Shown: one piece after another, positions 1 through 64,000 of the stretch
How positions within the stretch are numbered: position 1 is the first letter of the stretch
How the letters are laid out: each line of letters begins with the position of its first letter
DNA from: Clostridia bacterium
GTDB taxonomy: Bacteria > Bacillota > Clostridia > Oscillospirales > Acutalibacteraceae
Direction of reading: 5' to 3'
Length of the DNA: 64,000 bases
NCBI GenBank assembly: GCA_017513195.1
Contig: JAFXGM010000041.1
Location: 1 to 64,000 of the forward strand
Notes under the pieces: generated by a model
What the model saw: the letters and a program-made list of their open reading frames with translations, nothing else
The model's database searches: none
What the model was told of the DNA's origin: nothing
Position numbers and translations under genes: made by a program

Positions 1-1
1 C

Positions 2-1462
2 ACCTCACAACGCGCATTTGGTACAGATAGCAGGAAAACATACAACACAATTAGCGCTGTTGTAACACAGTATGACCAGTTCTTCTGTAAATTCTATGCT
101 GCAACCACGAGTGAAGGTGGCAACGAAGGTGGCAACGAAGGTGGCAACGAAGGCGGCAACGAAGGTGGTAATGACCCAGTAGCTGACAATGCTGAAGTTT
201 CATTCGAAGACGTAGCAAATCGCACCTCTTACAGCACTGAACAGCAGGTATGGGCACAGAATGGCGTTACCGTAACAGGTGACAAGGACGATTCTACTAC
301 TGATGTTCGTGATTCAAGCAATCCTGCTCGTTTCTACAAATCTTCAAAAGTAACAATCGCATATCCTCAGATGACTGGTATCGTTATCAAGGCACAAAAG
401 GCAGGTTCTGACGATTACACAACCGCTTGGAGCGATTCTTTTGATGCAAGTCTTGCTACTGCTACAGTAGACGGTACTACAGTAATCATTGCACTTAACG
501 CAGCAGCCGATACATTTGAGTTTGACCTCACAGCACAGGCTCGTGCTTATACAATCACAGTTTATACTGGTGAATTCAATGCAGATGACTTTATCGATAG
601 CACTCCTGCTTTTGATCCTGAGGGCAAGACCGCTGCTGAAATCGTAGATGCTGCTTATGCTCTCGAATCAGGCGCAGCTTTCGAAAAGAATGCAACACTT
701 ACTGGTGAAATTATCTCTGTTGACACTCCTTATAGTGCACAATATGGAAACATTACCGTAACAATCAAGGTTGATGGCGCTGATGCTAGCAAGCCAATTA
801 TGTGCTACAGACTTAGCGGTGAAGGAGCTGACACATTGGCTGTTGGCGACAAGATTACTGTTACTGGTATAATCAAGAACTACAACGGCACAATTGAATT
901 TGATGCAGGTTGCACACTTGACGCTTTAGTTAAGGGCGAAGGCGAAGTTCCTGTAGCTCCAGAGAATCCTAAGGAAATCGTAGATGCTGCTTTTGCACTT
1001 GAAACAGGCAAAACACTTCCTTACTCAGCAACACTTACAGGTAAGATTACCAATATTGAAAAAATCAACGAACAATATGGTGACGTTTGCCTCACAATTG
1101 CTGTTGAAGGCAGTGACGGTGAAAAAGAACTTTATTGTTACAACTTAAAGCCAACAGGTGATATAGATATTAATACTCTTGCTGTTGGTGATACAATTAC
1201 TGTTACCGGTAATCTTAAAAACTATAATGGTACTATAGAATTCATTAGTTGCTCATTCGAATTTGCTAGCGCAGGTGAAGGCACTGGCGAAGGTACAGGT
1301 ACTGGCACCGGCACCGATGCTGGTACAGGTTCTACAACAGGCGGCAACGCTGGTAACAACGACAGCACCACATCTCCTGACACAGGCGATAGCATGGGCG
1401 CAGTTGTAGCACTTGCTATGGTAGCTGGCGCAGCTCTTGTTTTTGCAAACAAAAAGCGCTAA
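2..1462 (+). CDS. Sortase-anchored surface protein with tandem OB-like domains (5' partial)
   Basis: The frame is open to the window edge, so only the last 486 residues are visible and the start and signal peptide are missing. In order it shows five EGGN repeats (about residues 38-57), a beta-rich linker, and two homologous domains of about 95 residues (roughly 213-307 and 325-423). Both domains share EIVDAA, ATLTG, TLAVGD, ITVTG and KNYNGTIEF, a pattern like the OB-fold domains of clostridial extracellular proteins (recalled, not searched). A Gly/Thr-rich stretch follows, then SPDTGD, a hydrophobic segment and a final KKR, which is a cell-wall sorting signal. SPxTG resembles the motif used by class B sortase of Clostridioides difficile rather than LPxTG. 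The ligand or substrate is unknown. A bidirectional terminator follows the stop. Confidence 0.85.
   Translation, partial: TSQRAFGTDSRKTYNTISAVVTQYDQFFCKFYAATTSEGGNEGGNEGGNEGGNEGGNDPVADNAEVSFEDVANRTSYSTEQQVWAQNGVTVTGDKDDSTTDVRDSSNPARFYKSSKVTIAYPQMTGIVIKAQKAGSDDYTTAWSDSFDASLATATVDGTTVIIALNAAADTFEFDLTAQARAYTITVYTGEFNADDFIDSTPAFDPEGKTAAEIVDAAYALESGAAFEKNATLTGEIISVDTPYSAQYGNITVTIKVDGADASKPIMCYRLSGEGADTLAVGDKITVTGIIKNYNGTIEFDAGCTLDALVKGEGEVPVAPENPKEIVDAAFALETGKTLPYSATLTGKITNIEKINEQYGDVCLTIAVEGSDGEKELYCYNLKPTGDIDINTLAVGDTITVTGNLKNYNGTIEFISCSFEFASAGEGTGEGTGTGTGTDAGTGSTTGGNAGNNDSTTSPDTGDSMGAVVALAMVAGAALVFANKKR
113..172 (+). repeat. Five in-frame 12-bp tandem repeats encoding EGGN
   Basis: The unit GAAGGTGGCAAC occurs five times in a row at 113, 125, 137, 149 and 161. 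Copies 1-3 are identical, copy 4 has one change and copy 5 has two, all at third codon positions. The repeats make a flexible Glu-Gly-Gly-Asn linker in the surface protein and could vary in number by replication slippage. Confidence 0.95.
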
Positions 1463-1475
1463 TTAAACGCAATAT

Positions 1476-1507
1476 AAAAAAGACTCACTTCGGTGAGTCT
1501 TTTTTTG
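1476..1507. terminator. Bidirectional terminator between surface protein gene and surE
   Basis: Stem AGACTCAC/GTGAGTCT with a TTCG loop, flanked by A5 on the left and T6 on the right. It can therefore end both the plus-strand surface protein transcript and the minus-strand surE operon. Confidence 0.92.
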
Positions 1508-1523
1508 TTGGCCAAAATAAAAT

Positions 1524-2240
1524 TTAGTTATTAGTAAGTTTATTAAATATATCCATATCGGTTACGTTAAGGCTTAATGGCATAATTGAGATATAACCCG
1601 ATATTGTCGCGTCGGTATCAAGTGTAAGGTCGTCACTCGGCACATAAACGCATTTACCGTCAGCGAGATACATATCCCCTTCTACGTTTACAAATCCGTC
1701 AGAGTAATACATACCACCCTGACGGGTAATTTTTATGCCCTTTGGATTTGCGGGAATATTAATGTTATACGCTTTATGAATATCAAGTAATCTATGCTCG
1801 TTTATATAATCAAAAACCATATCTAAATGCACGGTTGCATTTTGGTAATTCTCGGGTGTGGTAGAAAGCGCTATAGCGGGAATGCCCTGCAACACAGCCT
1901 CGCGCACGGCGGATACCGTACCTGAATATAGTATGTCGCTACCCATATTAAGTCCTCGATTAACACCCGATATAACAAGGTCAAATCGCTCCTCAAGACC
2001 AAGTATTACGTAGCGCATACAATCAGCGGGAGTCGAGTCAATAACATAGGTTACCACGTCTTGATCCAAAAGCTGTTTTTTAACACAAAATGGTTTGTGC
2101 AGTTCTATTCCGTGGCTTTTAGCGCTTTGCTCAACTGCAGGTACCGCCACCGTAACCTCACCCAACTTTTTGCAATAACGCACAAGTGGTAACAGTTGCT
2201 CTGCCGATATGCTATCGTCGTTTGTAATTAAAATTCTCAT
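1524..2240 (-). CDS. surE: 5'/3'-nucleotidase SurE
   Basis: SurE removes phosphate from 5'- and 3'-nucleoside monophosphates in the cytoplasm. The 238-residue protein starts MRILITNDD, the family's metal-binding N-terminus with the paired Asp residues, and has SGVNRGLNMGSDILYSGTVS (about 89-108), the conserved Asn/Gly-rich metal and phosphate loop. Length fits the family (about 240-260). I chose the ATG at 2240, which overlaps the upstream stop as ATGA and has GAGGG just before it; a TTG two codons earlier is the alternative. It is the last gene of the deoC-surE operon, where it could supply nucleosides to the phosphorylases encoded upstream (inference). Confidence 0.95.
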   Translation of the reverse strand: MRILITNDDSISAEQLLPLVRYCKKLGEVTVAVPAVEQSAKSHGIELHKPFCVKKQLLDQDVVTYVIDSTPADCMRYVILGLEERFDLVISGVNRGLNMGSDILYSGTVSAVREAVLQGIPAIALSTTPENYQNATVHLDMVFDYINEHRLLDIHKAYNINIPANPKGIKITRQGGMYYSDGFVNVEGDMYLADGKCVYVPSDDLTLDTDATISGYISIMPLSLNVTDMDIFNKLTNN

Positions 2241-3223
2241 AGCCAACCCTCGTGAGTTTCCTTATATTCTTTTACGTGAGCATCAGCGTCACGAAGCAGT
2301 TGCTCAGCTTCATCCCAGCTATAAACAGTAGCACCGCTTGCCATAGCGTGACCGCCACCGTTATATTTTTCGGCAATAAGATTAATGGCCACAAAACGAG
2401 AACGCAAACGTACACGAATAGAGCCCTTGTCATCGTTATTTTCAATAAATACCATCCACGCAATAGCACCGCGAATTGAGTCGAGCGTGCCAACACAGGC
2501 ACTTGCCTGTTCAATGGTAAGACCAAATTCGTCCTGCATAGCCTTATCTACGTATATATACGCTACACCGTTTTCGGTAATTTGCATACGTCGGTAAATT
2601 TCCGCTTTGAATTTAAGATAGCCGAATGCTTCGAGATAAAGGTGTGCATACAGCTTTTCAGTATCTACTCCGCAGTCAAGCATTATAGCCGCGCAGCGTA
2701 ACGTTTCACCGTTTACACCCTCATACTTAAATCGGCCTGAATCAGTAACCATACCTGTATAAATGTAGGTTGCCGCCTCTTTGTCTATTTTAAGCTCATC
2801 ACGGAAGGTTGCATAAAAATCAGCAATCATTTCACAAGCAGAGGAACGATTCTCTTCTACCCACATAATATCGCCATAATTTTCAAGTGGAATGTGATGG
2901 TCTATTTTTATAAGCTCTTTACAGAGTGTGTATTTTTTGTTAGAAATACGCGCCTCGCTTGCGGTATCTATTACAATTGCCAAAGCATCGGTATATTCTT
3001 GGTCTTCTACAGGCTCGTCCTCAGGGCCTAAAAATTCAAGGTATTCTGCCTTGTCATCATCAATAAGGTAAATCTGCTTCTTTGGGAAAGTGAGCTGTAA
3101 TATACGTTTTAAGCCCTTTGTAGCGCCTACACAGTCGCCATCGTTACGAATGTGACGAAATAAAAATATCTTGTCATATTCTTTTATTTTTTGGAGTATT
3201 TGTTGTTTAATTGCTTTGTTCAT
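2237..3223 (-). CDS. DHH/DHHA1 phosphoesterase, NrnA-like (copy 1)
   Basis: This 328-residue protein belongs to the family of NrnA oligoribonucleases / pAp phosphatases, Mn-dependent enzymes that degrade nanoRNA and 3'-phosphoadenosine 5'-phosphate. Visible motifs in order: RNDGDCVGA (motif I, about 26-34), VIDTAS (motif II), KIDHH (motif III), YTGMVTDSGRFKY (motif IV) and the C-terminal DHHA1 signature KYNGGGHAMASGA. The open frame extends 56 codons further 5', but those codons overlap the upstream gene; the ATG at 3223 has AAGGAG 6-7 bases before it and overlaps the upstream stop by 17 bases. It overlaps surE by 4. Linear-dinucleotide cleavage is an alternative activity. Confidence 0.9.
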   Translation of the reverse strand: MNKAIKQQILQKIKEYDKIFLFRHIRNDGDCVGATKGLKRILQLTFPKKQIYLIDDDKAEYLEFLGPEDEPVEDQEYTDALAIVIDTASEARISNKKYTLCKELIKIDHHIPLENYGDIMWVEENRSSACEMIADFYATFRDELKIDKEAATYIYTGMVTDSGRFKYEGVNGETLRCAAIMLDCGVDTEKLYAHLYLEAFGYLKFKAEIYRRMQITENGVAYIYVDKAMQDEFGLTIEQASACVGTLDSIRGAIAWMVFIENNDDKGSIRVRLRSRFVAINLIAEKYNGGGHAMASGATVYSWDEAEQLLRDADAHVKEYKETHEGWL

Positions 3224-4160
3224 TATATTCTCCTTGAATAGCGTCCAAATCATTAAGCATAGCCATAGCGGTTTCACGGTCAGGCACGCAAGCGCCACTC
3301 GCCTTTTGGTGACCGCCACCGCCGTATTTAACAGCAACGGGGTTAATGTTAAAGCGGCTAGAGCGCAGCTCGCACAATACACCCTCATCACTTTCGGTAA
3401 AGTTTACCCAAATGTCAACACCCTTAATATCTGCCATAGTGGCAACCATACCTCGCGAGATAGAAAATTCGCTACTACCAAGTTCTTTCATTTCTTCACG
3501 TGTGGTGTAGATGTATGCTACGTTGTTTTGTGTAAACTTAATTTTTAAAGTGAATTTTGCCTTAAGCAGCTTGCTGTCAAAATTATCTGCATAAAGATTT
3601 CGGTAAAGCTCATTTGTGTCAAAGCCCGTATCAATTAGCTCGGACGCAAGTTTAAAAGTGCGAGAATTGGTGCTATCGTAACGAAAACGTCCCGAGTCGG
3701 TAAGCATACCGGTATAAAGTGCTTCTCCGGCTATTGCATTTATTTTAAGACCACATTCTACTGCAAATGCAGTAACTAAACCACAACAGCTTTCAAAGCT
3801 ACTATCTACAACCTCAACGTCGGTAAAGGTTTCACAGTATATGTGGTGGTCGAGTCGTACGGTTTTTGCGGCAAGGGTATATCTATCATCACTTGCGAGA
3901 TGAGGGGAAGCAAAGTCTAAAAGAATAGCAAGTGCACCGTTATATACACTATCGTCAATTTGGTCCATAACGCTATCGGGCATAAAGCTTAAATAATTTG
4001 TAGCGTCGCCCACCATATAAACGGTTTTACCCTCAAAATTTTGGAGTATTAAATGCTTCATACCAATTTGACTGCCCATAGCGTCACCGTCGGGACGAGA
4101 GTGACGATGTATGATAATGGTATCGTAATTTTTTATACAGTCAAGTACTGCCTCAAACAT
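3207..4160 (-). CDS. DHH/DHHA1 phosphoesterase, NrnA-like (copy 2)
   Basis: A second NrnA-type DHH-DHHA1 protein, 317 residues, directly upstream of its paralogue. Motifs: HRHSRPDGDAMGS (about 18-30), LLDFAS, RLDHH, YTGMLTDSGRFRY and the glycine-rich KYGGGGHQKASGA near residue 285. All metal-binding Asp/His positions expected for the family are present, so both copies look catalytic. The pair is clearly homologous in domain order but diverged, so this is an old duplication rather than a recent one, and the copies may prefer different oligonucleotide lengths or pAp (inference). Only 3 bases separate it from udp. Confidence 0.9.
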   Translation of the reverse strand: MFEAVLDCIKNYDTIIIHRHSRPDGDAMGSQIGMKHLILQNFEGKTVYMVGDATNYLSFMPDSVMDQIDDSVYNGALAILLDFASPHLASDDRYTLAAKTVRLDHHIYCETFTDVEVVDSSFESCCGLVTAFAVECGLKINAIAGEALYTGMLTDSGRFRYDSTNSRTFKLASELIDTGFDTNELYRNLYADNFDSKLLKAKFTLKIKFTQNNVAYIYTTREEMKELGSSEFSISRGMVATMADIKGVDIWVNFTESDEGVLCELRSSRFNINPVAVKYGGGGHQKASGACVPDRETAMAMLNDLDAIQGEYNEQSN

Positions 4161-4163
4161 AAA

Positions 4164-4919
4164 TTATTTTTCCTTATCTTGTTTTATTAAAATGCGAATT
4201 GCCTCAATGGCGGTTTTTATAGCGCAAGAGGTATCTTCGGTACGCTCTTTAGGCATAGCCGATTGCGAAACCTCTTGATTCCAAACGCAATGGAACACCG
4301 CGCCCGAACGAAGACGACGCGCCGCACTTACTATAAACAGTGCTGCACCCTCCATTTCGCTTGCCAGGCAGCCGCCACGTTTCCAAGCGTCCCATTTGGC
4401 AAGTAGCTCGGGGGCTGTTGGCATACTTTCGGGTGAATGTTGACCGTAAAAGCTGTCCTTTGCCTGAACTACGCCCACGTGATTGGGGTAATTCAAATTT
4501 TGTGCCGCTTGATATAACGCGCTTGTAACCTTAAAATCGGCTACCGCGGGAAATTCTATTGGCATATATTCACGGCTTGTGCCGTCTTGACGAATGGCGC
4601 CCGTTGCAATAATAACGTCACCGGGTGCAACCTCGGGTTGCATACCACCGCAGGTGCCAACACGAATAAAGGTATCAACACCGATTTTAGCAAGCTCTTC
4701 AACACAAATTGCACAAGACGGACCGCCAATACCCGTAGATACTACAAGCACCTTCTCACCATCGAGATAACCTAAATATGAGTTGTATTCGCGATTGTTG
4801 CCTACCTGCTTAGCATCGTCTAAAAAGGCGGCAATTTTTTCTACTCTGCCGGGGTCACCCGGAATAATAGCGTATTTTGCGCTATGTTCTTCTGAAAGGG
4901 CGATATGATATTGTTTCAT
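4164..4919 (-). CDS. udp: Uridine phosphorylase
   Basis: Phosphorolysis of uridine to uracil and ribose-1-phosphate (some members also accept deoxyuridine or thymidine). The 251 residues match the NP-1 phosphorylase family: IIPGDPGRVEKIA phosphate loop (about 18-30), STGIGGPS, IRVGTCGG (about 86-93), YGQHSPE and the nucleoside/ribose loop SEMEGAALF (about 189-197). The RVGTCGG and QxxPE-like features favour uridine over purine phosphorylase. It lies 11 bases downstream of deoB in the nucleoside operon, so its ribose-1-phosphate can be converted directly by DeoB. Confidence 0.92.
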   Translation of the reverse strand: MKQYHIALSEEHSAKYAIIPGDPGRVEKIAAFLDDAKQVGNNREYNSYLGYLDGEKVLVVSTGIGGPSCAICVEELAKIGVDTFIRVGTCGGMQPEVAPGDVIIATGAIRQDGTSREYMPIEFPAVADFKVTSALYQAAQNLNYPNHVGVVQAKDSFYGQHSPESMPTAPELLAKWDAWKRGGCLASEMEGAALFIVSAARRLRSGAVFHCVWNQEVSQSAMPKERTEDTSCAIKTAIEAIRILIKQDKEK

Positions 4920-4930
4920 ATTTACACCTC

Positions 4931-6097
4931 TTAATTTAAAATTTCTTTAATAAAGCTTTCGCCTTTAATATCGGCATCAACCGACAAATAGTCACATACC
5001 GTTTTAGCAATATCACAAAATCCCTCACGTGTGCCAAGATTTTGAGGTCTTACGTTTTTGCCGTATATAATTAGTGGCACGTGCTCACGCGAGTGGTCGG
5101 TGCTTACGGTATATGCAGGGTCACAACCGTGGTCGGCAGTGATGATAAGAATATCATCTTCACGAAGCAGTAGTAAAAATTCATCTAACCACTTGTCAAA
5201 TTCGCTTATAGCCGCGGCATAGCCGTCGACGTCGTTGCGGTGGCCGTAAAGCATATCAAAATCAACAAGATTTGTAAAGCAAATGCCCTCAAAGTCACGC
5301 TTGGCATACTCCACGGTTTTTGCCATACCGTCAGTATTACCTGTAGTATACACGTATTCGCTAATACCTGCGCCCGCAAAAATATCATAAATTTTGCCAA
5401 CCGATATTGTATCGAGACCACTCTCTTTTATATAGTCAAGCATAGTTTTAGCGGGTGGCGCAAGTGAAAAGTCGTGGCGATTTGACGTTCTTTTAAAATT
5501 ACCCGCCTCGCCCACAAACGGACGAGCAATTACACGGCCTACACCGTGCTCACCCGTAAGAATTTCACGCGCGATGCGACAGTAGTTATAAAGTTCTTCC
5601 AAAGGCACAACATCCTCATGGGCTGCGATTTGAAATACGCTATCAGCCGAGGTGTAAACTATAAGCGCACCACTTTTTACGTGCTCTTCACCATAGTCTT
5701 TAATAACCTCGGTGCCGGAATAAGGCTTGTTGCATATAACAGCTCTGCCTGTGCGACGTGAAAATTCGTCTAACACTTCGGCAGGAAAACCGTTTGGGTA
5801 TGTGGGAAGCGGTTTGTCTGATACTATACCCGCAATCTCCCAATGACCTATAGTGGTGTCTTTGCCGCGTGACAATTCAGCAAGGCGGCAAACAGCGGCT
5901 GTGGGGGTATTAGTCTTTTCACCACAGGTAACACCGTCAATGTTAAAAAGACCAAGGTCTTTTAAGTTTTTAACGTTGAATTTTTCTGACTTTGATATAG
6001 AAAGCAGTGTGTTAACACCCACGTCGCCATAGCTTTCGCTATCACTCATAGCGCCTATACCAAAGCTGTCAAGAACAATTAAAAATACTCTTTTCAT
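4931..6097 (-). CDS. deoB: Phosphopentomutase
   Basis: Interconverts ribose-1-phosphate or deoxyribose-1-phosphate with the 5-phosphates. The 388-residue protein is the usual length and carries the alkaline-phosphatase-superfamily metal sites: IVLDSFGIGAMSDS at the N-terminus, GKDTTIGHWEIAG with the phosphorylated Thr (about 85-97), and the C-terminal ITADHGCDP and STDHSREHVPL metal ligands. It sits 1 base downstream of deoD. In this operon it links the phosphorylases to DeoC (deoxyribose branch) and to the pentose phosphate pool (ribose branch). Confidence 0.96.
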   Translation of the reverse strand: MKRVFLIVLDSFGIGAMSDSESYGDVGVNTLLSISKSEKFNVKNLKDLGLFNIDGVTCGEKTNTPTAAVCRLAELSRGKDTTIGHWEIAGIVSDKPLPTYPNGFPAEVLDEFSRRTGRAVICNKPYSGTEVIKDYGEEHVKSGALIVYTSADSVFQIAAHEDVVPLEELYNYCRIAREILTGEHGVGRVIARPFVGEAGNFKRTSNRHDFSLAPPAKTMLDYIKESGLDTISVGKIYDIFAGAGISEYVYTTGNTDGMAKTVEYAKRDFEGICFTNLVDFDMLYGHRNDVDGYAAAISEFDKWLDEFLLLLREDDILIITADHGCDPAYTVSTDHSREHVPLIIYGKNVRPQNLGTREGFCDIAKTVCDYLSVDADIKGESFIKEILN

Positions 6098-6098
6098 A

Positions 6099-6848
6099 TT
6101 AGTCTTTTGCCTCTAAGTGTGGTAGATTTTCATATTCTACGGCACAGTCAAGGGCAAGCTCCATCATTTGTGTAAAGGTTTTTTCGCGATCATCAGCAGG
6201 GAGTGCAGTAAATGGTGGATAAAGTATGTCAGAAATGGTGCATATAGCCATTGCACGCATACCAAGACGCATAGCAGTGGTATAAAGCGCTGCTGCCTCC
6301 ATCTCTACTGCAAGGCAACCAATTTTGCCCCAATTGCTTGAAGGAAATGTATCGTCATAGAATGTATCTGATGAATAAAGATTGCCAATATGAGCGTTAA
6401 GATTTTTTGCCTTTGCAATTTTGTTAGCGATATCAAGCATATCGAAGTTGCAAATAGGCGCGATAGTACCGTTCATACCGTATTGTGAAATGAAGTTAGA
6501 GTTTGTGCAAGCCCCTTGACCGATAACAATATCGCGAACCTTTACGTTTTCATTAATAGCACCGGCAGAGCCTACGCGAATAATGTTTTGTACGCCAAAG
6601 AATTTATAAAGCTCGTAAGAGTAAATGCCAATAGATGGCATACCCATACCGCTTGCCATAACAGATACCTTTACGCCTTTGTAATAGCCTGTGTAACCGT
6701 TAACACCACGAACACCGTTTACGAGTACTGCGTCCTCTAAAAAGTTATCGGCAATGTATTTTGCTCTTAGTGGGTCTCCCGGCATAAGAATAGTTTTGCC
6801 AAAACCTATATCATTTTTTAAATCAATATGAGGAGTCTTGTTTGTCAT
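6099..6848 (-). CDS. deoD: Purine-nucleoside phosphorylase DeoD
   Basis: Cleaves purine (deoxy)nucleosides with phosphate. The 249 residues show the bacterial hexameric PNP signature: [12 protein letters not shown] phosphate loop (about 22-33), [18 protein letters not shown] (about 88-97), [15 protein letters not shown] (about 178-186) and the SDI catalytic Asp segment. I start at the ATG at 6848 because AGGTGA lies five bases upstream; the frame's GTG three codons earlier has no comparable site. The gene overlaps the deoC 3' end by 26 bases, which suggests translational coupling. Confidence 0.95.
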
Positions 6849-7512
6849 TTTCTTCACCTTTTTCCATAGCTTTTACTATTTTTACAATTCTGCTGGTACC
6901 AAGTCTTGTAGCGCCAATGTTTATGAAGTCTTCGGCATCTTCAAGTGAAGATATGCCGCCTGCCGCCTTGATTTGCAAATGGCTTGCCACGTTGTCGGCA
7001 AAAATTTGTACGTCGTGGCGTGTAGCACCCGCAGTAGAAAAACCGGTTGAAGTCTTTATAAAATCTGCACCGGAAGCCGACACAATTTCACACATTTTAA
7101 TCTTTTCTTCATCGGTAAGAAGACAGGTTTCAATAATAACCTTTAATATTTTGCCCTTGCAAGAAGCTTTAATCGCTTTTATTTCTTCGAGTAAAAGGTC
7201 GTATTTTTTATCTTTAAGCCAACCAATATTGATAACCATATCAATTTCGTCAGCACCGCCATCTACAGCGTCCTCGGTTTCAAAGCATTTTGTAGCTGTG
7301 GTAGAATAGCCGTTTGGAAAACCAATAACTGTACAAATTGCCAAGCGGTCACCAACGTACTGCTTTGCCTGCTTTACAAAGCTTGCCGGAATGCAACAAG
7401 AAGCGCAACCGTATTTAATGCCATCATCTAAAAGCGCCTTGATTTCATCCCATGTAGCACTCTGCGAAAGAAGAGTATGATCAACGTATGAAAGAATCTT
7501 TTTAATATCCAT
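6823..7512 (-). CDS. deoC: Deoxyribose-phosphate aldolase
   Basis: Splits 2-deoxyribose-5-phosphate into glyceraldehyde-3-phosphate and acetaldehyde. The 229-residue class I aldolase has VDHTLL at the N-terminus, [12 protein letters not shown], the KVIIETCLL strand, FIKTSTGFS with the Schiff-base Lys (about 150) and the phosphate-binding AAGGIS (about 184-189). The ATG at 7512 follows AAAGG at good spacing; the TTG three codons upstream has none. It is the first gene of a seven-gene minus-strand operon with its own strong promoter at 7548-7576. I see no obvious DeoR-type operator. Confidence 0.96.
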
Positions 7513-7547
7513 AAAAATCAACCTTTCTAAATATATTTTTACATTTT

Positions 7548-7576
7548 ATTATACCTTTTTTTATCACTTTCGTCAA
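7548..7576 (-). promoter_or_regulatory. Sigma-A promoter of the deoC-surE operon
   Basis: Read on the minus strand: TTGACG (7576-7571), a 17-base spacer, and TATAAT (7553-7548). The hexamers are one mismatch from full consensus and lie 36 bases before the deoC ATG. Confidence 0.9.
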
Positions 7577-7609
7577 CTGTAAAAAACTTTATACAATTTG
7601 CTTTTTAAA

Positions 7610-7639
7610 TTGACAAACAACCGCCATATAATATATAAT
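7610..7639 (+). promoter_or_regulatory. Sigma-A promoter of the GH127-like gene
   Basis: TTGACA at 7610-7615, an 18-base spacer, and TATAAT at 7634-7639. A second TATAAT at 7627-7632 is too close to the -35. The promoter diverges from that of deoC across a 33-base gap between the two -35 elements. Confidence 0.88.
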
Positions 7640-7678
7640 TGTATTAGAAAATTTTAACTGTAGATTGGGGTTAAAACT

Positions 7679-9625
7679 ATGAACTATAAAGTAGATTACA
7701 AGGTTAAAAATATTATGGACGTCCCCTCTCTTGGCAACTGCTTTTTAGAGGGTGAAATCGGCGCGCGTGTTGACCGTTTTATTCTTGAACGAGTAAGCGG
7801 TAAATTTGCTTTGGAAGAGATTTTGCGTGAAGCCGAGAATTTTTTCAAAACACAGTATGACGATATTTATACCTTTGGTTATTGGAGAAGCGAATTTTGG
7901 GGCAAGTTAATGCTTAGCGCCGTAAGATGCAGCCAATACAAAAATGATAACGTTTTAAAGGAAGAACTGCGTAAATCTTGCTATACAATGCTGTCTTATC
8001 AAAGAGAAGACGGTTACCTTTCTACATACAGAAATTCCGATAATCTCTACCCCGTTGACGTGGTAAAATCAGCCCTTTATTCCGGCTGGGAAGCAAACTA
8101 CTGCTGGAACGTTTGGGGTATGAAATACACCCTTTGGGCACTTATCGAAGCCTATGAATATTTAGATGACCAAAAAATTCTTACCGGCGCTATCAAGCTT
8201 TCTGATTGGATTGTTGCAAAATTTGCGTTAGACGGCACTCGCGTTAAAGACAGCGGCGTTATGGATGGTATGCCATCAAGCTCTATCTTAAAGCCGATGC
8301 TTGTGCTTTACAGAATTACGGGTGACGAAAAATACCTTAACTTTGGTAAAGACATTGTAAAAGAGTGGTCGCGTAAAGATAACGAAAGACCTAACCTTAT
8401 TACAAACGCGTTATCGGGCGAGGCAGTGGCCGATTGGTACGGCCTTTCAAGCAAAAAGTTAAACGAAGGTCACGACCTTGGTTCTGACTGGGTGCCAAAG
8501 GCTTATGAAATGACAAGTTGCTTTGACGGTATAATCGAAATGTATCGCGTTACAGGCGACGAGGTTTTGCTTGATGCCGCAAAAGCATTTTATGAAATGC
8601 TTAAAAAATACGAAAGCAACATTTTAGGCTCGGTTGGTTATTGCGAACGCTACCAACACGGCGCAAGCTATGCCGATAGCGCTACCGAAATTTGTGACGT
8701 ACTTCACTGGATGCGCCTTTGTTACGAGCTGTTCCGTCTTACAGGTGAAGCAAAATATATGCAGTCATTTGAAAAGGCATTTGTAAACGCATATATGGCA
8801 GGCGTTTATGAAGACGGCAAAATGAGTGCCTTCTTTGTACGTAGTGCAGGCCGCCATTACAGAGCGCAACCTCAGTGTGAAAGTATGTATCAGCACTGCT
8901 GTCTTAACAATGTTGGTCGCGGTCTTACAAACGCTGCCGAAAGTTGTGTTACCAAGAGTGATACAGGCTACTTTGTAAATATGTTTACACAAAGCTATGT
9001 GCGCTTTGGGGACACCGATATACGTGTTGGTGCCGGATACTTTGACAGCGGTTGGGTTGGCATTGCAGTAAGAAACCCCGAAAAAGGCAAAAAACTTTAT
9101 CTTAGAATTCCTGAATGGAGCAAAAACACCAAAATTCGTGTAGGTCTTGGTGACGATGTTGTAGTACCCGTTTGCGGTGATTACTACGAAGTTGAGCTTA
9201 ACGAAGATACCACCATTATGAAAATTCGTTTTGATATGACAACCGAGGTTATAAACTGCGAATGGGAGCCGATTCCTGATGGCGATTATCATTCTCACCG
9301 TTGGGGCGATGGCGTATTTGGTCTTTGCAATAAAGAGATGATGCTTAAATGCTCTAAGGTTGTTTTGCGTCGCGGCCCTGTGATTCTTGCCCGCAGTAAA
9401 AAGTTTGGTGCTAAAGAGGAAGATATGTTCTCTCTCGACACACTTTACGGCAAAAAAATCGATAGCATTATAGCACGCCCAATTATAAATAATATTGGCG
9501 TTTTGGTGACACTTAGAGTTCACATTACGGTTGACGGCGAAGTAAAGGAATACATTTTGTGCGACTTTGCGTCAGCAGCAAACATTGACACCAACGATCC
9601 AAAATTCTTCTCGATTTATCTTTAA
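7679..9625 (+). CDS. Cytoplasmic GH127-type beta-L-arabinofuranosidase family protein
   Basis: This 648-residue protein belongs to the glycoside hydrolase 127 (former DUF1680) family, (alpha/alpha)6-barrel enzymes that remove beta-L-arabinofuranose. Visible support: repeated Trp/Tyr-rich barrel helices in the first 350 residues; ATEICD (about 338-343), matching the E-x-C pair that binds the catalytic zinc; and QHCCLNN (about 398-404), matching the paired cysteines that include the nucleophile. A C-terminal beta-sandwich follows. There is no signal peptide, so it acts on imported oligosaccharides or glycosides. No sugar transporter is adjacent; it stands alone, divergent from the deo operon. 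The exact substrate cannot be told, since related families (GH142, GH146) share the architecture. Confidence 0.82.
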   Translation: MNYKVDYKVKNIMDVPSLGNCFLEGEIGARVDRFILERVSGKFALEEILREAENFFKTQYDDIYTFGYWRSEFWGKLMLSAVRCSQYKNDNVLKEELRKSCYTMLSYQREDGYLSTYRNSDNLYPVDVVKSALYSGWEANYCWNVWGMKYTLWALIEAYEYLDDQKILTGAIKLSDWIVAKFALDGTRVKDSGVMDGMPSSSILKPMLVLYRITGDEKYLNFGKDIVKEWSRKDNERPNLITNALSGEAVADWYGLSSKKLNEGHDLGSDWVPKAYEMTSCFDGIIEMYRVTGDEVLLDAAKAFYEMLKKYESNILGSVGYCERYQHGASYADSATEICDVLHWMRLCYELFRLTGEAKYMQSFEKAFVNAYMAGVYEDGKMSAFFVRSAGRHYRAQPQCESMYQHCCLNNVGRGLTNAAESCVTKSDTGYFVNMFTQSYVRFGDTDIRVGAGYFDSGWVGIAVRNPEKGKKLYLRIPEWSKNTKIRVGLGDDVVVPVCGDYYEVELNEDTTIMKIRFDMTTEVINCEWEPIPDGDYHSHRWGDGVFGLCNKEMMLKCSKVVLRRGPVILARSKKFGAKEEDMFSLDTLYGKKIDSIIARPIINNIGVLVTLRVHITVDGEVKEYILCDFASAANIDTNDPKFFSIYL

Positions 9626-9648
9626 TTAAATAAAAAGAACAGTGCATA

Positions 9649-9685
9649 GGCGTTGTACCCGTAAGGATACAACGCCAGTTTTATT
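9649..9685 (+). terminator. Hairpin after the GH127-like gene, probable terminator
   Basis: A 9-bp stem GGCGTTGTA/TACAACGCC (9649-9657, 9668-9676) with a 10-base loop, followed by AGTTTTATT. It is the first hairpin inside the left terminal repeat and would serve as the terminator of the upstream gene. Confidence 0.6.
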
Positions 9686-9772
9686 CGCCTTGCGGCGAGT
9701 TGTATTGCTTCGCAGTTATATTCGGCTCTCGCCGAGTGTTATTCGCTTTGCGAGTTTTATAGGCGAATAAAA
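9679..9772. repeat. Cluster of four small hairpins enclosed by a 12-bp stem
   Basis: Within a stretch free of genes (9626-10045), four short stems follow each other: TCGCC/GGCGA (9685-9698), TTGC/GCAG (about 9706-9715), TCGGC/GCCGA (9722-9735) and TCGC/GCGA (9743-9753). Each is preceded by a similar TATT or TTATT. The flanks TTTTATTCGCCT (9679-9690) and AGGCGAATAAAA (9761-9772) are perfect complements, so the cluster could close into one multibranched fold that competes with the first small hairpin. Confidence 0.8.
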
Positions 9773-9851
9773 TATCACTAAAACCATTAGGTTTTAATAT
9801 CACTTTTGATTTATCAAAAATATCACTGTGAGACTTGTCTCACAATAGCAC
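9771..9851. repeat. AATATCAC repeats alternating with three unrelated hairpins
   Basis: The octamer AATATCAC occurs at 9771, 9796 and 9819, with AATAGCAC at 9844 and another AATATCAC at 10002. Between consecutive copies are hairpins of different sequence but equal design: TAAAACC/GGTTTTA (9779-9796), TTTTGAT/ATCAAAA (9804-9819) and TGTGAGAC/GTCTCACA (9827-9844). Constant linkers with changing stems mean structure is conserved rather than sequence. Confidence 0.82.
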
Positions 9852-9871
9852 TATTAAAAAGTATTTTATTT

Positions 9872-9985
9872 TGAGACAGTAAAAACGGATGTGCAAAAAT
9901 TCTACACATCCGTTTAATATTTGTCTCATACCGTAGCAAGCAGGGAAAATGTACGGCACATTTTCCACTTGTTAGGAGAACCTAA
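9872..9985. repeat. Three larger hairpins in the element
   Basis: First, a two-part stem: TGAGACA/TGTCTCA (9872-9878, 9922-9928) outside an 11-bp stem AAACGGATGTG/CACATCCGTTT (9883-9893, 9905-9915). Second, GGAAAATGT/ACATTTTCC (9944-9952, 9958-9966) with outer CAAG/CTTG. Third, TTAGG/CCTAA (9972-9985). The order resembles leader structures of an RNA rather than a coding region, and no open frame of note runs through it. Confidence 0.75.
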
Positions 9986-10045
9986 TACCCTTTTCTAAAC
10001 AAATATCACCTATTCGATAAATTGGAATTTATCAAACTGATTACA

Positions 10046-10282
10046 TCAGTATGTGTATGTGTCGAACCCGTCAACCCAATATGTGTTATCTAAAAGGCGA
10101 GGCTTAAATAAAGTGAACACTTTCGTTATTCTAAAACCGTCAACAGTATCCTTGAAGCCGTTTTTGTCCTTTAGTGTTGCGACTGCTTTCTCTGCATTTT
10201 CTAAGGAACTGTATATTCCAATATCCTTACGCTCAATGTGGTCTATAAGTTTGTATTTGTGAGATACTTTCCAACAAATCAT
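10046..10282 (-). CDS. Small DUF7336-like protein carried by the hairpin element
   Basis: A 78-residue acidic/aromatic protein without signal or membrane segment. The pattern IGIYSSLENAEKAV, then GFKDTVDGFRI and a final YWVDGFDTYTY matches, from memory, the DUF7336 family of small proteins with unknown role; no search was possible. I start at the ATG at 10282, which has AAAGGTGG eight bases upstream; a TTG two codons earlier is less likely. It has its own extended -10 promoter and is the only gene within the terminal inverted repeats, facing left like the addAB operon but separated from it by that operon's terminator. A regulatory, immunity or structural role cannot be told apart. Confidence 0.72.
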   Translation of the reverse strand: MICWKVSHKYKLIDHIERKDIGIYSSLENAEKAVATLKDKNGFKDTVDGFRITKVFTLFKPRLLDNTYWVDGFDTYTY

Positions 10283-10327
10283 TTTCAACCCACCTTTTCA
10301 TCAAATTCTTATTTATCGGTTAGTTGT

Positions 10328-10336
10328 ATTATAGCA
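10328..10336 (-). promoter_or_regulatory. Extended -10 promoter of the small DUF7336-like gene
   Basis: Minus strand TGCTATAAT (10336-10328), an extended -10 with no good -35, 46 bases before the ATG. It lies in the loop of an inverted repeat GTTAG...CTAAC (about 10319-10350), which could affect expression. Confidence 0.65.
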
Positions 10337-10362
10337 CAACTTGACTAACAAAGAAAGAGAAT

Positions 10363-10403
10363 ATTAAAAACACCCACAGATTTAAAAACTATGGGTGTTT
10401 CGT
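10363..10403 (-). terminator. Terminator of the addB-addA-YbaK operon, inside the element
   Basis: On the minus strand a 9-bp stem AAACACCCA/TGGGTGTTT, extendable by three inner pairs, is followed by TTTTTAAT. It lies within the right part of the hairpin element, so the element supplies the terminator for the neighbouring operon. Confidence 0.8.
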
Positions 10404-10453
10404 AATTTGTTTTACTGTCCTTTAGAGTACGACTCTTATGCACTGTTCTTTTT

Positions 10454-11011
10454 TTAATCATACCACGGAAGTTCGACTATGGTTTTTGTATGAGATACGG
10501 CATCAATAATTTTATCAAATATATCGGTGGTTTTAATTTTCATACTTGTTGTATTTACGCAAGGATGACAGCCGATATATTCGTCCGATAAAATATCTTT
10601 ATCTACAAGCAGTCGCACGGCGTTTTCGCTGTCGTTCATAAGACCTAATACGCTTACCGAACCCGGTGTTATGTTAAGATATTTAAGCATTGCATCACTG
10701 TCTGCAAACGACAGTCTTGCCGAATTGATTTGCGCTGTGAGGTCCTTTGTTTTAAAGGGCTTGTCTGCCGGCATCATAAGAAGATAAAAATCGGTTTTTT
10801 GTCGGTTGCATAAAAACAAGTTTTTACAAATTTTACACTCTAAAGCCTTATCTATTGCAACACATGCCTCCATAGTATCGGCAGGCATATCGCGGTGATC
10901 GACGTGGTAATATTCGACACCCAAAGAGTCTAAAAATTCATAGCACTCTATCTCTTTAGCCTCGCGACCAAGCAGTGACTCAGGTCTTCCTTTTTTAAGT
11001 AATAAATCCAT
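10454..11011 (-). CDS. YbaK/ProX-type aminoacyl-tRNA deacylase
   Basis: A free-standing 185-residue trans-editing protein of the YbaK/ProX family, which hydrolyses mischarged Ala- or Cys-tRNA(Pro). The fold is visible as EYYHVDHRDMP (about 33-43), KNLFLCNRQKTDFYLLMMPADK with the conserved Lys at its start (about 63), then LLVDKDIL and GCHPCVNTTSMKI near the C-terminus, the usual ProX/PrdX ending. No proS is near. It starts 15 bases after addA and is probably co-transcribed. Its stop codon abuts the right terminal repeat of the hairpin element. Confidence 0.88.
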   Translation of the reverse strand: MDLLLKKGRPESLLGREAKEIECYEFLDSLGVEYYHVDHRDMPADTMEACVAIDKALECKICKNLFLCNRQKTDFYLLMMPADKPFKTKDLTAQINSARLSFADSDAMLKYLNITPGSVSVLGLMNDSENAVRLLVDKDILSDEYIGCHPCVNTTSMKIKTTDIFDKIIDAVSHTKTIVELPWYD

Positions 11012-11026
11012 AATTATCTTCCCTTT

Positions 11027-14000
11027 TTAAAATGATATGCTTTTTCCTAAATGGAAAGAGTATATTATTTTTTCTTTTACCGGCAAGCCAAAAATCTTTT
11101 CTGCCGCGGTAGAATAAATGTCTAACTGTTCGCCATAGCGGTCAACAAGCACGTTCATATCATCTACCCTATCGGTTTTAAAGTCAAGCACAACAACACC
11201 ATCGTCTTCTACAAAGCAAAGGTCAATAGCACCTTGAACGATAATATTTGCATCATCGGCGTCTATGTCAAGCGTTGGGTCAATGCGCTTTGCGGCTATT
11301 TCGCTTAAAAAGCGCATTTCACGGTGGACGCTGTTTGCAGAAATTATGCGGCTATATAACGCACTGCTAAAGAAGCTGTCAATCGCCGTCAAATCGGCCG
11401 AAGCCGCCTCGCGCTCGGTTATAAATTTCCACTCTATAAGACGCTCGATTTCAGCATTTACGTCAACTGTAGGCGTAAGATTTATAAACTGCATAATGTG
11501 GTGCATTGCGGTGCCTCTTGCCGCGCCCGAAAGCTTGTCACCCAGCATAAACGCAGGCATCTCACAAAAGTCAAAACGATCATCCTCGGCAGAGTGAACA
11601 AGACGAGATACCGATGCCTTTGCCTGTAGACTGCGTAGAGGCTCGTACGGGTATTTATACTCGGCGTTTTCCTTGATTTTCTCTACAAAATCTGTATCAG
11701 CCTCTACTGCTGCAACCACTTCTTTTGAGGTCGTTACTTCAGCGTTATCGTCCTTTGCTATGATGACGTTAATATTAGCATCATTTTGCACCTGTGGAGC
11801 TGTAACGTCACAATAATTTCGCAAAGGCTCACCACAAGGATGAAGCAACATAGCACTTAAAATCCAATCGGCCATATTTTGACCTTTTTCTAAAAACTCG
11901 CGGCTGATATACGGCTCTTCCTCCAGCAATTTTTCGGACAGCTTGTGAAGCTTGTCGTCTAAATCCTTTGCCGAGCACACCACGCAAAGTCGGTCAATTG
12001 CACGTGTTGTAGCAACGTATAAAAGGCGTAATTTTTCTTCTATTGTTTTAATTCTTGCCGCCTCTGCCATAACCTTATGGCCAAACATTTCAACATCGTC
12101 TAATACGCTTTCGTCAAAATATTTAAATGCAATACCGCCACGTTCGTTAAATATAACGCGGCTTATAGAATCGGCGTTGTTGATTTTTCCCGACAGGTTT
12201 GCCACAATGCACACAGGAAACTGCAAGCCCTTTGAATGATGCATTGTAAGAATTTTTACTGCATTTTGGTTACCGGACGAATCACTTTTAAAGTTTTTAT
12301 CGGGCAAAGATTTCATATATTTTATAAATCCGTAAATACCTGAATCAAAATGTGCAGAGAAATTTTTTGCATAGTTTATAAGCGCAAAAAGGTTATCTTT
12401 TCTCGTATTTCCGCCCGGTAAAGCCGACATCATATTTAAAATGTCGGTAGAGTAAATAAGCTTTGAAATAAGTCTGTCAATGGGTAGCACCGCCGCATCA
12501 CGACGAAGAAGCGACAATTTTTCTATAAAATCGGCGCATTTTTTACTGCCTTTTTCGGCGGCACTTACTACCGCAGAATAAAGCGGTTGCTTTCTTTTAT
12601 TTACCTTTATTTGCGCAACCTCGTCAGCAGTAAAGGCAAACACAGGTGACATCATAACCTGCAATAGCTCGACGTCACATTTAGGATTATCTATTACCTG
12701 TAATAGCGACATAACCGAAGAAATTTCAATGCTTTCCATAAACTCTTCGCCGCCTAAATCGACAGGAATACCATAATTTTTAAGCTCGTCACCAATGGTT
12801 GCCGCCTTTTCCTTAAAAGCGCTAAGCAATATAGCAAAATCGCTATAGCGTGCAGGGCGTAAGCTGTCACCATCGGTAATAACTGCACCCTCGTTCATTA
12901 TGCCGATAATATATTCGGCAATTTTTTGCGATTCCCTTTGAAGTAATGAATCTTCCGATTCATCATCGCACTTATCAATAACCAAAATATCTGCTGCCGA
13001 TGCACTACTTTCGGGGAACTTGCCGCCCGCGTTAAGATATTCATCCTCATCATAGATTATTTGTCCGCACTGCCCTGCAAGAAGCTGTGAAAAAATGAAA
13101 TTAACTGCATCACAAACGCCCTTTCGGCTTCTGAAATTATCGGACAAAATAATTTTTTTAGAATCAGACTCTTTGGCAGAGTCAATTGATACATATCTGT
13201 TCTTTTTATTTAAGAAATTATCGGGATTTGAACCTCTAAAGCCATAAATACTTTGCTTGATATCACCTACGACGAATAGGTTTTTCTCTCGATTTGATAG
13301 CACGTAAAACAAAGTGTCTTGTAAATCGTTTACGTCTTGGAATTCGTCAACCAAAACCTCGTCATAGCGATTACAAAGGTCCTTTGTGTCCTCGCGAATT
13401 ACAATTTTACCGTCTTTATATTCACATAAAAGCTCTAATGCCAATTGCTCCATATTGCTAAAGGTAAAGGAATTTTCCTCGCGATAGGCGTCAAAAAGTC
13501 TTTCAGTATATTTTGTAAGCATTTCTACCAAAAGCTTAACGGCACCCGTACCCTTTGCTATATCCTGCTCTACGTTTTCGCGTTTTGTGTAAAACAGAAC
13601 CTTAAGCGACTTTAAGGTTTCGGAAATTTTCTTTTTGTTTTCTTTAAAGGCGGCGCCACTAACATCGTCCCTGTCGGTACGAGGACAGCTTGGAAGGGTA
13701 GTAGAATTTAGCTTTTCGACAAACTGATCCCAATCTTTTTGAGCCGCAATAGCCTTTAATTCTTCAATAGAATTAACCGTGTTTTCAAGATATACGGCGT
13801 GCTTGTCTGCGTTTTTTCCGACAAATCGTGACGCCGTTTCCATTTTATTTAGGTAAGCATCGGTATCTTCAAGCTTTTTTACAGCTGTGCCAAAGCACAT
13901 ATCATACCAATCGTTGCCGACAGAAAACTCTGTCACGTAGGGAGAGAGTAATCCGTTTATAAAGTTTTGCGGAAATGGCATCTGCTGACTGTATAGATAT

Positions 14001-14530
14001 ATTCTATCTATAAGTGCAGTAAGTGCCTTTTCATCATATTCACAGTTTGCAAGCTCTAAAAGATGGGTAAAGTCATCAGTTGGGTTTTCAAGGTATTCGG
14101 CAATTAACTCTGTCATAACCCTGCTATTTATATTGGTTAAATCAGAGCCGTCACCCACCGAAAAATCGGGCTCTACACCGCATTTTTCAAAATTTTCGCG
14201 AACAAGTCTGATACAAAAAGAGTCTATTGTGGAAATATCGGCGTTTTGGAGCAGATATTTTTGTTTTTGTAACGTTTGGTCATCGGGATTTTTTTGTATT
14301 TCTTCAAAAATGCGTTTTTCAATACGAGAGCGCATTTCGGCCGCAGCCGCATTTGTAAAGGTAACTATCAGCAATCTATCGGCACTGACGGGAGAGGTTT
14401 TATCGGTAAGCATTGTGGCTACACGTTCAACCAAAACGGCGGTTTTACCCGAACCTGCCGCCGCTGAAACCAATACGTTGCCGCGTGTGTCAATTGCTTT
14501 TTGTTGCATTGGGGTTGGATTAAATGCCAT
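11027..14530 (-). CDS. addA: ATP-dependent helicase/nuclease subunit AddA
   Basis: AddA is the UvrD-type 3'-5' helicase plus nuclease of the AddAB complex, which resects double-strand breaks for RecA loading. The 1167-residue protein has Walker A VSAAAGSGKTAVLVERV (about 22-38), TFTNAAAAEM motif Ia, VDEFQDVNDLQ Walker B (about 391-401), GDIKQSIYGFRGS motif III, TMHHSKGLQFP motif V, LLYVATTRA motif VI and a C-terminal RecB-type nuclease with VVLDFKTDRVD. Length is normal. Its start overlaps addB by 11 bases, indicating coupled translation. Confidence 0.97.
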   Translation of the reverse strand: MAFNPTPMQQKAIDTRGNVLVSAAAGSGKTAVLVERVATMLTDKTSPVSADRLLIVTFTNAAAAEMRSRIEKRIFEEIQKNPDDQTLQKQKYLLQNADISTIDSFCIRLVRENFEKCGVEPDFSVGDGSDLTNINSRVMTELIAEYLENPTDDFTHLLELANCEYDEKALTALIDRIYLYSQQMPFPQNFINGLLSPYVTEFSVGNDWYDMCFGTAVKKLEDTDAYLNKMETASRFVGKNADKHAVYLENTVNSIEELKAIAAQKDWDQFVEKLNSTTLPSCPRTDRDDVSGAAFKENKKKISETLKSLKVLFYTKRENVEQDIAKGTGAVKLLVEMLTKYTERLFDAYREENSFTFSNMEQLALELLCEYKDGKIVIREDTKDLCNRYDEVLVDEFQDVNDLQDTLFYVLSNREKNLFVVGDIKQSIYGFRGSNPDNFLNKKNRYVSIDSAKESDSKKIILSDNFRSRKGVCDAVNFIFSQLLAGQCGQIIYDEDEYLNAGGKFPESSASAADILVIDKCDDESEDSLLQRESQKIAEYIIGIMNEGAVITDGDSLRPARYSDFAILLSAFKEKAATIGDELKNYGIPVDLGGEEFMESIEISSVMSLLQVIDNPKCDVELLQVMMSPVFAFTADEVAQIKVNKRKQPLYSAVVSAAEKGSKKCADFIEKLSLLRRDAAVLPIDRLISKLIYSTDILNMMSALPGGNTRKDNLFALINYAKNFSAHFDSGIYGFIKYMKSLPDKNFKSDSSGNQNAVKILTMHHSKGLQFPVCIVANLSGKINNADSISRVIFNERGGIAFKYFDESVLDDVEMFGHKVMAEAARIKTIEEKLRLLYVATTRAIDRLCVVCSAKDLDDKLHKLSEKLLEEEPYISREFLEKGQNMADWILSAMLLHPCGEPLRNYCDVTAPQVQNDANINVIIAKDDNAEVTTSKEVVAAVEADTDFVEKIKENAEYKYPYEPLRSLQAKASVSRLVHSAEDDRFDFCEMPAFMLGDKLSGAARGTAMHHIMQFINLTPTVDVNAEIERLIEWKFITEREAASADLTAIDSFFSSALYSRIISANSVHREMRFLSEIAAKRIDPTLDIDADDANIIVQGAIDLCFVEDDGVVVLDFKTDRVDDMNVLVDRYGEQLDIYSTAAEKIFGLPVKEKIIYSFHLGKSISF

Positions 14531-17500
14531 CCTCTGTCACCTGCCTTTCAATTTCTTCTATTACCTGTGAATTTGTAAGTTTTTCTACCTTTTTAATTTT
14601 TTCATCGCCTATGCGGCAAACGCTTTTGAATTCACAATATTTACACGCACCGCTGTCAAGACCGTCAATCGGATCGGCGGCAATATTACCGCTATATATC
14701 GCGTGACCTGCCTGCTTTAGCTTGTTTTCAATAAACTTAAAGATTTTACTGAAATCCTCTTCTTTTATGTAGTTTTCAGACGGTTTGTCCTCGGAATATT
14801 GTGGCACAAATTCGCCCTTGTTTTCCTTGTCCATAGCAGTAACAAGCTCCATATTTGCGGCAATAAGTCCATTCATACGGCGGGTCTTTTTTTCGTTTTT
14901 TCTATCACGATTTGCAGGCATATAGAGTATTCCTGCACTTTTACCACCAAATTCCTCGCTGTTTGCCACTGCATACAAGTATATTAGCATCTGCATATTT
15001 TGACCTGCAAGAATATCAGGTAGCAGAAACGTACGTGTGCCTGTCTTATAATCAACCACCCTTATGTAGCCATTCCAACTGTCGAGTCGGTCAATTTTAC
15101 CTATAAGCTCGAGCGAAGTGTCGTCTTCAATTTGTATTTTTATAGGTGGCAAATCGCCATCATATCCGATGTCTAACTCACATTTTACGGGATTAAAATC
15201 GCTTTGCTTAAATTCAAGTGCCAATCGTCCGACAACATATTTAAGACTTCTTTTTATAGTCGATACCAGGTATTTAAAATACGGAGTTTCAATATCGTTA
15301 TAACCTACAATAGAATCAAAATATTCCTTAATATAATTATCAACAAGCTCTGAAATTTTTGCTTTGTCAAAGCCGGACACACTCTTTCCGTAATCGACAA
15401 TCACACGCTCAAGAACGTAGTGAACAATGGTACCGCGCTGCATAGGGTTGAAATCTGCAGGCTGTAGCCTTTCTATACCTAAACCGTAGCGGCAAAAATA
15501 CATAAAACGGCAACGGCTAAAGGTATCAAATTTTGATGCCGACATAAACAATTTATTGCCAAAAAGCTTACGTGCAGTGTCATTGGTAATAGAAAAATTG
15601 GTTCTTGTCATCGAGCTTGCAACACTGCTAATACGGTCGGTATATTCACTGTTTTTCAGTGCACATACAAGTGTTTTTGTGTCGGTGTCGTTATTCGAAA
15701 GTCCAACACAAAATCGTGTAAAAGCGTCCTCTTGACTTTCGGGAAGATTGTTATGGTTTAGACTACTTGGCTCTACAAAAAAGTTGCAATCAAATTTGTT
15801 TTTAATATCAATTACAAAGGATGATGGCTCGGCTGCGGCAGTGCCTACTTTTGTGGCATAGCTTATAAACACCTTATTAGTAGCACAACAAACGCTACTG
15901 TAAAGCAGGCATTCCTCATCAATAGCCAGCGAATAAACCTTGTCGGGAATATCAAGACCTAGTGAAATAAGCTTTTCGCGTTCTGCATTTGCAAAAAGGC
16001 CGCTGTTTTGCTTAAGTCTTGGAAAAACGTCTTGATTTGCACCTACAATAAAGGCATATTTTGGCCTTGATGGGCGTATACGGTCGGCGGCACCGAATAC
16101 CGCCTCATCCATCATTTGCGGAACTACACCTATAGTTTCAAGAGATAGTGCAACTCTAAGCGCGTCGCAGAATTCTGCCTTTGAAATTTCTGCTTCGCCA
16201 AAACAAACAGCAAGGCTGTTAAGTATGCGCATTACGGTGTCCCACGACTGCTTTATAGCGTCACTATAATTTGTATCAAATTGCTTATATAGCTTTTTAA
16301 ACTGGTTAGCGGCACCTACACTTTCAAGCAAGCGCACCAAAGCACGCGCCATATTTTGCGCGGTGTCTTTAAAATTATTCTTTAAAACTGTAAGCGGCTC
16401 TATCGCCTTTTTTCTAAGCTCGTTTAGCTTGGCTAACTCGTCTATTCCTGCTTGCGATAATTCTTTGTTAGCCGAAAAACCGCTCGGGTCCATGGTCCAC
16501 TCATTTTGCCAAAGTGCACCGTCAATATTCCAAAGATATACATAGTTTTCAAGTGTTGCAATTTCGTCAAGCGTTAATACGTCAACACCCGATTTATGAA
16601 AACGAAGTATATTTTCGGTGCAAAAGTTTTTGGCAGTGTTTGCCGCCGATAAAACAGCCGCCGCTGTAGGCAAGGTCATAAGCGGTATGCGTTTATCAAT
16701 AAAACAACTTACATTATTCTTTTTGCAGGCTATGTCGAGCGCGTCCTCATAAGGCGCTATATCACGTGCAATTATTACGAAGTCGCTATATCTTGCGCCC
16801 TCTTCACGCACGATTTTGCGTATGTTTCGCGCCACGAAATCGGCCTCGCTATAAACACTGTCTGCCTGACAAATGGCAATGTTTTCGCACTTTTGCTTAA
16901 AATCGGTAACACCTGTTGCCATAAAATCTTCTAGCGCTGATAATTCGTCACTATTATAATATTTACGCGACAAAATTATATCATCATAAATATTTACTGC
17001 AAACCTTCGCGCAATGGATGAAATACGGCTTTTAACCCTTTTTATATTAGCAAAAATTCCAAATTCGCGATTATCATCCGGATTGTCGGTAAGGGTTACC
17101 GTAACCGATTTTGCTTGAGAGATTATTCTTTCGAGTATTTTGTACTGCTGGCCCGAAAAACCCTTGAACGAATCAATAAAGACGGTTTTATTTTCAAAAT
17201 ATCTATATTTTTCTAATGCGTAATAAAGTTTTGTAAGGCGGTCTGTGCTGTCAATAAATTTTTCGGCTATTATTGCATCGTAATTTTCATAAATAAGTGC
17301 CGTATCTAAAAGCTTTGATTTAAGCTGTTCATCGTCGGTATTATTTACTATATCGCGCAAATCCTCTGCGGTTATAAAATTCATTTTAAACTCGCCAATA
17401 GTATCAATCATTAGACGGGCAAAGCTTTTTGAAGCTGAATATTTTTTAAAGCGAACAAGTTCACTGCGACAAAGCTTTATGGCTTTGTTCATCAAAATAA

Positions 17501-17765
17501 TTCTATCAGCATCGGTAATGCTCTCGCCGCAAACGCCGCCGTTTATGCGCTCAATTTCGTCGCACAAACGAGTAAAGCTGATAACCGATGCACGCTGTGC
17601 CGCACCGTCACCAACAGCGTCTAAAATGTTCTTTTCACTTTCAAACGAAAATTGTTCGGGCACCAAAAGAACAGGGTTTTCGCCCTTGTCAATGCACTCT
17701 GCAATTTTTTGAATTACCGTATAGGTTTTACCGCTTGAAGCGCGACCTAAAATAAACTGTAGCAT
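14520..17765 (-). CDS. addB: ATP-dependent helicase/nuclease subunit AddB
   Basis: Partner of AddA, with an inactivated helicase fold used for Chi scanning and a second RecB-type nuclease. The 1081 residues begin LQFILGRASSGKTYTV with an intact P-loop. Near the C-terminus are RCRFMYFCRYGL, VVDYKTG (nuclease Asp-x-Lys) and CKYCEFKSVCRIGD; the cysteines of the first and last segments form the 4Fe-4S staple known in Bacillus AddB. The ATG at 17765 follows AAAGGCGGTGG. It is the first gene of the addB-addA-YbaK operon; I could not pick a clear promoter in the AT-rich 17766-17905 gap. Confidence 0.96.
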   Translation of the reverse strand: MLQFILGRASSGKTYTVIQKIAECIDKGENPVLLVPEQFSFESEKNILDAVGDGAAQRASVISFTRLCDEIERINGGVCGESITDADRIILMNKAIKLCRSELVRFKKYSASKSFARLMIDTIGEFKMNFITAEDLRDIVNNTDDEQLKSKLLDTALIYENYDAIIAEKFIDSTDRLTKLYYALEKYRYFENKTVFIDSFKGFSGQQYKILERIISQAKSVTVTLTDNPDDNREFGIFANIKRVKSRISSIARRFAVNIYDDIILSRKYYNSDELSALEDFMATGVTDFKQKCENIAICQADSVYSEADFVARNIRKIVREEGARYSDFVIIARDIAPYEDALDIACKKNNVSCFIDKRIPLMTLPTAAAVLSAANTAKNFCTENILRFHKSGVDVLTLDEIATLENYVYLWNIDGALWQNEWTMDPSGFSANKELSQAGIDELAKLNELRKKAIEPLTVLKNNFKDTAQNMARALVRLLESVGAANQFKKLYKQFDTNYSDAIKQSWDTVMRILNSLAVCFGEAEISKAEFCDALRVALSLETIGVVPQMMDEAVFGAADRIRPSRPKYAFIVGANQDVFPRLKQNSGLFANAEREKLISLGLDIPDKVYSLAIDEECLLYSSVCCATNKVFISYATKVGTAAAEPSSFVIDIKNKFDCNFFVEPSSLNHNNLPESQEDAFTRFCVGLSNNDTDTKTLVCALKNSEYTDRISSVASSMTRTNFSITNDTARKLFGNKLFMSASKFDTFSRCRFMYFCRYGLGIERLQPADFNPMQRGTIVHYVLERVIVDYGKSVSGFDKAKISELVDNYIKEYFDSIVGYNDIETPYFKYLVSTIKRSLKYVVGRLALEFKQSDFNPVKCELDIGYDGDLPPIKIQIEDDTSLELIGKIDRLDSWNGYIRVVDYKTGTRTFLLPDILAGQNMQMLIYLYAVANSEEFGGKSAGILYMPANRDRKNEKKTRRMNGLIAANMELVTAMDKENKGEFVPQYSEDKPSENYIKEEDFSKIFKFIENKLKQAGHAIYSGNIAADPIDGLDSGACKYCEFKSVCRIGDEKIKKVEKLTNSQVIEEIERQVTEDGI

Positions 17766-17859
17766 ACGCCCACCGCCTTTTAAAATATTTTATCACATTT
17801 TCTGCCACAATACAATTATAATTATCTTAATGCGTCAAAATCGGTACATTAAAATTTTG

Positions 17860-17888
17860 TTGAATATAATAATATTTTGCATTATAAT
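17860..17888 (+). promoter_or_regulatory. Sigma-A promoter of the DUF436 / cytidine deaminase pair
   Basis: TTGAAT at 17860-17865, a 17-base spacer, and TATAAT at 17883-17888, 18 bases before the ATG at 17906. Confidence 0.82.
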
Positions 17889-17905
17889 ACCTCATAGGTG
17901 ATGAT

Positions 17906-18457
17906 ATGTTAAGTAATATAAAAACGCAGGCAAAACAAGCTGTAACCGAGCTTATAGAAATATCGAAAATTAAATCGGGTGATATACTCGTAATCGGTTG
18001 CTCGTCAAGTGAAATTATGGGTGGAGATATTGGCAAGGCATCAAGCATGGATGCCGCCAAGGCTGTGTTTGACGGCATATACCCCATTTTAAAAGAAAAA
18101 GGAATTTATCTTGCCGCACAGTGTTGCGAGCACCTTAACCGCGCTATTATAATTGAACAATCAGCGGCAGAAAAATTTAATTTAGAAATTGTAAACGTTA
18201 TGCCACAGCCAAAGGCAGGCGGCAGCTTTGCGACAACCGTGTGGCAAAATATGGAGCACCCCGTAGCAGTTGAGCATATAAAGGCAAGTGCCGGTCTTGA
18301 CATTGGCAACACGCTTATCGGTATGCACTTAAAAGAGGTTGCCGTGCCCGTTAGACTATCTATAAACAAAATTGGTAAAGCACCAATAGTTTGTGCAAGA
18401 ACCCGTCCTAAATTTATAGGCGGAGAACGGGCGCATTACTGTGAGGATTTAAAATGA
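17906..18457 (+). CDS. UPF0340 (DUF436, YwlG-like) family protein
   Basis: A 183-residue cytoplasmic protein of the conserved Firmicutes family UPF0340/DUF436 (TIGR01440), whose function is not established. Features seen are GCSSSEIMGGDIGK (about 31-44), AAQCCEHLNRA with two adjacent Cys and a His (about 73-83), and an ending with RARTRPKFIGG-like basic residues followed by RAHY. The start has AGGTGATGAT just upstream. The stop overlaps the deaminase start by 4 bases, so the two are co-translated; this gives a weak hint of a nucleotide-related role, nothing more. Confidence 0.85.
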   Translation: MLSNIKTQAKQAVTELIEISKIKSGDILVIGCSSSEIMGGDIGKASSMDAAKAVFDGIYPILKEKGIYLAAQCCEHLNRAIIIEQSAAEKFNLEIVNVMPQPKAGGSFATTVWQNMEHPVAVEHIKASAGLDIGNTLIGMHLKEVAVPVRLSINKIGKAPIVCARTRPKFIGGERAHYCEDLK

Positions 18458-18864
18458 AAAAATTCAAATTAAACGATAAAGATAAGCAACTCATACAAGC
18501 TGCACTAAAAGTATTAGAAGAAAACTTTGATGACGGAATATACAATCACACCGTAGGCTGTGCAATTTTGTGTAAAAACGGAAATATTTATAAGGGTGTA
18601 AACTGTGACGGAATACACGGCTCTTGCGCCGAATATATAACAATGGGAATTGCTGTATCACAAGGCGAACGTGATTTTGACACAATTGTAGCGGTACACG
18701 AAAAGGCTACTAACTGTGTTATTCCACCTTGTGGCAACTGCCGTCAAATGCTTTTTGAATACTGCCCCGATATTAAGGTAATAGTAAATGATGTTGACGG
18801 AAATCTTATAAAAGTAACTGCTCGTGATTTATTACCTTTTGCGTGGGAAGCTGTTGTTTGCTAA
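18454..18864 (+). CDS. Cytidine deaminase-like protein
   Basis: A 136-residue zinc deaminase of the cytidine deaminase superfamily. It has the SCAEY motif (Cys ligand, Ala, catalytic Glu; about residue 51-55) and PPCGNCRQM (two Cys ligands, about 90-98), the arrangement of homotetrameric Cdd enzymes. The N-terminal half, with HTVGCAIL and KGVNCDGIHG, differs from standard Cdd and is closer to blasticidin-S-deaminase-like members, so the substrate may not be free cytidine. It overlaps DUF436 by 4 bases and is followed by a strong terminator. Confidence 0.85.
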   Translation: MKKFKLNDKDKQLIQAALKVLEENFDDGIYNHTVGCAILCKNGNIYKGVNCDGIHGSCAEYITMGIAVSQGERDFDTIVAVHEKATNCVIPPCGNCRQMLFEYCPDIKVIVNDVDGNLIKVTARDLLPFAWEAVVC

Positions 18865-18876
18865 TGTTAAAAAATT

Positions 18877-18915
18877 AAAACCTCTGTATGTTTAGTCATA
18901 CAGAGGTTTATTTTT
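18877..18915. terminator. Bidirectional terminator between deaminase and AbrB-like genes
   Basis: Stem AAACCTCTGTATG/CATACAGAGGTTT (18878-18890, 18897-18909) with a 6-base loop. An A-rich left side and T-rich right side allow use in both directions. Confidence 0.92.
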
Positions 18916-19180
18916 ATATAATTTCGTTTTCCTTTACTTTTAAATGCAATCTTTCAACACACGCTTTACAAACGGTTTGATTTTCAAACTCTATGCAGTC
19001 GTCCTCATTGCTACAAAAAATGCAGCTTGGTTTATGCTTTTTAAGCACTATGCAATCGTCTTGCATATAGATTTCAAACTCATCTACGCCTTCGGTCATA
19101 TCAAGAAATTTGCGTATTTCTTTAGGTATTACTACCCTACCCATATTGTCAAGTCCGCGAATAATTCCTGTTGATTTCAT
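18914..19180 (-). CDS. AbrB/SpoVT-type regulator with C-terminal four-cysteine finger
   Basis: An 88-residue DNA-binding protein. Residues 1-48 form a swapped-hairpin AbrB domain: GIIRGLDNMGRVVIPKEIR with the usual Arg and Pro, ending in DDCIVLKKHKP. Residues 53-74 add C-x2-C (53/56) and C-x2-C (71/74), probably a zinc ribbon, which canonical AbrB and SpoVT lack. An AAAGGAG site precedes the ATG. It lies 12 bases after ung and ends the pduL-hemW-phosphatase-ung run. It may be a transition-state or sporulation regulator (inference). Confidence 0.88.
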   Translation of the reverse strand: MKSTGIIRGLDNMGRVVIPKEIRKFLDMTEGVDEFEIYMQDDCIVLKKHKPSCIFCSNEDDCIEFENQTVCKACVERLHLKVKENEII

Positions 19181-19192
19181 AAAAAATCTCCT

Positions 19193-19861
19193 TTAATCAA
19201 TAGTCCAATCTATTGGAGTCTGACCAGTGGATAATAATATTTCGTTGGTTTTTGAAAAATGCTTACAACCAAAAAATCCGTTGTATGCAGACAGCGGACT
19301 CGGATGCACTGTAATCAGCTTTTTATGTATGGGATTCTTGATAATCTCGGCTTTTTTGCGAGCATTAGCTCCCCAAAGCAAAAACACAACCGGTGTTTGC
19401 TTTTTATCAAGCTCGGCAATAACTCGGTCGGTAAATTGCTCCCATCCCATACCTTTATGACTGTTAGGTGATGCCTCACGAACGGTTAGCACAGCGTTAA
19501 GCATTAATACACCTTGACGTGCCCAAGAGGTCAATTCACCGTGATTTGGTATAGTAAAATCAATATCATCGTGTAGCTCTTTATAAATATTTTTAAGTGA
19601 TGGTGGTGGCTCAATTCCCTGCCCAACCGAGAAACACAGTCCGTGTGCTTGACCGGCACCGTGATATGGGTCTTGTCCTATTATTACAACCTTGGTATTT
19701 TCGAACGACGTAAACTTTAGTGCATTAAAAATATCGTTCATATTAGGGTATATTGTGCGACTGCCATATTCTGTCTTTAAAAAGCCACGCAAATTTTGGT
19801 AATATGACTTTTGCCATTCGTCAGCCAAAATAGCGTCCCAATCATTACCTATATTTACCAT
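19193..19861 (-). CDS. ung: Uracil-DNA glycosylase
   Basis: Family 1 uracil-DNA glycosylase, which removes uracil from DNA. The 222 residues carry VVIIGQDPYHGAGQAHGL with the catalytic Asp (about 59-76), LLLWGANA-type strand VFLLWGAN, and the DNA-insertion loop HPSPLSAYNGFFG with the catalytic His (about 185). Length matches E. coli Ung. It is downstream of a histidine phosphatase with a 10-base gap. Confidence 0.97.
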   Translation of the reverse strand: MVNIGNDWDAILADEWQKSYYQNLRGFLKTEYGSRTIYPNMNDIFNALKFTSFENTKVVIIGQDPYHGAGQAHGLCFSVGQGIEPPPSLKNIYKELHDDIDFTIPNHGELTSWARQGVLMLNAVLTVREASPNSHKGMGWEQFTDRVIAELDKKQTPVVFLLWGANARKKAEIIKNPIHKKLITVHPSPLSAYNGFFGCKHFSKTNEILLSTGQTPIDWTID

Positions 19862-19871
19862 AATTCACACC

Positions 19872-20477
19872 TTAAATATAGTCGTATACTTCAACAATAC
19901 CACTTGAATGATAAAGCGAAGGGGTTACCATAATCGAGTAGCCGCGGCCGTTATCACTTGTCCACTCAACCGAATGCTTACGCGGCACAGCGCAAGCAGC
20001 CAATAGCATCATTATAGCACCACCGTGCATTATAACACCTGCGTTGGTTACATCATTAGCCATCATATCACGCACAATCATATTAAGAGCAAGTGCTTGA
20101 CGGCGCACAAAGTTTTGTGTTGTTTCGCCACCTGACGGTGCCTCTAACTTACCGCTTGTCCATTCTGCGTACTCGGGCATTAGCTCAAGCTGGCTTGCGG
20201 TCTTGCCCTCAAACTCACCAAAATCATATTCGGTAAGTTCGTCAATAACGTGCGCATCAAAACCGGGGTAAATAATATTTGCACTTTGCCGGCATCTAAG
20301 CATAGGGCTTGTATAAAGGCGCTCGATATCGGGGTATTCTACTATTTCGCGCATTTGCTGTAACTCACGAACACCCTCGGGGCTAAGTGGCAAATCGGTG
20401 CGGTTGCCGATATACATACCAGCAGTATTTGCATCGGTAGCACCGTGACGAATTAAATGTATTTTAAATGTTTTCAT
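19872..20477 (-). CDS. Histidine phosphatase family protein
   Basis: A 201-residue member of the phosphoglycerate-mutase-like branch of histidine phosphatases. LIRHGATDAN holds the phospho-acceptor His (about 10), YTSPMLRCRQSA the second Arg, EYDFGEFEGKT the acid residue, and VIMHGGAIM the second His (about 149). This set is shared by phosphoglycerate mutases, alpha-ribazole phosphatases and broad phosphatases, and no cobalamin genes are near, so the substrate is unassigned. It overlaps the end of hemW by 4 bases. Confidence 0.88.
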   Translation of the reverse strand: MKTFKIHLIRHGATDANTAGMYIGNRTDLPLSPEGVRELQQMREIVEYPDIERLYTSPMLRCRQSANIIYPGFDAHVIDELTEYDFGEFEGKTASQLELMPEYAEWTSGKLEAPSGGETTQNFVRRQALALNMIVRDMMANDVTNAGVIMHGGAIMMLLAACAVPRKHSVEWTSDNGRGYSIMVTPSLYHSSGIVEVYDYI

Positions 20478-21571
20478 AAATAATCACCAAGCAATTCCGT
20501 AATAATGCTGTTTGAAATAAGCATACCGCTGTTTGTCAGCGATATGTGTGGTAAGTTCGCCTTTATATAACCTGCATTTTCGAGCAGATTTATTTTCTTT
20601 CTTATCATTTCAGGTATTTCACCGTAGATTTTTGATAGGTCAACACCGCGTGATAGCCGCAGACCTAACATTAACGCTTCTTGCTTGCCGCCCGCTTCAC
20701 CGTCGTATACGGTTTGTGGATTTTTGATAAACCCCATTAAATCGCGTGGGTAGTAAAAGCGCTTGCCGTCAAGACAAGAATGCGCCGCAGGGCCAAGTCC
20801 AAGATAATCTTCACCTAACCAGTATTTTATATTGTGACGACTTTCCTTGTTTTCACGCGAAAAATTAGATATTTCATAATGATTATAACCATTTTTCTCG
20901 AATGCATCGCACATATACAAATATTGTTCGGCACTATCGTCATCATCTGGTAGATTTAGCGCATCTTGCTTTTTAAAAAAGGCAGTGTTTTGTTCTATCT
21001 TTAAAATGTATGATGAAATATGCTCTGGGTTTAAAGACAAGATAAAATCTATATCATTTTTTAATGTTTGCAAATTGCTGTCAGGTAGCGCAATCATAAG
21101 GTCAAGTGAAATATTATCAAAACCCAACTCTCGTGCCTTTTGCACGGTTATTGCGGCATCACGTGACGTGTGTGTTCTGCCCAAGGTTTTAAGGGTATCA
21201 TCACACCCTGATTGCACACCTATAGACAGTCGGTTTACACCAGCACACTTTGCAAATTCTAGAAAATCATCACTTGACGATGGATTTGCCTCCACCGTTA
21301 TTTCGGCTTTATCTAAAACCGTAAAATTAGTTTTCACACAGTCAAGCAGCGGAATAATCTCCTCGCCCAAAAGCGATGGTGTGCCACCGCCTATATAAAC
21401 AGTATCAATGGGGCGGTCAAGCTTGCCGCCCCATTTTTTAATTTCACCTTTAAGTGCGGTTAAATAAACACTTAACGTATCTTTGTTGTAAAATGCGGAA
21501 TAAAAGTCGCAATAATTACATTTTTTCTCACAAAAAGGTATGTGAATATATAGTCCTAAACTATTAGTCAA
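20474..21571 (-). CDS. hemW: Radical SAM heme chaperone HemW
   Basis: HemW is a HemN-like radical SAM protein that binds heme and lacks coproporphyrinogen oxidase activity. The N-terminus LGLYIHIPFCEKKCNYCDF has the C-x3-C-x2-C cluster motif; the following YIGGGTPSLL, NPEHISSYIL and the C-terminal HemN domain complete the family pattern over 365 residues. I chose TTG at 21571 because AGGTGA lies five bases upstream; a GTG three codons earlier has no site. Either start overlaps the pduL stop. HemW rather than HemN is inferred from the missing HemN N-terminal extension. Confidence 0.88.
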   Translation of the reverse strand: MTNSLGLYIHIPFCEKKCNYCDFYSAFYNKDTLSVYLTALKGEIKKWGGKLDRPIDTVYIGGGTPSLLGEEIIPLLDCVKTNFTVLDKAEITVEANPSSSDDFLEFAKCAGVNRLSIGVQSGCDDTLKTLGRTHTSRDAAITVQKARELGFDNISLDLMIALPDSNLQTLKNDIDFILSLNPEHISSYILKIEQNTAFFKKQDALNLPDDDDSAEQYLYMCDAFEKNGYNHYEISNFSRENKESRHNIKYWLGEDYLGLGPAAHSCLDGKRFYYPRDLMGFIKNPQTVYDGEAGGKQEALMLGLRLSRGVDLSKIYGEIPEMIRKKINLLENAGYIKANLPHISLTNSGMLISNSIITELLGDYL

Positions 21572-22136
21572 GAATTTCACCTATGCAGCTACCCGGAACG
21601 CAAGCAGCATTTGCTTCGTCAGTATCAATGTGCATAGCGAGTGCGTAGCTGTCGCTAACACGTGCTACAACGTCACCAAAAATGAGTGCTCTACCTTCGG
21701 TAGGAATCTTAACGCTTACAATCTGCTTGTCAACGATGCCGTACTTTTCACCGTCTGCACATGTCATATGTATATGACGCTTAGCAGCAATAACGCCCTC
21801 GGTAAGCTCTACCTCGCCACAAGGACCAACAAGCTTGCAAGCGCCAGAGCCTGCAACGTCGCCTGATTCACGAATAGGTGCTACTACACCGATTGTGCGC
21901 GCATCAGTAAGAGAAAGCTCTACCTGATCAGCAGGACGGCAAGGGCCAAGGATTGAAGCCTTAAGGCTACCCTTAGGACCTACAACTGTAACCTTTTCTT
22001 CACAAGCAAACTGTCCCGGCTGTGAAAGGTCTTTCTTATTGGTGAGAGTATGACCTGCACCAAAAAGTGTTTCAAGTGTAGCTTGTGTCACGTGTACGTG
22101 ACGAGCTGAAATTTCAACTAATACTTCCTTTTTCAT
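21564..22136 (-). CDS. pduL: Phosphate propanoyltransferase PduL
   Basis: PduL-type phosphotransacylase, which swaps CoA for phosphate on acetyl- or propanoyl-CoA. The 190-residue protein contains two PduL beta-barrel repeats: SARHVHVT (about 10-17) and KRHIHMT (about 119-125) supply the zinc-binding His residues, and AMHIDTDEAN supplies another near the C-terminus. No microcompartment shell genes are present, and the N-terminus starts directly at the barrel with no encapsulation peptide, so it is probably a cytosolic acetate-forming Pta substitute (inference). It has AAAGGAG and its own promoter at 22170-22198. Confidence 0.93.
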   Translation of the reverse strand: MKKEVLVEISARHVHVTQATLETLFGAGHTLTNKKDLSQPGQFACEEKVTVVGPKGSLKASILGPCRPADQVELSLTDARTIGVVAPIRESGDVAGSGACKLVGPCGEVELTEGVIAAKRHIHMTCADGEKYGIVDKQIVSVKIPTEGRALIFGDVVARVSDSYALAMHIDTDEANAACVPGSCIGEILD

Positions 22137-22160
22137 AATAAAAGTCTCCTTTATTTTTGG

Positions 22161-22198
22161 GGTAGAGTCATTCTACCATAATTTGACATATTTTTCAA
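22161..22198 (-). promoter_or_regulatory. Sigma-A promoter of pduL with a dyad over the -10
   Basis: Minus strand TTGAAA (22198-22193), a 17-base spacer and TAGAAT (22175-22170). The inverted repeat GGTAGA-5-TCTACC (22161-22177) spans the -10 and the expected start point, a typical place for a repressor. Confidence 0.75.
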
Positions 22199-22205
22199 GT
22201 GCTTA

Positions 22206-23432
22206 TTACACTTTCATTCTAAGCATTGAGCCCACTTTAACCTCACGGTTAAAAGGAATTTTTATTTTACTCATAGGCTGATAAGCGCTTTCAATCTGCT
22301 TACCCTTTTCATCGTACAAAACAGTTGTATCTATGTTAAAAGGTATGCTACCGGCTTCAAGACAGTCAAGCATTGTGCCACTTGCGAACTTATTTTTAAG
22401 TGTGGCTACTATACACCCATCTTCATAACCGTCAACAATAGCCGCAATAGCATAGTCGCGTATATAGCCTGCATTTTCATAGGTCTGCGCGTTTTCGGGG
22501 CGACCAAAATAAAAGCCTGTCGAATATGTACGGTGGCTCATTTTATTAAGCTCTTCGCTTACCCAATTAGGCAATGTCCATTCGCCATCACAATTAAGCA
22601 GACTATCAACTGCACCACGATATGCATTTGCAGTAACCGCTACGTAATATTCGGTTTTTGCCCTACCCTCTATTTTAATACTCGATACGCCTGCCGCTAG
22701 CATTTTGTCAAGATGCGGCGCCATACACATATCGTTAGCGTTAAGTATGTAAGTGCCCTTTTCGGTTTCGGTAATGTCAAAGTACTGACCGGGGCGCTTT
22801 TCTTCCATAAGACTATAGCTCCAACGGCAAGGCTGAGCACAGTCGCCGCGGTTAGCATCACGTCCTGTCATATAGCTTGAAAGTAAGCATCTTGCCGAAA
22901 AAGATACACACATAGCACCGTGAGCAAAGGCTTCTATTTCAAGCTCGGGCGGAGTGTTTGCGCGAATTTTTGCTATTTCTTCGAGTGAGAGCTCACGCGC
23001 CAAAACCACACGCTTTGCACCCATATTATAAAAAGCATTTGCCGTTGCGCTGTTTACAATACCCGACTGCACCGATACGTGCAACTCACAATTTGGCGCA
23101 TACTCTTTAACCATACCAATTGTGCCAAGATCGGACGCAATAACCGCGTCAGCGCCGATTTCGTTAAGATATGTCAAAAATTCGGGCAAACGGACAATTT
23201 CATCCTCGTGCGGAATGGTGTTGCAAGTAACGTGCACCTTAACGCCGTGAGTGTGTGCATACTCAACGCCCTGCTTTAAATCCTCGCGGTTAAAGTTAGC
23301 GCTTGCTGTTCGCATACCAAACTCTTCACCCGCTATATACACGGCATCTGCGCCAAAATCTACCGCTGTTTTAAGACGTACTAAATCACCCGCAGGGCAC
23401 AATAGTTCTAATTTTTTATTCGAATGTTTCAT
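22206..23432 (-). CDS. Peptidase U32 family protein, probable tRNA U34 hydroxylation enzyme (TrhP type)
   Basis: The U32 family includes TrhP/YegQ-YrrO, which with prephenate makes 5-hydroxyuridine at tRNA position 34, and RlhA. The 408-residue protein has LELLCPAGD at the N-terminus, the U32 signature around EAFAHGAMCVSFSARCLLSSY (about 175-195), then GDCAQPCRW, with four cysteines expected to hold a 4Fe-4S cluster, and KIEGRAKTEYY. The start is unsure: ATG 23432 gives the typical short N-terminus, ATG 23447 adds five residues. It overlaps the mltG 3' end, the same neighbourhood as in Bacillus (mltG-yrrN-yrrO). Confidence 0.85.
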   Translation of the reverse strand: MKHSNKKLELLCPAGDLVRLKTAVDFGADAVYIAGEEFGMRTASANFNREDLKQGVEYAHTHGVKVHVTCNTIPHEDEIVRLPEFLTYLNEIGADAVIASDLGTIGMVKEYAPNCELHVSVQSGIVNSATANAFYNMGAKRVVLARELSLEEIAKIRANTPPELEIEAFAHGAMCVSFSARCLLSSYMTGRDANRGDCAQPCRWSYSLMEEKRPGQYFDITETEKGTYILNANDMCMAPHLDKMLAAGVSSIKIEGRAKTEYYVAVTANAYRGAVDSLLNCDGEWTLPNWVSEELNKMSHRTYSTGFYFGRPENAQTYENAGYIRDYAIAAIVDGYEDGCIVATLKNKFASGTMLDCLEAGSIPFNIDTTVLYDEKGKQIESAYQPMSKIKIPFNREVKVGSMLRMKV

Positions 23433-24636
23433 ATACCCAATTATCATCTCGCTGAAGTTTTGCTATTGTGGCATTCTGTTCTGCCAACGTTTTGTGGAAA
23501 TAGAAGTTACCGTTTTTATCGGTAACAAAATAGTAAAATTCCTCTTTATCGGTTGATGGATAAAGCGCCGCATTAATAGCATCAAGGCCAGGTGAACACA
23601 ATGGTCCCGGTGGCAAGCCCTCTACCTTATAGGTATCATATCTGCCGTTGTCGTGTTTAAACGAATTGCCATAATAACAGGTTGGTGACGAACCAAGGGT
23701 TGAAAAGTTTTTGCTGTCTAAACGATTATAAAAAATTGCCGCAACATCTTTCATACTGTCAGTGCTTTGACCCGATTCCATCTGTATTATAGATGCCATG
23801 GTCAAAATTTCGTTCATGGTATAGCCCATTTCGTCAGCACGAGCGTACATTTCGTCGGTAATCTTGCTTTCCATGGTATTAATCATTTTTTCAATTACCA
23901 TACTTGCGCACTCATACGAATCGTCTTCATCACTAAAGTCATAAGAGTAAAATTCATAAGTGTCGGGGAAAAGATAACCTTCAAGCATATAATAGGTTTT
24001 ATCTTCATCGCAATTTTTAAGCAAATCGCCCGTAGCCTTTACCTCGTCTAATGCTTCAAAAAAATCTTTTCTTGTACAAACTTCGTTTTCCTCTAGTATT
24101 GTTGCAAGTCCTTTAATTGTTTTTTCTTCGCCGTCTACAATATGAGTATAGTCGTTTATGCCCGTACCCTCCGGAATAGTTACCTTTACACTATCGGCCT
24201 TAGCACCGTTATTTACAAGCATATCCGCAATCTTAGAATAACCTGCTTCATTGTTAAAGGTATAAAGACCGTATTTGTACTTACTATCATAATCATTCAA
24301 TTTTGAATACAGCTTGAAAAGAAATGGCATTTTTACAGCGCCAACCTCTTCAAGCTTTTCAGCTATAACCGTTGTCGACGTACCTTCGGGTATGTTTATT
24401 TGAACCATTTCGCCTCTGCCAAAGCCCAAACCAACGTAATCAAAAAGACCTATTACTATAGTAACAGCCAACGAAACTGACACAATAAGAATAGAGGCTA
24501 TCCATATTATGTTTTTTAGCACCGAGCGTTTTTTACCCTTGCTTTTTTTCTTTTCTTTAGATGCTGTTTCCTCGACACTAAAGCCCTTACCAATTATAAA
24601 ATCTTCATCATTTATGTTAAAATTATTATTTTGCAT
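23416..24636 (-). CDS. mltG: Endolytic murein transglycosylase MltG
   Basis: MltG is a membrane-anchored YceG-like enzyme that cuts nascent glycan strands. The 406-residue protein has a basic cytoplasmic tail (KKKSKGKKR), one membrane segment at about 44-66, a LysM-like region (EGTSTTVIAEKLE) and the catalytic domain with ASIIQMESGQ, whose Glu is the catalytic acid (about 291). NRLDSKNFSTLGSSPTCYYG and NAALYPS are further family motifs. The ATG at 24636 follows GGAG by six bases; the TTG four codons upstream is less likely. Confidence 0.95.
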   Translation of the reverse strand: MQNNNFNINDEDFIIGKGFSVEETASKEKKKSKGKKRSVLKNIIWIASILIVSVSLAVTIVIGLFDYVGLGFGRGEMVQINIPEGTSTTVIAEKLEEVGAVKMPFLFKLYSKLNDYDSKYKYGLYTFNNEAGYSKIADMLVNNGAKADSVKVTIPEGTGINDYTHIVDGEEKTIKGLATILEENEVCTRKDFFEALDEVKATGDLLKNCDEDKTYYMLEGYLFPDTYEFYSYDFSDEDDSYECASMVIEKMINTMESKITDEMYARADEMGYTMNEILTMASIIQMESGQSTDSMKDVAAIFYNRLDSKNFSTLGSSPTCYYGNSFKHDNGRYDTYKVEGLPPGPLCSPGLDAINAALYPSTDKEEFYYFVTDKNGNFYFHKTLAEQNATIAKLQRDDNWVYETFE

Positions 24637-24648
24637 ATCCAACTCCAA

Positions 24649-25197
24649 TTAATATGTTCCGTAACGCATACTTCTTGCTATTTTTTTAGCAATTTCAGCA
24701 TTATCATAAAGTGTTTCTAAATAAAGCAAGGCAAAATCCATAGCGCCGCCTGCACCCCAGCCGGTAATAATATTGCCGTCGCGAACAGCAGGTCGGTCAA
24801 GTATATGCGCACCGTCAAGCTCTTTTTCAAAGCCTGTATAACACACAGCATTTTTACCGCGAAGCAAGCCTTTATGCCCTAAAATCATAGGGGCCGCGCA
24901 AATGGCACCTATAATCTTTCCGTTTTTGGCAGCATAATCTATAAACTTCTGTACCGTTTCATCCGCTTCAAGATTTGTAGTGCCCGGAAGACCGCCCGGT
25001 AAAATAATACCGTCAAGTTGGTCAAACACAGCCTCGTTTATGGTAATATCACAGCTTACAGATATATTGTGCGAGCCGCGTACCTGCTTGCCTGTAACAC
25101 CAACCATTTTAACCTCAACTCCGGCTCTGCGCAAAACATCAACGGGTGCTAATGCCTCAAGTTCTTCAAAGCCTTTTGCTAAAAATACATATACCAT
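24649..25197 (-). CDS. DJ-1/PfpI family protein
   Basis: A 182-residue DJ-1/YajL-type protein. VFLAKGFEELEALAPVDVLRRAG has the conserved Glu (about 12), PGGLPG is the Gly loop, and GAICAAPMILG has the nucleophilic-elbow Cys (about 99). This family includes glyoxalase III, YajL chaperones and ThiJ; the activity of this member is not known. It lies between tmk and mltG with gaps under 15 bases. Confidence 0.9.
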   Translation of the reverse strand: MVYVFLAKGFEELEALAPVDVLRRAGVEVKMVGVTGKQVRGSHNISVSCDITINEAVFDQLDGIILPGGLPGTTNLEADETVQKFIDYAAKNGKIIGAICAAPMILGHKGLLRGKNAVCYTGFEKELDGAHILDRPAVRDGNIITGWGAGGAMDFALLYLETLYDNAEIAKKIARSMRYGTY

Positions 25198-25860
25198 TTA
25201 TATCACCTTTAGTGTTTCTTCTAAAATATCTTTTGCAATATCTTCTATGGTGCGTGGTTCGCCGTCTTTTGCACAAGGAATAATTGTCCAACCGGAATAT
25301 TTTGCTGTAAACATGGCGGCTTTGCGACATTTATCAAGGTATGCCGTATCACTTTCGTGAATATCTTTTTTACCCTCGTCGCCATTATATCTGCCAGACA
25401 GTAGTTTTTGTGAAACCTCTATCGGCATATCTAGAAAGATAACCTTGTCAGGCTTTGGAATTCCAACCTTGTTATACTCTAGATCATAAAGCCAATCAAG
25501 AAATCCTTGCCACTCGCTTTCATCCATTTTAGAGGTCTGATGAACGGCATTAGAGGTGGTATATCTGCCCGAAACGATTACGCCGTTTTGATTATAGTAA
25601 TCACCCCAATTTGTCTTATAAGAAGCGAATCGGTCAACCGCATAAAAAAGTGATGCCGCATAGGCGTTTACATCGCCCGGTTTTTTACCAAATTCGCCGC
25701 CCAAATACATTTTTACAAGGGCGCTTGAATTACTATCATAGTCGGGAAAAGAAACACTTTTGCTTTCTATTCCGTTTTTTAAAAGATTTTGCGGTAAAAG
25801 CTCAAGTTGGGTAGATTTACCACAACCGTCAAGTCCCTCTATTACAATCAACTTACCCAT
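25198..25860 (-). CDS. tmk: Thymidylate kinase
   Basis: Phosphorylates dTMP to dTDP. The 220-residue protein has the P-loop VIEGLDGCGKSTQ (about 5-17), FPDYDS (the DR/DY-type motif of Tmk), DRFASYK, SGRYTTSNAVHQ (TMP-binding, about 93-104) and a lid region with SGRYNGDEGKKDIHE. It is immediately downstream of thyX, so synthesis and first phosphorylation of dTMP are encoded together. The lid is longer than in typical bacterial Tmk, as in several clostridial homologues. Confidence 0.92.
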   Translation of the reverse strand: MGKLIVIEGLDGCGKSTQLELLPQNLLKNGIESKSVSFPDYDSNSSALVKMYLGGEFGKKPGDVNAYAASLFYAVDRFASYKTNWGDYYNQNGVIVSGRYTTSNAVHQTSKMDESEWQGFLDWLYDLEYNKVGIPKPDKVIFLDMPIEVSQKLLSGRYNGDEGKKDIHESDTAYLDKCRKAAMFTAKYSGWTIIPCAKDGEPRTIEDIAKDILEETLKVI

Positions 25861-26625
25861 TTATTTCATTTCCTCATAAAATTTCTTTATTTCTCTTGCC
25901 TTGCCGCAGCTCATTTTGCCCTCGGGGCAAGGACCGTTAAGGCAAGGCGGGCCTGCTTTTTTAAATAGTTCAGGTGCTACCTCTTTTACAAGCTTTAGCA
26001 TTTGATTGGCAACCTCTTGTATCTCCCACTGGGCGCGATTACAGCAACGATGACGGAAAAAGTTATGTAATGAACGAGCGTTCATAGTAACCACCATTTT
26101 CGTTTCACACGCATTTGGCAGAACAAAGCGCGCATCCTCAATGGCCTTTTTAGACGCAAGTCTTGCGGCGGTTTTTTCGTCTTTGCCCTCAGCCATAAAT
26201 GTAGCCTTGTGCTTTTCGGTAAGTATTTCAGAAATTTTGTCGTAAGACTCTTGTGCTAGTCGCATTGATTCTTTATAAGCCTCAAGCGCTACGGGGTCTG
26301 CCACTATTTCGGGAGGAGTCACAAACTCAAAAGCGCCCTCTTTAACATAGCGCTGACTTTTAACCGAATATGACGCCATTCTGTGACGTGTTATCTGTGC
26401 TAAAAACGCACGTGACACACCCTCTATACCAAACGTAAACGAAGCGTGTTCTATAGGGCTTTCATGACCAATTTCGGAAAGCATTTCCACAAAGTCGGCG
26501 GCCTTTTCATCGGTAAGGCCATCATATAAATCCATTATATTCGACGAGCTGTAGCAAAGCTTTGCAGCTGATGCTACCGTCTTTTCTGGATTGGGTGTGT
26601 GGGCTAACAATATAACGTTAGGCAT
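25861..26625 (-). CDS. thyX: FAD-dependent thymidylate synthase
   Basis: Makes dTMP from dUMP using methylenetetrahydrofolate and FAD. The 254-residue protein has the ThyX motif as RHRMASYSVKSQRY (about 78-91), ESPIEHASFTF with the flavin/nucleotide His, and RSLHNFFRHRCCNRAQWEI (about 177-195). The C-terminal CLNGPCPEGKMSCGK adds three further Cys, seen in clostridial ThyX. It leads a run of thyX-tmk-DJ1-mltG-U32 from the promoter at 26671-26699. Confidence 0.97.
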   Translation of the reverse strand: MPNVILLAHTPNPEKTVASAAKLCYSSSNIMDLYDGLTDEKAADFVEMLSEIGHESPIEHASFTFGIEGVSRAFLAQITRHRMASYSVKSQRYVKEGAFEFVTPPEIVADPVALEAYKESMRLAQESYDKISEILTEKHKATFMAEGKDEKTAARLASKKAIEDARFVLPNACETKMVVTMNARSLHNFFRHRCCNRAQWEIQEVANQMLKLVKEVAPELFKKAGPPCLNGPCPEGKMSCGKAREIKKFYEEMK

Positions 26626-26670
26626 AAATTTACATCTCCTGACAAAATTTACGTAATTACAGTTATAGTC

Positions 26671-26699
26671 ATTATATCATATCGCACAAATAATATCAA
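26671..26699 (-). promoter_or_regulatory. Sigma-A promoter of the thyX operon
   Basis: Minus strand TTGATA (26699-26694), a 17-base spacer and TATAAT (26676-26671). Confidence 0.85.
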
Positions 26700-26777
26700 T
26701 TAAATTTTATAATATTAGTATATATTTAAAAAATGTAAAAAAATTTTTAAAAAAGTCTTTTTTTGTAACTAAAAGTA

Positions 26778-26786
26778 TGCTACAAT
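26778..26786 (+). promoter_or_regulatory. Extended -10 promoter of prs
   Basis: TGCTACAAT at 26778-26786, an extended -10 without a clear -35, about 40 bases before the ATG; GGAGGG lies at 26814-26819. Confidence 0.65.
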
Positions 26787-26826
26787 GTACCCATAAAAAT
26801 TTAATATATTTGCGGAGGGATTTCAT

Positions 26827-27963
26827 ATGTCCAGTATTAACTTTAAGCACACACCCTACGGCGATCTTGCAATCATCAGCATGCGCGGCTGTGAAGACAT
26901 TTCTTCACAGGTAGATTTCTACCTGAAACAATGGCGCGGTATTGAGGATGAAGATCAATCCTTTGTAATCGACGTTAACTGTCCACGTTTTGGCACAGGC
27001 GAAGCAAAGGCCGTTCTTCACCATTCGGCTCGCGGTCTTGACGCGTTTATTATCTGCGATTGCTTTAACTACAACGTTACATACAAAATGTATGGACAAA
27101 CCGTTCCTATGAGTCCCGACGATCACTTCCAAGATCTCAAGCGCGTTATTGCGGCTTTTGGCGGTAAGGCACGCCGAATTACCGTTATTATGCCAATGCT
27201 TTACGAAGGTCGTCAGCACCGCCGTACTGCACGCGAGTCTATGGACTGCGCAATGGCACTTCAAGAGCTTGTTTCAATGGGTGTCAAAAACATTATCACC
27301 TTCGACGCTCACGACCCTCGCGTAAACAACGCTATTCCTTATGATGGTTTTGATAACGTTCAGGCGGCTTACCAAATGATTAAGGCACTTCTCCGCAGCG
27401 TTCCTGATGTTAAGCTTGACCGCGAACACACCATGATTGTTTCTCCTGACGAGGGCGGTATGGGCAGATGTATTTACTACTCATCTGTGTTAGGGCTTGA
27501 CCTTGGTATGTTCTACAAACGCCGTAATTACTCTATAATTGTAAACGGTAAAAATCCAATCGAAGCACACGAATTCCTCGGCAACGATATTACGGGCAAA
27601 GACCTCATTCTTGTTGACGATATGATATCTAGTGGCGAATCAATGCTGGACATCGCCGCAAAGCTTAAAGAAAGAGGCGCCGGAAGAATATTTATATTCT
27701 CAACCTTTGGTCTTTTTGTTGACGGACTCCAGAAATTCGACCAATATTATGCTGATGGTCTTATTGATAAAATCTTTACAACCAACCTTATCTACCAAAC
27801 ACCCGAGCTTCTCTCTCGTGAATGGTATTGCAGCGTAAATATGTCAAAGTACATAGCTCTGTTGGTTGAAACACTCAACAACGATAATTCTATAAGCAAG
27901 TTACTTGACCCTGTAGATAAAATTAAAGCCGCAGTTGCAAAATATGAGGCTGAAAACAAATAA
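26827..27963 (+). CDS. prs: Ribose-phosphate pyrophosphokinase
   Basis: Makes PRPP from ribose-5-phosphate and ATP. At 378 residues it is longer than the usual 310-320 and belongs to a divergent clostridial branch. Seen are PMLYEGRQHRRT in the ATP/flexible-loop position (about 122-133, matching the classical SARQDRK-type segment), TFDAHDPR with catalytic His, SPDEGGMGR, and the PRPP loop DLILVDDMISSGESM (about 259-273). The extra length is at the N-terminus and in the C-terminal helix. A terminator separates it from gpr. Confidence 0.9.
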   Translation: MSSINFKHTPYGDLAIISMRGCEDISSQVDFYLKQWRGIEDEDQSFVIDVNCPRFGTGEAKAVLHHSARGLDAFIICDCFNYNVTYKMYGQTVPMSPDDHFQDLKRVIAAFGGKARRITVIMPMLYEGRQHRRTARESMDCAMALQELVSMGVKNIITFDAHDPRVNNAIPYDGFDNVQAAYQMIKALLRSVPDVKLDREHTMIVSPDEGGMGRCIYYSSVLGLDLGMFYKRRNYSIIVNGKNPIEAHEFLGNDITGKDLILVDDMISSGESMLDIAAKLKERGAGRIFIFSTFGLFVDGLQKFDQYYADGLIDKIFTTNLIYQTPELLSREWYCSVNMSKYIALLVETLNNDNSISKLLDPVDKIKAAVAKYEAENK

Positions 27964-27966
27964 TTT

Positions 27967-28003
27967 AAAAACTCTGCTGAAATTCAGCAGAGTTTTCTTT
28001 TTT
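27967..28003 (+). terminator. Terminator after prs
   Basis: Stem AACTCTGCTG/CAGCAGAGTT with loop AAATT, then TTTCTTTTTTT. Confidence 0.93.
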
Positions 28004-28030
28004 TGTGGACAAGATAATATGGGTGATTAT

Positions 28031-28855
28031 ATGAATATAAGAACAGACCTTGTTGCCGAGATAAAGGCTGAAAAACAGCCCGATATATCGGGTGTTGAAG
28101 TAATAGAAGAAAAGATAAACGACGTTAATATTTCTACCGTGAAAATTCTCGACGAAAAAGCATCCGAAACGCTGGAAAAACCAACAGGCTCATACTGTAC
28201 AATATCTTTCCCCCGCCTTGATTTTGTATGTGAAACCCTCGATATAATAAATGCCACTGTAAAAGCACTTAAAGCGGTTATAAAATCAGATATAAATCAA
28301 TCACTTGTGGTAGGTCTTGGCAATACCGACATAACGCCCGACGCATTAGGTCCAATTGTTGCAGACAGGGTGCTTGCCACAAGGCATTTGACCAACGAAT
28401 TAAAGCGTGATTTGGGACTTGACGGTTTAAAAAGCGTTAGCACAATAACACCAAACGTGCTGGGTAAAACGGGTATTGAAAGCTATGACCTTGTAAGTGC
28501 TACCGCTAAAAAAATAAAGCCCGATATTATAATTGCCGTAGATGCCCTTGCCTGCCGCGACCCCGAGCGCCTTTGCCGCACAATACAAATTGCCGATAGC
28601 GGAATTTGCGCAGGGTCGGGTGTAAACAATGCACGAAAGCCGTTAAACCTTGCCACACTGGGCATACCGGTTATTGCACTGGGTGTGCCTACCGTAATAG
28701 ATGCAAACAGCTTTTTTAATTCAGACGAAAATATGATGGTAACACCAAAAGAAATTGACCTGCTTGTAGAAAAAGCGGCGGACATTATCTCTCGCGCAAT
28801 AAACATATTTTTACAACCCGAAATAGATATAGACACCATAGAAAGCCTGACATAA
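28031..28855 (+). CDS. gpr: GPR endopeptidase (spore germination protease)
   Basis: GPR degrades small acid-soluble spore proteins during germination and is made as a zymogen. The 274-residue protein starts MNIRTDLVAEIKA, which resembles both the zymogen cleavage region and the SASP recognition site. It has VVGLGNTDITPDALGP (about 95-110, with the acidic residues), VSTITPNVLGKTGIES, IIAVDALACRD and GSGVNNARK. I chose the ATG at 28031, which has GGGTGAT just before it; the frame is open further 5' but runs into the prs terminator. spoIIP follows, as in Bacillus. Confidence 0.95.
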   Translation: MNIRTDLVAEIKAEKQPDISGVEVIEEKINDVNISTVKILDEKASETLEKPTGSYCTISFPRLDFVCETLDIINATVKALKAVIKSDINQSLVVGLGNTDITPDALGPIVADRVLATRHLTNELKRDLGLDGLKSVSTITPNVLGKTGIESYDLVSATAKKIKPDIIIAVDALACRDPERLCRTIQIADSGICAGSGVNNARKPLNLATLGIPVIALGVPTVIDANSFFNSDENMMVTPKEIDLLVEKAADIISRAINIFLQPEIDIDTIESLT

Positions 28856-28860
28856 AAATA

Positions 28861-28897
28861 TTATCACCAGCATAAAATTTTTTGTGGATGGTGATAA
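28861..28897 (+). promoter_or_regulatory. Inverted repeat covering the spoIIP ribosome binding site
   Basis: TTATCACC (28861-28868) is the perfect complement of GGTGATAA (28890-28897), and the latter contains the spoIIP Shine-Dalgarno GGTGAT. The hairpin has a 21-base loop and could limit translation. Confidence 0.5.
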
Positions 28898-28900
28898 ATC

Positions 28901-29953
28901 GTGAGCAATCGTGGTGCTATAATACGCTTCTGCGCATCGGCGCTTATTGTAGCGCTGTTTTTAACATATACAAGCATAAAAGGATTAAGCTATAGTGGCG
29001 GTGACGTTGTTATACAAACGATAGCGCCAATTACGGAAAGTTATACGTCATCTGCCGGTACCGTTTTTGAAAACCCAAGCTCTCAAAATTCTACCGTACA
29101 AGATAACGCAAGTTCTGCCGTTTCAAGCCCTACCGCATCCGTACCGGTATCAGCAAGCGGAGCTGTGCAAGGCAAGGTTATAGAAAAATTTATTTCCCCC
29201 TATACAGCAAACACTTCTTACAATAACGTTTATCTAAAAAACAACACCGATCTTAAAATAAATTTAAAGGATTTTGTAAACGGAAAGCTCCCATTTAAAA
29301 TAGAAAAAAACGGCATGCCGCAGGTTCTTATTCTTCACACACACGCAACCGAAAGTTATCTGCGACATAATGAAAAATATTATACCGAAAACGATACCGC
29401 AAGAAGTACCGACAACGCATATAATATGGTCGCTTTGGGCAAAATAATTGCCGATAGGCTAAACGCCGCAGGAATTGTAACGCTGCATGACACCACTCAG
29501 CACGATAACCCGTCGTATAACGAAAGCTATTCGCGTGCGGCTGATACCATTTGCAAATACACCGAAAAATACCCCAGCATTAAAATTGTTATCGATCTGC
29601 ACCGCGATGCACTAGCTGAAAATGATACAGACAAGGTAAAGGTAACAACCGAGATTGACGGCAAAAAAGCGGCTCAAATAATGCTGGTTATGGGGTCACA
29701 AAGCGGTAACGTTAAAAACTTTCCAAATTGGAAAGAAAACTTAAAGCTTGCAACCCGTCTGCAGCAAACAATAGAGGTCATGTATCCAAGCCTTGCGCGG
29801 TCGATTCACTTTATGTCAAAAAACTATAACGAAAGCCTTACAACAGGCTCAATGCTTATAGAAATCGGTACCGACGGCAACACGCTTGACGAAGCCAAAT
29901 ACTCGGCAGAGCTACTTTCTAACGCGCTTATAAGCCTGCTAAATACACTTTAA
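28901..29953 (+). CDS. spoIIP: Stage II sporulation protein P
   Basis: SpoIIP is the amidase/endopeptidase of the DMP machine that thins septal peptidoglycan during engulfment. The 350-residue protein has an N-terminal membrane anchor (about 8-25), a Ser/Thr-rich linker, then VLILHTHATESYL with zinc His and Glu (about 144-156), VIDLHRDA (about 230-237) and a C-terminal GSMLIEIGTDGNT. Start is GTG, preceded by GGTGAT at 9 bases. It follows gpr by 45 bases. Confidence 0.95.
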   Translation: MSNRGAIIRFCASALIVALFLTYTSIKGLSYSGGDVVIQTIAPITESYTSSAGTVFENPSSQNSTVQDNASSAVSSPTASVPVSASGAVQGKVIEKFISPYTANTSYNNVYLKNNTDLKINLKDFVNGKLPFKIEKNGMPQVLILHTHATESYLRHNEKYYTENDTARSTDNAYNMVALGKIIADRLNAAGIVTLHDTTQHDNPSYNESYSRAADTICKYTEKYPSIKIVIDLHRDALAENDTDKVKVTTEIDGKKAAQIMLVMGSQSGNVKNFPNWKENLKLATRLQQTIEVMYPSLARSIHFMSKNYNESLTTGSMLIEIGTDGNTLDEAKYSAELLSNALISLLNTL

Positions 29954-29968
29954 AAAAGGAATTCAAAA

Positions 29969-30160
29969 ATGAAAAGGCAAACCAAAACGTACTTTAGAAC
30001 TTTTTATATAACACTTGTTATTTTATTGTGTGTTAGCATCGGCTGGATTGGTATTTCAACCGCTTGGGAAAATACCGTTCAGGTTGCATTTGGGAAATAT
30101 GAAAAAGCCATAGAAATAAGCGAGGACGGTATAAGGATATTAGACTTTAATATAAAATAA
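29969..30160 (+). CDS. Small single-pass membrane protein downstream of spoIIP
   Basis: A 63-residue protein: basic N-terminus (KRQTKTYFR), one membrane helix at about 12-30, and an outward tail with acidic residues ending in LDFNIK. AAGGA lies before the ATG, 15 bases after spoIIP, and a terminator follows at once, so it is the last gene of the gpr-spoIIP unit. I do not recognise the family. Its position suggests a sporulation-time membrane peptide (inference). Confidence 0.75.
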   Translation: MKRQTKTYFRTFYITLVILLCVSIGWIGISTAWENTVQVAFGKYEKAIEISEDGIRILDFNIK

Positions 30161-30187
30161 AGCCACTGCAAAAGCAGTGGCTTTTTC
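30159..30187. terminator. Terminator between the spoIIP unit and the DUF624 gene
   Basis: Stem AGCCACTGC/GCAGTGGCT with AAAA loop and T5 on the plus side; A-rich left flank makes it usable by the convergent DUF624 gene too. Confidence 0.92.
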
Positions 30188-30192
30188 AAATT

Positions 30193-31014
30193 TTACTCCC
30201 AAGAAATCGGTTCTTCCTCGTCGTCATCCTCTTCGGGAACTTCAAGTCCCAAGGCACGACGTTTTTCAATATCAGCATCGGGATGTTCGGCATAATAAGG
30301 ATCTATTATATACTTTTTAATGCTACCAAAGGTAAAGAACTGTATAAGCAAAAATCTAAAAGCAGGCAAGGTTGCCGCGGCTATAATAACTTCAATTACA
30401 AACACTCTTATGTCATTGCCGCCCAAAATCAATATAAGATAGTAAAATGCATATACAGCTATCATACACAAACCGCAAAGCAAGTTGCGCCATAGATTTA
30501 CAAATACAAATTTCAAACTGTTTTTGTAAAGCAGCTTTGTGCTGAAGCTAAAAGTAATCATAAGGGTTGATGTGTAAAAGTTCATCATAGCAAATATTGC
30601 CAAAAATGATACACACAAAACAAGCCCTAAAAATGATAATGTGTTTTGAGTTTGCAAATAAGAGTCATTATAAAATCTAATCGCAAAAATTAAAAGCCCC
30701 GTAATAATAGAATTGATTGTGCCAACAGCTAATGCCTGTTTCCAATTTTTACGTATGGTTGAGAAAAAGTCGCTAAGGCCAAACGAATGCTTATCACGCG
30801 CAATGTTTCGTGTAACGTTTGTAATACCGGCACGCGCCAGACCATGTGTAAATATAGGCAAAGACAAAATAACGTAAGCTAAATTTATAGAAAAGAACTT
30901 GAAAAAGTTTCGAAAAAAAGTTTCAAAGAACACAAAAAACGCTTTCTTTTTAGGTGCATCTTTACTAATTCCAGGTCCTTCTTTGGTAAAGTCAAAAAAT
31001 CCGAAAAGCCCCAT
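30193..31014 (-). CDS. YesL-family (DUF624) membrane protein
   Basis: A 273-residue integral membrane protein of the DUF624/YesL family. About five to six hydrophobic helices lie between residues 35 and 230; the early SINLAYVILSLPIFTHGLARAGIT and SDFFSTIRKNWKQAL are the family's recurring segments. The C-terminus is an acidic cytoplasmic tail (EEDDDEEE). YesL proteins often sit with sugar transporters, but here the partner is another unknown membrane protein, only 2 bases upstream. Function unknown. Confidence 0.82.
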   Translation of the reverse strand: MGLFGFFDFTKEGPGISKDAPKKKAFFVFFETFFRNFFKFFSINLAYVILSLPIFTHGLARAGITNVTRNIARDKHSFGLSDFFSTIRKNWKQALAVGTINSIITGLLIFAIRFYNDSYLQTQNTLSFLGLVLCVSFLAIFAMMNFYTSTLMITFSFSTKLLYKNSLKFVFVNLWRNLLCGLCMIAVYAFYYLILILGGNDIRVFVIEVIIAAATLPAFRFLLIQFFTFGSIKKYIIDPYYAEHPDADIEKRRALGLEVPEEDDDEEEPISWE

Positions 31015-31016
31015 TT

Positions 31017-31772
31017 TTACTTATCCCCTTTTTTATATACAATTTTTTCGGTAAGATTTATTTCCTTAAAGCCTAAAATATATGCAATGCCCGAAATAAT
31101 CGGTACTATAAGCTGAACCACCAATAACAATACGTACTGTAATGCATTTAAATCAGCTGCTGTGGTTGCATTAGAGCAACCCGATATCAAATAAATGACA
31201 GGATAAAAACAACTGTTTAAATAGCCGTATAACGTTACGCGAAGAGTCGGTAACAAGCCAAGTCCGCAAGCCACAAGAAGGCCAAACAATAAAAAGAATG
31301 GTACGTTTGCAACAAGACCTATTTTAAATCCTTTTAGCTTATCTTGTTTAACATGTCCTATACGAACAAGGTTGGAATCCTTAAAGCCCTGCTTGTAAAC
31401 GTTACTACCGGCAAAAGAAATTATTAATATACCGCACAGTATTTGTGATATAACAACATATACCATCATTCCCTTACCCTCAAGGCTTGTCACTATTGCG
31501 GTTTTTTGAACTATGTAGTTTTCTTCCTCATATTTTGCCTTTTTCTCGTCAGTACCATTATCTTTACCATCACCATCAGGGTCGTAAAACTTATATTCCC
31601 AGCTATCAACCAGCTTGTCGCTGTCTTGGGCATAAACATGCGCCTTATAACCAATAGTGTCGGTAAAAACCGCCTGACAAATAGCATTTATAGATGCGCA
31701 AAGGAAAAAGCTTATCAAAACGGCAACAACTATACCGCCCGAAAGTTTTGCACCACTTTTAAAAATTTTCAT
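31017..31772 (-). CDS. Polytopic membrane protein of unknown function
   Basis: A 251-residue protein with about five membrane segments (near 12-32, 100-122, 150-172, 178-200 and 213-235). Between the first and second is an outward-facing charged loop with DPDGDGKDNGTDEKK, resembling a Ca-binding or low-complexity acidic stretch. AAGGAG precedes the ATG. I do not recognise the family. It is followed by the DUF624 gene with a 2-base gap, so the two probably form one membrane complex or at least one operon (inference). Confidence 0.72.
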   Translation of the reverse strand: MKIFKSGAKLSGGIVVAVLISFFLCASINAICQAVFTDTIGYKAHVYAQDSDKLVDSWEYKFYDPDGDGKDNGTDEKKAKYEEENYIVQKTAIVTSLEGKGMMVYVVISQILCGILIISFAGSNVYKQGFKDSNLVRIGHVKQDKLKGFKIGLVANVPFFLLFGLLVACGLGLLPTLRVTLYGYLNSCFYPVIYLISGCSNATTAADLNALQYVLLLVVQLIVPIISGIAYILGFKEINLTEKIVYKKGDK

Positions 31773-31809
31773 TTATTGCTCCTTAAATCGACAATATATT
31801 AACCATTAC

Positions 31810-31838
31810 ATTATATTACAATAAATACAAAAAAGCAA
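31810..31838 (-). promoter_or_regulatory. Possible promoter of the DUF624 pair, overlapping a terminator
   Basis: Minus strand TTGCTT (31838-31833), 17-base spacer, TATAAT (31815-31810). The -35 is inside the left arm of the terminator at 31830-31867. Confidence 0.5.
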
Positions 31839-31867
31839 GGCGGGATTTAACTACACCTTGCTTTTTT
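31830..31867 (-). terminator. Terminator of the 91-residue membrane protein gene
   Basis: Stem AAAAGCAAGG/CCTTGCTTTT with a 15-base loop; T-rich downstream on the minus strand. Confidence 0.85.
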
Positions 31868-31876
31868 ACAATATAT

Positions 31877-32152
31877 TCACAAAATTATCGCCAATGCTGT
31901 GCCTATTAACAATAGGCCGCCTACGATGGCGGCTATTATTACCCTTCGCCGCAAAATGTGTCGCTGGCGCAAGGTCATCCGACTTCGAGGCACTCGTTCA
32001 TCAAGCCCCAGCGTAAAGCTTTTTATTGCCTTGTTAAGATTTTTTTGACTTAAATTACTATATGTCGGACTAACGTAAAACACAACTCTGTCGAAAATCT
32101 TACTGCCCGTATTATTAACCTCTATTACGGTTTTATTTACACCTCTAACCAA
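31877..32152 (-). CDS. Small tail-anchored membrane protein, unknown
   Basis: A 91-residue protein with a soluble N-terminal part, a basic stretch RQRHILRRR and one C-terminal membrane helix (about 71-91), so it is tail-anchored with the N-terminus inside. Start is TTG with a strong AAAGGTGG seven bases before it; no ATG is available nearby. I do not recognise the family. It is a single-gene unit between a terminator and the DnaA-box-like region. Confidence 0.72.
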   Translation of the reverse strand: MVRGVNKTVIEVNNTGSKIFDRVVFYVSPTYSNLSQKNLNKAIKSFTLGLDERVPRSRMTLRQRHILRRRVIIAAIVGGLLLIGTALAIIL

Positions 32153-32227
32153 TAAAATTCCACCTTTCTTTTACCTAAAATTTATTTTTGACAAAGAAAA
32201 GTTGTTATATTCAGGTTGACATAAAAA

Positions 32228-32289
32228 TGTGGAAAACTCGGTGGAAAAGTGGAAAAAGTCGCTTATTTAGTGGGTAAAACTTATCCACA
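32228..32289. promoter_or_regulatory. Cluster of DnaA-box-like sequences
   Basis: Four candidate boxes in 62 bases: TGTGGAAAA (32228, complement of TTTTCCACA), GGTGGAAAA (32240), AGTGGAAAA (32248) and a perfect TTATCCACA (32281). The first three face one way, the last the other. They lie in the gap 32153-32306, which has no gene. Confidence 0.5.
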
Positions 32290-32306
32290 ACGGTTGCAAA
32301 ACAGGT

Positions 32307-33008
32307 TTATTTTGTCGCATTATGTAAATCGCAATTGCCGTTTAAAAATTCTACTGCACGTTCAACAGCATCGGCAGAATTGCCCCAATCGCCCTTACCG
32401 GCACTACGATAATCGTACATAGAACAATACTTTGAAATATCTTCACCAAGTGACTTTACATAGTCGGCAGTTATGCGTGTAAGATTTTCTTTAAATTCAC
32501 CGGCATACTTTGGCATTTTCTTTTTATCGGCACTCGACATCAAAAGCTCAAAATGATGCATACAAAACTGTGGCTGATTATTAAAAAGCTCTCTAAAATC
32601 ACGCTCTTTTTCATAGCAGCGGTAAATGGTATCTATCATTCTTTCCATACCCCAATTTACCTTTTCGCATATAAAACAGCTGTCGCTTATCTTTTTAACG
32701 TTACTTGCCTTTTTATCTCCACCGTTGAAAAGCTTTTTCCCAAAAATTTGTTCGCTTATTTCTTTAATATGCGTTTCCAGCATAAGCGCTAACTGTAATC
32801 TACCGCGGGTGGACATCATTTTGTTATAATGCTCCGGGCAAAAGCCTACGGCGTTGGTTTCTATACGAACATCAGGCTCCATCATAGCGTCACCTAATAT
32901 ATAGGTTATAAGGTGCTGTTCTACCGTTTGCTTCATACGGCATATAGGACACCCGTCAGATTCCTCAAACACCTCAGATACCGGTATGGTACAAATATCA
33001 TCACGCAA
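32307..33008 (-). CDS. DUF6062 family protein
   Basis: A 233-residue cytoplasmic protein with the cysteine pattern of DUF6062: CPICRMK (about 20-26), GFCPEHY, SCFICEKV (about 116-123) and FCMHHFELL. Pairs of C-x2-C and C-x2-H suggest a metal site; the family has no known function. The open frame reaches back to a GTG at 33053, but I use TTG at 33008: AAAGG is upstream, the N-terminus then reads MRDDICTIPV, as in family members, and the promoter -10 at 33049-33044 would place the GTG upstream of the transcript start. Confidence 0.82.
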   Translation of the reverse strand: MRDDICTIPVSEVFEESDGCPICRMKQTVEQHLITYILGDAMMEPDVRIETNAVGFCPEHYNKMMSTRGRLQLALMLETHIKEISEQIFGKKLFNGGDKKASNVKKISDSCFICEKVNWGMERMIDTIYRCYEKERDFRELFNNQPQFCMHHFELLMSSADKKKMPKYAGEFKENLTRITADYVKSLGEDISKYCSMYDYRSAGKGDWGNSADAVERAVEFLNGNCDLHNATK

Positions 33009-33038
33009 AAAATCACAACCTTTAAATATATTTCTTGC

Positions 33039-33067
33039 TTTACATTGTAACACAAAATCAGTATAAT
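33039..33067 (+). promoter_or_regulatory. Promoter of the OGG gene
   Basis: TTTACA at 33039-33044, 17-base spacer, TATAAT at 33062-33067; AGAGGTG and the ATG follow at 33076 and 33086. Confidence 0.82.
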
Positions 33068-33072
33068 TGCAA
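33044..33072 (-). promoter_or_regulatory. Promoter of the DUF6062 gene, overlapping the OGG promoter
   Basis: Minus strand TTGCAA (33072-33067), 17-base spacer, TACAAT (33049-33044). It covers almost the same bases as the plus-strand promoter. Confidence 0.72.
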
Positions 33073-33085
33073 ATAGAGGTGTAAT

Positions 33086-33904
33086 ATGAATATAAAATTT
33101 GAGAATAACAAAATCTACATAAAAAATCCCAAAAACTTTGACCTTGCCGAAACGCTTGATTGCGGTCAGTGCTTTCGTTGGAGCAAAGACCAAAACGGCG
33201 TTTGGAGCGGTATTGCTTTTGACAAATATATCGAGCTTTACGAAAAAGACGGGGACATAATAATAAAAGGCTCTAACCAAACGGATTTTGAAAATATATG
33301 GTTTGACTATTTTGACCTTCGCCGCGACTACGGACAAATAATAAAGGAAGTATCCGTACACCCAACCGTTGCAAAAGCGGCGGCATTTTGTGGTGGCATA
33401 CGACTTTTAAACCAAGAACCTTGGGAGGCGTTGTGCTCATTTATTATTTCGCAAAACAACAACATTCCCAGAATAAAGGGCATTGTAGAGCGTCTTTGCG
33501 AAAATTTCGGCAAGAAAATTGAAGGCGGCTATACATTTCCTTCATACAAAACTATTGCAAAGCTAACCGTAGAAGATTTGGCGGTTATTCGTTCGGGATT
33601 TAGAGCAAAATACATTTTAGACGCAGCACAAAAAGTGGCTTCCGGCGAAATTGACCTTGAGGCATTAAAAAGCATCGACTATGACACAGCACGTGAGATA
33701 ATAATGACCATCAAGGGCGTGGGCCCCAAGGTTGCCGACTGTGTACTATTGTATGGTCTATCACACAAAAACGCCTTTCCTCGTGACGTGTGGATTAACC
33801 GCGCTTTAGATAGTTTATTTGACGGCAAAATTCCCGACTGTGTGGGAAACTACGGTGGAATTGTGCAACAGTATATCTTCCATTATATAAGAAATAATCA
33901 ATAA
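33086..33904 (+). CDS. ogg: 8-oxoguanine DNA glycosylase (OGG family)
   Basis: Bifunctional glycosylase/lyase removing 8-oxoguanine. The 272-residue protein has the OGG-type N-terminal domain with DCGQCFRW (about 23-30), then LLNQEPWEALCSFIISQNNNIPRIK, and the helix-hairpin-helix GPD region: IKGVGPKVADCVLLYG holds the catalytic Lys (about 214) and FPRDVWINR the catalytic Asp (about 231). A start at 33086 follows AGAGGTG. It resembles Clostridium acetobutylicum Ogg, the bacterial orthologue of human OGG1. Confidence 0.93.
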   Translation: MNIKFENNKIYIKNPKNFDLAETLDCGQCFRWSKDQNGVWSGIAFDKYIELYEKDGDIIIKGSNQTDFENIWFDYFDLRRDYGQIIKEVSVHPTVAKAAAFCGGIRLLNQEPWEALCSFIISQNNNIPRIKGIVERLCENFGKKIEGGYTFPSYKTIAKLTVEDLAVIRSGFRAKYILDAAQKVASGEIDLEALKSIDYDTAREIIMTIKGVGPKVADCVLLYGLSHKNAFPRDVWINRALDSLFDGKIPDCVGNYGGIVQQYIFHYIRNNQ

Positions 33905-34036
33905 AAAAGGCCCCCTTGCCTAAAGGGGGCCGTCGAACGCGGAGCGTTTGACTGGGGGATTTTTTTATTAGGAAATATTAAATCCTTTCGTCAAAACTCT
34001 GTTTTGCCACCTCCCTTTACAAGGGAGGCTTTTTAT
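33901..34036. mobile_element. MITE-like palindromic element after ogg
   Basis: A 136-bp element without coding capacity. The left end ATAAAAAAGGCCCCCTT (33901-33917) and right end AAGGGAGGCTTTTTAT (34021-34036) are imperfect inverted repeats. Each end is itself a hairpin: GGCCCCCTT/AAGGGGGCC (33909-33931) and CCTCCCTT/AAGGGAGG (34010-34028, followed by a T-run). A third hairpin GTCGAACGC/GCGTTTGAC lies at 33932-33952. It overlaps the ogg stop codon and probably serves as the gene's terminator. Similar GC-rich palindromes are, from memory, dispersed in Oscillospiraceae genomes. Confidence 0.72.
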
Positions 34037-34094
34037 TTTTGTCTTATATCATAACAAACAGGAAAATTAGTTAGTAAAGTTGTATTTTGTAATT

Positions 34095-35273
34095 TTATGT
34101 ATCATTATTTTCAACGAAGTCCCATCCATACCCATATGCTTTTTTTCTATATCCGTATCCCGTAGAACATGGTGCTTTTCGACAAACGGCACTTATTGAA
34201 GATATGCAATTCGTATTTTTAGCAATTTTAGAATCAACTAGCCAACGCGCTGCATCATGTATACTTTCAAATTGTTTTAACACTTCACCTGTATCTAAAT
34301 CTTTCATCACAACATTTTTTCGATTCTTTTCAGCAGATGCCAGTGCCCTTTTTTTTGCATTTAATGCAGCTTGTTCGGGATTCTGCTCTTTCCATTTTTT
34401 TAAACTCTCTGCTCTTTTTTCTTCCGCGTCTTTTGTGTGAGCAGCACAAACAAGATTTTTTCTAATTTCTACATATTTTTCGGGATTTTCATTTTTCCAT
34501 TTTTTAAAACTGTTTTGCTTTTTTTGAATAGTTTCTTTTGATTGCAAAACTTTTTTGTTTTTTTCTCTAGCTTTTTGATATTCCTCAGGATGTGCAGATT
34601 GCCAGTTTTTTATTCGTTCCTTACTTAGTTCCCTATAATATGGTTGACTCATTGTTTCTTTTATTTTTTTGTTGCGTTGTTCTAATGCGGCAGTACTTCC
34701 TGAACAATAAAGTTCTTTAGCTTTATTAATCATAGCTTTTGCTTGTTCAGGATGATTTTTCATATATTCTCTTCGTTGTTGACTTATCTCTTCATGATTT
34801 ATATGTTTGCTTGTGCCACCACCACCTCGCACAAGATTAAGACATTTTTCATCGGCTAGTAGGATATCATCTACAATTTCAGACTCTAATTTTTCTGTTT
34901 CTTCTGCAGTATTACATATAGCAATATAGTAGCGACAAAACTCTGAACTATGTGCCTTATATTTTTGAGCGAATCTTAATCCAGAACCTTGATATCTTTT
35001 TATATCAGACCACCGTTTTCTATTAACCTTACCTATATAATATTCATTTGTTGAATAATTTATTTGAATATAAATTGCTCTATAGTATCCATCTTTATTT
35101 TTGCTTCTATAAACTTTTGAAATAGGAATAACCTCAAACCAGTTATTTTTTATTTTTATTGATGTTGGATTTTCCACAAGATAATCTGCAGGTAATGTAA
35201 GCGAAGCAATGGATAACTCAAGCGAGTTGTATTTTTTATAAATAGAAACAAACTCACTAATTTGAATTAGCAT
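34095..35273 (-). CDS. GIY-YIG homing endonuclease-like protein with NUMOD repeats
   Basis: A 392-residue free-standing endonuclease-like protein. Around residues 65-85 AIYIQI and YYIGKVNRKRW form a variant GIY-YIG core, followed by RYQGSG and the ELESEIVDD Glu-containing segment of I-TevI-type nucleases. Residues about 155-310 hold repeated NPE/HPE-initiated basic units (HPEQAKAM, HPEEYQKAR, NPEKYVEIR, NPEQAALNAKKRA) like NUMOD3. Residues about 315-390 (DLDTGEVLKQFESIHDAARWL ... GYGYRKK) resemble a NUMOD1 helix-turn-helix. The ATG at 35273 has GAGG nearby. It is strongly AT- and Lys-rich compared with its neighbours, and no intron is visible, so it looks transferred. Confidence 0.85.
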   Translation of the reverse strand: MLIQISEFVSIYKKYNSLELSIASLTLPADYLVENPTSIKIKNNWFEVIPISKVYRSKNKDGYYRAIYIQINYSTNEYYIGKVNRKRWSDIKRYQGSGLRFAQKYKAHSSEFCRYYIAICNTAEETEKLESEIVDDILLADEKCLNLVRGGGGTSKHINHEEISQQRREYMKNHPEQAKAMINKAKELYCSGSTAALEQRNKKIKETMSQPYYRELSKERIKNWQSAHPEEYQKAREKNKKVLQSKETIQKKQNSFKKWKNENPEKYVEIRKNLVCAAHTKDAEEKRAESLKKWKEQNPEQAALNAKKRALASAEKNRKNVVMKDLDTGEVLKQFESIHDAARWLVDSKIAKNTNCISSISAVCRKAPCSTGYGYRKKAYGYGWDFVENNDT

Positions 35274-35326
35274 ATACAAAACCTCACTTGTAAACTAATT
35301 AATTATTCGAAAAACATCTTAATATT

Positions 35327-35335
35327 ATTATAGCA
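35327..35335 (-). promoter_or_regulatory. Extended -10 of the GIY-YIG gene
   Basis: Minus strand TGCTATAAT (35335-35327), about 55 bases before the start, with no good -35. It is identical to the -10 of the DUF7336-like gene in the hairpin element. Confidence 0.6.
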
Positions 35336-35362
35336 TACCAAATACTAAACGAAAAGAAAATT

Positions 35363-35404
35363 AAAAAGCTATCCATCTAAATTGTTTTGATAGATATCTT
35401 TTTA
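35363..35404 (-). terminator. Probable dinB terminator
   Basis: Imperfect stem AAAAAG-TATC-ATC with GAT-GATA-CTTTTT (two mismatches), followed on the minus strand by a T-rich run. Confidence 0.6.
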
Positions 35405-35456
35405 ATACTATTTAGTTGCTGCCCTCATGAGTACAACCCATAAGCCTTGGCGTGTT

Positions 35457-36641
35457 TTATTCATCACATATTGTTCCTCTTTTAAGACTGTCTGCCCCAA
35501 ATTTTTTGCGAAGGTTTAAGATAGAATTTTCAATTATTTCTTGTTTTTCATCAAGTATTTGTTCACCAAAAAAATCAGCTTGAAAAGCGACGTTATCACC
35601 CTTTAAATTGGTTACTCTAAATCCAACCGAACGAAGCGGCAAATCCCATATGTAGTTTGCATCAAAAATCTTAATCGCCTCTTTTGCCAATAAAATAGAG
35701 GTGTTTAGCGGATTTGTAAGGGTATGAGAATATTCCTTTGTTTTTAAATTTGTATCACGTGTATGCACCTGTATAGTCGATGCATATAAATTTTTGCTAT
35801 GTAAAATTTCAGATATTTCCTCCGCGATACTGATAAAAATTTTCCAAACGTCATCGTGCGAGGCTATATCATTAGGCGGTGTGGTGATGCGGCCAATGCT
35901 TTTGGGTATATCGTCCGGGCCGGGTGGCACCACAGGAGAGTTATCATTTCCAAGGGCATAACATTTAAGCTGTGCGCCCGCCTTACCCAAAAGTCGCATC
36001 AGCATCGCATCATCGCATTTTGTAACGTCGCCTACCGTGAATATTCCGCTTTGGTTAAGCTTTTCACAGGTACGTTTGCCAACAAATAATAGGTCACTCA
36101 CCGGCAATGACCAAACCTTTTGCTTATAATTTTCTCGACTTATGACGGTTATTGCATCGGGCTTTTTCATATCGGAACCCAGCTTGGCAAAAACCTTGTT
36201 AAAGCTAACACCTACCGAAATGGTGATACCAAGCTCGCGCTTTATGTCACGCCTTATTTTATCGGCAATTTGTTCACCGTCACCGAAAAGCATTGTGCTG
36301 CCCGTAACGTCAAGCCAACACTCGTCAATACCAAATGGTTCTATCAAATCGGTATATCTTGCATATATTTCACGTGCTTTTTTTGAATATTCGTGATACT
36401 TTTTATAATCGGGTGGCAATGTGACAAGCTCGGGGCATTTACGCTTTGCCTCCCACACGGCTTCGGCAGTTTTTACGCCAAATTTTTTGGCTATTTCATT
36501 TTTAGCTAGCACAATACCGTGCCGCGCCTCAACACTGCCGCAAACAGCAACAGGCACGTCATACAAAGTGGGATTTGACAGCAGTGAAACCGATGCAAAA
36601 AAATTATTTAAATCACAGTGTAGTATTATGCGGTCTGCCAT
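35457..36641 (-). CDS. dinB: DNA polymerase IV (Y family)
   Basis: Translesion polymerase. The 394-residue protein has the catalytic ILHCDLNNFFASV (about 6-18), PVAVCG, the palm motif GIDECWLDVTGS with Asp-Glu (about 104-115), the thumb HhH region LLFVGKRTCEKLNQSGIFTVGDV, and a little-finger domain up to residue 350. Start ATG 36641 has GGGTGGGTG upstream. No obvious beta-clamp pentapeptide is visible at the C-terminus. Its promoter overlaps the terminator of the zinc operon. Confidence 0.95.
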   Translation of the reverse strand: MADRIILHCDLNNFFASVSLLSNPTLYDVPVAVCGSVEARHGIVLAKNEIAKKFGVKTAEAVWEAKRKCPELVTLPPDYKKYHEYSKKAREIYARYTDLIEPFGIDECWLDVTGSTMLFGDGEQIADKIRRDIKRELGITISVGVSFNKVFAKLGSDMKKPDAITVISRENYKQKVWSLPVSDLLFVGKRTCEKLNQSGIFTVGDVTKCDDAMLMRLLGKAGAQLKCYALGNDNSPVVPPGPDDIPKSIGRITTPPNDIASHDDVWKIFISIAEEISEILHSKNLYASTIQVHTRDTNLKTKEYSHTLTNPLNTSILLAKEAIKIFDANYIWDLPLRSVGFRVTNLKGDNVAFQADFFGEQILDEKQEIIENSILNLRKKFGADSLKRGTICDE

Positions 36642-36678
36642 TATTCACCCACCCTTATCAAACATTTGTTCTTAAAAC

Positions 36679-36707
36679 ATTATATAAAAATCGCCTCTTT
36701 TTGTAAA
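36679..36707 (-). promoter_or_regulatory. dinB promoter nested in a terminator
   Basis: Minus strand TTTACA (36707-36702), 17-base spacer, TATAAT (36684-36679). The -35 covers part of the loop and 3' arm of the terminator stem at 36686-36719. Confidence 0.78.
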
Positions 36708-36723
36708 GAGGCAATTTTTGTTT
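36686..36723 (-). terminator. Terminator of the zinc transport operon
   Basis: Stem AAAAATcGCCTCTTT/AAAGAGGCaATTTTT with TTGT loop and T-rich flanks. Confidence 0.88.
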
Positions 36724-36739
36724 ATTATAATTATTTGTT

Positions 36740-37555
36740 TTATATCTTTTTTACCCTTCCAATAACACTTAAAACAAAAAACGCTAAAAGGTTGGTAAGT
36801 ACTACTGCCGCTCCTGCCGGTATATCAAACGCAAAGGAAAGTAAAATACCAAACAAAAATGAAACCACCGATATTATCGCCGCTGCTATTACCGTGCATT
36901 TATAATGCTTACAAATGCGCATTGACGAAAGTGCAGGAAATGTAATTATGCTTGAAATAAGCAGTGCACCCATTATGCGCATACCAATAACCACCGTAAC
37001 TGCTGTAAGAATTGCGATTATAGCATTGTAACGCCTTACCCTAACACCCGTAACCGTAGAAAAGTCCTCGTCAAAGGTGCAACTGAAAATCTTTTGATAA
37101 AACAAAACATACACTAACGTAATAACAGCACTACTTACAGTCGCAATTATAACCTCGCTTTTTCCAAGTGCCAATATACTACCAAACATATAGTTGTTTA
37201 TATCGGTGTTCATACCGGTTGTAAGTGATGCTACCGTTATGCCAACTGCCAAAGCGCTGCTTGACACAATGGCGGTTGCCGCGTCGCCGTTTATTTTGCT
37301 GTTTTGCTTTAATCGAAGCAGTAAAAACGCCGCAACTATTACAATAGGTATTGAAAACTGCAACGGTGCTACACCACACGCAAGTCCAACCGCCGCAGCG
37401 CCAAAAGACACGTGAGATAGTCCGTCGCCTAACATTGAAAAACGTTTAAGAACAAGATTAACGCCCAGTAAAGCCGCGCTTATTGACAATAAAAGCCCCA
37501 CGACAATAGCGCGTTTTGCAAAGGGATATGATAAAAATTCAATTAAAAAGTCCAT
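36740..37555 (-). CDS. znuB: Zinc ABC transporter permease
   Basis: Integral membrane subunit of a ZnuABC/AdcABC-type importer. The 271-residue protein has about eight membrane helices and the family core LGDGLSHVSFGAAAVGLA (about 38-55), matching the conserved segment that contacts the ATPase, plus MNTDINNYMFGSIL. It follows znuC with no gap. Manganese or iron transport is the alternative, but the paired regulator and His-rich binding protein favour zinc. Confidence 0.9.
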   Translation of the reverse strand: MDFLIEFLSYPFAKRAIVVGLLLSISAALLGVNLVLKRFSMLGDGLSHVSFGAAAVGLACGVAPLQFSIPIVIVAAFLLLRLKQNSKINGDAATAIVSSSALAVGITVASLTTGMNTDINNYMFGSILALGKSEVIIATVSSAVITLVYVLFYQKIFSCTFDEDFSTVTGVRVRRYNAIIAILTAVTVVIGMRIMGALLISSIITFPALSSMRICKHYKCTVIAAAIISVVSFLFGILLSFAFDIPAGAAVVLTNLLAFFVLSVIGRVKKI

Positions 37556-38233
37556 TTACATATCCTCCGCTATATATTTTTGATACTCATCTTTTGTACC
37601 AAAAAATATCTCGTTTGAAAGCCTTAAAATATGTTTTGAATGATTTATGGCATGCATAACATCGTGCGAAATCATAATAACGGCCATTCCGCTGTCATTT
37701 AGTTTTTTAATTATACCATACATTTCCTCTGCGGCAGATTCGTCAAGACTGGTTACAGGCTCGTCGAGTAAAATCACCTTTTTTGCGGCGCAAAGTGCGC
37801 GACACAAAAGCACCTTTTGTTGTTGACCGCCGGAAAGCTCACTAAATGATTTTTCGGCAATATCAATAAGACCTAATAATTCCATATTTTTCTTTGCCGT
37901 ATTTTTTTGTGATTTATTATATTTTAATCCTAAAAATCCGCCGCCCGCAAACCCGGACATCACAACCTCTTTTACACTTGCAGGAAAATCTTTTTGATGC
38001 TGTGTTTTTTGTGGCAACCAACCGATTTCTTTGTTGGTAAAACCATTAAACTTTATACTGCCCGTATGCTTAATATCAAAGCCCAAAACGGTTTTCATAA
38101 GGGTTGTTTTACCCGAGCCGTTTTCACCCAATATACAAAGATAATCATCATCTTCAACCGTAAAACTTAAGTTTTCAAAAACCTTTTTACCTTCATAAAA
38201 GGACGAAAGATTTTCTACCGTTATTAAAGGCAT
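37556..38233 (-). CDS. znuC: Zinc ABC transporter ATP-binding protein
   Basis: Energises zinc import. The 225-residue protein has Walker A ILGENGSGKTTLMK (about 34-47), Q-loop IGWLPQKTQH, signature ELSGGQQQKVLLCRAL (about 132-147), Walker B KVILLDEPVTSLD (about 151-163) and the switch His in MISHDVMH. The stop adjoins the znuB start; its start overlaps the end of znuA by 1 base. Confidence 0.93.
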   Translation of the reverse strand: MPLITVENLSSFYEGKKVFENLSFTVEDDDYLCILGENGSGKTTLMKTVLGFDIKHTGSIKFNGFTNKEIGWLPQKTQHQKDFPASVKEVVMSGFAGGGFLGLKYNKSQKNTAKKNMELLGLIDIAEKSFSELSGGQQQKVLLCRALCAAKKVILLDEPVTSLDESAAEEMYGIIKKLNDSGMAVIMISHDVMHAINHSKHILRLSNEIFFGTKDEYQKYIAEDM

Positions 38234-39123
38234 TATTGAAGCCCCCTTTCTAGTGCTTTACCGTTACGATACATAATATCAACGTAAGAAATTCCACCGT
38301 TAAAATCATCACGGCTTACGTTATGTGCCGAGTGTAGTTCGACAATTTCTACACCCAATTCTTCCTTTAGCGCATTCGCTATATTTTTATTACTTAGCTC
38401 GGTAACAAAAACGGTTTTTACACCCTTACTTTTAATTGTTTTTGTAAGACGTGACATAGTTTTCATACTAATATCGGTGCTTACTGCACAACCATCAAAA
38501 GCCGCCTCGTAATCGATACCGTAATGTTTTGTTAAATACACAAACGGAAACCTATCTGCCACCAAAATAAAAGGATTTTTATATTCAGATACAGTGCTTT
38601 CTATTTTTTGTGATGCCGTATTGATTTTTTTGATATATTCATCGCAGTTTTTCTTATAATAATCCTCGTTTTTATCATCAACTTTTATGATGTCCTCATA
38701 TATTTTTTTAATCATTAAAACTGCGTTTTCAGGCGAAGTCCATATATGCTCGTCGGCGTGGTCATGCCCGTGATGATGCTGGGCATCATGCCCTATACAA
38801 TCTATAAGAGCCAGCGCATTTACATCGTTATCATCAAGCAGGTTTTCTACCCAATTGTCCGACTCACCACCAATATACAAAAACAGATCACTGTTGTAAA
38901 TTGACGCCATATCAGACGGTAACGGATCGTAAGAATGCATCTCGCTACCGGGTTTTATAAGCATTTTAATTTCGGCCTTATCACCACATATTTGTCTTGC
39001 AAAATCGTAAAGCGGAAAAATTGTTGTAACTATCGTCAGCTTTTCGTTGTGATTTTGGGGTGAAATTTTACAGCAACCGCAAAGCATTACTACGCACAAA
39101 AGGCAAATAAATATTTTTTTCAT
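38233..39123 (-). CDS. znuA: Zinc-binding lipoprotein (ZnuA/AdcA family)
   Basis: Cluster A-I solute-binding protein, lipid-anchored outside. The 296-residue protein has a lipobox MLCGC (Cys about 21), TTIFPLYDFARQICG, GSEMHSYDP with the first metal His (about 62), then the His-rich loop HDAQHHHGHDHADEH (about 112-126) typical of zinc-binding members, DEHIWTSPENA, and the C-terminal LHSAHN. The His loop is the best reason to call it zinc rather than manganese. It overlaps the regulator gene by 4 bases. Confidence 0.93.
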   Translation of the reverse strand: MKKIFICLLCVVMLCGCCKISPQNHNEKLTIVTTIFPLYDFARQICGDKAEIKMLIKPGSEMHSYDPLPSDMASIYNSDLFLYIGGESDNWVENLLDDNDVNALALIDCIGHDAQHHHGHDHADEHIWTSPENAVLMIKKIYEDIIKVDDKNEDYYKKNCDEYIKKINTASQKIESTVSEYKNPFILVADRFPFVYLTKHYGIDYEAAFDGCAVSTDISMKTMSRLTKTIKSKGVKTVFVTELSNKNIANALKEELGVEIVELHSAHNVSRDDFNGGISYVDIMYRNGKALERGLQ

Positions 39124-39530
39124 TTTACGCTACATTCCTCGCACGTGCCGTAAATTACTGTTTTAAGCGGATTAAGACAAAAACCGTGATGGCTATTTAT
39201 ATGCTTTACAAGCTCGTTCATTTCTTCACATTCCATGTGAATTAATTTTCCGCATTGTTCGCATTTAAGATGAAAATGCTCGTGGCAATCATTTTGTTCA
39301 CCAACGTATTGATAGCATACACTCTCTCCCTGAGAAGCGGCATACTTACGTAAGATACCTTCTTGTGACAAGGACTGTAAATAGCGATAAACCGTAGTTC
39401 TGCCCACACTATCACCGCTTTTAACAAGAATTTCACACACATCGTCAACGGTAAAATGCTTGTCCTTAGATTTTTTTATGCAGTTCATTATTGCCGATTT
39501 TTGCTTTGTATTGTAATTGTTTTGCTTCAT
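39120..39530 (-). CDS. Fur-family repressor, probably Zur
   Basis: A 136-residue winged-helix metalloregulator. The DNA-binding half has VGRTTVYRYLQSLSQEGILRK (about 42-62); the C-terminal half has HEHFHLKCEQCGKLIH (about 83-98) with the first C-x2-C and CEEC at residues 130-133 with the second, the structural zinc site. First gene of the zur-znuA-C-B operon, with its promoter overlapping a 29-base palindrome. Zur is inferred from operon context; PerR or Fur is less likely. Confidence 0.88.
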   Translation of the reverse strand: MKQNNYNTKQKSAIMNCIKKSKDKHFTVDDVCEILVKSGDSVGRTTVYRYLQSLSQEGILRKYAASQGESVCYQYVGEQNDCHEHFHLKCEQCGKLIHMECEEMNELVKHINSHHGFCLNPLKTVIYGTCEECSVK

Positions 39531-39541
39531 TTCATCGCCTC

Positions 39542-39570
39542 AATTTGAAATTGGATTTCAATTTCAAATT
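39542..39570. promoter_or_regulatory. Palindromic operator for the Fur-family regulator
   Basis: Perfect inverted repeat: AATTTGAAATTG (39542-39553), spacer GATTT, CAATTTCAAATT (39559-39570). It lies between the -10 of the regulator promoter and its start codon, touching the -10, so binding would block transcription of the whole zinc operon. Confidence 0.85.
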
Positions 39571-39596
39571 ATACACAAAGCACTTATGTTTGTCAA
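39568..39596 (-). promoter_or_regulatory. Consensus sigma-A promoter of the zur-znuACB operon
   Basis: Minus strand TTGACA (39596-39591), 17-base spacer, TATAAT (39573-39568): both hexamers fully consensus. Its strength suits a tightly repressed operon. Confidence 0.93.
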
Positions 39597-39610
39597 GTTT
39601 TTAACATTGC

Positions 39611-39639
39611 TTGTAAATTGATTATATATATTATATAAT
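39611..39639 (+). promoter_or_regulatory. Sigma-A promoter of the rnf operon
   Basis: TTGTAA at 39611-39616, 17-base spacer, TATAAT at 39634-39639; GGAGG at 39689-39693 before the rnfC ATG. It diverges from the zinc operon promoter with 14 bases between the two -35 elements. Confidence 0.85.
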
Positions 39640-39699
39640 GGTTAAAAATGGCGAATTGTGCGATTTATTCACTTGCATATTTTAGTTTGGAGGTTAGGT

Positions 39700-41034
39700 A
39701 TGAAATTACCTGAAAGTATTTTACGCCCCGTAAAGCTAATACGCGGCGGTATGCATTTAGACCATCAAAAAAACACAGCCGAATGTGAAACTGTGATAAT
39801 GCCAACACCAAGCACTGTGTATATTCCGCTATCACAGCATATAGGTGCACCGGCGAATCCTATTGTAAAAAAGGGAGATAACGTTTTTGTAGGCACTCTT
39901 ATCGGTGAAGCAGGCGGTTTTGTAAGTGCTCCTGTTCATTCAAGCGTTTCGGGTACTGTAGCCGACGTAAAGGACCTTACCATCGGTAACGGAACACTAC
40001 AAAAATACATAATTATTGAATCCGACGGTAAAATGGAAAAAGACCCAGAGCTTAAGCCTTTCGAAATCAAGAGTTTTTCTGACCTTGCCGAAGCCGCAAA
40101 GCAATGTGGTCTTGTAGGTCTTGGCGGCGCGGGTTTCCCTACTCACGTTAAGCTGTCACCGTCAAAAGACGTAGAAATCGACACGCTTATAATAAATGCC
40201 GCTGAATGTGAGCCTTACATTACATCCGACTACCGCGAATGTGTGGAAGGACTAAAAGACGTTATTGAGGGTGTTTACCTTATAAAAGAAAAGCTTGGTA
40301 TCAAAAAGGTTGTAATCGGTGTTGAAAGCAACAAGCCGCGTGCAATAGAACTGCTTATGCAAGTAGCCGCCGACCACCGCGACGCTGATGACAGCGTAAA
40401 GATTATGAAGCTGCCTTCAAAGTACCCGCAGGGTGCCGAAAAGGTTATCATCTATTCTGCAACGGGTAGAAAATTACCCGCAGGTAAATTGCCAAGTGAC
40501 GTTGGCTGCATTGTTATGAACGTTACAAGTGTTGCCACACTTTATCGCTTTATAACAACAGGTATGCCGCTTGTTTCAAAACGCATCACTGTTGACGGAA
40601 CTGCAGTTAGCGAGCCTAAAAACTTGCTTGTGCCAATAGGTACACCTATAAAAGAAATACTTGATTTTGTAGGCGTAGATATGGAAAACGTTGACCGCGT
40701 GCTTATGGGCGGGCCTATGATGGGAAACCCCGTTGTAAGCTGCGAATCGGTTCTTGAAAAACGCAACAATGCAATTCTTGCAATGCGCGACAAAAAACCA
40801 CAACCGCAAACCGCTTGTATTCGTTGCGGCAGATGTGCCGATACATGTCCTATGTCGCTGTATCCCGCTATGGTAGAAACAGCACTTCGTACCGGCAATA
40901 AAGAATCGCTTAATTCACTTAACACAAACTACTGTATGGAATGCGGATGCTGCTCTTACGTATGCCCCGCAAAGCGCCCGCTTACGCAAGTAATGCGCAC
41001 AGCCAAAGCAGAGATAAGGAGGCAGAGTAAATGA
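39700..41034 (+). CDS. rnfC: Rnf electron transport complex subunit C
   Basis: Peripheral, NADH-side subunit of the Rnf complex, which couples ferredoxin:NAD oxidoreduction to Na+ or H+ transport. The 444-residue protein has the NAD/FMN-binding VGLGGAGFPTHVKL (about 127-140), NAAECEPYI, and two 4Fe-4S motifs near the C-terminus: CIRCGRCADTCPMSLYP and CMECGCCSYVCPAKRP. I use the ATG at 39700, which follows GGAGG; the longer frame has an unrelated 14-residue extension. It overlaps rnfD as ATGA. Confidence 0.95.
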   Translation: MKLPESILRPVKLIRGGMHLDHQKNTAECETVIMPTPSTVYIPLSQHIGAPANPIVKKGDNVFVGTLIGEAGGFVSAPVHSSVSGTVADVKDLTIGNGTLQKYIIIESDGKMEKDPELKPFEIKSFSDLAEAAKQCGLVGLGGAGFPTHVKLSPSKDVEIDTLIINAAECEPYITSDYRECVEGLKDVIEGVYLIKEKLGIKKVVIGVESNKPRAIELLMQVAADHRDADDSVKIMKLPSKYPQGAEKVIIYSATGRKLPAGKLPSDVGCIVMNVTSVATLYRFITTGMPLVSKRITVDGTAVSEPKNLLVPIGTPIKEILDFVGVDMENVDRVLMGGPMMGNPVVSCESVLEKRNNAILAMRDKKPQPQTACIRCGRCADTCPMSLYPAMVETALRTGNKESLNSLNTNYCMECGCCSYVCPAKRPLTQVMRTAKAEIRRQSK

Positions 41035-41945
41035 GCAAACTACTAAAAGTTACCTCTTCGCCGCATATTCGCCACGAAGACTCGACACGCGGCATTATGC
41101 TTGACGTTATTATTGCGTTGTTACCTGCCGCTATCTACGGTTGCATACTCTTTGGCTTGCGGGCAGCAATTATACTAGTAGTAACGGTAGCCACCGCTGT
41201 AGCTAGTGAGGCTATATGGAATTTAGCCCTTAAAAAGCCTCAAACCATCGGCGATTGTTCGGCAATTCTTACCGGTCTTTTACTCGGTATGAACCTAAGC
41301 TCGCAAACTCCTGTTTGGATTGCGGCTATCGGTAGCGTGGTTGCAATTATTGTTGTAAAGCAGATGTTTGGCGGACTCGGCTTTAACTTTGCAAACCCTG
41401 CAATGACAGCTCGAATTGTATTGCTTGTTTCTTTTGCAGGTCAAATGTCGAATTACGTATCACCTATAGATGCAGTAACTACCGCTACTCCACTTGCTAA
41501 CAACACCCCTATTACTTTAAAAGAATTGTTCTTTGGTATGCACAGTGGTGCAATTGGTGAAACATCATCATTCTTGCTTATTATTGGCGGATTATATCTA
41601 ATGCTTCGCCGCGTTATAAAGCCAATTATTCCTGTTGCATTTATTGGCACTGTGGCTATTGCAACACTTATTGCAGGCGGAGATTTAAAACTTGCCATCT
41701 TCGGTGGTGGCTTAATGCTTGGTGCTATATTTATGGCTACAGACTACGTAACCACACCTACTACTGACCTCGGTAAACTTGTATTTGGTATTGGTTGCGG
41801 TCTTATTACCTTTGTTATAAGACAGTTTGGTGCCTTACCAGAGGGTGTTTCATACGCAATATTACTTATGAACATTTTAACACCTCACATAAATCGACTT
41901 ACACTTTCTAAGCCCTTTGGTGCAAAGGAGGTGGCAAAATCGTGA
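41031..41945 (+). CDS. rnfD: Rnf electron transport complex subunit D
   Basis: Integral membrane, flavin-carrying subunit. The 304-residue protein has SSPHIRHEDSTRGIMLDVIIALLPA at the N-terminus, ten or so membrane helices, GLGFNFANPAMTARI (about 118-132) and the covalent FMN site FMATDYVTTPTT (about 235-246), where the second Thr of the TT pair region accepts FMN. It overlaps rnfG by 4 bases. Confidence 0.95.
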   Translation: MSKLLKVTSSPHIRHEDSTRGIMLDVIIALLPAAIYGCILFGLRAAIILVVTVATAVASEAIWNLALKKPQTIGDCSAILTGLLLGMNLSSQTPVWIAAIGSVVAIIVVKQMFGGLGFNFANPAMTARIVLLVSFAGQMSNYVSPIDAVTTATPLANNTPITLKELFFGMHSGAIGETSSFLLIIGGLYLMLRRVIKPIIPVAFIGTVAIATLIAGGDLKLAIFGGGLMLGAIFMATDYVTTPTTDLGKLVFGIGCGLITFVIRQFGALPEGVSYAILLMNILTPHINRLTLSKPFGAKEVAKS

Positions 41946-42604
41946 AAAAAATACTTGATAAAATCACAGCATTTTACAAAAAAATAAGCGACGTTGCCAC
42001 ACCTACCGCTATTTTAGCAATTATTTGTATTGTTGTAACGTTGGCACTAAGTTCTGCAAATCTACTTACAAAAGGCACCATTAAAGAGCTGCAAATAAAG
42101 AATGAAAATGCGGCAAGACAAAAGTTAATGGATGGTGACTACGAAGAAGCAAAAATTACAATTGATGGTAATGAAATTAACTATCACGTTGTAAAAGACA
42201 AAACTGACGGTAAAATTGTCGGTTATATCTTTAAAACTGCTGCTAAAGGTTATGGCGGCGAAATCACGGTTATGACCGCCATAAACGCCGACGCATCTGT
42301 TGCCGCAGTAGAAATACTTGATGCTTCGGGCGAAACCCCCGGTCTTGGACAAAATGTTACAAAAGAAAGCTTTTATGGTCAGTTTGAAGGTCACCCACAT
42401 GATATTGTTGCAGTAAAGGGTGGCGCAGCTGATAAAGTTAAAAACGAGATTAACGCTGTTACGGGCGCTACAATCAGTTCAAAAGCAGTAACAGGGGCTG
42501 TAAACGAAGCTATTAATTACGCAATAAAGGTAATCGAAACAAATGGTGATGATAACGCCATTATTATGCAAAGCTTTTTACCGGAGGGGGATGAACTTAA
42601 ATGA
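41942..42604 (+). CDS. rnfG: Rnf electron transport complex subunit G
   Basis: Membrane-anchored flavoprotein subunit facing outward. The 220-residue protein has one N-terminal helix (about 22-42), an FMN-binding domain with GYGGEITVMTAI, GETPGLGQNVTKESF, and INAVTGATISSKAVT (about 166-180), whose Ser/Thr-rich GATISS is the covalent FMN-Thr motif. GTG start after GGAGGTGG; overlaps rnfD and rnfE. Confidence 0.94.
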   Translation: MKKILDKITAFYKKISDVATPTAILAIICIVVTLALSSANLLTKGTIKELQIKNENAARQKLMDGDYEEAKITIDGNEINYHVVKDKTDGKIVGYIFKTAAKGYGGEITVMTAINADASVAAVEILDASGETPGLGQNVTKESFYGQFEGHPHDIVAVKGGAADKVKNEINAVTGATISSKAVTGAVNEAINYAIKVIETNGDDNAIIMQSFLPEGDELK

Positions 42605-43326
42605 AATCTAAAAATTTAAATATTTTTACAAATGGTATCATTAAGGAAAACCCTGTTTTACGTCTTATGCTTGGCACCTGTCCTACCCTTGCAGTTACCA
42701 CTGCCGCTATAAACGGTATTGGCATGGGTGTTGCGGCAACAATAGTGTTGGTTTGCTCTAACCTTGTAATTTCCTTGCTTCGCAACTTTATTCCCGATAA
42801 AGTTCGTATTCCTGCTTTCATTACTGTAATCGCAGGTTTTGTAAGCGTGGTACAAATGCTTGTTAAAGCCTTTACCCCAACTCTCGACGAAGCACTTGGC
42901 GTATTTTTGCCACTTATAGTTGTAAACTGTATTATTTTGGCACGTGCTGAAATGTTTGCATCTAAAAACTCTGTACTTCCAAGCGTGCTTGACGGCTTAG
43001 GAATGGGCATTGGTTTTACCGCCACTCTTACTCTTATGGGTATGATTCGCGAGCTCTTGGGCGCAGGCACTTTATTCGGTATTACCGTTACTGCCGAGGT
43101 AATAGATCCAATGATAATATTTTTGCTTCCTCCGGGCGGTTTCTTTGTGTTTGGTATTTTGGTCGCTGTTTCAAATGCCATTGCCAAGCGCCAAGGCAAA
43201 CCCGTAGTAGAGCATTTAGGTTGCGCAAACTGCCCTGCCCGTGCAGGATGTCAAAATGCAGTATTAGAGGGCGATGCATCCCCTGCTTGTGAAAAAAATG
43301 AAAAGGTAGGTGACGGCAATGAGTAG
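42601..43326 (+). CDS. rnfE: Rnf electron transport complex subunit E with Cys-rich tail
   Basis: Polytopic membrane subunit, paired with RnfA. The 241-residue protein has NGIIKENPVLRLMLGTCPTLAVTTA (half of the membrane Fe-S site) and GLGMGIGFTATLTLMGMIRELLGAGTLFG (about 133-161). The last 45 residues after the final helix are hydrophilic and contain GCANCPARAGC plus one more Cys, an extension beyond the classical subunit that may bind metal. It overlaps rnfA by 8 bases. Confidence 0.94.
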   Translation: MKSKNLNIFTNGIIKENPVLRLMLGTCPTLAVTTAAINGIGMGVAATIVLVCSNLVISLLRNFIPDKVRIPAFITVIAGFVSVVQMLVKAFTPTLDEALGVFLPLIVVNCIILARAEMFASKNSVLPSVLDGLGMGIGFTATLTLMGMIRELLGAGTLFGITVTAEVIDPMIIFLLPPGGFFVFGILVAVSNAIAKRQGKPVVEHLGCANCPARAGCQNAVLEGDASPACEKNEKVGDGNE

Positions 43327-43906
43327 TACAACATCTATTGTGGCAATACTTCTTGCAGGAATTCTTACCGAAAATATGGTGCTTTCTCGCTTTATGGGTA
43401 TATGCCCTTTCCTAGGCGTTTCTAAAAAGGTTAATACCGCATTTTCTATGAGCATTGCCGTAACACTTGTTATGGTTATTGCAACGGCTGTAACCCATCC
43501 TATTTACACCTATTTCTTATTGCCCAACGAGTTAGAATATCTACAAACCGTTGTGTTTATTTTGGTTATCGCAGCTATAGTTCAGCTTATTGAAATTGTG
43601 CTTAAAAAATACATAAAACCAATTTACAACGCACTTGGTATTTACCTACCGCTTATTACAACAAACTGTGCGGTTTTAGGTATTACAACAATCAACATTG
43701 ACGATGGTCTTAATTTTGGATTATCACTTGTTAATGCATTGGCAGCAGGTATCGGCTTTATGCTTGCAATGATACTTTTTGCAGGTGTTCGTTCAAAGCT
43801 TGACACTGCCGATGTTCCCGAGTTTTTGAAGGGCTTGCCTATTACACTTATTGCTGCTGCAATAGTAGCATTGTCTTTCTTAGGCTTTGCCGGTATAGGA
43901 GGTTAA
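43319..43906 (+). CDS. rnfA: Rnf electron transport complex subunit A
   Basis: Polytopic membrane subunit that with RnfE holds the intramembrane 2Fe-2S cluster. The 195-residue protein has ILTENMVLSRFMGICPFLGVSKK (about 18-40) and LPLITTNCAVLGI (about 102-114), the conserved Cys segments. The ATG at 43319 has AGGTGA upstream; the frame's earlier start adds only three residues. Confidence 0.95.
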   Translation: MSSTTSIVAILLAGILTENMVLSRFMGICPFLGVSKKVNTAFSMSIAVTLVMVIATAVTHPIYTYFLLPNELEYLQTVVFILVIAAIVQLIEIVLKKYIKPIYNALGIYLPLITTNCAVLGITTINIDDGLNFGLSLVNALAAGIGFMLAMILFAGVRSKLDTADVPEFLKGLPITLIAAAIVALSFLGFAGIGG

Positions 43907-43910
43907 TGTT

Positions 43911-44678
43911 ATGAGTATTTTAATCCCTGTACTTATTGTTACCGTTATAGGTCTTTTGTTGGGCCTTGGCCTTGCCCTTGCGGCAAAATTTATGTCGGTT
44001 CCAACCGATGAACGTGAAGCAAAAATTCGCGAATGCTTGCCCGGCGCTAACTGTGGTGCTTGCGGATATACAGGCTGTGACGGCTATGCCGCCGCTATTG
44101 CCGCAGGCGAAGCTGAACCAGATAAATGTGCACCCGGCGGTGCAAATACCGCAAAGGCTTTGGGTGAGGTTTTGGGAATAGAGATTTCTACCACACCAAA
44201 GGTAGCCTTTGTTGCTTGTCAAAGAAATTCAAAAGAAAAATACGAATACACAGGCAAGCCTTCGTGCTTGTCGGCAAGTTTGGTGCACGGCGGCCCACTT
44301 GACTGCCAATTTGGTTGCATAGGGCTTGGCGACTGTGTTACCGCTTGTCAGTTTGGTGCTATTAGTATTCAAGACGGCAAGGTCGTTGTTTGTGAAGATT
44401 TGTGTGGCGGTTGCGGTTCTTGTGCTGCGGTTTGCCCAAAATCTCTTATATCTATCGTTCCAAAAAGCAGTAAAACCCGCGTGCTTTGCTCTAACTGTCA
44501 CAAGGGACCTAACGTTGTTAAGGTGTGTACTACTTCGTGTATTGCTTGCGGTATGTGCGTTAAAGCGTGTGAAAACGAGGCAATTACACTAGAAAACAAC
44601 GTTGCGGTAATAAACCCCGATAAATGCATAAACTGTGGTAAATGCAAAGACGCTTGTAAGAGAAAGGCTATTGTTTAA
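43911..44678 (+). CDS. rnfB: Rnf electron transport complex subunit B
   Basis: Ferredoxin-accepting Fe-S subunit. The 255-residue protein has an N-terminal membrane helix (about 3-25), the 4Fe-4S motif CLPGANCGACGYTGCDGYA (about 43-61), then ferredoxin-like clusters CGGCGSCAAVCP, CIACGMCVKAC and CINCGKCKDACKR up to the end. The number of clusters is larger than in E. coli RsxB and typical of clostridial RnfB. GGAGG precedes the start; rnf order C-D-G-E-A-B is complete. Confidence 0.95.
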   Translation: MSILIPVLIVTVIGLLLGLGLALAAKFMSVPTDEREAKIRECLPGANCGACGYTGCDGYAAAIAAGEAEPDKCAPGGANTAKALGEVLGIEISTTPKVAFVACQRNSKEKYEYTGKPSCLSASLVHGGPLDCQFGCIGLGDCVTACQFGAISIQDGKVVVCEDLCGGCGSCAAVCPKSLISIVPKSSKTRVLCSNCHKGPNVVKVCTTSCIACGMCVKACENEAITLENNVAVINPDKCINCGKCKDACKRKAIV

Positions 44679-44680
44679 AA

Positions 44681-45562
44681 ATGTCTATATTTCTCATTGT
44701 TGTACTGGTTTTACTTTATAGCCTTCAAACGCTGTTTTGTAAGTTTTATTCAGACAACTACAGTGGCAAAAAAGAACTTTCAAGCCCTGTTTTGTGCGTT
44801 ACTCAAAGTATTGCAATTGCTCTGATTAGTTTGGCATTTGCAGGTTTTGAATTCAAAATTTCGCCGGTATCTGTTATATTCGGTGCATTAAACGCAATAG
44901 TGCTTTTCGGCTACAACACCTCGCTTATAAAAGCGGGAGACCGCGGTTCTTATGCATTTATGAATATGATGATGCTGTTTGGTGGTATTTTTGTACCGCT
45001 TGTTTACACATCAATCACTACGGGCGAATTCCCTTCAACCATTGAGTGCATAGCAATAATTTCAATGATTATCGCCTGTGTTCTTATGAATATCGAAAAC
45101 ATCAAGCTTGGCGGTTCGAAACTGTCGTATTATGTTTTTTGCTTGCTGTTATTTATATTCAACGGTCTTTACGGCACCCTGCTTAAAGTGCAAGAACAAT
45201 ATAACGCTAGTGAAAGTCAGGAAATGGTTATCATTTCGTACGGACTTATGGGTGTTATAGCTTTGGTACAGTTACTTGCAAAGGAAAAGAAAGATACAGC
45301 GGCCGCTTTTCGCTTCAACAGAAAATGCGCATTGTTTTTAGCATTGTTTCTTATTATTTCCGGACTTGCGGTAAATGTGCTGGTATTGTTGTTGGGTTAT
45401 CTTAACGTAGCGGTACTTTATACCGTTGACAACGGCGGTGTTATGATGCTTTCGGCTCTTTATTCAATAACTCTTTTCAAAGAAAAAGCTACCCCGCTTA
45501 AGATTGTAGGAATTATAATCGCTGTAGCTAGTCTTTGTGTTCTTGGATATAATAGTATTTAA
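44681..45562 (+). CDS. EamA/DMT-type membrane transporter
   Basis: A 293-residue membrane protein with ten predicted helices in two repeats of five, the layout of drug/metabolite transporters. FGYNTSLIKAGDRGSYAFMNMMMLFGGIFVPL-like segments in the first half and LYTVDNGGVMMLSALYSITLFKEKAT in the second are typical of the repeat-end motif (shown here only in parts). The substrate is unknown. The start is 2 bases after rnfB and a terminator follows, so it is co-transcribed with rnf. Confidence 0.82.
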   Translation: MSIFLIVVLVLLYSLQTLFCKFYSDNYSGKKELSSPVLCVTQSIAIALISLAFAGFEFKISPVSVIFGALNAIVLFGYNTSLIKAGDRGSYAFMNMMMLFGGIFVPLVYTSITTGEFPSTIECIAIISMIIACVLMNIENIKLGGSKLSYYVFCLLLFIFNGLYGTLLKVQEQYNASESQEMVIISYGLMGVIALVQLLAKEKKDTAAAFRFNRKCALFLALFLIISGLAVNVLVLLLGYLNVAVLYTVDNGGVMMLSALYSITLFKEKATPLKIVGIIIAVASLCVLGYNSI

Positions 45563-45567
45563 CATTT

Positions 45568-45602
45568 AAAGGTCGGTTTTACATAAACCGACCTTTTATT
45601 TT
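45568..45602 (+). terminator. Terminator of the rnf operon
   Basis: Stem AAAGGTCGGTTT/AAACCGACCTTT with a 6-base loop, followed by TATTTTC. Confidence 0.9.
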
Positions 45603-45603
45603 C

Positions 45604-45631
45604 TTGACAAATTATTTGAATAATATATAAT
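45604..45631 (+). promoter_or_regulatory. Sigma-A promoter of galE
   Basis: TTGACA at 45604-45609, 16-base spacer, TATAAT at 45626-45631. GGGGGTG precedes the ATG by six bases. Confidence 0.85.
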
Positions 45632-45671
45632 TATATATGAAAATTTTATTTACTTCTTGGGGGTGCCTATT

Positions 45672-46685
45672 ATGGCAATATTACTTACCGGCGGCGCTGG
45701 CTACATAGGAAGTCACACCTGCGTTGAAATGCTTAATGCGGGGTATGACGTAATTGTTGTTGACAATCTTAACAACAGCAGCGTGGAATCTTTAAACCGT
45801 GTAGAAAAAATCACAGGCAAAAAAGTAAAATTTTATGAAGAAAACGTTTGTGATTATGATGCTCTTCGCAAAATTTTTAGCGAAAATAAGATTGATGCTG
45901 TAGTTCACTTTGCGGGTCATAAGGCTGTTGGCGAGTCTGTTCAAAAGCCGCTTATGTACTACAAGAACAACCTTGAAAGCACACATACACTTATTGAGGT
46001 TATGACCGAATTTAACGTTAAGAAGTTGGTATTCTCTTCTTCTGCCACCGTTTACGGCGCATCTACCGAAGTGCCGCTTGTAGAGGGTATGCCTTTGGGC
46101 GCTACAAACCCTTATGGCAGAACAAAGCTATTTATTGAAGAAATCTTGCGCGACCTTTACGTATCTGACAAGGATTGGTGTATCGCCCTTCTTCGTTACT
46201 TTAACCCAATCGGCGCTCACAAGAGCGGTCTTATTGGTGAAGATCCAAAAGGTATTCCAAACAACCTTATGCCTTACATTTCACAGGTTGCAGTTGGCAA
46301 ATTGAAAGAGCTTCACGTATTTGGCGACGACTACGATACCAAAGACGGCACAGGCGTGCGCGACTATATTCACGTAGTTGACCTTGCTATCGGTCACGTT
46401 AAGGCCGTTGGTTGGGCACTTAATAACCTTGGCTGTGAAGAAATTAACCTTGGTACAGGTAACGGTACAAGCGTACTTGAGCTTCGTGATGCATTTGTTA
46501 AAGCATCGGGCAAAGATGTGCCATACGTTGTTGACCCACGTCGCCCCGGCGACCTTGCCGAAGTTTACGCTAATGCCGACAAGGCTTATAACCTACTTGG
46601 TTGGAAGGCTGAGCGTGGCATAGAAGAAATGTGCGAGGACACATGGCGCTGGCAAAGCGGCAACCCTAACGGATACAAAGACTAA
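45672..46685 (+). CDS. galE: UDP-glucose 4-epimerase
   Basis: Interconverts UDP-glucose and UDP-galactose for surface polysaccharide and galactose use. The 337-residue SDR protein has [13 protein letters not shown] (NAD loop, about 4-16), [26 protein letters not shown] with the catalytic Ser (about 122-129), the Tyr-x3-Lys YGRTK (about 147-151), and [10 protein letters not shown] use the ATG at 45672 with GGGGGTG upstream; the extra five-residue start has none. It is a monocistron ended by a hairpin. Confidence 0.96.
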
Positions 46686-46692
46686 AACAGTT

Positions 46693-46719
46693 AATGCCCT
46701 GCTTTTTAGGCAGGGCATT
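46693..46719 (+). terminator. Hairpin after galE
   Basis: Stem AATGCCCTGC/GCAGGGCATT with a T-rich loop, but no T-run follows (ATATC), so termination may be incomplete and could feed into the tRNA gene. Confidence 0.65.
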
Positions 46720-46729
46720 ATATCAATAA

Positions 46730-46806
46730 CCGCTTGTGGCGCAGCTGGATAACGCAGCAGATTCCGATTCTGAAGAACGGGGGTTCGAATCCCTTCAAGC
46801 GGGCCA
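46730..46806 (+). tRNA. tRNA-Arg(CCG), CCA encoded
   Basis: A full cloverleaf fits: acceptor CCGCTTG/CAAGCGG (7 pairs), D arm GCGC/ACGC with a C-A closing mismatch, anticodon arm with loop TTCCGAT (anticodon CCG at 46764-46766), 5-base variable loop, T arm GGGGG/CCCTT with TTCGAAT loop and two G-T pairs, discriminator G and genomic CCA. Position 27-43 is G-A. It would read the CGG codon. Confidence 0.93.
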
Positions 46807-46807
46807 A
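46788..46807 (+). repeat. Direct repeat, copy 1 (tRNA-Arg 3' end)
   Basis: AATCCCTTCAAGCGGGCCAA, covering the 3' strand of the T and acceptor arms plus CCA; repeated exactly at 46981-47000. Confidence 0.95.
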
Positions 46808-46853
46808 TTATAACGGAGTGGTATCATAAAATACTGCTCCGTTATAATTTTTC
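46806..46853 (+). terminator. Terminator of tRNA-Arg
   Basis: A 13-bp perfect stem AATTATAACGGAG/CTCCGTTATAATT (46806-46818, 46837-46849), continued by four inner pairs, then TTTTT. Confidence 0.92.
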
Positions 46854-46861
46854 TACTTTGT

Positions 46862-46979
46862 GAAGGGATTCGAACAAGGGCGGTTTGTCGCAAGACAAAT
46901 TTCAACCTTTCGGTGAACGGTCGAAAAGCCCGTGGGCAACGAGCGTCAGCGAGGCGATAGCACACAGTAGTGTGCGGAA
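46862..46979. repeat. tRNA-linked palindromic segment with inverted T arm
   Basis: GAAGGGATTCGAAC (46862-46875) is the exact reverse complement of the tRNA T-arm region 46783-46796. Two further hairpins follow: TTTGTC/GACAAA (46884-46899) and GCACAC/GTGTGC (46960-46975). No coding frame is seen. Together with the second direct repeat it forms a 190-bp tRNA-derived insert in the otherwise gene-free 46807-47050. Confidence 0.75.
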
Positions 46980-46980
46980 A

Positions 46981-47000
46981 AATCCCTTCAAGCGGGCCAA
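46981..47000 (+). repeat. Direct repeat, copy 2 (duplicated tRNA 3' end, att-like)
   Basis: Exact 20-base copy of 46788-46807, 193 bases downstream, not preceded by the rest of a tRNA. This is the arrangement left by site-specific integration into a tRNA 3' end. Confidence 0.9.
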
Positions 47001-47002
47001 GA

Positions 47003-47038
47003 AAAAAACAGCAGACTCTAAAATAGAGTCTGCTGTTT
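47003..47038 (-). terminator. Terminator of the Asp23-family gene
   Basis: A 15-bp perfect stem AAACAGCAGACTCTA/TAGAGTCTGCTGTTT with a 3-base loop; a T-run follows on the minus strand. Confidence 0.92.
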
Positions 47039-47050
47039 ATATTTTATAAA

Positions 47051-47389
47051 TTATTCTTCCGGGAAGTCGATATCTTCAACGTTTACGGTAACACGTGTTA
47101 CTGCAGAACCGGTTGTTCCCTGAACCTTGTCTTTAATGTTTTGCTGAACGGCCTCTGCAACCTCACGAATATTTACATCCGAATCAACACAAATATATAC
47201 TGTAATACCAATAGCACCGTTAATGCTTTCTATTTTTACAGCCTTAACAACGCTTCTTGCTTTAACAGCGCCTCTGATATCAACCGCTTTTTTAGCGATG
47301 CCCTTAACGCCTTCAATTTCTAAAGCAGCTCGCTCGGTTAATTTTTCAAGAACCTCTGTACTAACGGAAAGTTGTGTTTTGTTTTCCAT
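47051..47389 (-). CDS. Asp23/Gls24 family envelope protein
   Basis: A 112-residue member of the Asp23 (DUF322) family, like YqhY of Bacillus. Visible core: VSTEVLEKLTERAALEIEGVKGIA at the N-terminus, then IGITVYICVDSDVNIREVAEAVQQNIKDKV and VTVNVEDIDF. Members associate with the membrane or regulate fatty-acid and cell-wall functions; the exact role here is unknown. It lies downstream of spoIIIAH, as yqhY does in Bacillus, but has its own vegetative promoter. Confidence 0.9.
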   Translation of the reverse strand: MENKTQLSVSTEVLEKLTERAALEIEGVKGIAKKAVDIRGAVKARSVVKAVKIESINGAIGITVYICVDSDVNIREVAEAVQQNIKDKVQGTTGSAVTRVTVNVEDIDFPEE

Positions 47390-47450
47390 TTTATTATCCT
47401 CCGTATATAAAAATCGTTAAATACTTATACGTATATATTATTGCAAATAC

Positions 47451-47479
47451 ATTGTAGCATAATTCTTACAACATTGCAA
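47451..47479 (-). promoter_or_regulatory. Sigma-A promoter of the Asp23-family gene
   Basis: Minus strand TTGCAA (47479-47474), 17-base spacer, TACAAT (47456-47451) with an upstream TGC extended -10. The perfect palindrome TATACGTATA (47426-47435) lies in the leader. Confidence 0.82.
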
Positions 47480-47481
47480 GA

Positions 47482-48021
47482 TTATTTTATTGTAACAATT
47501 TTTATATTACTAAGCGGTACATCCGTATGCGCTGTAACTATATCTTGAATCTGCAGAGTTTGAGACGTAGTAAGTCCTTCCGACTTTACTACAACGCTTA
47601 CTTCGCTTTCGCCTATTACAATCAACGATTTTTCAAAGCCTTTAGCTTTGATAAGAGTTTCTATATTATTAGCCTTTTCTATTTTTGCGGCAAGACTATT
47701 TAAATTTTTAAGCGCGGTATCACGTTCGGCAGTAGTTGCATTTGCTGATTTTAGTGTTTCCTCAATTGTTTCTTGAGCTTCGTCCAGCGCTTTTTGGCGG
47801 TCGCGTTTGGCGGTTTCAAAATAATCGGCGTTTGCATCTACATCGGCAGAAGTTTGTATTACCTCACCGCTTGCTATTTCATTGTCATCTACAAGTGTCG
47901 CCTGACCAAGATATTTTTCGCTTGAAGAGAATTTCATATTAAGCCACACTGCCGCACCAAGAGCTAAAACCATAAGCGTCAACACAACGTGATGTTTACC
48001 AAAAACTTTGCCTTTTTTCAT
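47482..48021 (-). CDS. spoIIIAH: Stage III sporulation protein AH
   Basis: Mother-cell membrane protein whose YscJ-like outer domain binds forespore SpoIIQ, forming the intercellular channel. The 179-residue protein has a basic start (KKGKVFGKHH), one membrane helix (about 12-29), a coiled-coil-rich stretch AKRDRQKALDEAQETIEETLKSA (two parts), and the ring domain with KGFEKSLIVIGESEVSVVVKSEGL. Last of the eight genes; it overlaps spoIIIAG by one base (TAATG). Confidence 0.93.
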   Translation of the reverse strand: MKKGKVFGKHHVVLTLMVLALGAAVWLNMKFSSSEKYLGQATLVDDNEIASGEVIQTSADVDANADYFETAKRDRQKALDEAQETIEETLKSANATTAERDTALKNLNSLAAKIEKANNIETLIKAKGFEKSLIVIGESEVSVVVKSEGLTTSQTLQIQDIVTAHTDVPLSNIKIVTIK

Positions 48022-48557
48022 TATTTCGTTCCTCCTGAAATATATACTCGTTTTGAAGTTATATTTAAAGCCGCAGTAACGGCATTTTTAATTTTGTCGG
48101 CGGTTGTTTTCAAGTTTCCACCTTTACATATAATTGCAACCCCTCGCACTTCGGGCATAATTTCGGTCACAACCAACGCCTGCTCGCCGCCATCAGCTGT
48201 TTTGACGGTGATGTACGACTGTTTTTTGCTTTCACTGCTTTGGTCGGTTGTGCTACCGGTAGAGCTTGACATATCGGTTTCGTCGGCACTTGCGTAGCTA
48301 TAGCGAATTCCGCTTTCAAGCGTTATAACAACGGTTGGATTCTGGTCGCCCGTAATACCTTTTACAATGTTTTCAATATCTTTTTTCAGTATTTCTGAAT
48401 ATTCTTCTACTGTGTATGTATTGGTATTGTCAAATCCCTTTGCCGATTCGTCCTCTCCACCAAATAAAGATGATATAAAAATAAGTCCTATTCCGCACAA
48501 TCCTATGATTATTAAATACTTTGGGTTTTGCATTATCTTTTTAATTTTTTCATTCAT
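48021..48557 (-). CDS. spoIIIAG: Stage III sporulation protein AG
   Basis: Forms a large ring in the mother-cell membrane of the SpoIIIA-SpoIIQ channel. The 178-residue protein has a short basic N-terminus, one helix (about 14-30), and an outward domain: YSEILKKDIENIVKGITGDQ, a Ser/Thr-rich insertion (SSSTGSTTDQSSES) and RGVAIICKGGNLKTTADKI with the ring-building fold. It overlaps spoIIIAF by 8 bases. Confidence 0.93.
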   Translation of the reverse strand: MNEKIKKIMQNPKYLIIIGLCGIGLIFISSLFGGEDESAKGFDNTNTYTVEEYSEILKKDIENIVKGITGDQNPTVVITLESGIRYSYASADETDMSSSTGSTTDQSSESKKQSYITVKTADGGEQALVVTEIMPEVRGVAIICKGGNLKTTADKIKNAVTAALNITSKRVYISGGTK

Positions 48558-48975
48558 TTATAACTACCACCTCGTAACTGTCAGACCCTATCACTTGCGT
48601 CACCTTTTGATGTGGCTCATCGGTATAAACAGTTACCCTATTTATAACTATGCTTCCATCGCTAATTTTATTAGTATCAACTGTAATTTTTCTAAAATTT
48701 ATACTTTTTTGAGTAAGCGCTTCACCAAACACCGTCTGAGCTGTAACAGCAACGTTTTGCTCGGTTAATATTTCGGTATGTTTTATATCATCAAACATAG
48801 ATAAATCGGGTGGCTTTATGCTAAGTGCCGCGCCTACCACCATGCACACGAAGCAAAGACAAAAAACATATTTAACAGACTTTGACATATTACCGGTTGG
48901 ACATAGCATATACAGCACCCCAAGCAATATACAACCACCGCAAAAGCTAACTATAAAAGAATTTATACCACTCAT
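48550..48975 (-). CDS. spoIIIAF: Stage III sporulation protein AF
   Basis: A 141-residue protein with two N-terminal membrane helices (about 5-24 and 32-51) and a soluble C-terminal domain. The segment LYMLCPTGNMSKSVKYVFCLCFVCMV fits the SpoIIIAF family (shown only in part: CPTGNMSKSVKYVF). Part of the SpoIIIA channel. The start overlaps the spoIIIAE stop as TAATG. Confidence 0.9.
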   Translation of the reverse strand: MSGINSFIVSFCGGCILLGVLYMLCPTGNMSKSVKYVFCLCFVCMVVGAALSIKPPDLSMFDDIKHTEILTEQNVAVTAQTVFGEALTQKSINFRKITVDTNKISDGSIVINRVTVYTDEPHQKVTQVIGSDSYEVVVINE

Positions 48976-50078
48976 TATGCTTTACCTGCCGAAATCACTA
49001 CTGAAAGTGATATTATAAACATTCCCCCAACAAGCAATACCACACCCAAAAGCACCGATAACATAGAATCTACCGCGCGCAAAATTCCCGTAACCTTTGG
49101 CAAAGAAAAGGTCTCTCCCAAAGATATGTTAAGCATAAGCACAACACGCCATATAACAAGCTCCAACACAATGGGCAGCAGCATAAATATAAGCGCAACC
49201 ACACCGTAAATGCCTATTGATGAACGCAACAGTCCCATAGATGCAGATATTGTAGATGCCGCCTCGCCAAGTACGTTGCCGGCTACTGGAATAGACGTGC
49301 CTAAAACGAATTTTGCAGTACGCAAAGTAACGCTATCTGCCGCCGAATTTACAGCCGTTTGAATTCCCAAAATTCCAACAAATAATGTTCCAAGCAACGA
49401 CATTATCCACATTGCTATCTTTTTTATACCATCAACAATTCCCGTACCATTAAATAGCGGTGATACGCCCGAAGCGATACTTAGAGATAGATACCCACCC
49501 ATAAGCGGTAGCACAAAAAACGATGCTACCATAGACACCGCTTCGCTGGCACCTAGTAACAACGCACTCATACTAGGGGCTGTAACCGTATGCCCCGAAA
49601 GTGCCAAAACGCTTGCAAACACCGGAACAAATGATAGCATAAATGAGCTGCAGCCCTTAACGGCGCCTACTGCCGCCTCAACGCTTTGCCATACATCTGT
49701 TGCAACAATGGCTCCAATACCCAAAACTGCGGCATATATGGCTGTTTCAAAGTGTGACGACAAACTAAACGCTGTAAGCGAGGCAGTCAAAAAAATTATG
49801 CAGGCTATTAAAATTCCTGTTTTTACGGGCACCGTTATACCACCTGTAACGAGATTCCATATATGCGATAAAACGTTGCCACTCGTAATTTGATTTACCC
49901 AGTCAGGATTTTTGGCGTCTATATTGTTCTCACTAAAAAAATCTTTCGTTTGCTCATCAAGGCTTTTATCCAACTTGTCTGCACCAACATTTTCATACTG
50001 AATGTCATATATTTCATCGGCCTTTACCGGAACAGAAAGAAAACATGCTATAATTATAAAAACAATTATTTTTCTCAT
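48975..50078 (-). CDS. spoIIIAE: Stage III sporulation protein AE
   Basis: Polytopic membrane component of the SpoIIIA complex. The 367-residue protein starts with a cleavable-looking signal (MRKIIVFIIIACFLSVPVKA), has an outward charged region, and about seven to eight helices after residue 100 including the conserved FVPVFASVLALSGH and LGTSIPVAGNVLGEA. The open frame continues 42 codons upstream, but the ATG at 50078 forms an ATGA overlap with spoIIIAD and gives the signal peptide. Confidence 0.94.
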   Translation of the reverse strand: MRKIIVFIIIACFLSVPVKADEIYDIQYENVGADKLDKSLDEQTKDFFSENNIDAKNPDWVNQITSGNVLSHIWNLVTGGITVPVKTGILIACIIFLTASLTAFSLSSHFETAIYAAVLGIGAIVATDVWQSVEAAVGAVKGCSSFMLSFVPVFASVLALSGHTVTAPSMSALLLGASEAVSMVASFFVLPLMGGYLSLSIASGVSPLFNGTGIVDGIKKIAMWIMSLLGTLFVGILGIQTAVNSAADSVTLRTAKFVLGTSIPVAGNVLGEAASTISASMGLLRSSIGIYGVVALIFMLLPIVLELVIWRVVLMLNISLGETFSLPKVTGILRAVDSMLSVLLGVVLLVGGMFIISLSVVISAGKA

Positions 50079-50470
50079 AATCCTACAAATTTTAACGCTG
50101 CTTGAAGTATTGAGGTAACAAGCGGCAGGCTTAACACAAAAATTGCAATTTTGCCTGTGATTTCGGTTGTTTGCGCTAATGCAGAAAGTCCAAAATCGCG
50201 ACACGAATCCGCGGCAAACGTAGTAATATACGATATTCCAAGTGCCTTTAAAGCAGTAATAAAATACACACCTACGTTTGTGCTTTGGGTAAATAAATCT
50301 TCAAGCTTACCTATTGTATTAAACAAATTTCCAAGCGCTGATATTAGCACTATACAAACTGTGGCAAGCACTATAAGAAGAGAATATTCTCCTAATCGGT
50401 TGCGTAACGCCGTCACCAAAACCGCCGCAATAATTATTATTGCAACCGCTCTAATTAACTCTCCGCTCAC
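50075..50470 (-). CDS. spoIIIAD: Stage III sporulation protein AD
   Basis: A 131-residue membrane protein with four helices. TQSTNVGVYFITALKALGISYI and FAADSCRDFGLSALA are the conserved middle and C-terminal parts of SpoIIIAD. Overlaps both neighbours by 4 bases, consistent with tight stoichiometry. Confidence 0.93.
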   Translation of the reverse strand: MSGELIRAVAIIIIAAVLVTALRNRLGEYSLLIVLATVCIVLISALGNLFNTIGKLEDLFTQSTNVGVYFITALKALGISYITTFAADSCRDFGLSALAQTTEITGKIAIFVLSLPLVTSILQAALKFVGL

Positions 50471-50661
50471 AGCTTAAACAAACCCTTTACACTGCCAAAT
50501 AAATCTGCAATAGCATCTACCACCATAAGCAGTACTACAACTAGTCCCGAAAGTGTTACAAGCATAGCTTGTTCCTCTCTACCCGATCGCACAAGTAGTT
50601 GGTGTAGCACCGTAACTATGATGCCAATAGCCGCCACCTTAAATATAAAATCAACGTCCAT
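50467..50661 (-). CDS. spoIIIAC: Stage III sporulation protein AC
   Basis: A 64-residue protein with two membrane helices, the usual SpoIIIAC length. It starts MDVDFIFKVAAIGIIVTVLH and contains LLVRSGREEQAMLVTL, the conserved cytoplasmic turn. It lies 10 bases after spoIIIAB. Confidence 0.93.
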   Translation of the reverse strand: MDVDFIFKVAAIGIIVTVLHQLLVRSGREEQAMLVTLSGLVVVLLMVVDAIADLFGSVKGLFKL

Positions 50662-50671
50662 TTTAATACCT

Positions 50672-51124
50672 CTATATAAGTAAAATTCCTGCTGTTAGTC
50701 CACCGCAAATCCCCATTATTTGATATATTTTACTTTTTTGCTCAATATCTTCCTCTGATTGTTTTAAATGTGTTTTTAGTTTTAGAATAAAATGATTTAT
50801 GTGGTCGCATTCTATCTTTTTTGTAGTGCTACCAAGTTGTGAAAAAAATTCTTCTATCAGGGATTTATCGTTTTTTAAATCTTCATCTTCGCATAGTATT
50901 TTATCTTCACAAAAACGTAAAAATATGCATTTTGAAAACGCATTATTTATGGCGATATGCAGTTCAAATTCACCTTGGTCAATATAAGCGTGCAGCATAT
51001 TTACACCGTCTAAAACAAGCAATAGTTTTTTTCGTCTTTCAAACAACGCTCTGCTTTTTAAGGTGCCTATAAACGAACACGTAACAACCACCAATAAAAC
51101 ACCAATAATTTTAATTGTAAACAT
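50672..51124 (-). CDS. spoIIIAB: Stage III sporulation protein AB
   Basis: A 150-residue, GspF-like membrane protein of the SpoIIIA secretion-type machine. One helix at the N-terminus (with FIGTLKSRALFERRKKLLLVLDG following) and one at the C-terminus (MGICGGLTAGILLI) enclose a helical cytoplasmic domain. Its start overlaps spoIIIAA by 14 bases. Confidence 0.92.
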   Translation of the reverse strand: MFTIKIIGVLLVVVTCSFIGTLKSRALFERRKKLLLVLDGVNMLHAYIDQGEFELHIAINNAFSKCIFLRFCEDKILCEDEDLKNDKSLIEEFFSQLGSTTKKIECDHINHFILKLKTHLKQSEEDIEQKSKIYQIMGICGGLTAGILLI

Positions 51125-52025
51125 TATTTTTTATCTCCGAATATGTTAGTATCAATGGCTTTTCACCTAAATTTTGCGACAAAAAAGCTACCGTTTTAAT
51201 TGCTCCGCTATTTATAATTTTCATTATTAATTCACGTGTAAAAATTTCACCCTTCGTCCCACAATGAACGGTAGTAATAATTGAAACACCTGCGTTAAAG
51301 CATTCTTTTACACTTTCTAATTCTTCAGCTGTTCCCAGCTCGTCAAATGCAATAAAGTTTGGAAACATTGTGCGCAATGCCATTTGCGTACCTGCCGCTT
51401 TATCACCCGAATTAATAACGTCGGTATTTATGCCTAAATCAAGTGCCCCTCCGCCCGAGATTTCGCCACGACTGTCTATTACAGCCACGCGATAATATCT
51501 ACCGCATTCACCGTTTGAAAGCTGTTTTATTAAATCCCTAAGCATTGTGGTCTTGCCACTGCCGGGAGGCCCTGCAATCAACAAACCGCCACTCGCGTAA
51601 GGAAACAAATCATTCGCACAACCAATTATCTCGCGCGCAATTCTTATGTTTATAGATGAAACGGCTACCAGCATACCTTCGGTATTAAAAACACCGCACA
51701 CACCTGCCCTGCCACCGTTTGGCAACGATATAAATCCTTGCTTTATTTCAGCCTCGTGCAGATAAACCGAATTTTTACAAAGCAATGCCAGTGATTTTTG
51801 CAGTTCCTCCTTTGAAATTATTAAAGGATTTTTTGGCAACACATCGCAAACGGCACTGCTTTCGCATACAAATAACACTCTACCCTTTACCGTCAAGCAT
51901 ACGGGTTTTCCCTCTCTTAACCTGATTTCTTCACAGCATTGCTTTATATCATCAGGTATAAATTGAAGTGTTCTTTTTATTTTTTCAGTCGTTTGCATAA
52001 TTGCATTGTTAAATTCATTGGGCAT
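51111..52025 (-). CDS. spoIIIAA: Stage III sporulation protein AA (ATPase)
   Basis: Secretion-type ATPase that powers the SpoIIIA channel. The 304-residue protein has LREGKPVCL near residue 38, the Walker A LLIAGPPGSGKTTMLRDLI (about 148-166), IDSRGEI (about 186), and Walker B FIAFDELGTAEELE (about 226-239) followed by the His-containing ITTVHCG. First gene of the operon; AAGGA lies upstream of the ATG. Confidence 0.95.
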   Translation of the reverse strand: MPNEFNNAIMQTTEKIKRTLQFIPDDIKQCCEEIRLREGKPVCLTVKGRVLFVCESSAVCDVLPKNPLIISKEELQKSLALLCKNSVYLHEAEIKQGFISLPNGGRAGVCGVFNTEGMLVAVSSINIRIAREIIGCANDLFPYASGGLLIAGPPGSGKTTMLRDLIKQLSNGECGRYYRVAVIDSRGEISGGGALDLGINTDVINSGDKAAGTQMALRTMFPNFIAFDELGTAEELESVKECFNAGVSIITTVHCGTKGEIFTRELIMKIINSGAIKTVAFLSQNLGEKPLILTYSEIKNNVYN

Positions 52026-52056
52026 TTTACATATCCTTGTCCGTAAACTTTATTTA

Positions 52057-52085
52057 AGTTTATGTCGGCAATTTTTTTAATAGAA
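52057..52085 (-). promoter_or_regulatory. Possible sigma-E-type promoter of the spoIIIA operon
   Basis: Minus strand CATAAACT (52064-52057) resembles the sigma-E -10 CATACAnT, with TCTATTA about 14 bases upstream as a weak -35. No sigma-A promoter is seen here. Sigma-E control is known for spoIIIA in Bacillus; the match itself is imperfect. Confidence 0.35.
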
Positions 52086-52089
52086 CAAA

Positions 52090-52128
52090 AAAACAACCGC
52101 AAACTCAAAACGAGTTTGCGGTTGCAAA
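52090..52128 (-). terminator. Terminator of the yebC gene
   Basis: A 13-bp perfect stem CAACCGCAAACTC/GAGTTTGCGGTTG with a 5-base loop; T-run on the minus strand side. Confidence 0.92.
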
Positions 52129-52138
52129 AAAATCTTTA

Positions 52139-52873
52139 TTATTCTTCGTCTGGCATTTCCCAGTTGTGCCAAATTGCCTGAACGTCATCATTATCTTCAA
52201 GCATATCAATAAGCTTTTCCATTTTTGCCTGCATATCGGGGTCATCGATAGCTGTTGTAGTGCTTGGTATGTACTGAACCTCGGCTGAAAGGAAGGTGTA
52301 ACCCTGTTCTTCCAATGCGTCGCGAACTGTACCCAAATCATTAGGCTCGGTTGTAATTTCAAATACGTCGCCGTCAAAGCTAAAGTCCTCAGCGCCTGCT
52401 TCAAGAGCTGCTTCCATAACGGTATCTTCGTCAAGACCTTCGCCCTCGATAGCAATAACACCCTTGCGCTCAAACATAAACATAACAGAGCCGCTTTGGC
52501 CTAAATTGCCGCCACACTTATCAAAATAGTGACGCATTTCACCCGCAGTTCTATTGCGATTATCGGTAAGTGTTTCTACCACAACGGCTACGCCGCAGGG
52601 GCCGTATCCTTCATAGATAAGTTCTTCGTATTCGTTGGCACCGCCCTCGCCTGCAGCCTTTTTAATAATACGTTCAATGTTATCGTTAGGCACGTTATTT
52701 GCCTTTGCCTTTGCAATAGCATCCTTAAGCTTGCTGTTTTCCTGCGGATTAGGGCCACCGGCTTTAACTATAACAGCAATTTCACGACCGATTTTTGTAA
52801 AGATTTTAGCCTTTGCAGCATCGGTCTTTTCTTTTTTTCTTTTAATATTATTCCATTTAGAATGTCCTGACAT
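52139..52873 (-). CDS. YebC/PmpR family protein
   Basis: A 244-residue member of the YebC (TACO1) family, described as transcriptional regulators and, more recently, as factors that relieve ribosome stalling at proline runs. It starts MSGHSKWNNIKRKK, has ENSKLKDAIAKAKANNVPNDNIERIIKKA (about 50-80), YEGYGPCGVAVVVE, and an acidic C-terminus. The ATG at 52873 follows AAGAAGGT; the longer open frame adds an unrelated 12-residue start. Confidence 0.95.
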   Translation of the reverse strand: MSGHSKWNNIKRKKEKTDAAKAKIFTKIGREIAVIVKAGGPNPQENSKLKDAIAKAKANNVPNDNIERIIKKAAGEGGANEYEELIYEGYGPCGVAVVVETLTDNRNRTAGEMRHYFDKCGGNLGQSGSVMFMFERKGVIAIEGEGLDEDTVMEAALEAGAEDFSFDGDVFEITTEPNDLGTVRDALEEQGYTFLSAEVQYIPSTTTAIDDPDMQAKMEKLIDMLEDNDDVQAIWHNWEMPDEE

Positions 52874-52912
52874 AAATTCTACCTTCTTAAAAAAGTTTAT
52901 TTTAACCACGAT

Positions 52913-52941
52913 ATTTTATCATAAATCACGGTTTTGTTCAA
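52913..52941 (-). promoter_or_regulatory. Promoter of yebC within the dusB 3' end
   Basis: Minus strand TTGAAC (52941-52936), 17-base spacer, TAAAAT (52918-52913). The -35 lies inside the last dusB codons. Confidence 0.65.
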
Positions 52942-53884
52942 GTGCTTTTTCAAATATTATTTTTATATCTTCAAGACTTGATATTTCGCCACACATACGC
53001 CTTAGCGCTGCCGAACCGCGAAGTCCCGTAAGATACCAAGCGGTATGCTTTCTCGACTCTAAAATAGCGGTGCGCGGCTCTTTGTATTTGTGCATAAGCT
53101 CTATTTGTCTAAAACAGGTTTTAAAGCGTTCTTCTAAAGTGGGTGGCGTGTAATCTCGGCCTTCAAAATACGCATTTATTTCATCAAATACAAAGGGGTT
53201 TCCCTGCGCTCCGCGACCTACCATAACGTAGTCACAGCCCGTATATTCGTACATGAATTTAGCGCTTTTTGCATCGGTCACATCACCATTTGCTATAACG
53301 GGAATTTTAACCGCACTTTTTACATCGCGAATTATATCATAGTTTACAGGTGGAGCATACATTTGCTTCCTTGTTCTGCCGTGAACGGTTATTGCCGCGG
53401 CACCCATAGCTTCACACATTTGGGCAAGTTCAACTGCATTAAGGCTGTCGTTGTCCCAACCCGCACGCATTTTTACGGTTATTGGCACGTTTGATGCTTT
53501 TACTACCTGCTCTACAATTTTAGCCGCAAGGTGCGTGTCTTTCATAAGTGCACTACCACCACCGTGACCTGCCACCTTAGGGGCCGGACAACCCATATTT
53601 ATGTCTATAAAATCAGGGTTTAGCTCTTGGGCTTTTAGTGCCGCTTGAGCCATGATTTCAGGATCGCGACCGAATAACTGTGACGCACAAACCGAATCAC
53701 CAAAGCACTCAAGCAAACGTGCCGATTTTTTATCACCCTGCATAACACCCCTGGCACTCGTAAGCTCACCAACAGTAAAGCCCGCACCATACTGCACACA
53801 TATTTCTCTCATTGCTCTGTCGGCAACACCTGCCATAGGAGCGAGAGCTGCAAATCCTTTTACTTCAACATCTTTTATCTTCAT
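52919..53884 (-). CDS. dusB: tRNA-dihydrouridine synthase
   Basis: FMN enzyme reducing uridine in the D loop of tRNA. The 321-residue protein has LAPMAGVADRAMREIC (FMN, about 14-29), QLFGRDPE, DINMGCPAPKVAGHGGGSALMKD with the catalytic Cys (about 99), TVKMRAGWD, VHGRTRKQMY, and VMVGRGAQGNPF (about 228-239). I use the ATG at 53884. A perfect promoter ends only nine bases upstream, so the message would be nearly leaderless; an upstream TTG start would lie inside the -10 and is unlikely. Confidence 0.94.
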   Translation of the reverse strand: MKIKDVEVKGFAALAPMAGVADRAMREICVQYGAGFTVGELTSARGVMQGDKKSARLLECFGDSVCASQLFGRDPEIMAQAALKAQELNPDFIDINMGCPAPKVAGHGGGSALMKDTHLAAKIVEQVVKASNVPITVKMRAGWDNDSLNAVELAQMCEAMGAAAITVHGRTRKQMYAPPVNYDIIRDVKSAVKIPVIANGDVTDAKSAKFMYEYTGCDYVMVGRGAQGNPFVFDEINAYFEGRDYTPPTLEERFKTCFRQIELMHKYKEPRTAILESRKHTAWYLTGLRGSAALRRMCGEISSLEDIKIIFEKALEQNRDL

Positions 53885-53893
53885 AGCAAACCG

Positions 53894-53922
53894 ATTATAC
53901 AAGAAATATAAGTTTATGTCAA
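53894..53922 (-). promoter_or_regulatory. Perfect sigma-A promoter just before dusB
   Basis: Minus strand TTGACA (53922-53917), 17-base spacer, TATAAT (53899-53894). Nine bases separate the -10 from the ATG, placing the expected transcript start within about 1-3 bases of the start codon. Confidence 0.92.
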
Positions 53923-53938
53923 TTTTTTAATTTTTATA

Positions 53939-53967
53939 GTGACAAATTGATATTTAGATGATATAAT
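53939..53967 (+). promoter_or_regulatory. Sigma-A promoter of the polA operon
   Basis: GTGACA at 53939-53944, 17-base spacer, TATAAT at 53962-53967; AAGGAGG follows at 53987-53993. Confidence 0.85.
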
Positions 53968-54002
53968 ATATATAATTATATGCTACAAGGAGGAATAGCG
54001 TC

Positions 54003-56522
54003 TTGAAACTGCTTGCAATCGATGGAAACAGTATAATAAACCGTGCTTTTTATGGCATAAAATTGCTATCTACTAAAGATGGCACATACACTAATGCAGT
54101 TTACGGTTTTATAAATATTTTAAACCGCTTGCTTGAAAAAGAAAATCCCGATTGTGTAGCAGTAGCATTCGACCTTAAGGCACCAACCTTCCGTCACAAA
54201 ATGTACGACGCATATAAAGCCGGACGTCACGCTATGCCGGATGAGCTGCGCGCACAGTTTCCCGTGCTTAAAGAATGGCTTACCCTTGCAGGCTACAGCT
54301 ACATTGAATGTGAAGGCTTTGAAGCCGATGACATTTTAGGCACGCTGGCACATAATGCCGATATTAGCGGCAACAGCTGCGTAATAGCTACGGGTGACCG
54401 CGATTCTTTACAGTTGGTATCAGATACTACCAGAGTATTGCTTGCCGTTACAAAGATGGGGCATCCTGAAATTACCGATTACACGCCCGATAAATTACTT
54501 GAAGATTATGGCCTTACCCCAAGTGAAATGATTGAACTTAAATCACTTATGGGTGACTCATCTGATAATATTCCCGGTGTTGCAGGTGTCGGTCAAAAGA
54601 CTGCCACTGACCTTATAACAAAATACCATAGTATTGACTATATTTATGAAAATTTAGACACGCTTGACGTTAAAGACGGTGTAAAAACCAAATTGGCCGC
54701 CGGTAAAGATAATGCCTTTTTAAGCCGTACACTCGGCACCATAAGTCAAGACGCACCAATTGATAAAAATATTGAAAGCTATAAAATTGGCGAGGGTGAC
54801 AAGTCTGCGCTTGCAGCTCTTATGACACGTCTTGAGTTTTTTAAGCTTATGGAAAAGATGGGCATTACACCAAGTGCCGCTATAACCGATAAAAAAGAAG
54901 ACTGTAACACCTGTTTTAAAATTGGTACTGCTGCAAATATTAAAGATTTGGCCGATGTTTATATTACCGAAAACGGTGCTGCCGCTGTAAGCGGAAATAC
55001 TGTTTGCCCGCTTAACGATATCGAGCTATTGCTTGTTTTAGAAAACGAATATATCGAAAAGCGAGTTTATGATTACAAAAATCTATATAAAGAGTATCAA
55101 AACATCAAAAGCGTAAGGTTTGACGCAATGCTTGCGGCATATCTATGTAATCCATCGGCGTCCGATTATTCTCTTACTCGCGTTATTGCCGAATATGCTA
55201 CTACCGCACAAATAGAAAACTGTGATGATGAATTGCTGCTTAGTGCCGCACAGTTTACACTATGCTGTAACGCTCTTGAGGCATCGCTTGAAAGCAGCGG
55301 TCAGCTTGAATTGCTTTATAATATCGAACTTCCGCTTGCGCGTGTGCTAGGTCATATGGAGCTTGTAGGTTTTCTTGCAGACTTTGACGGACTTGCAGAG
55401 CATTCAAAGGTTTTACAAGCAAGAATTGATGATTTAACCCGTGAGATATACAATCTTGCAGGCGAAGAATTTAACATAAACTCTCCTAAACAATTAGGGC
55501 AAATTCTTTTTGTTAAGTTAGGGCTTCCCGCCAAAAAGAAAACTAAAAGTGGCTTTAGCACAAATGCCGAAGTGCTTGAAGAACTTCGATATGACTTCCC
55601 TATCGTTGAATTTATACTGCAGTACAGACAGCTTGCAAAGCTAAAATCCACCTACTGTGACGGTTTGCTTGCTTGTAAAGGTGCAGACGGCAGAATACAC
55701 TCTACCTTTAACCAAACCGAAGCAAGAACAGGTCGTATAAGCTCGCTTGAGCCTAATCTGCAAAATATTCCGGTTAGAACCGATGAGGGCAGAATTTTGC
55801 GTAAATTCTTTATGGCACGCGAAGGCTACGTGCTTTGCGACGCCGACTACAGTCAGATAGAACTTCGTGTGCTTGCCAGCATGGCAAACGACAGCGTAAT
55901 GATTGATGCTTTTAGAAGTGACACCGACATTCACACTGTTACCGCTTCGCAGGTATTTAATATCCCGATTGATATGGTGCTCCCCGTTATGCGTAGTCGC
56001 GCAAAGGCTGTAAACTTTGGTATAGTTTACGGCATTGGTGCTTTCTCGCTCGGTAAAGATATTGGTGTTAGCCGCAAGGAAGCCGATACCTATATCAAAA
56101 ATTATCTTGATACCTACAAGGGCATTGCCGCATATATGGACAACACTATCGCACAGGCAAAGGCTGACGGGTTTGTTACGACACTATTTGGCCGACGCCG
56201 CTATTTGCCTGAGCTTTCAGCATCAAACGGTATGTTGCGCGCTTTTGGTGAGCGTGTAGCCCGCAACGCGCCCATACAGGGTACTGCGGCCGATATAATC
56301 AAAATTGCTATGATAAAGGTAAGCGAAAGGTTACAAAAAGAAATCCCTACCGCACAGCTTATTTTACAGGTGCACGACGAACTTATTGTTGAGTGTGAAG
56401 AAAAGGATAAGACTGCTGTTTGTAAAATTCTTGAAGAAGAAATGTCTAGTGCCGCTAAACTTTCTGTTGAGCTTAAAGTAGATGCCCACAGCGGTAAGAA
56501 TTGGCTTGAGGCAAAAGGATAA
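54003..56522 (+). CDS. polA: DNA polymerase I
   Basis: Okazaki fragment processing and repair synthesis. The 839-residue protein has an N-terminal 5' nuclease (LLAIDGNSIINRAFYG, FEADDILG, ATGDRDSLQLV, LMGDSSDNIPGVAGVGQKTA), a degenerate proofreading domain lacking the D-x-E motif, as in Bacillus and other Firmicutes enzymes, and a full polymerase domain: DADYSQIELRVLAS (about 618-631), RSRAKAVNFGIVYG O-helix (about 663-676) and VHDELIVE (about 792-799). TTG start with AGGAGG nine bases upstream. First gene of a run with the phosphatase-RimI fusion and tsaD. Confidence 0.96.
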   Translation: MKLLAIDGNSIINRAFYGIKLLSTKDGTYTNAVYGFINILNRLLEKENPDCVAVAFDLKAPTFRHKMYDAYKAGRHAMPDELRAQFPVLKEWLTLAGYSYIECEGFEADDILGTLAHNADISGNSCVIATGDRDSLQLVSDTTRVLLAVTKMGHPEITDYTPDKLLEDYGLTPSEMIELKSLMGDSSDNIPGVAGVGQKTATDLITKYHSIDYIYENLDTLDVKDGVKTKLAAGKDNAFLSRTLGTISQDAPIDKNIESYKIGEGDKSALAALMTRLEFFKLMEKMGITPSAAITDKKEDCNTCFKIGTAANIKDLADVYITENGAAAVSGNTVCPLNDIELLLVLENEYIEKRVYDYKNLYKEYQNIKSVRFDAMLAAYLCNPSASDYSLTRVIAEYATTAQIENCDDELLLSAAQFTLCCNALEASLESSGQLELLYNIELPLARVLGHMELVGFLADFDGLAEHSKVLQARIDDLTREIYNLAGEEFNINSPKQLGQILFVKLGLPAKKKTKSGFSTNAEVLEELRYDFPIVEFILQYRQLAKLKSTYCDGLLACKGADGRIHSTFNQTEARTGRISSLEPNLQNIPVRTDEGRILRKFFMAREGYVLCDADYSQIELRVLASMANDSVMIDAFRSDTDIHTVTASQVFNIPIDMVLPVMRSRAKAVNFGIVYGIGAFSLGKDIGVSRKEADTYIKNYLDTYKGIAAYMDNTIAQAKADGFVTTLFGRRRYLPELSASNGMLRAFGERVARNAPIQGTAADIIKIAMIKVSERLQKEIPTAQLILQVHDELIVECEEKDKTAVCKILEEEMSSAAKLSVELKVDAHSGKNWLEAKG

Positions 56523-57364
56523 TGAATGTAATTTTTGTATGCACGGGTAACACCTGCCGCAGCCCAATGGCAGAGTATTATCTAAAATCTAAAAATTTAA
56601 ATGACGTTAGCGTAAAAAGTCGCGGCTTTAGCGGTGGCGATAGTGCAAATGAAAAATCTATTGCCGTTATGAAAGAAGTCGGCATCGATATATCAAACCA
56701 TATTTCAAAAAACATTACCGCTGATGAGGTTCAAAACGCCGACGCTATTATTTGTATGACCGAATCACATCGGCAAATGCTGTTGCTGTACGGTGCAAAT
56801 GATAGTAAGCTATATGTTTTAGGTGACGGTATTGCCGATCCGTTTGGCTGTGATATCGATACCTATCGTACGTGCCGCGATGAAATTTTCAGTAATATCG
56901 ATAAGCTTATTAAAAACAGCTTTTTTAGTCAAGTTACAGTATCTGTTGCTAATATAGACGATGTAAAAGATATTGCAAACATTGAAAACAATTCCTTTTC
57001 TACACCGTGGAGTGAAAAAGCCATTCGCGAATCAATAGATGCGGGAACTATATTTTACGTAGCTTGTTTAAACAACAAGATTGTAGGATACATGGGACTT
57101 TCAAAGATTGTCGGCGAAGGCTATGTTACAAACATTGCTGTATTACCCGAATATCGACGTCTTGGCATAGGCGAAAAGATTCTGGGGCATGTAATCGATA
57201 ACACGAAAGCTGAGCTTGAATTCATCTCATTGGAAGTTAGGGTATCTAATATAGCCGCCATTTCACTTTATGAGAAATTTGGATTCGAACGTGCAGGTCT
57301 TCGCAAACGCTTTTACACAAACCCACAAGAAGATGCAATTATAATGACAAAATATTTCAACTGA
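56522..57364 (+). CDS. Fusion of low-molecular-weight phosphatase and RimI acetyltransferase
   Basis: One uninterrupted 280-residue frame joins two enzymes. Residues 1-132 are an LMW protein-tyrosine/arginine phosphatase: VCTGNTCRSPMAEYYL at the start is the C-x5-R-S P-loop (Cys 7) and VLGDGIADPFG holds the general-acid Asp (about 107). Residues about 137-280 are a GNAT N-acetyltransferase of the RimI type: IENNSFSTPWSE, YVTNIAVLPEYRRLGIGEKIL (acetyl-CoA loop; shown in parts) and LEVRVSNIAAISLYEKFGFE. RimI acetylates ribosomal protein S18 and is usually a separate gene beside tsaB/tsaD. Here the start overlaps polA by one base and tsaD follows. Confidence 0.92.
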   Translation: MNVIFVCTGNTCRSPMAEYYLKSKNLNDVSVKSRGFSGGDSANEKSIAVMKEVGIDISNHISKNITADEVQNADAIICMTESHRQMLLLYGANDSKLYVLGDGIADPFGCDIDTYRTCRDEIFSNIDKLIKNSFFSQVTVSVANIDDVKDIANIENNSFSTPWSEKAIRESIDAGTIFYVACLNNKIVGYMGLSKIVGEGYVTNIAVLPEYRRLGIGEKILGHVIDNTKAELEFISLEVRVSNIAAISLYEKFGFERAGLRKRFYTNPQEDAIIMTKYFN

Positions 57365-57380
57365 TATAATTGGTGATTTA

Positions 57381-58385
57381 ATGATAATTTTAGCAATAGA
57401 ATCGTCGTGCGACGAAACATCGGTAGCAATTACCGATGAGCGTAAAATTCTTTCAAATATAATATCTACCCAAATTGCCGAGCATAAAATCTACGGCGGT
57501 GTGGTGCCCGAAATTGCTTCGCGCAGACACACTGAAGCTATAAGTGCAGTTTGTGATGCGGCTTTAAAAGAAGCCAACATTACATACAAAGATATTGATG
57601 CCGTAGCCGTAACCTTTGCTCCCGGTCTTATAGGCGCTCTGCTTGTAGGAGTTAACTTTGCAAAAGGGCTAAGTTATTCTCTTGGTGTACCGCTTATTCC
57701 GGTGCATCATTTACGTTCGCATATAGCTGCAAACTATATTGAAGCGCCGGATTTAAAACCGCCTTTTATGTGCCTTACGGTATCGGGCGGAAATACTATA
57801 ATAACCGAGGTTACCGACTACACATCCTTTAATCCTATAGGTCGCACAACCGATGATGCTGCAGGCGAATGCTTTGATAAAACTGCCCACGCACTCGGTC
57901 TATCCTACCCAGGTGGTGTAAACCTAGATAAAATCGCAACCGAGGCAGACACACAAAAATATCCGCTTCCCACCCCACACACCGAAAATGAGTTTGATTT
58001 TAGCTTTTCGGGACTTAAAACTGCGGTTATCAACCTTGTTCATAACAAAAACCAAAAGGGTGAAGAAATTGATGTTCCCGTACTTGCCGCTACCATAAGA
58101 CAAAAGGTTTGCGATATTCTTATTAAAAAAACCTTGTCCGCCGTAGAAAGTCACGGCTATAAAACACTTGTTATGGCAGGCGGTGTTTCGGCAAATTCCG
58201 AGCTTAGAACACGTATGCAACAAGAATGTGATAACCGAGAAATCACACTATACTACCCACCGCTTAAATACTGCGGAGATAACGCTGCTATGGTCGGTGT
58301 TCAAGGCTACTACGAATATCAAAGCGGCAATATAGGCGATGCAACACTTAACGCAACGGCAACACTACCTATAAACTATCGATAA
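57381..58385 (+). CDS. tsaD: tRNA t6A threonylcarbamoyltransferase TsaD
   Basis: Transfers the threonylcarbamoyl group to A37 of ANN-decoding tRNAs. The 334-residue ASKHA protein starts ILAIESSCDETSVAI, has PEIASRRHTEAI, APGLIGALLVG, the metal motif VHHLRSH (H-x3-H, about 110-116), SGGNTII (about 135-141), DDAAGECFDK, and GGVSAN with YCGDNAAM near the C-terminus. Partner genes tsaB and tsaE are not in the window. It follows the RimI fusion by 16 bases. Confidence 0.95.
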   Translation: MIILAIESSCDETSVAITDERKILSNIISTQIAEHKIYGGVVPEIASRRHTEAISAVCDAALKEANITYKDIDAVAVTFAPGLIGALLVGVNFAKGLSYSLGVPLIPVHHLRSHIAANYIEAPDLKPPFMCLTVSGGNTIITEVTDYTSFNPIGRTTDDAAGECFDKTAHALGLSYPGGVNLDKIATEADTQKYPLPTPHTENEFDFSFSGLKTAVINLVHNKNQKGEEIDVPVLAATIRQKVCDILIKKTLSAVESHGYKTLVMAGGVSANSELRTRMQQECDNREITLYYPPLKYCGDNAAMVGVQGYYEYQSGNIGDATLNATATLPINYR

Positions 58386-58399
58386 TTGGGGGTTTTCTT

Positions 58400-59332
58400 A
58401 TGCCAGACAAAAAGCTTCTCATCATAGCTAATCCAAAATCAGGTAAAGCAAAGGTTAAAGACCTGCTACTTAGAATTGTTCAAATTTTTTCAAACGATGG
58501 ATATTTGGTTACCGTTTATCCTACAAAGGCACGTGGTGATGCAACTGTCTTTGCCTCACAAATCAAAGAAAATGAATATGACCGTATTGTTGTTTGTGGT
58601 GGTGACGGTACCTTAAACGAAGTAATAACCGGCTTTATGCAAAGCAAATTAAAATGCACTATTGGTTATATTCCGCTGGGCACCTTAAATGAATGGTCAT
58701 CAAGTCTTAATATATCACGCAATGCTTTAACTGCGGCAAAGGATATTCTTACAGGAGAATATACGCAGCTTGATATTGGTCAATTCAACGATAAGTTTTT
58801 TACATACACTGCATCCTTTGGTGCTTTTACAAAAGCATCTTATGCCACGTCGCAAAAGGTTAAAAACGTATTAGGGCAAGCGGCCTATCTTTTGGGAGGC
58901 ATCAAATGTCTTGCAGATATAAAATCCATCCACTTAAAGTTTAAATACGATGATAAAGAGGTTGAAGGCGACTATCTTTTTGGTGCAATATCAAACTCAA
59001 TGTCGGTTGGCGGCGTTGTAAAGTTTAAAGAGAATCTTGTTAAACTAAACGACGGAATGTTTGAGGTTGTTTTAATCAAAAAACCCTCCTCGCTATCAGA
59101 ATTCACTTCTATTGTTGACGGTATATTGCGTAAAGACCTAACACACAAGGGAATCGATTTTTTCCACACAAGCGAAATTACAGTAATAGGTGGAGAAAAT
59201 GTTGCGTGGACACTCGACGGCGAGTATTCTGCGGGTAGTGAAACCGTTACTATAAAGAATGTACCATCAGCATTACATTTGACAATCCCAAATCAATCTG
59301 AAAAGAAAACATCTAAAAAATCTAAGGAGTAA
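58400..59332 (+). CDS. Diacylglycerol/lipid kinase family protein
   Basis: A 310-residue DagK/YegS-type soluble lipid kinase. [12 protein letters not shown] (about 8-19), [14 protein letters not shown] with the nucleotide GGDGT loop (about 63-76) and a C-terminal LDGEYSAG are family signatures. The usual GTANDFA is here GTLNEWSS (about 95-102), with Asp changed to Glu, so the substrate site is altered. Location next to mreB hints at phospholipid or lipid II recycling (inference). Ends with a Lys/Ser-rich tail. Confidence 0.88.
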
Positions 59333-59340
59333 TATATACT

Positions 59341-60360
59341 ATGTTCACTAGAGATATCGGTGTAGATTTAGGCACAGCCAACACCCTGGTTTGTGTAAAA
59401 GGTAAAGGAATAATAATGCGCGAACCCTCTGTTGTAGCGTATGATGTTCGAAGTGACGCTGTTCGTGCGGTTGGCAAAGAAGCCAAAGAAATGATAGGTC
59501 GAACCCCGGGTTCAATCGTAGCTGTTCGTCCTTTAAAAGACGGCGTTATAGCCGACTTTGACGTAACGGCTGCTATGCTAAAACGATTTGTAAGCGTAGC
59601 ACTTAAGGGCTCGTTCTTTTCACGTGTTAGAATGGTAATATGTATTCCTACAGGTGTTACCGAGGTTGAAAGCCGTGCGGTGTATGACGCCGCAAAACAA
59701 GCCGGCGCTTACGATATAGACCTTATTGAAGAACCTATGGCGGCAGCAGTAGGCGCAGGGCTTCCCGTTCAGGAAGCCACCGGTAATATGATAGTAGACA
59801 TTGGCGGCGGCACAAGTGAAATTGCCGTTATATCACTTGGTGATATTGTTACTGCACAATCACTTCGTATCGCAGGTGATGATATTGACGATGCCATTAT
59901 CAACTTTATGCGCAAAAAGCACAACCTGCTCATAGGTGAACGCTCTGCGGAACAAATCAAAATAGACATAGGCTCTGCAAAGCCCTATGAAAATGAAACA
60001 TCTATCGAAATAAGGGGTAGAAACGTTGTGGACGGATTGCCTAAAAACGTTACAATAACATCTGCCGAAATTCGTGGCGCTATACTTGATACTATATATC
60101 AAATAATAGATGCTATTCGCTTAACACTTGAAAAAACTCCGCCGGAACTTGCAGCCGATATTATTGATACCGGTATTACTCTTACCGGTGGTACAGCACT
60201 TCTTCGTGGACTTGCTGAGCTAATTGCTGAAGAAACCGGTATGCCTGTAAGCATTGCAGCAAATCCGCTTGATTGTGTTGTTTTGGGTGCTAAAAAGCGC
60301 CTTGAAGGTGATGTTGGATTTGCAAACTACACCTTCCGCAGAGGTAAAAAATTCAGATAG
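59341..60360 (+). CDS. mreB: Rod shape-determining protein MreB
   Basis: Actin-like filament that guides sidewall synthesis. The 339-residue protein has [13 protein letters not shown] (phosphate 1, about 5-17), VPTGVTE-like [46 protein letters not shown] (phosphate 2, about 147-162) and [11 protein letters not shown] (adenosine, about 280-290). Lacks nothing expected of MreB; Mbl is the alternative paralogue. First of mreB-C-D-pbp2. Confidence 0.95.
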
Positions 60361-60371
60361 GAGAAATAATA

Positions 60372-61232
60372 ATGCGATTTTTTCTTCGCAGCCGCCAATT
60401 TAAAATAATATTGGCAGTTTTTTGCGTTGTTGTTTTAATTACGCTTTCTTTTGTGATTGTCGGCAAGCATATGTCACCACAAACCGATATCGCAAGTTCA
60501 ATCGCGACCCCAATCAGAAATGTTTTCACAAGTGTATCTAATGCTATTGATGATTTTTTTAACGACTATAACAGTGGCAGCGAATTAAGCTTAGAAAACG
60601 CTGAATTAAAATCAGAAATTAATGAGTTGCGCCAACAAATTGTTGATTATGAAAAAATCACTCAAGAAAACGAGTTTTATAAAGAATTTTTAGCAATAAA
60701 AGAAAATAACCCCGATTTTTCTTTTGCTGATGCTACTCTTATTGCCCGTGACAGTGATGATCCTTATGGAAGCTTCACAATAAACAAAGGTTCTACCTCC
60801 GATATTGCAATGTACGATCCCGTAATTACTAAGTCCGGCATTGTAGGCTACGTAACCGAGGTTGGACTTACCTCTTGCAAGGTAACCACCATACTTAGCC
60901 CCGACCTTACACTTGGCGCACTTGATAATAGGACAAACGATTCCGGCATTATTACCGGTTCGTTATCATTAGCAGAAAAAGGCCTTTGCCGATTTGCAAA
61001 CCTTTCACGTTCGTGCACCGTAGCCGTTGGAGATTACGTTATAACTTCCGGCGAAGGAATATTTCCGGAAGGCTTACTTATAGGCTTGGTTGATAATATT
61101 GGTGTGGATGAAAACAATAATTCTATATACGCCGAAATAAAGCCGTTTACCGAATTAAGTGAAATTCGTTCTGTTATGGTAATTACATCCTTTGATGGCC
61201 AGGGTGGCATAAAAGCCGAGGGTGGTAAATAG
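60372..61232 (+). CDS. mreC: Rod shape-determining protein MreC
   Basis: Bitopic elongasome scaffold that activates PBP2. The 286-residue protein has a basic start, one membrane helix (about 11-31), a coiled coil (about 75-108: SLENAELKSEINELRQQIVDYEK in part) and a beta-rich outer domain with VGYVTEVGLTSCKVTTIL and GDYVITSGEGIFPEGLLIG. Starts 11 bases after mreB. Confidence 0.93.
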   Translation: MRFFLRSRQFKIILAVFCVVVLITLSFVIVGKHMSPQTDIASSIATPIRNVFTSVSNAIDDFFNDYNSGSELSLENAELKSEINELRQQIVDYEKITQENEFYKEFLAIKENNPDFSFADATLIARDSDDPYGSFTINKGSTSDIAMYDPVITKSGIVGYVTEVGLTSCKVTTILSPDLTLGALDNRTNDSGIITGSLSLAEKGLCRFANLSRSCTVAVGDYVITSGEGIFPEGLLIGLVDNIGVDENNNSIYAEIKPFTELSEIRSVMVITSFDGQGGIKAEGGK

Positions 61233-61236
61233 CCCT

Positions 61237-61749
61237 ATGAAGAACCGAAAGAACATTTTAAAACTACGACTTGTAAACACGCTAATATTTATTGCTTTGC
61301 TTTTTATACAGTATAATGGCGTGTTTACAATCAGTATATCGCGTGCAAGCCCTATGTTACCGCTCGCATTACTTGTAACTATATGTATGTTTTGTTCCGA
61401 ACTAACAGCGGCAATATCGGGCCTAATAGTTGGTGTTTTTATTGACACCGTAGCATCAACTCCACCGGGATTTAACGCTATTGTTTTTATGGTGTTAGGC
61501 GTTTGTGCATCGCTTGTTGTAAAGTATTTGTTTAACAATAATATATTTGCAAGTGTAGCACTTTGTGCATTATGCACCGCATTTTATTTACTGTTGCGTT
61601 GGGCTTTTTGCATTGCTTTTTCTGCAAATTTTTCAGAAAACCTTACCTACATTATGCGCACAATATTCCCCTCGGTTTTATATACTGCAATGTTTTCTAT
61701 TCCCTTTTATTATCTCGAAAGAAAACTTTACGGTAAATTTTATAAATAA
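61237..61749 (+). CDS. mreD: Rod shape-determining protein MreD
   Basis: A 170-residue protein with five to six membrane helices. PMLPLALLVTICMFCSELTAAISGLIVGVFIDTVAS (read in parts around residues 40-70) shows the conserved G-x3-G and D of MreD. I use the ATG at 61237, 4 bases after the mreC stop; the frame's GTG at 61222 would overlap mreC by 11 bases and has a poorer fit. Confidence 0.88.
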   Translation: MKNRKNILKLRLVNTLIFIALLFIQYNGVFTISISRASPMLPLALLVTICMFCSELTAAISGLIVGVFIDTVASTPPGFNAIVFMVLGVCASLVVKYLFNNNIFASVALCALCTAFYLLLRWAFCIAFSANFSENLTYIMRTIFPSVLYTAMFSIPFYYLERKLYGKFYK

Positions 61750-61782
61750 ACAATTAATCCTATAGTAAGGAGGTGACTTTAA

Positions 61783-63768
61783 ATGCCGTTTACCAGAAAA
61801 CACCAGGCAAAACTTACAGTACTTTCTGTTTTGCTTGCTCTTGTAATAGTTTTATATACTGCAAGAGTGTATAACATACAAATAATAAATGCCGACAAGT
61901 ATTCATCTAATACCAATGGTAGTTCTTCTTCACGTACAGCGGTTTTAAAGGCACCTCGCGGTGAAATTCTTGACAGCTTTGGCCGTCAAATTGCCGCGAA
62001 TCGTGATGGATATAACGTTGTATTCAACAAGGCTTACGTCAAAGACAATATCAATGATATCATTCTTAGCCTTGTTAATCTTTTGGATGAAAAACAGGTG
62101 GAACATAAGGACAGGCTTCCGCTTGAATATAATGCGCCATATAATTTTAAAGAAGGCGAATCTACAAAAAAACTTATTAAAACATTAGATCTTGCTGATT
62201 ATGCAACTGCTGCTAACTGCTTTTCTCGTCTTGTAGAAAGATATGAGCTTGAAAAATACACGCACGAGCAGCAACGTAAAATCGCCGGTGTGCGTTACAG
62301 TATGGAAATTGAAGATTTCTCAATTTCCTATCCTTACACCTTTGCTGAAGATATTCCAACCGAGCTTATGCGTAAAATTTTAGAATCTAATTTTATGCTA
62401 AATGGAGTTTCGGTAGAAATTGTTCCATTCCGCTATTACCCGGACACTTCATTGGCTGTAAATCTTATAGGTACTGTAGGCCCCATTTTTGAAGAAGATT
62501 GGGCCGAAGGCGAAAACTATAGAGATCGCGGCTATTCCTATGATGATAAGGTTGGCAAAAGCGGTATTGAATACTGGGCGGAAAAATATCTTCGTGGTAC
62601 CGATGGCGAAATAACCTATTATCTGGATTCCGATGGTAATATTGTTGATAAAAAAATCACTAAAGAACCGATTGCCGGAAAATCGGTAATGTTAACACTT
62701 GATGCAAAAATGCAGCGTACCGTGCAAGATGCTCTTGCTAATTCTGTACGCGAGCTTCAAAGCAAGGGTGGTACCGTAACCGCAGGTTCGGCTGTTGTTA
62801 TTGATATAAACACCGGTGGTGTAATCACTTCGGCAAACTATCCGACATATGATACCGCTAATCTATCGGAAAATTATGATAAGCTTCTCGCCGATCCTTC
62901 AAAGCCCTTGACAGATCGTGCATTTCAAGGTGTTTATCCAATAGGCTCTACAATAAAGCCCATTGTTGCGGCAGCGGCTCTTGAAAACGGACTATACAAT
63001 AATGGTGAGACCATCTTTTGCGCCAGAGAGTATAAATATTTTGATGACTATACCCCAAGCTGTATGCATTATCACAAGCATATGGGGCTTACAGCAGCTC
63101 TTTCAAAAAGCTGCAACTACTTCTTCTTTGAACTAGGCAGACGAATTGGTGCGATTACCATGACCGACTATTTTAAACAATTTGGTCTTGGCGTTAAAAC
63201 AGGCGTAGAGGTTGACGATAGCGCAGGCATATTGGTTGAACCTACAAGCAACGGCTTTGGCGGTGATACCTTGCAGATTGCTATTGGTCAAATGAATGCC
63301 TTTACCCCACTTCAAATGGCAAATTACGTTGCTACGTTTGCAAATGGTGGCACCCATTACAAAGCAACACTTATCGATAAAATTGTATCATACGATATGA
63401 CCAAAGTTTATGATGACTGCAAGCCACAGGTTGTAAACACCGTATCTTTAAAAGAAAATACTATATCTTCAATTAAAACCGGTATGCTTTCTGTGACTGT
63501 TGACGGTACAGGTCAAGCGGCACTTGGCGATTACCCGATAAAGCTTGGTGGTAAAACAGGTACCGCACAGGTGAACGGCAAGGCGGATCACTCAACATTT
63601 ATCTTGTTTGCACCTTATGATAAGCCAGAGATTGCTATATCGGTAGTTTTGGAGCACGCTTCTTCAAGCTATGCCGCAGGTAGTCTTGTAAGACAAATAT
63701 TAGATGCATACTTTTTTAATACAGGCGAGCTTCCCGAAGAGCATCCACCGTTTACTGTTTTAAAATAA
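61783..63768 (+). CDS. mrdA: Penicillin-binding protein 2 (class B transpeptidase)
   Basis: Cross-links peptidoglycan in the elongasome. The 661-residue protein has one N-terminal membrane helix (about 11-30), the APRGEILDSFGRQIA dimerisation motif, and the catalytic domain: IGSTIKP with active-site Ser in S-T-I-K (about 388), SKSCNYF with S-C-N (about 445) and LGGKTGTAQ (about 591). A strong AGGAGGTGA precedes the start. SpoVD-like sporulation PBPs share the layout but usually carry PASTA domains, absent here. Confidence 0.92.
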   Translation: MPFTRKHQAKLTVLSVLLALVIVLYTARVYNIQIINADKYSSNTNGSSSSRTAVLKAPRGEILDSFGRQIAANRDGYNVVFNKAYVKDNINDIILSLVNLLDEKQVEHKDRLPLEYNAPYNFKEGESTKKLIKTLDLADYATAANCFSRLVERYELEKYTHEQQRKIAGVRYSMEIEDFSISYPYTFAEDIPTELMRKILESNFMLNGVSVEIVPFRYYPDTSLAVNLIGTVGPIFEEDWAEGENYRDRGYSYDDKVGKSGIEYWAEKYLRGTDGEITYYLDSDGNIVDKKITKEPIAGKSVMLTLDAKMQRTVQDALANSVRELQSKGGTVTAGSAVVIDINTGGVITSANYPTYDTANLSENYDKLLADPSKPLTDRAFQGVYPIGSTIKPIVAAAALENGLYNNGETIFCAREYKYFDDYTPSCMHYHKHMGLTAALSKSCNYFFFELGRRIGAITMTDYFKQFGLGVKTGVEVDDSAGILVEPTSNGFGGDTLQIAIGQMNAFTPLQMANYVATFANGGTHYKATLIDKIVSYDMTKVYDDCKPQVVNTVSLKENTISSIKTGMLSVTVDGTGQAALGDYPIKLGGKTGTAQVNGKADHSTFILFAPYDKPEIAISVVLEHASSSYAAGSLVRQILDAYFFNTGELPEEHPPFTVLK

Positions 63769-63785
63769 AATAGGACTATTATTAA

Positions 63786-63814
63786 TTGACATAAAATACC
63801 TTTTATGGTAGAAT
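63786..63814 (+). promoter_or_regulatory. Sigma-A promoter of minD
   Basis: TTGACA at 63786-63791, 17-base spacer, TAGAAT at 63809-63814; AGGTGA precedes the ATG by nine bases. Confidence 0.88.
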
Positions 63815-63844
63815 ACTTGGAAAAAAGGCAGGTGAAAACACAAC

Positions 63845-64000
63845 ATGGGCATTTGTTTAGCTACCACGTCCGGCAAAGGCGGCACGGGAAAATCAACAAT
63901 TTCTTGTGGATTATCAATTGCTTTTTCAAAAATGGGAAAACGTGTTTTGCTTGTAGATATGGACGAAGGACTTCGCTGCTTGGATTTATTGCTGGGCGTT
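63845..64000 (+). CDS. minD: Septum site-determining ATPase MinD (3' partial)
   Basis: Only the first 52 residues are in the window. ATTSGKGGTGKSTIS holds the deviant Walker A KGGTGKS of ParA/MinD ATPases (about 11-17), and VLLVDMDEGLRCLDLLLG is the switch segment of MinD proteins (VDxDxGLRxLDL). Position after mreBCD-PBP2 supports MinD over ParA or a flagellar FlhG. It is too short to rule those out fully. Confidence 0.85.
   Translation, partial: MGICLATTSGKGGTGKSTISCGLSIAFSKMGKRVLLVDMDEGLRCLDLLLGV

Follow-up and report, generated by a model that had tools for sequence, protein, structure and literature searches.

A structured element at positions 9649-10436 of the window, i.e., the whole 64-kb stretch (64,000 nt) of Clostridia bacterium DNA analysed here, proved to be one copy of a large dispersed family built on an array of seven mini-hairpins. 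Judged from its sequence, the element is read as occupying the loop of a bidirectional intrinsic terminator of the host, with the flanking 17-bp inverted repeats as the arms of that terminator. We put at roughly two in three the probability that it represents a non-autonomous, cargo-carrying family member residing in a hairpin loop, lacking a gene for the IVP protein (23S-intervening-sequence protein; S23, PF05635, a four-helix bundle) and mobilised in trans by an IVP system. Furthermore, the family may be related to the puzzling insertions that rRNA genes of bacteria have long been known to contain.

Host terminator and insertion sites

The first-pass annotation of this region had described two exact 17-bp inverted repeats, at 9632-9648 and 10437-10453, as the terminal repeats of an element. 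Their presence was confirmed, with an exact match between both, and the 64-kb window contains no second inverted repeat that is exact over 17 bp or more at a spacing of 60-1000. Nevertheless, a role as transposon ends is rejected, because the outer stem sequence changes from locus to locus and because a sister copy has an empty site (see below); both arms would instead belong to the host. In form, the repeats (AAAAAGAACAGTGCATA and its complement; no strand assigned) correspond to the A-tract and stem, on the left, and the stem and T-tract, on the right, of an intrinsic terminator on which two genes converge, one GH127-like (end at 9625) and the other encoding a protein with an aminoacyl-tRNA-editing domain (end at 10454). 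Joined without the element, the flanks give a hairpin with a 15-bp stem and then the T-tract, which has the form of a bidirectional intrinsic terminator. A second, weaker inverted repeat lies directly inside the exact repeats, the arms then totalling 36 nt at 83%. The window element thus has inverted ends that close a host hairpin, with the empty site coming from the sister copy. Rfam gave one over-threshold match in the window, a tRNA at 46730, so the element does not lie within 23S rRNA.

The sister copy is located on contig C7 of the same genome, between a HIT-like gene and azlD. At this site the close relative G010 carries AAAAAGCACCGAT-TAA-ATCGGTGCTTTTT (i.e., AAAAAGCACCGATTAAATCGGTGCTTTTT), which forms a plain terminator hairpin, perfectly paired around a 3-nt loop; it is in that very loop that the genome under study has the element. 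The site is empty in G086 as well, shows no array at loci L198 and L201 (rechecked), and is filled in reverse orientation in G018, where the contig stops inside the element. From this comparison, a target-site duplication would measure about 2 bp at most, no clean duplication being established. The check for empty sites proposed at first pass was therefore answered exactly for the sister copy (G010), whereas for the window copy itself no empty site was found among the 13 loci at which the adjacent editing-domain gene is present. GH127 stands beside that gene in three of the 13, namely L153 (the window genome), L159 (G079, filled) and L158 (G086), the last with about 950 nt between the two genes and no model match; the remaining loci of the 13 gave no GH127 match.

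Family members occupy intrinsic terminator stems or directly follow tRNA, 5S rRNA or RNase P RNA genes. An outer stem of A-tract and T-tract scoring at least 11 was present in 28/90 arrays, the window copy and its G079 counterpart (L052) both among them, versus 2/450 mispaired controls, and one scoring at least 13 in 21/90 arrays versus none of the controls (90 of 98 arrays were counted, 8 with short flanks being left out). In the 28 stem-positive arrays the A-tract begins 42 to 49 nt ahead of the array. The 62/90 arrays without an outer stem at the chosen threshold are accounted for in part by the 14/98 arrays situated downstream of a tRNA gene in the same orientation. At the rpsR terminator, a short plain hairpin was seen by eye in 29/30 loci and one locus (G077) is filled; in G082, outside these 30, an array adjoins rpsR by coordinates. 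Judged by eye, a tRNA T-arm-like repeated sequence (GGGGTTCGAACACATAGG) comes after the array at L134, L055, L114, L117 and L152, several of these arrays lying behind tRNA genes.

The hairpin array and its distribution

The array core (9677-9852, + strand) is about 176 nt long and comprises four mini-hairpins with AGTKATATT-type linkers followed by three with AATATCACT-type linkers, the latter being the reversed form of the former, while the stems vary through paired substitutions. It matches covariance model R1 with 195.1 bits (model positions 1-176). Around hairpins 2-4 a long-range stem joins a 5' arm at 9679-9690 and a 3' arm at 9761-9772 (both +), which form a perfect 12-nt inverted repeat; in this helix (helix 1) 99.1% of cells are paired and two pairs show double changes. 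The left element end is formed by hairpin A (GGCGTTGTACCCGTAAGGATACAACGCC; 9649-9676, +), found identical and in the same place in L142, L143, L052, L147, L062 and L108, and its left arm and loop also belong to an imperfect terminal inverted repeat. Such inner imperfect repeats are visible in several subfamilies; an automatic search scored them low and misplaced the window's own.

The claims of at least ten hairpins and a repeated linker held good. Between 9632 and 10453 there are 14 non-overlapping perfect hairpins (stem at least 5, loop 3-8) versus a mean of 5.45 and a maximum of 10 in 60 shuffles, and between 9649 and 9852 there are 6 versus a shuffle mean of 0.68 and a maximum of 3. The linker AATATCACT occurs four times in the window, three of them within the array, a count of 4 being reached in 1/100 shuffles. 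Folding of 9626-10456 as RNA gave z = -10, with 0/20 shuffles equally good. In a covariation alignment of ten copies from the window genome (185 columns), 95.6% of cells in the local hairpins pair and 27 pairs have both partners changed; adding the long-range stem raises these values to 96.2% and 28, versus 31-47% pairing in slid controls. Compensatory stem changes, which had been proposed as a check, are thus present at 27-28 pairs.

The search for other copies, likewise proposed, was productive: the window genome contains 13 arrays (25 covariance-model matches, 12 of which are opposite-strand matches on the same arrays), and the model is positive in 44/61 genomes of the genus and, within the order, in 57/147 genomes and 39/85 genera, the window genome included throughout. 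The two-linker pattern gave 40 matches in the window genome, and the same pattern read backwards gave 0. Among the matches listed, the named records in which a core pattern occurs are MAGs; their titles read Clostridia, Oscillospiraceae, Clostridiales or Ruminococcus, and ruminant gut is the source of many. Our array collection consists of 98 of 137 model matches, after 39 opposite-strand duplicates had been dropped. In L120 an insertion sequence, IS3-like by eye, is inserted 3' of the array within the hairpin element.

Constant end modules and exchangeable cargo

To the right of the array, a constant left module of the subfamily with further hairpins (9853-10024, +) is 93-95% identical in L145, L068, L142 and L143 at other loci, and a constant right module (10289-10436, +), with the imperfect right terminal repeat at its end (about 10418-10436), shows 93% identity to L145 and 91% to L068; the scoring is permissive, giving 73-83% for stretches that are unrelated. 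The outer stems of L145 and L068 differ from that of the window. Between the modules lies a cargo slot (10025-10288, - strand, borders approximate), whose content is unrelated in the two other copies: a TetR regulator and a cation-efflux transporter in L145, and a small membrane-like protein of no Pfam family in L068. The copy that G079 carries at the orthologous site (L052), in the same terminator and beside a GH127 gene 94% identical, has no cargo and a shorter right part.

In the window, the slot holds a 78-codon gene (10046-10282, -; counted from ATG), and the -10 box TATAAT of its promoter (10328-10333, -) is situated within the constant right module, which is kept in L145 and L068; gene and promoter had been correctly recognised at first pass. 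The label DUF7336-like stands only as a likeness, since the profile search with the product gave E=4.8e-4 and 20.4 bits, below the Pfam cut-off of 25 bits. Of 60 genomes, only the window genome possesses this gene. A search for a phage origin yielded no phage match and no viral-contig relative, and as a phage or plasmid gene the candidate was rejected, with one weak plasmid match, from Psychrobacter (36%, E=4e-4). The first-pass proposal that the gene is part of the system, i.e., a partner protein, is rejected on account of its presence in 1/60 genomes and its absence from the orthologous-site copy. Because like modules hold other genes, L052 is empty of cargo and the gene occurs in a single genome, it is best read, on these sequence comparisons, as exchangeable cargo.

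As had been noted, the element contains no transposase-sized frame, because the only ORFs of at least 60 aa within it are the cargo ORF (80 aa when read from TTG) and a 69-aa ORF that overlaps it on the other strand. In L143 and L148, tyrosine-recombinase-like frames, by eye as of integrative elements, were seen near the cargo position after the left module; both contigs end soon after.

Comparison with known kinds of elements

The first-pass view of a non-autonomous, gene-carrying element of mobile type, neither CRISPR nor simple MITE, is supported. In contrast to CRISPR, with constant repeats and unrelated spacers, the array has short linkers and palindromic variable stems. With MITEs and REP-REPIN sequences the family shares many short, palindromic, non-autonomous copies alongside few that have a candidate helper gene; it differs from them in its cargo gene, its seven variable hairpins with near-constant linkers and its locus-specific outer stem, and the window copy, with a 78-codon gene and a promoter, departs from the non-coding nature of MITEs. 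Like integron cassettes, it works with different cargo between constant hairpin-rich ends and a promoter in the constant part, although the hairpin elements are scattered singly.

The nearest known kind in its working is the intervening sequence of rRNA genes. The 23S rRNA intervening sequence has been described with heptameric repeats ahead of the S23 ORF and a 28-bp terminal inverted repeat, and a relative of the S23 protein as a homopentameric ring; in that source, the origin and function of such intervening sequences and of the S23/IVP protein are called unclear, and mobile-element ideas of 1990 and 1993 are cited (PMC4990558). Common to both are the insertion in a host hairpin, the terminal inverted repeats and the IVP family beside heptamer arrays. 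However, by location and content the window element is not an rRNA intervening sequence: it lies in a terminator, encodes no S23/IVP protein and a foreign DUF7336-like gene instead, and carries a seven-hairpin array, and its family counts several to many copies per genome.

Association of the arrays with IVP genes

The IVP family is a candidate partner protein of the hairpin arrays. The window genome contains one IVP gene (PF05635; E=7e-28 against PDB 2rld), which comes after an array of the same linker type on contig C47 (gene at 108401-108763), a copy lying behind the RNase P RNA. In the genus, PF05635 was detected in 57/70 genomes versus 0/14 control genomes. Repeated 6-mers cover a median of 10% of the flanks of 70 IVP genes versus 0% of 62 control flanks (p=1.8e-16; the array-filled loci L166, L196 and L197 and loci below 2800 bases were excluded from the controls, while L153 and L159, also filled, were kept); the coverage exceeds 10% at 35/70 IVP loci versus 2/62 control flanks, and is 5% or less at 7/70 IVP loci. 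Upstream of the IVP genes one heptamer often occurs several times on each strand, the linker heptamers including ATGATGT, GTGATGT, GTGAAAT, GCTAAAT, ATGAAAT, GTGATAT and others.

On the IVP tree, the heptamer changes 21 times (minimum 19) for 65 labelled genes and 20 states, versus 44-54 times in 300 shuffles; the heptamer classes were named by hand, and 5/70 loci (L383, L384, L397, L399, L406) are unlabelled. As an association, therefore, arrays of like plan, each with its own heptamer, adjoin IVP genes, and the heptamer type tracks the IVP tree; co-inheritance of neighbouring DNA can be a source of this concordance. At L345, L347, L348, L359 and L361, IVP genes with AATTACG-type repeats occupy, by eye, apparently one conserved intergenic place in several species.

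In a survey of the phylum, PF05635 occurred in 35/199 genomes, and repeated-6-mer coverage was above 5% in 20 of the 28 loci read (of 30, with L456 and L459 left out), the survey having no control of its own. Rfam was applied to six of the 28 loci, in which an rRNA or RNase P gene had been suspected by eye, and placed four IVP loci within 23S rRNA and two, of one genus, within RNase P RNA. In the latter two, L448 and L450 (1229-2003, -), which come from two genomes, an IVP gene with short inverted repeats interrupts the gene for RNase P RNA, and in L448, the one aligned, the insert falls in an apical loop.

We thus favour, as stated, movement of the window element in trans by an IVP system of matching linker type, e.g., that of C47 in the same genome. 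The IVP protein, of which a relative is reported to be a pentameric ring, would bind to the linker heptamers of DNA that is single-stranded and has its mini-hairpins extruded; the element would be inserted where host DNA forms a hairpin, in the loop, and catalysis might be supplied by host enzymes or an unseen recombinase. Since the element would enter the loop, the arms of the host terminator stay complementary, and insertion may therefore do little harm, which suggests a route for gene gain at little damage, inside terminators. Several observations speak against this reading, among them the 62/90 arrays without an outer stem, the failure to establish a clean target-site duplication, the IVP loci with little repeat coverage and the hairpins that have no G..A loop on either strand. 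In addition, array number is not simply tied to IVP genes of the same type: G018, G082 and G008 each give over 30 array matches when both strands are counted, yet their best IVPs are only 58-65% identical, and the IVPs examined among them have other linkers. Finally, by GC skew no orientation bias was seen (24/42 for class I and 5/9 for class II), and so no sign of single-strand transposition from this side.

The strongest competing explanation, which we nonetheless regard as unlikely, is that a known family of DNA transposons (with, e.g., a Y1/REP-associated, IS110 or tyrosine-recombinase transposase) gave rise to the elements as MITE-like derivatives, the IVP gene being mere cargo. The imperfect terminal inverted repeats, the different cargo between like ends and the tyrosine-recombinase-like frames noted by eye near the cargo position in L143 and L148 agree with such an origin. 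However, no transposase frame is common to the copies with inserts that were read, L120 having its own IS-like insert, while IVP recurs beside short-repeat arrays with widely different heptamers, elsewhere in the phylum too, and the heptamer type follows the IVP phylogeny.

Returning to the IVP-based reading, we would tentatively, and at somewhat less than even odds, extend it to the whole: IVP proteins and inverted heptamer/mini-hairpin arrays might constitute one mobile class without a known transposase, inserting wherever DNA that forms a hairpin offers an apical loop (in terminators, in 23S rRNA helices and in RNase P RNA), changing its linker code with the protein, spawning IVP-less copies and capturing foreign genes with a built-in promoter; Gut-1 RNA and the intervening sequences of rRNA genes would then be two manifestations of one class. 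Because the relatives described here are intergenic and countable, with an empty site and a recurrent hairpin target, mobility and IVP function become directly testable. By title and abstract, no IVP-linked hairpin arrays or terminator-loop elements were found in the open-access literature, in a search that was not exhaustive.

DNA hairpins, RNA hairpins and Gut-1

Whether the hairpins act as DNA or as RNA bears on the next explanation, less probable again: that the array is a structured RNA (Gut-1) at transcript ends, behind tRNA, 5S, RNase P and convergent genes, where it protects or terminates transcripts, its dispersal being incidental. Gut-1 was indeed listed in 2010 as a structured noncoding RNA, 'Human gut only', with no function assigned (PMC2864571), and RF01706 is named nowhere beyond that report in the open-access literature searched. 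The strong covariation of the stems and the position of arrays at gene ends are likewise in keeping with an RNA, as are the mispairs of the + strand, where G.T outnumbers A.C by 15 to 7. On the other hand, mispairs are rare (30 versus 2635 Watson-Crick pairs in 88/98 arrays, 10 without a junction motif being excluded), a figure that is underestimated because only hairpins with at most one mispair were counted, and one array has demonstrably been inserted into a pre-existing terminator.

The loops also argue against this alternative, since the favoured ones lie on opposite strands in the two halves of the array. In the same 88/98 arrays (10 without a junction motif excluded), G..A loops in half 1 make up 115/155 triloops and 57/83 tetraloops on the - strand and 0 and 1 on the + strand, whereas in half 2 they make up 48/112 triloops and 59/109 tetraloops on the + strand and 1 and 0 on the - strand. 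The favoured G..A loops have a C-G closing pair, and GNA triloops as well as GATA, GTTA and GTCA loops are also present. The strand rule recurs in 32 arrays with other linkers (50:10 versus 9:37, p=5e-11), for which the half boundary was a fixed fraction chosen by the analyst and in which 113/219 hairpins have no G..A loop on either strand. The motifs d(cGNAg) and d(cGNNAg) form highly stable DNA mini-hairpins. The pattern of loops and mispairs therefore appears to favour single-stranded or extruded DNA, short of proof, with GNRA-type RNA loops as a partial alternative for the loop preference.

Spread of the arrays by replication errors, whereby hairpins would template their own repair or duplication at fork-stalling palindromes such as terminators with no dedicated protein, accords with near-perfect stems that change on both sides and with insertion sites that are hairpins, but is very improbable, because a similar unit length (model positions 1-176) in many genera and end modules 91-95% identical around foreign cargo at unrelated loci indicate the copying of a defined unit.

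As to novelty, the first-pass suggestion of an undescribed system survives in part. Hairpins 1-3 of the array align with the whole Gut-1 model (RF01706); the window array scores 40.8 bits (E=3.1e-6, at 9676-9747), below the gathering threshold of 50 bits, whereas the sister copies L024 and L043 pass it with 56.8 and 52.2 bits. The array is therefore not wholly undescribed, because a part of it matches a motif listed in Rfam; still, Gut-1 spans under half of the array, and the window linkers, GTKATATT, set it apart. Conversely, the Gut-1 RNA motif gains a genomic context. Three Gut-1 matches were also obtained at an IVP locus with GTGAAAT linkers (L365), where an IVP gene and a methyltransferase gene (by eye) stand together; the same pairing, with a different heptamer and the methyltransferase assigned by Pfam, is seen in L097.
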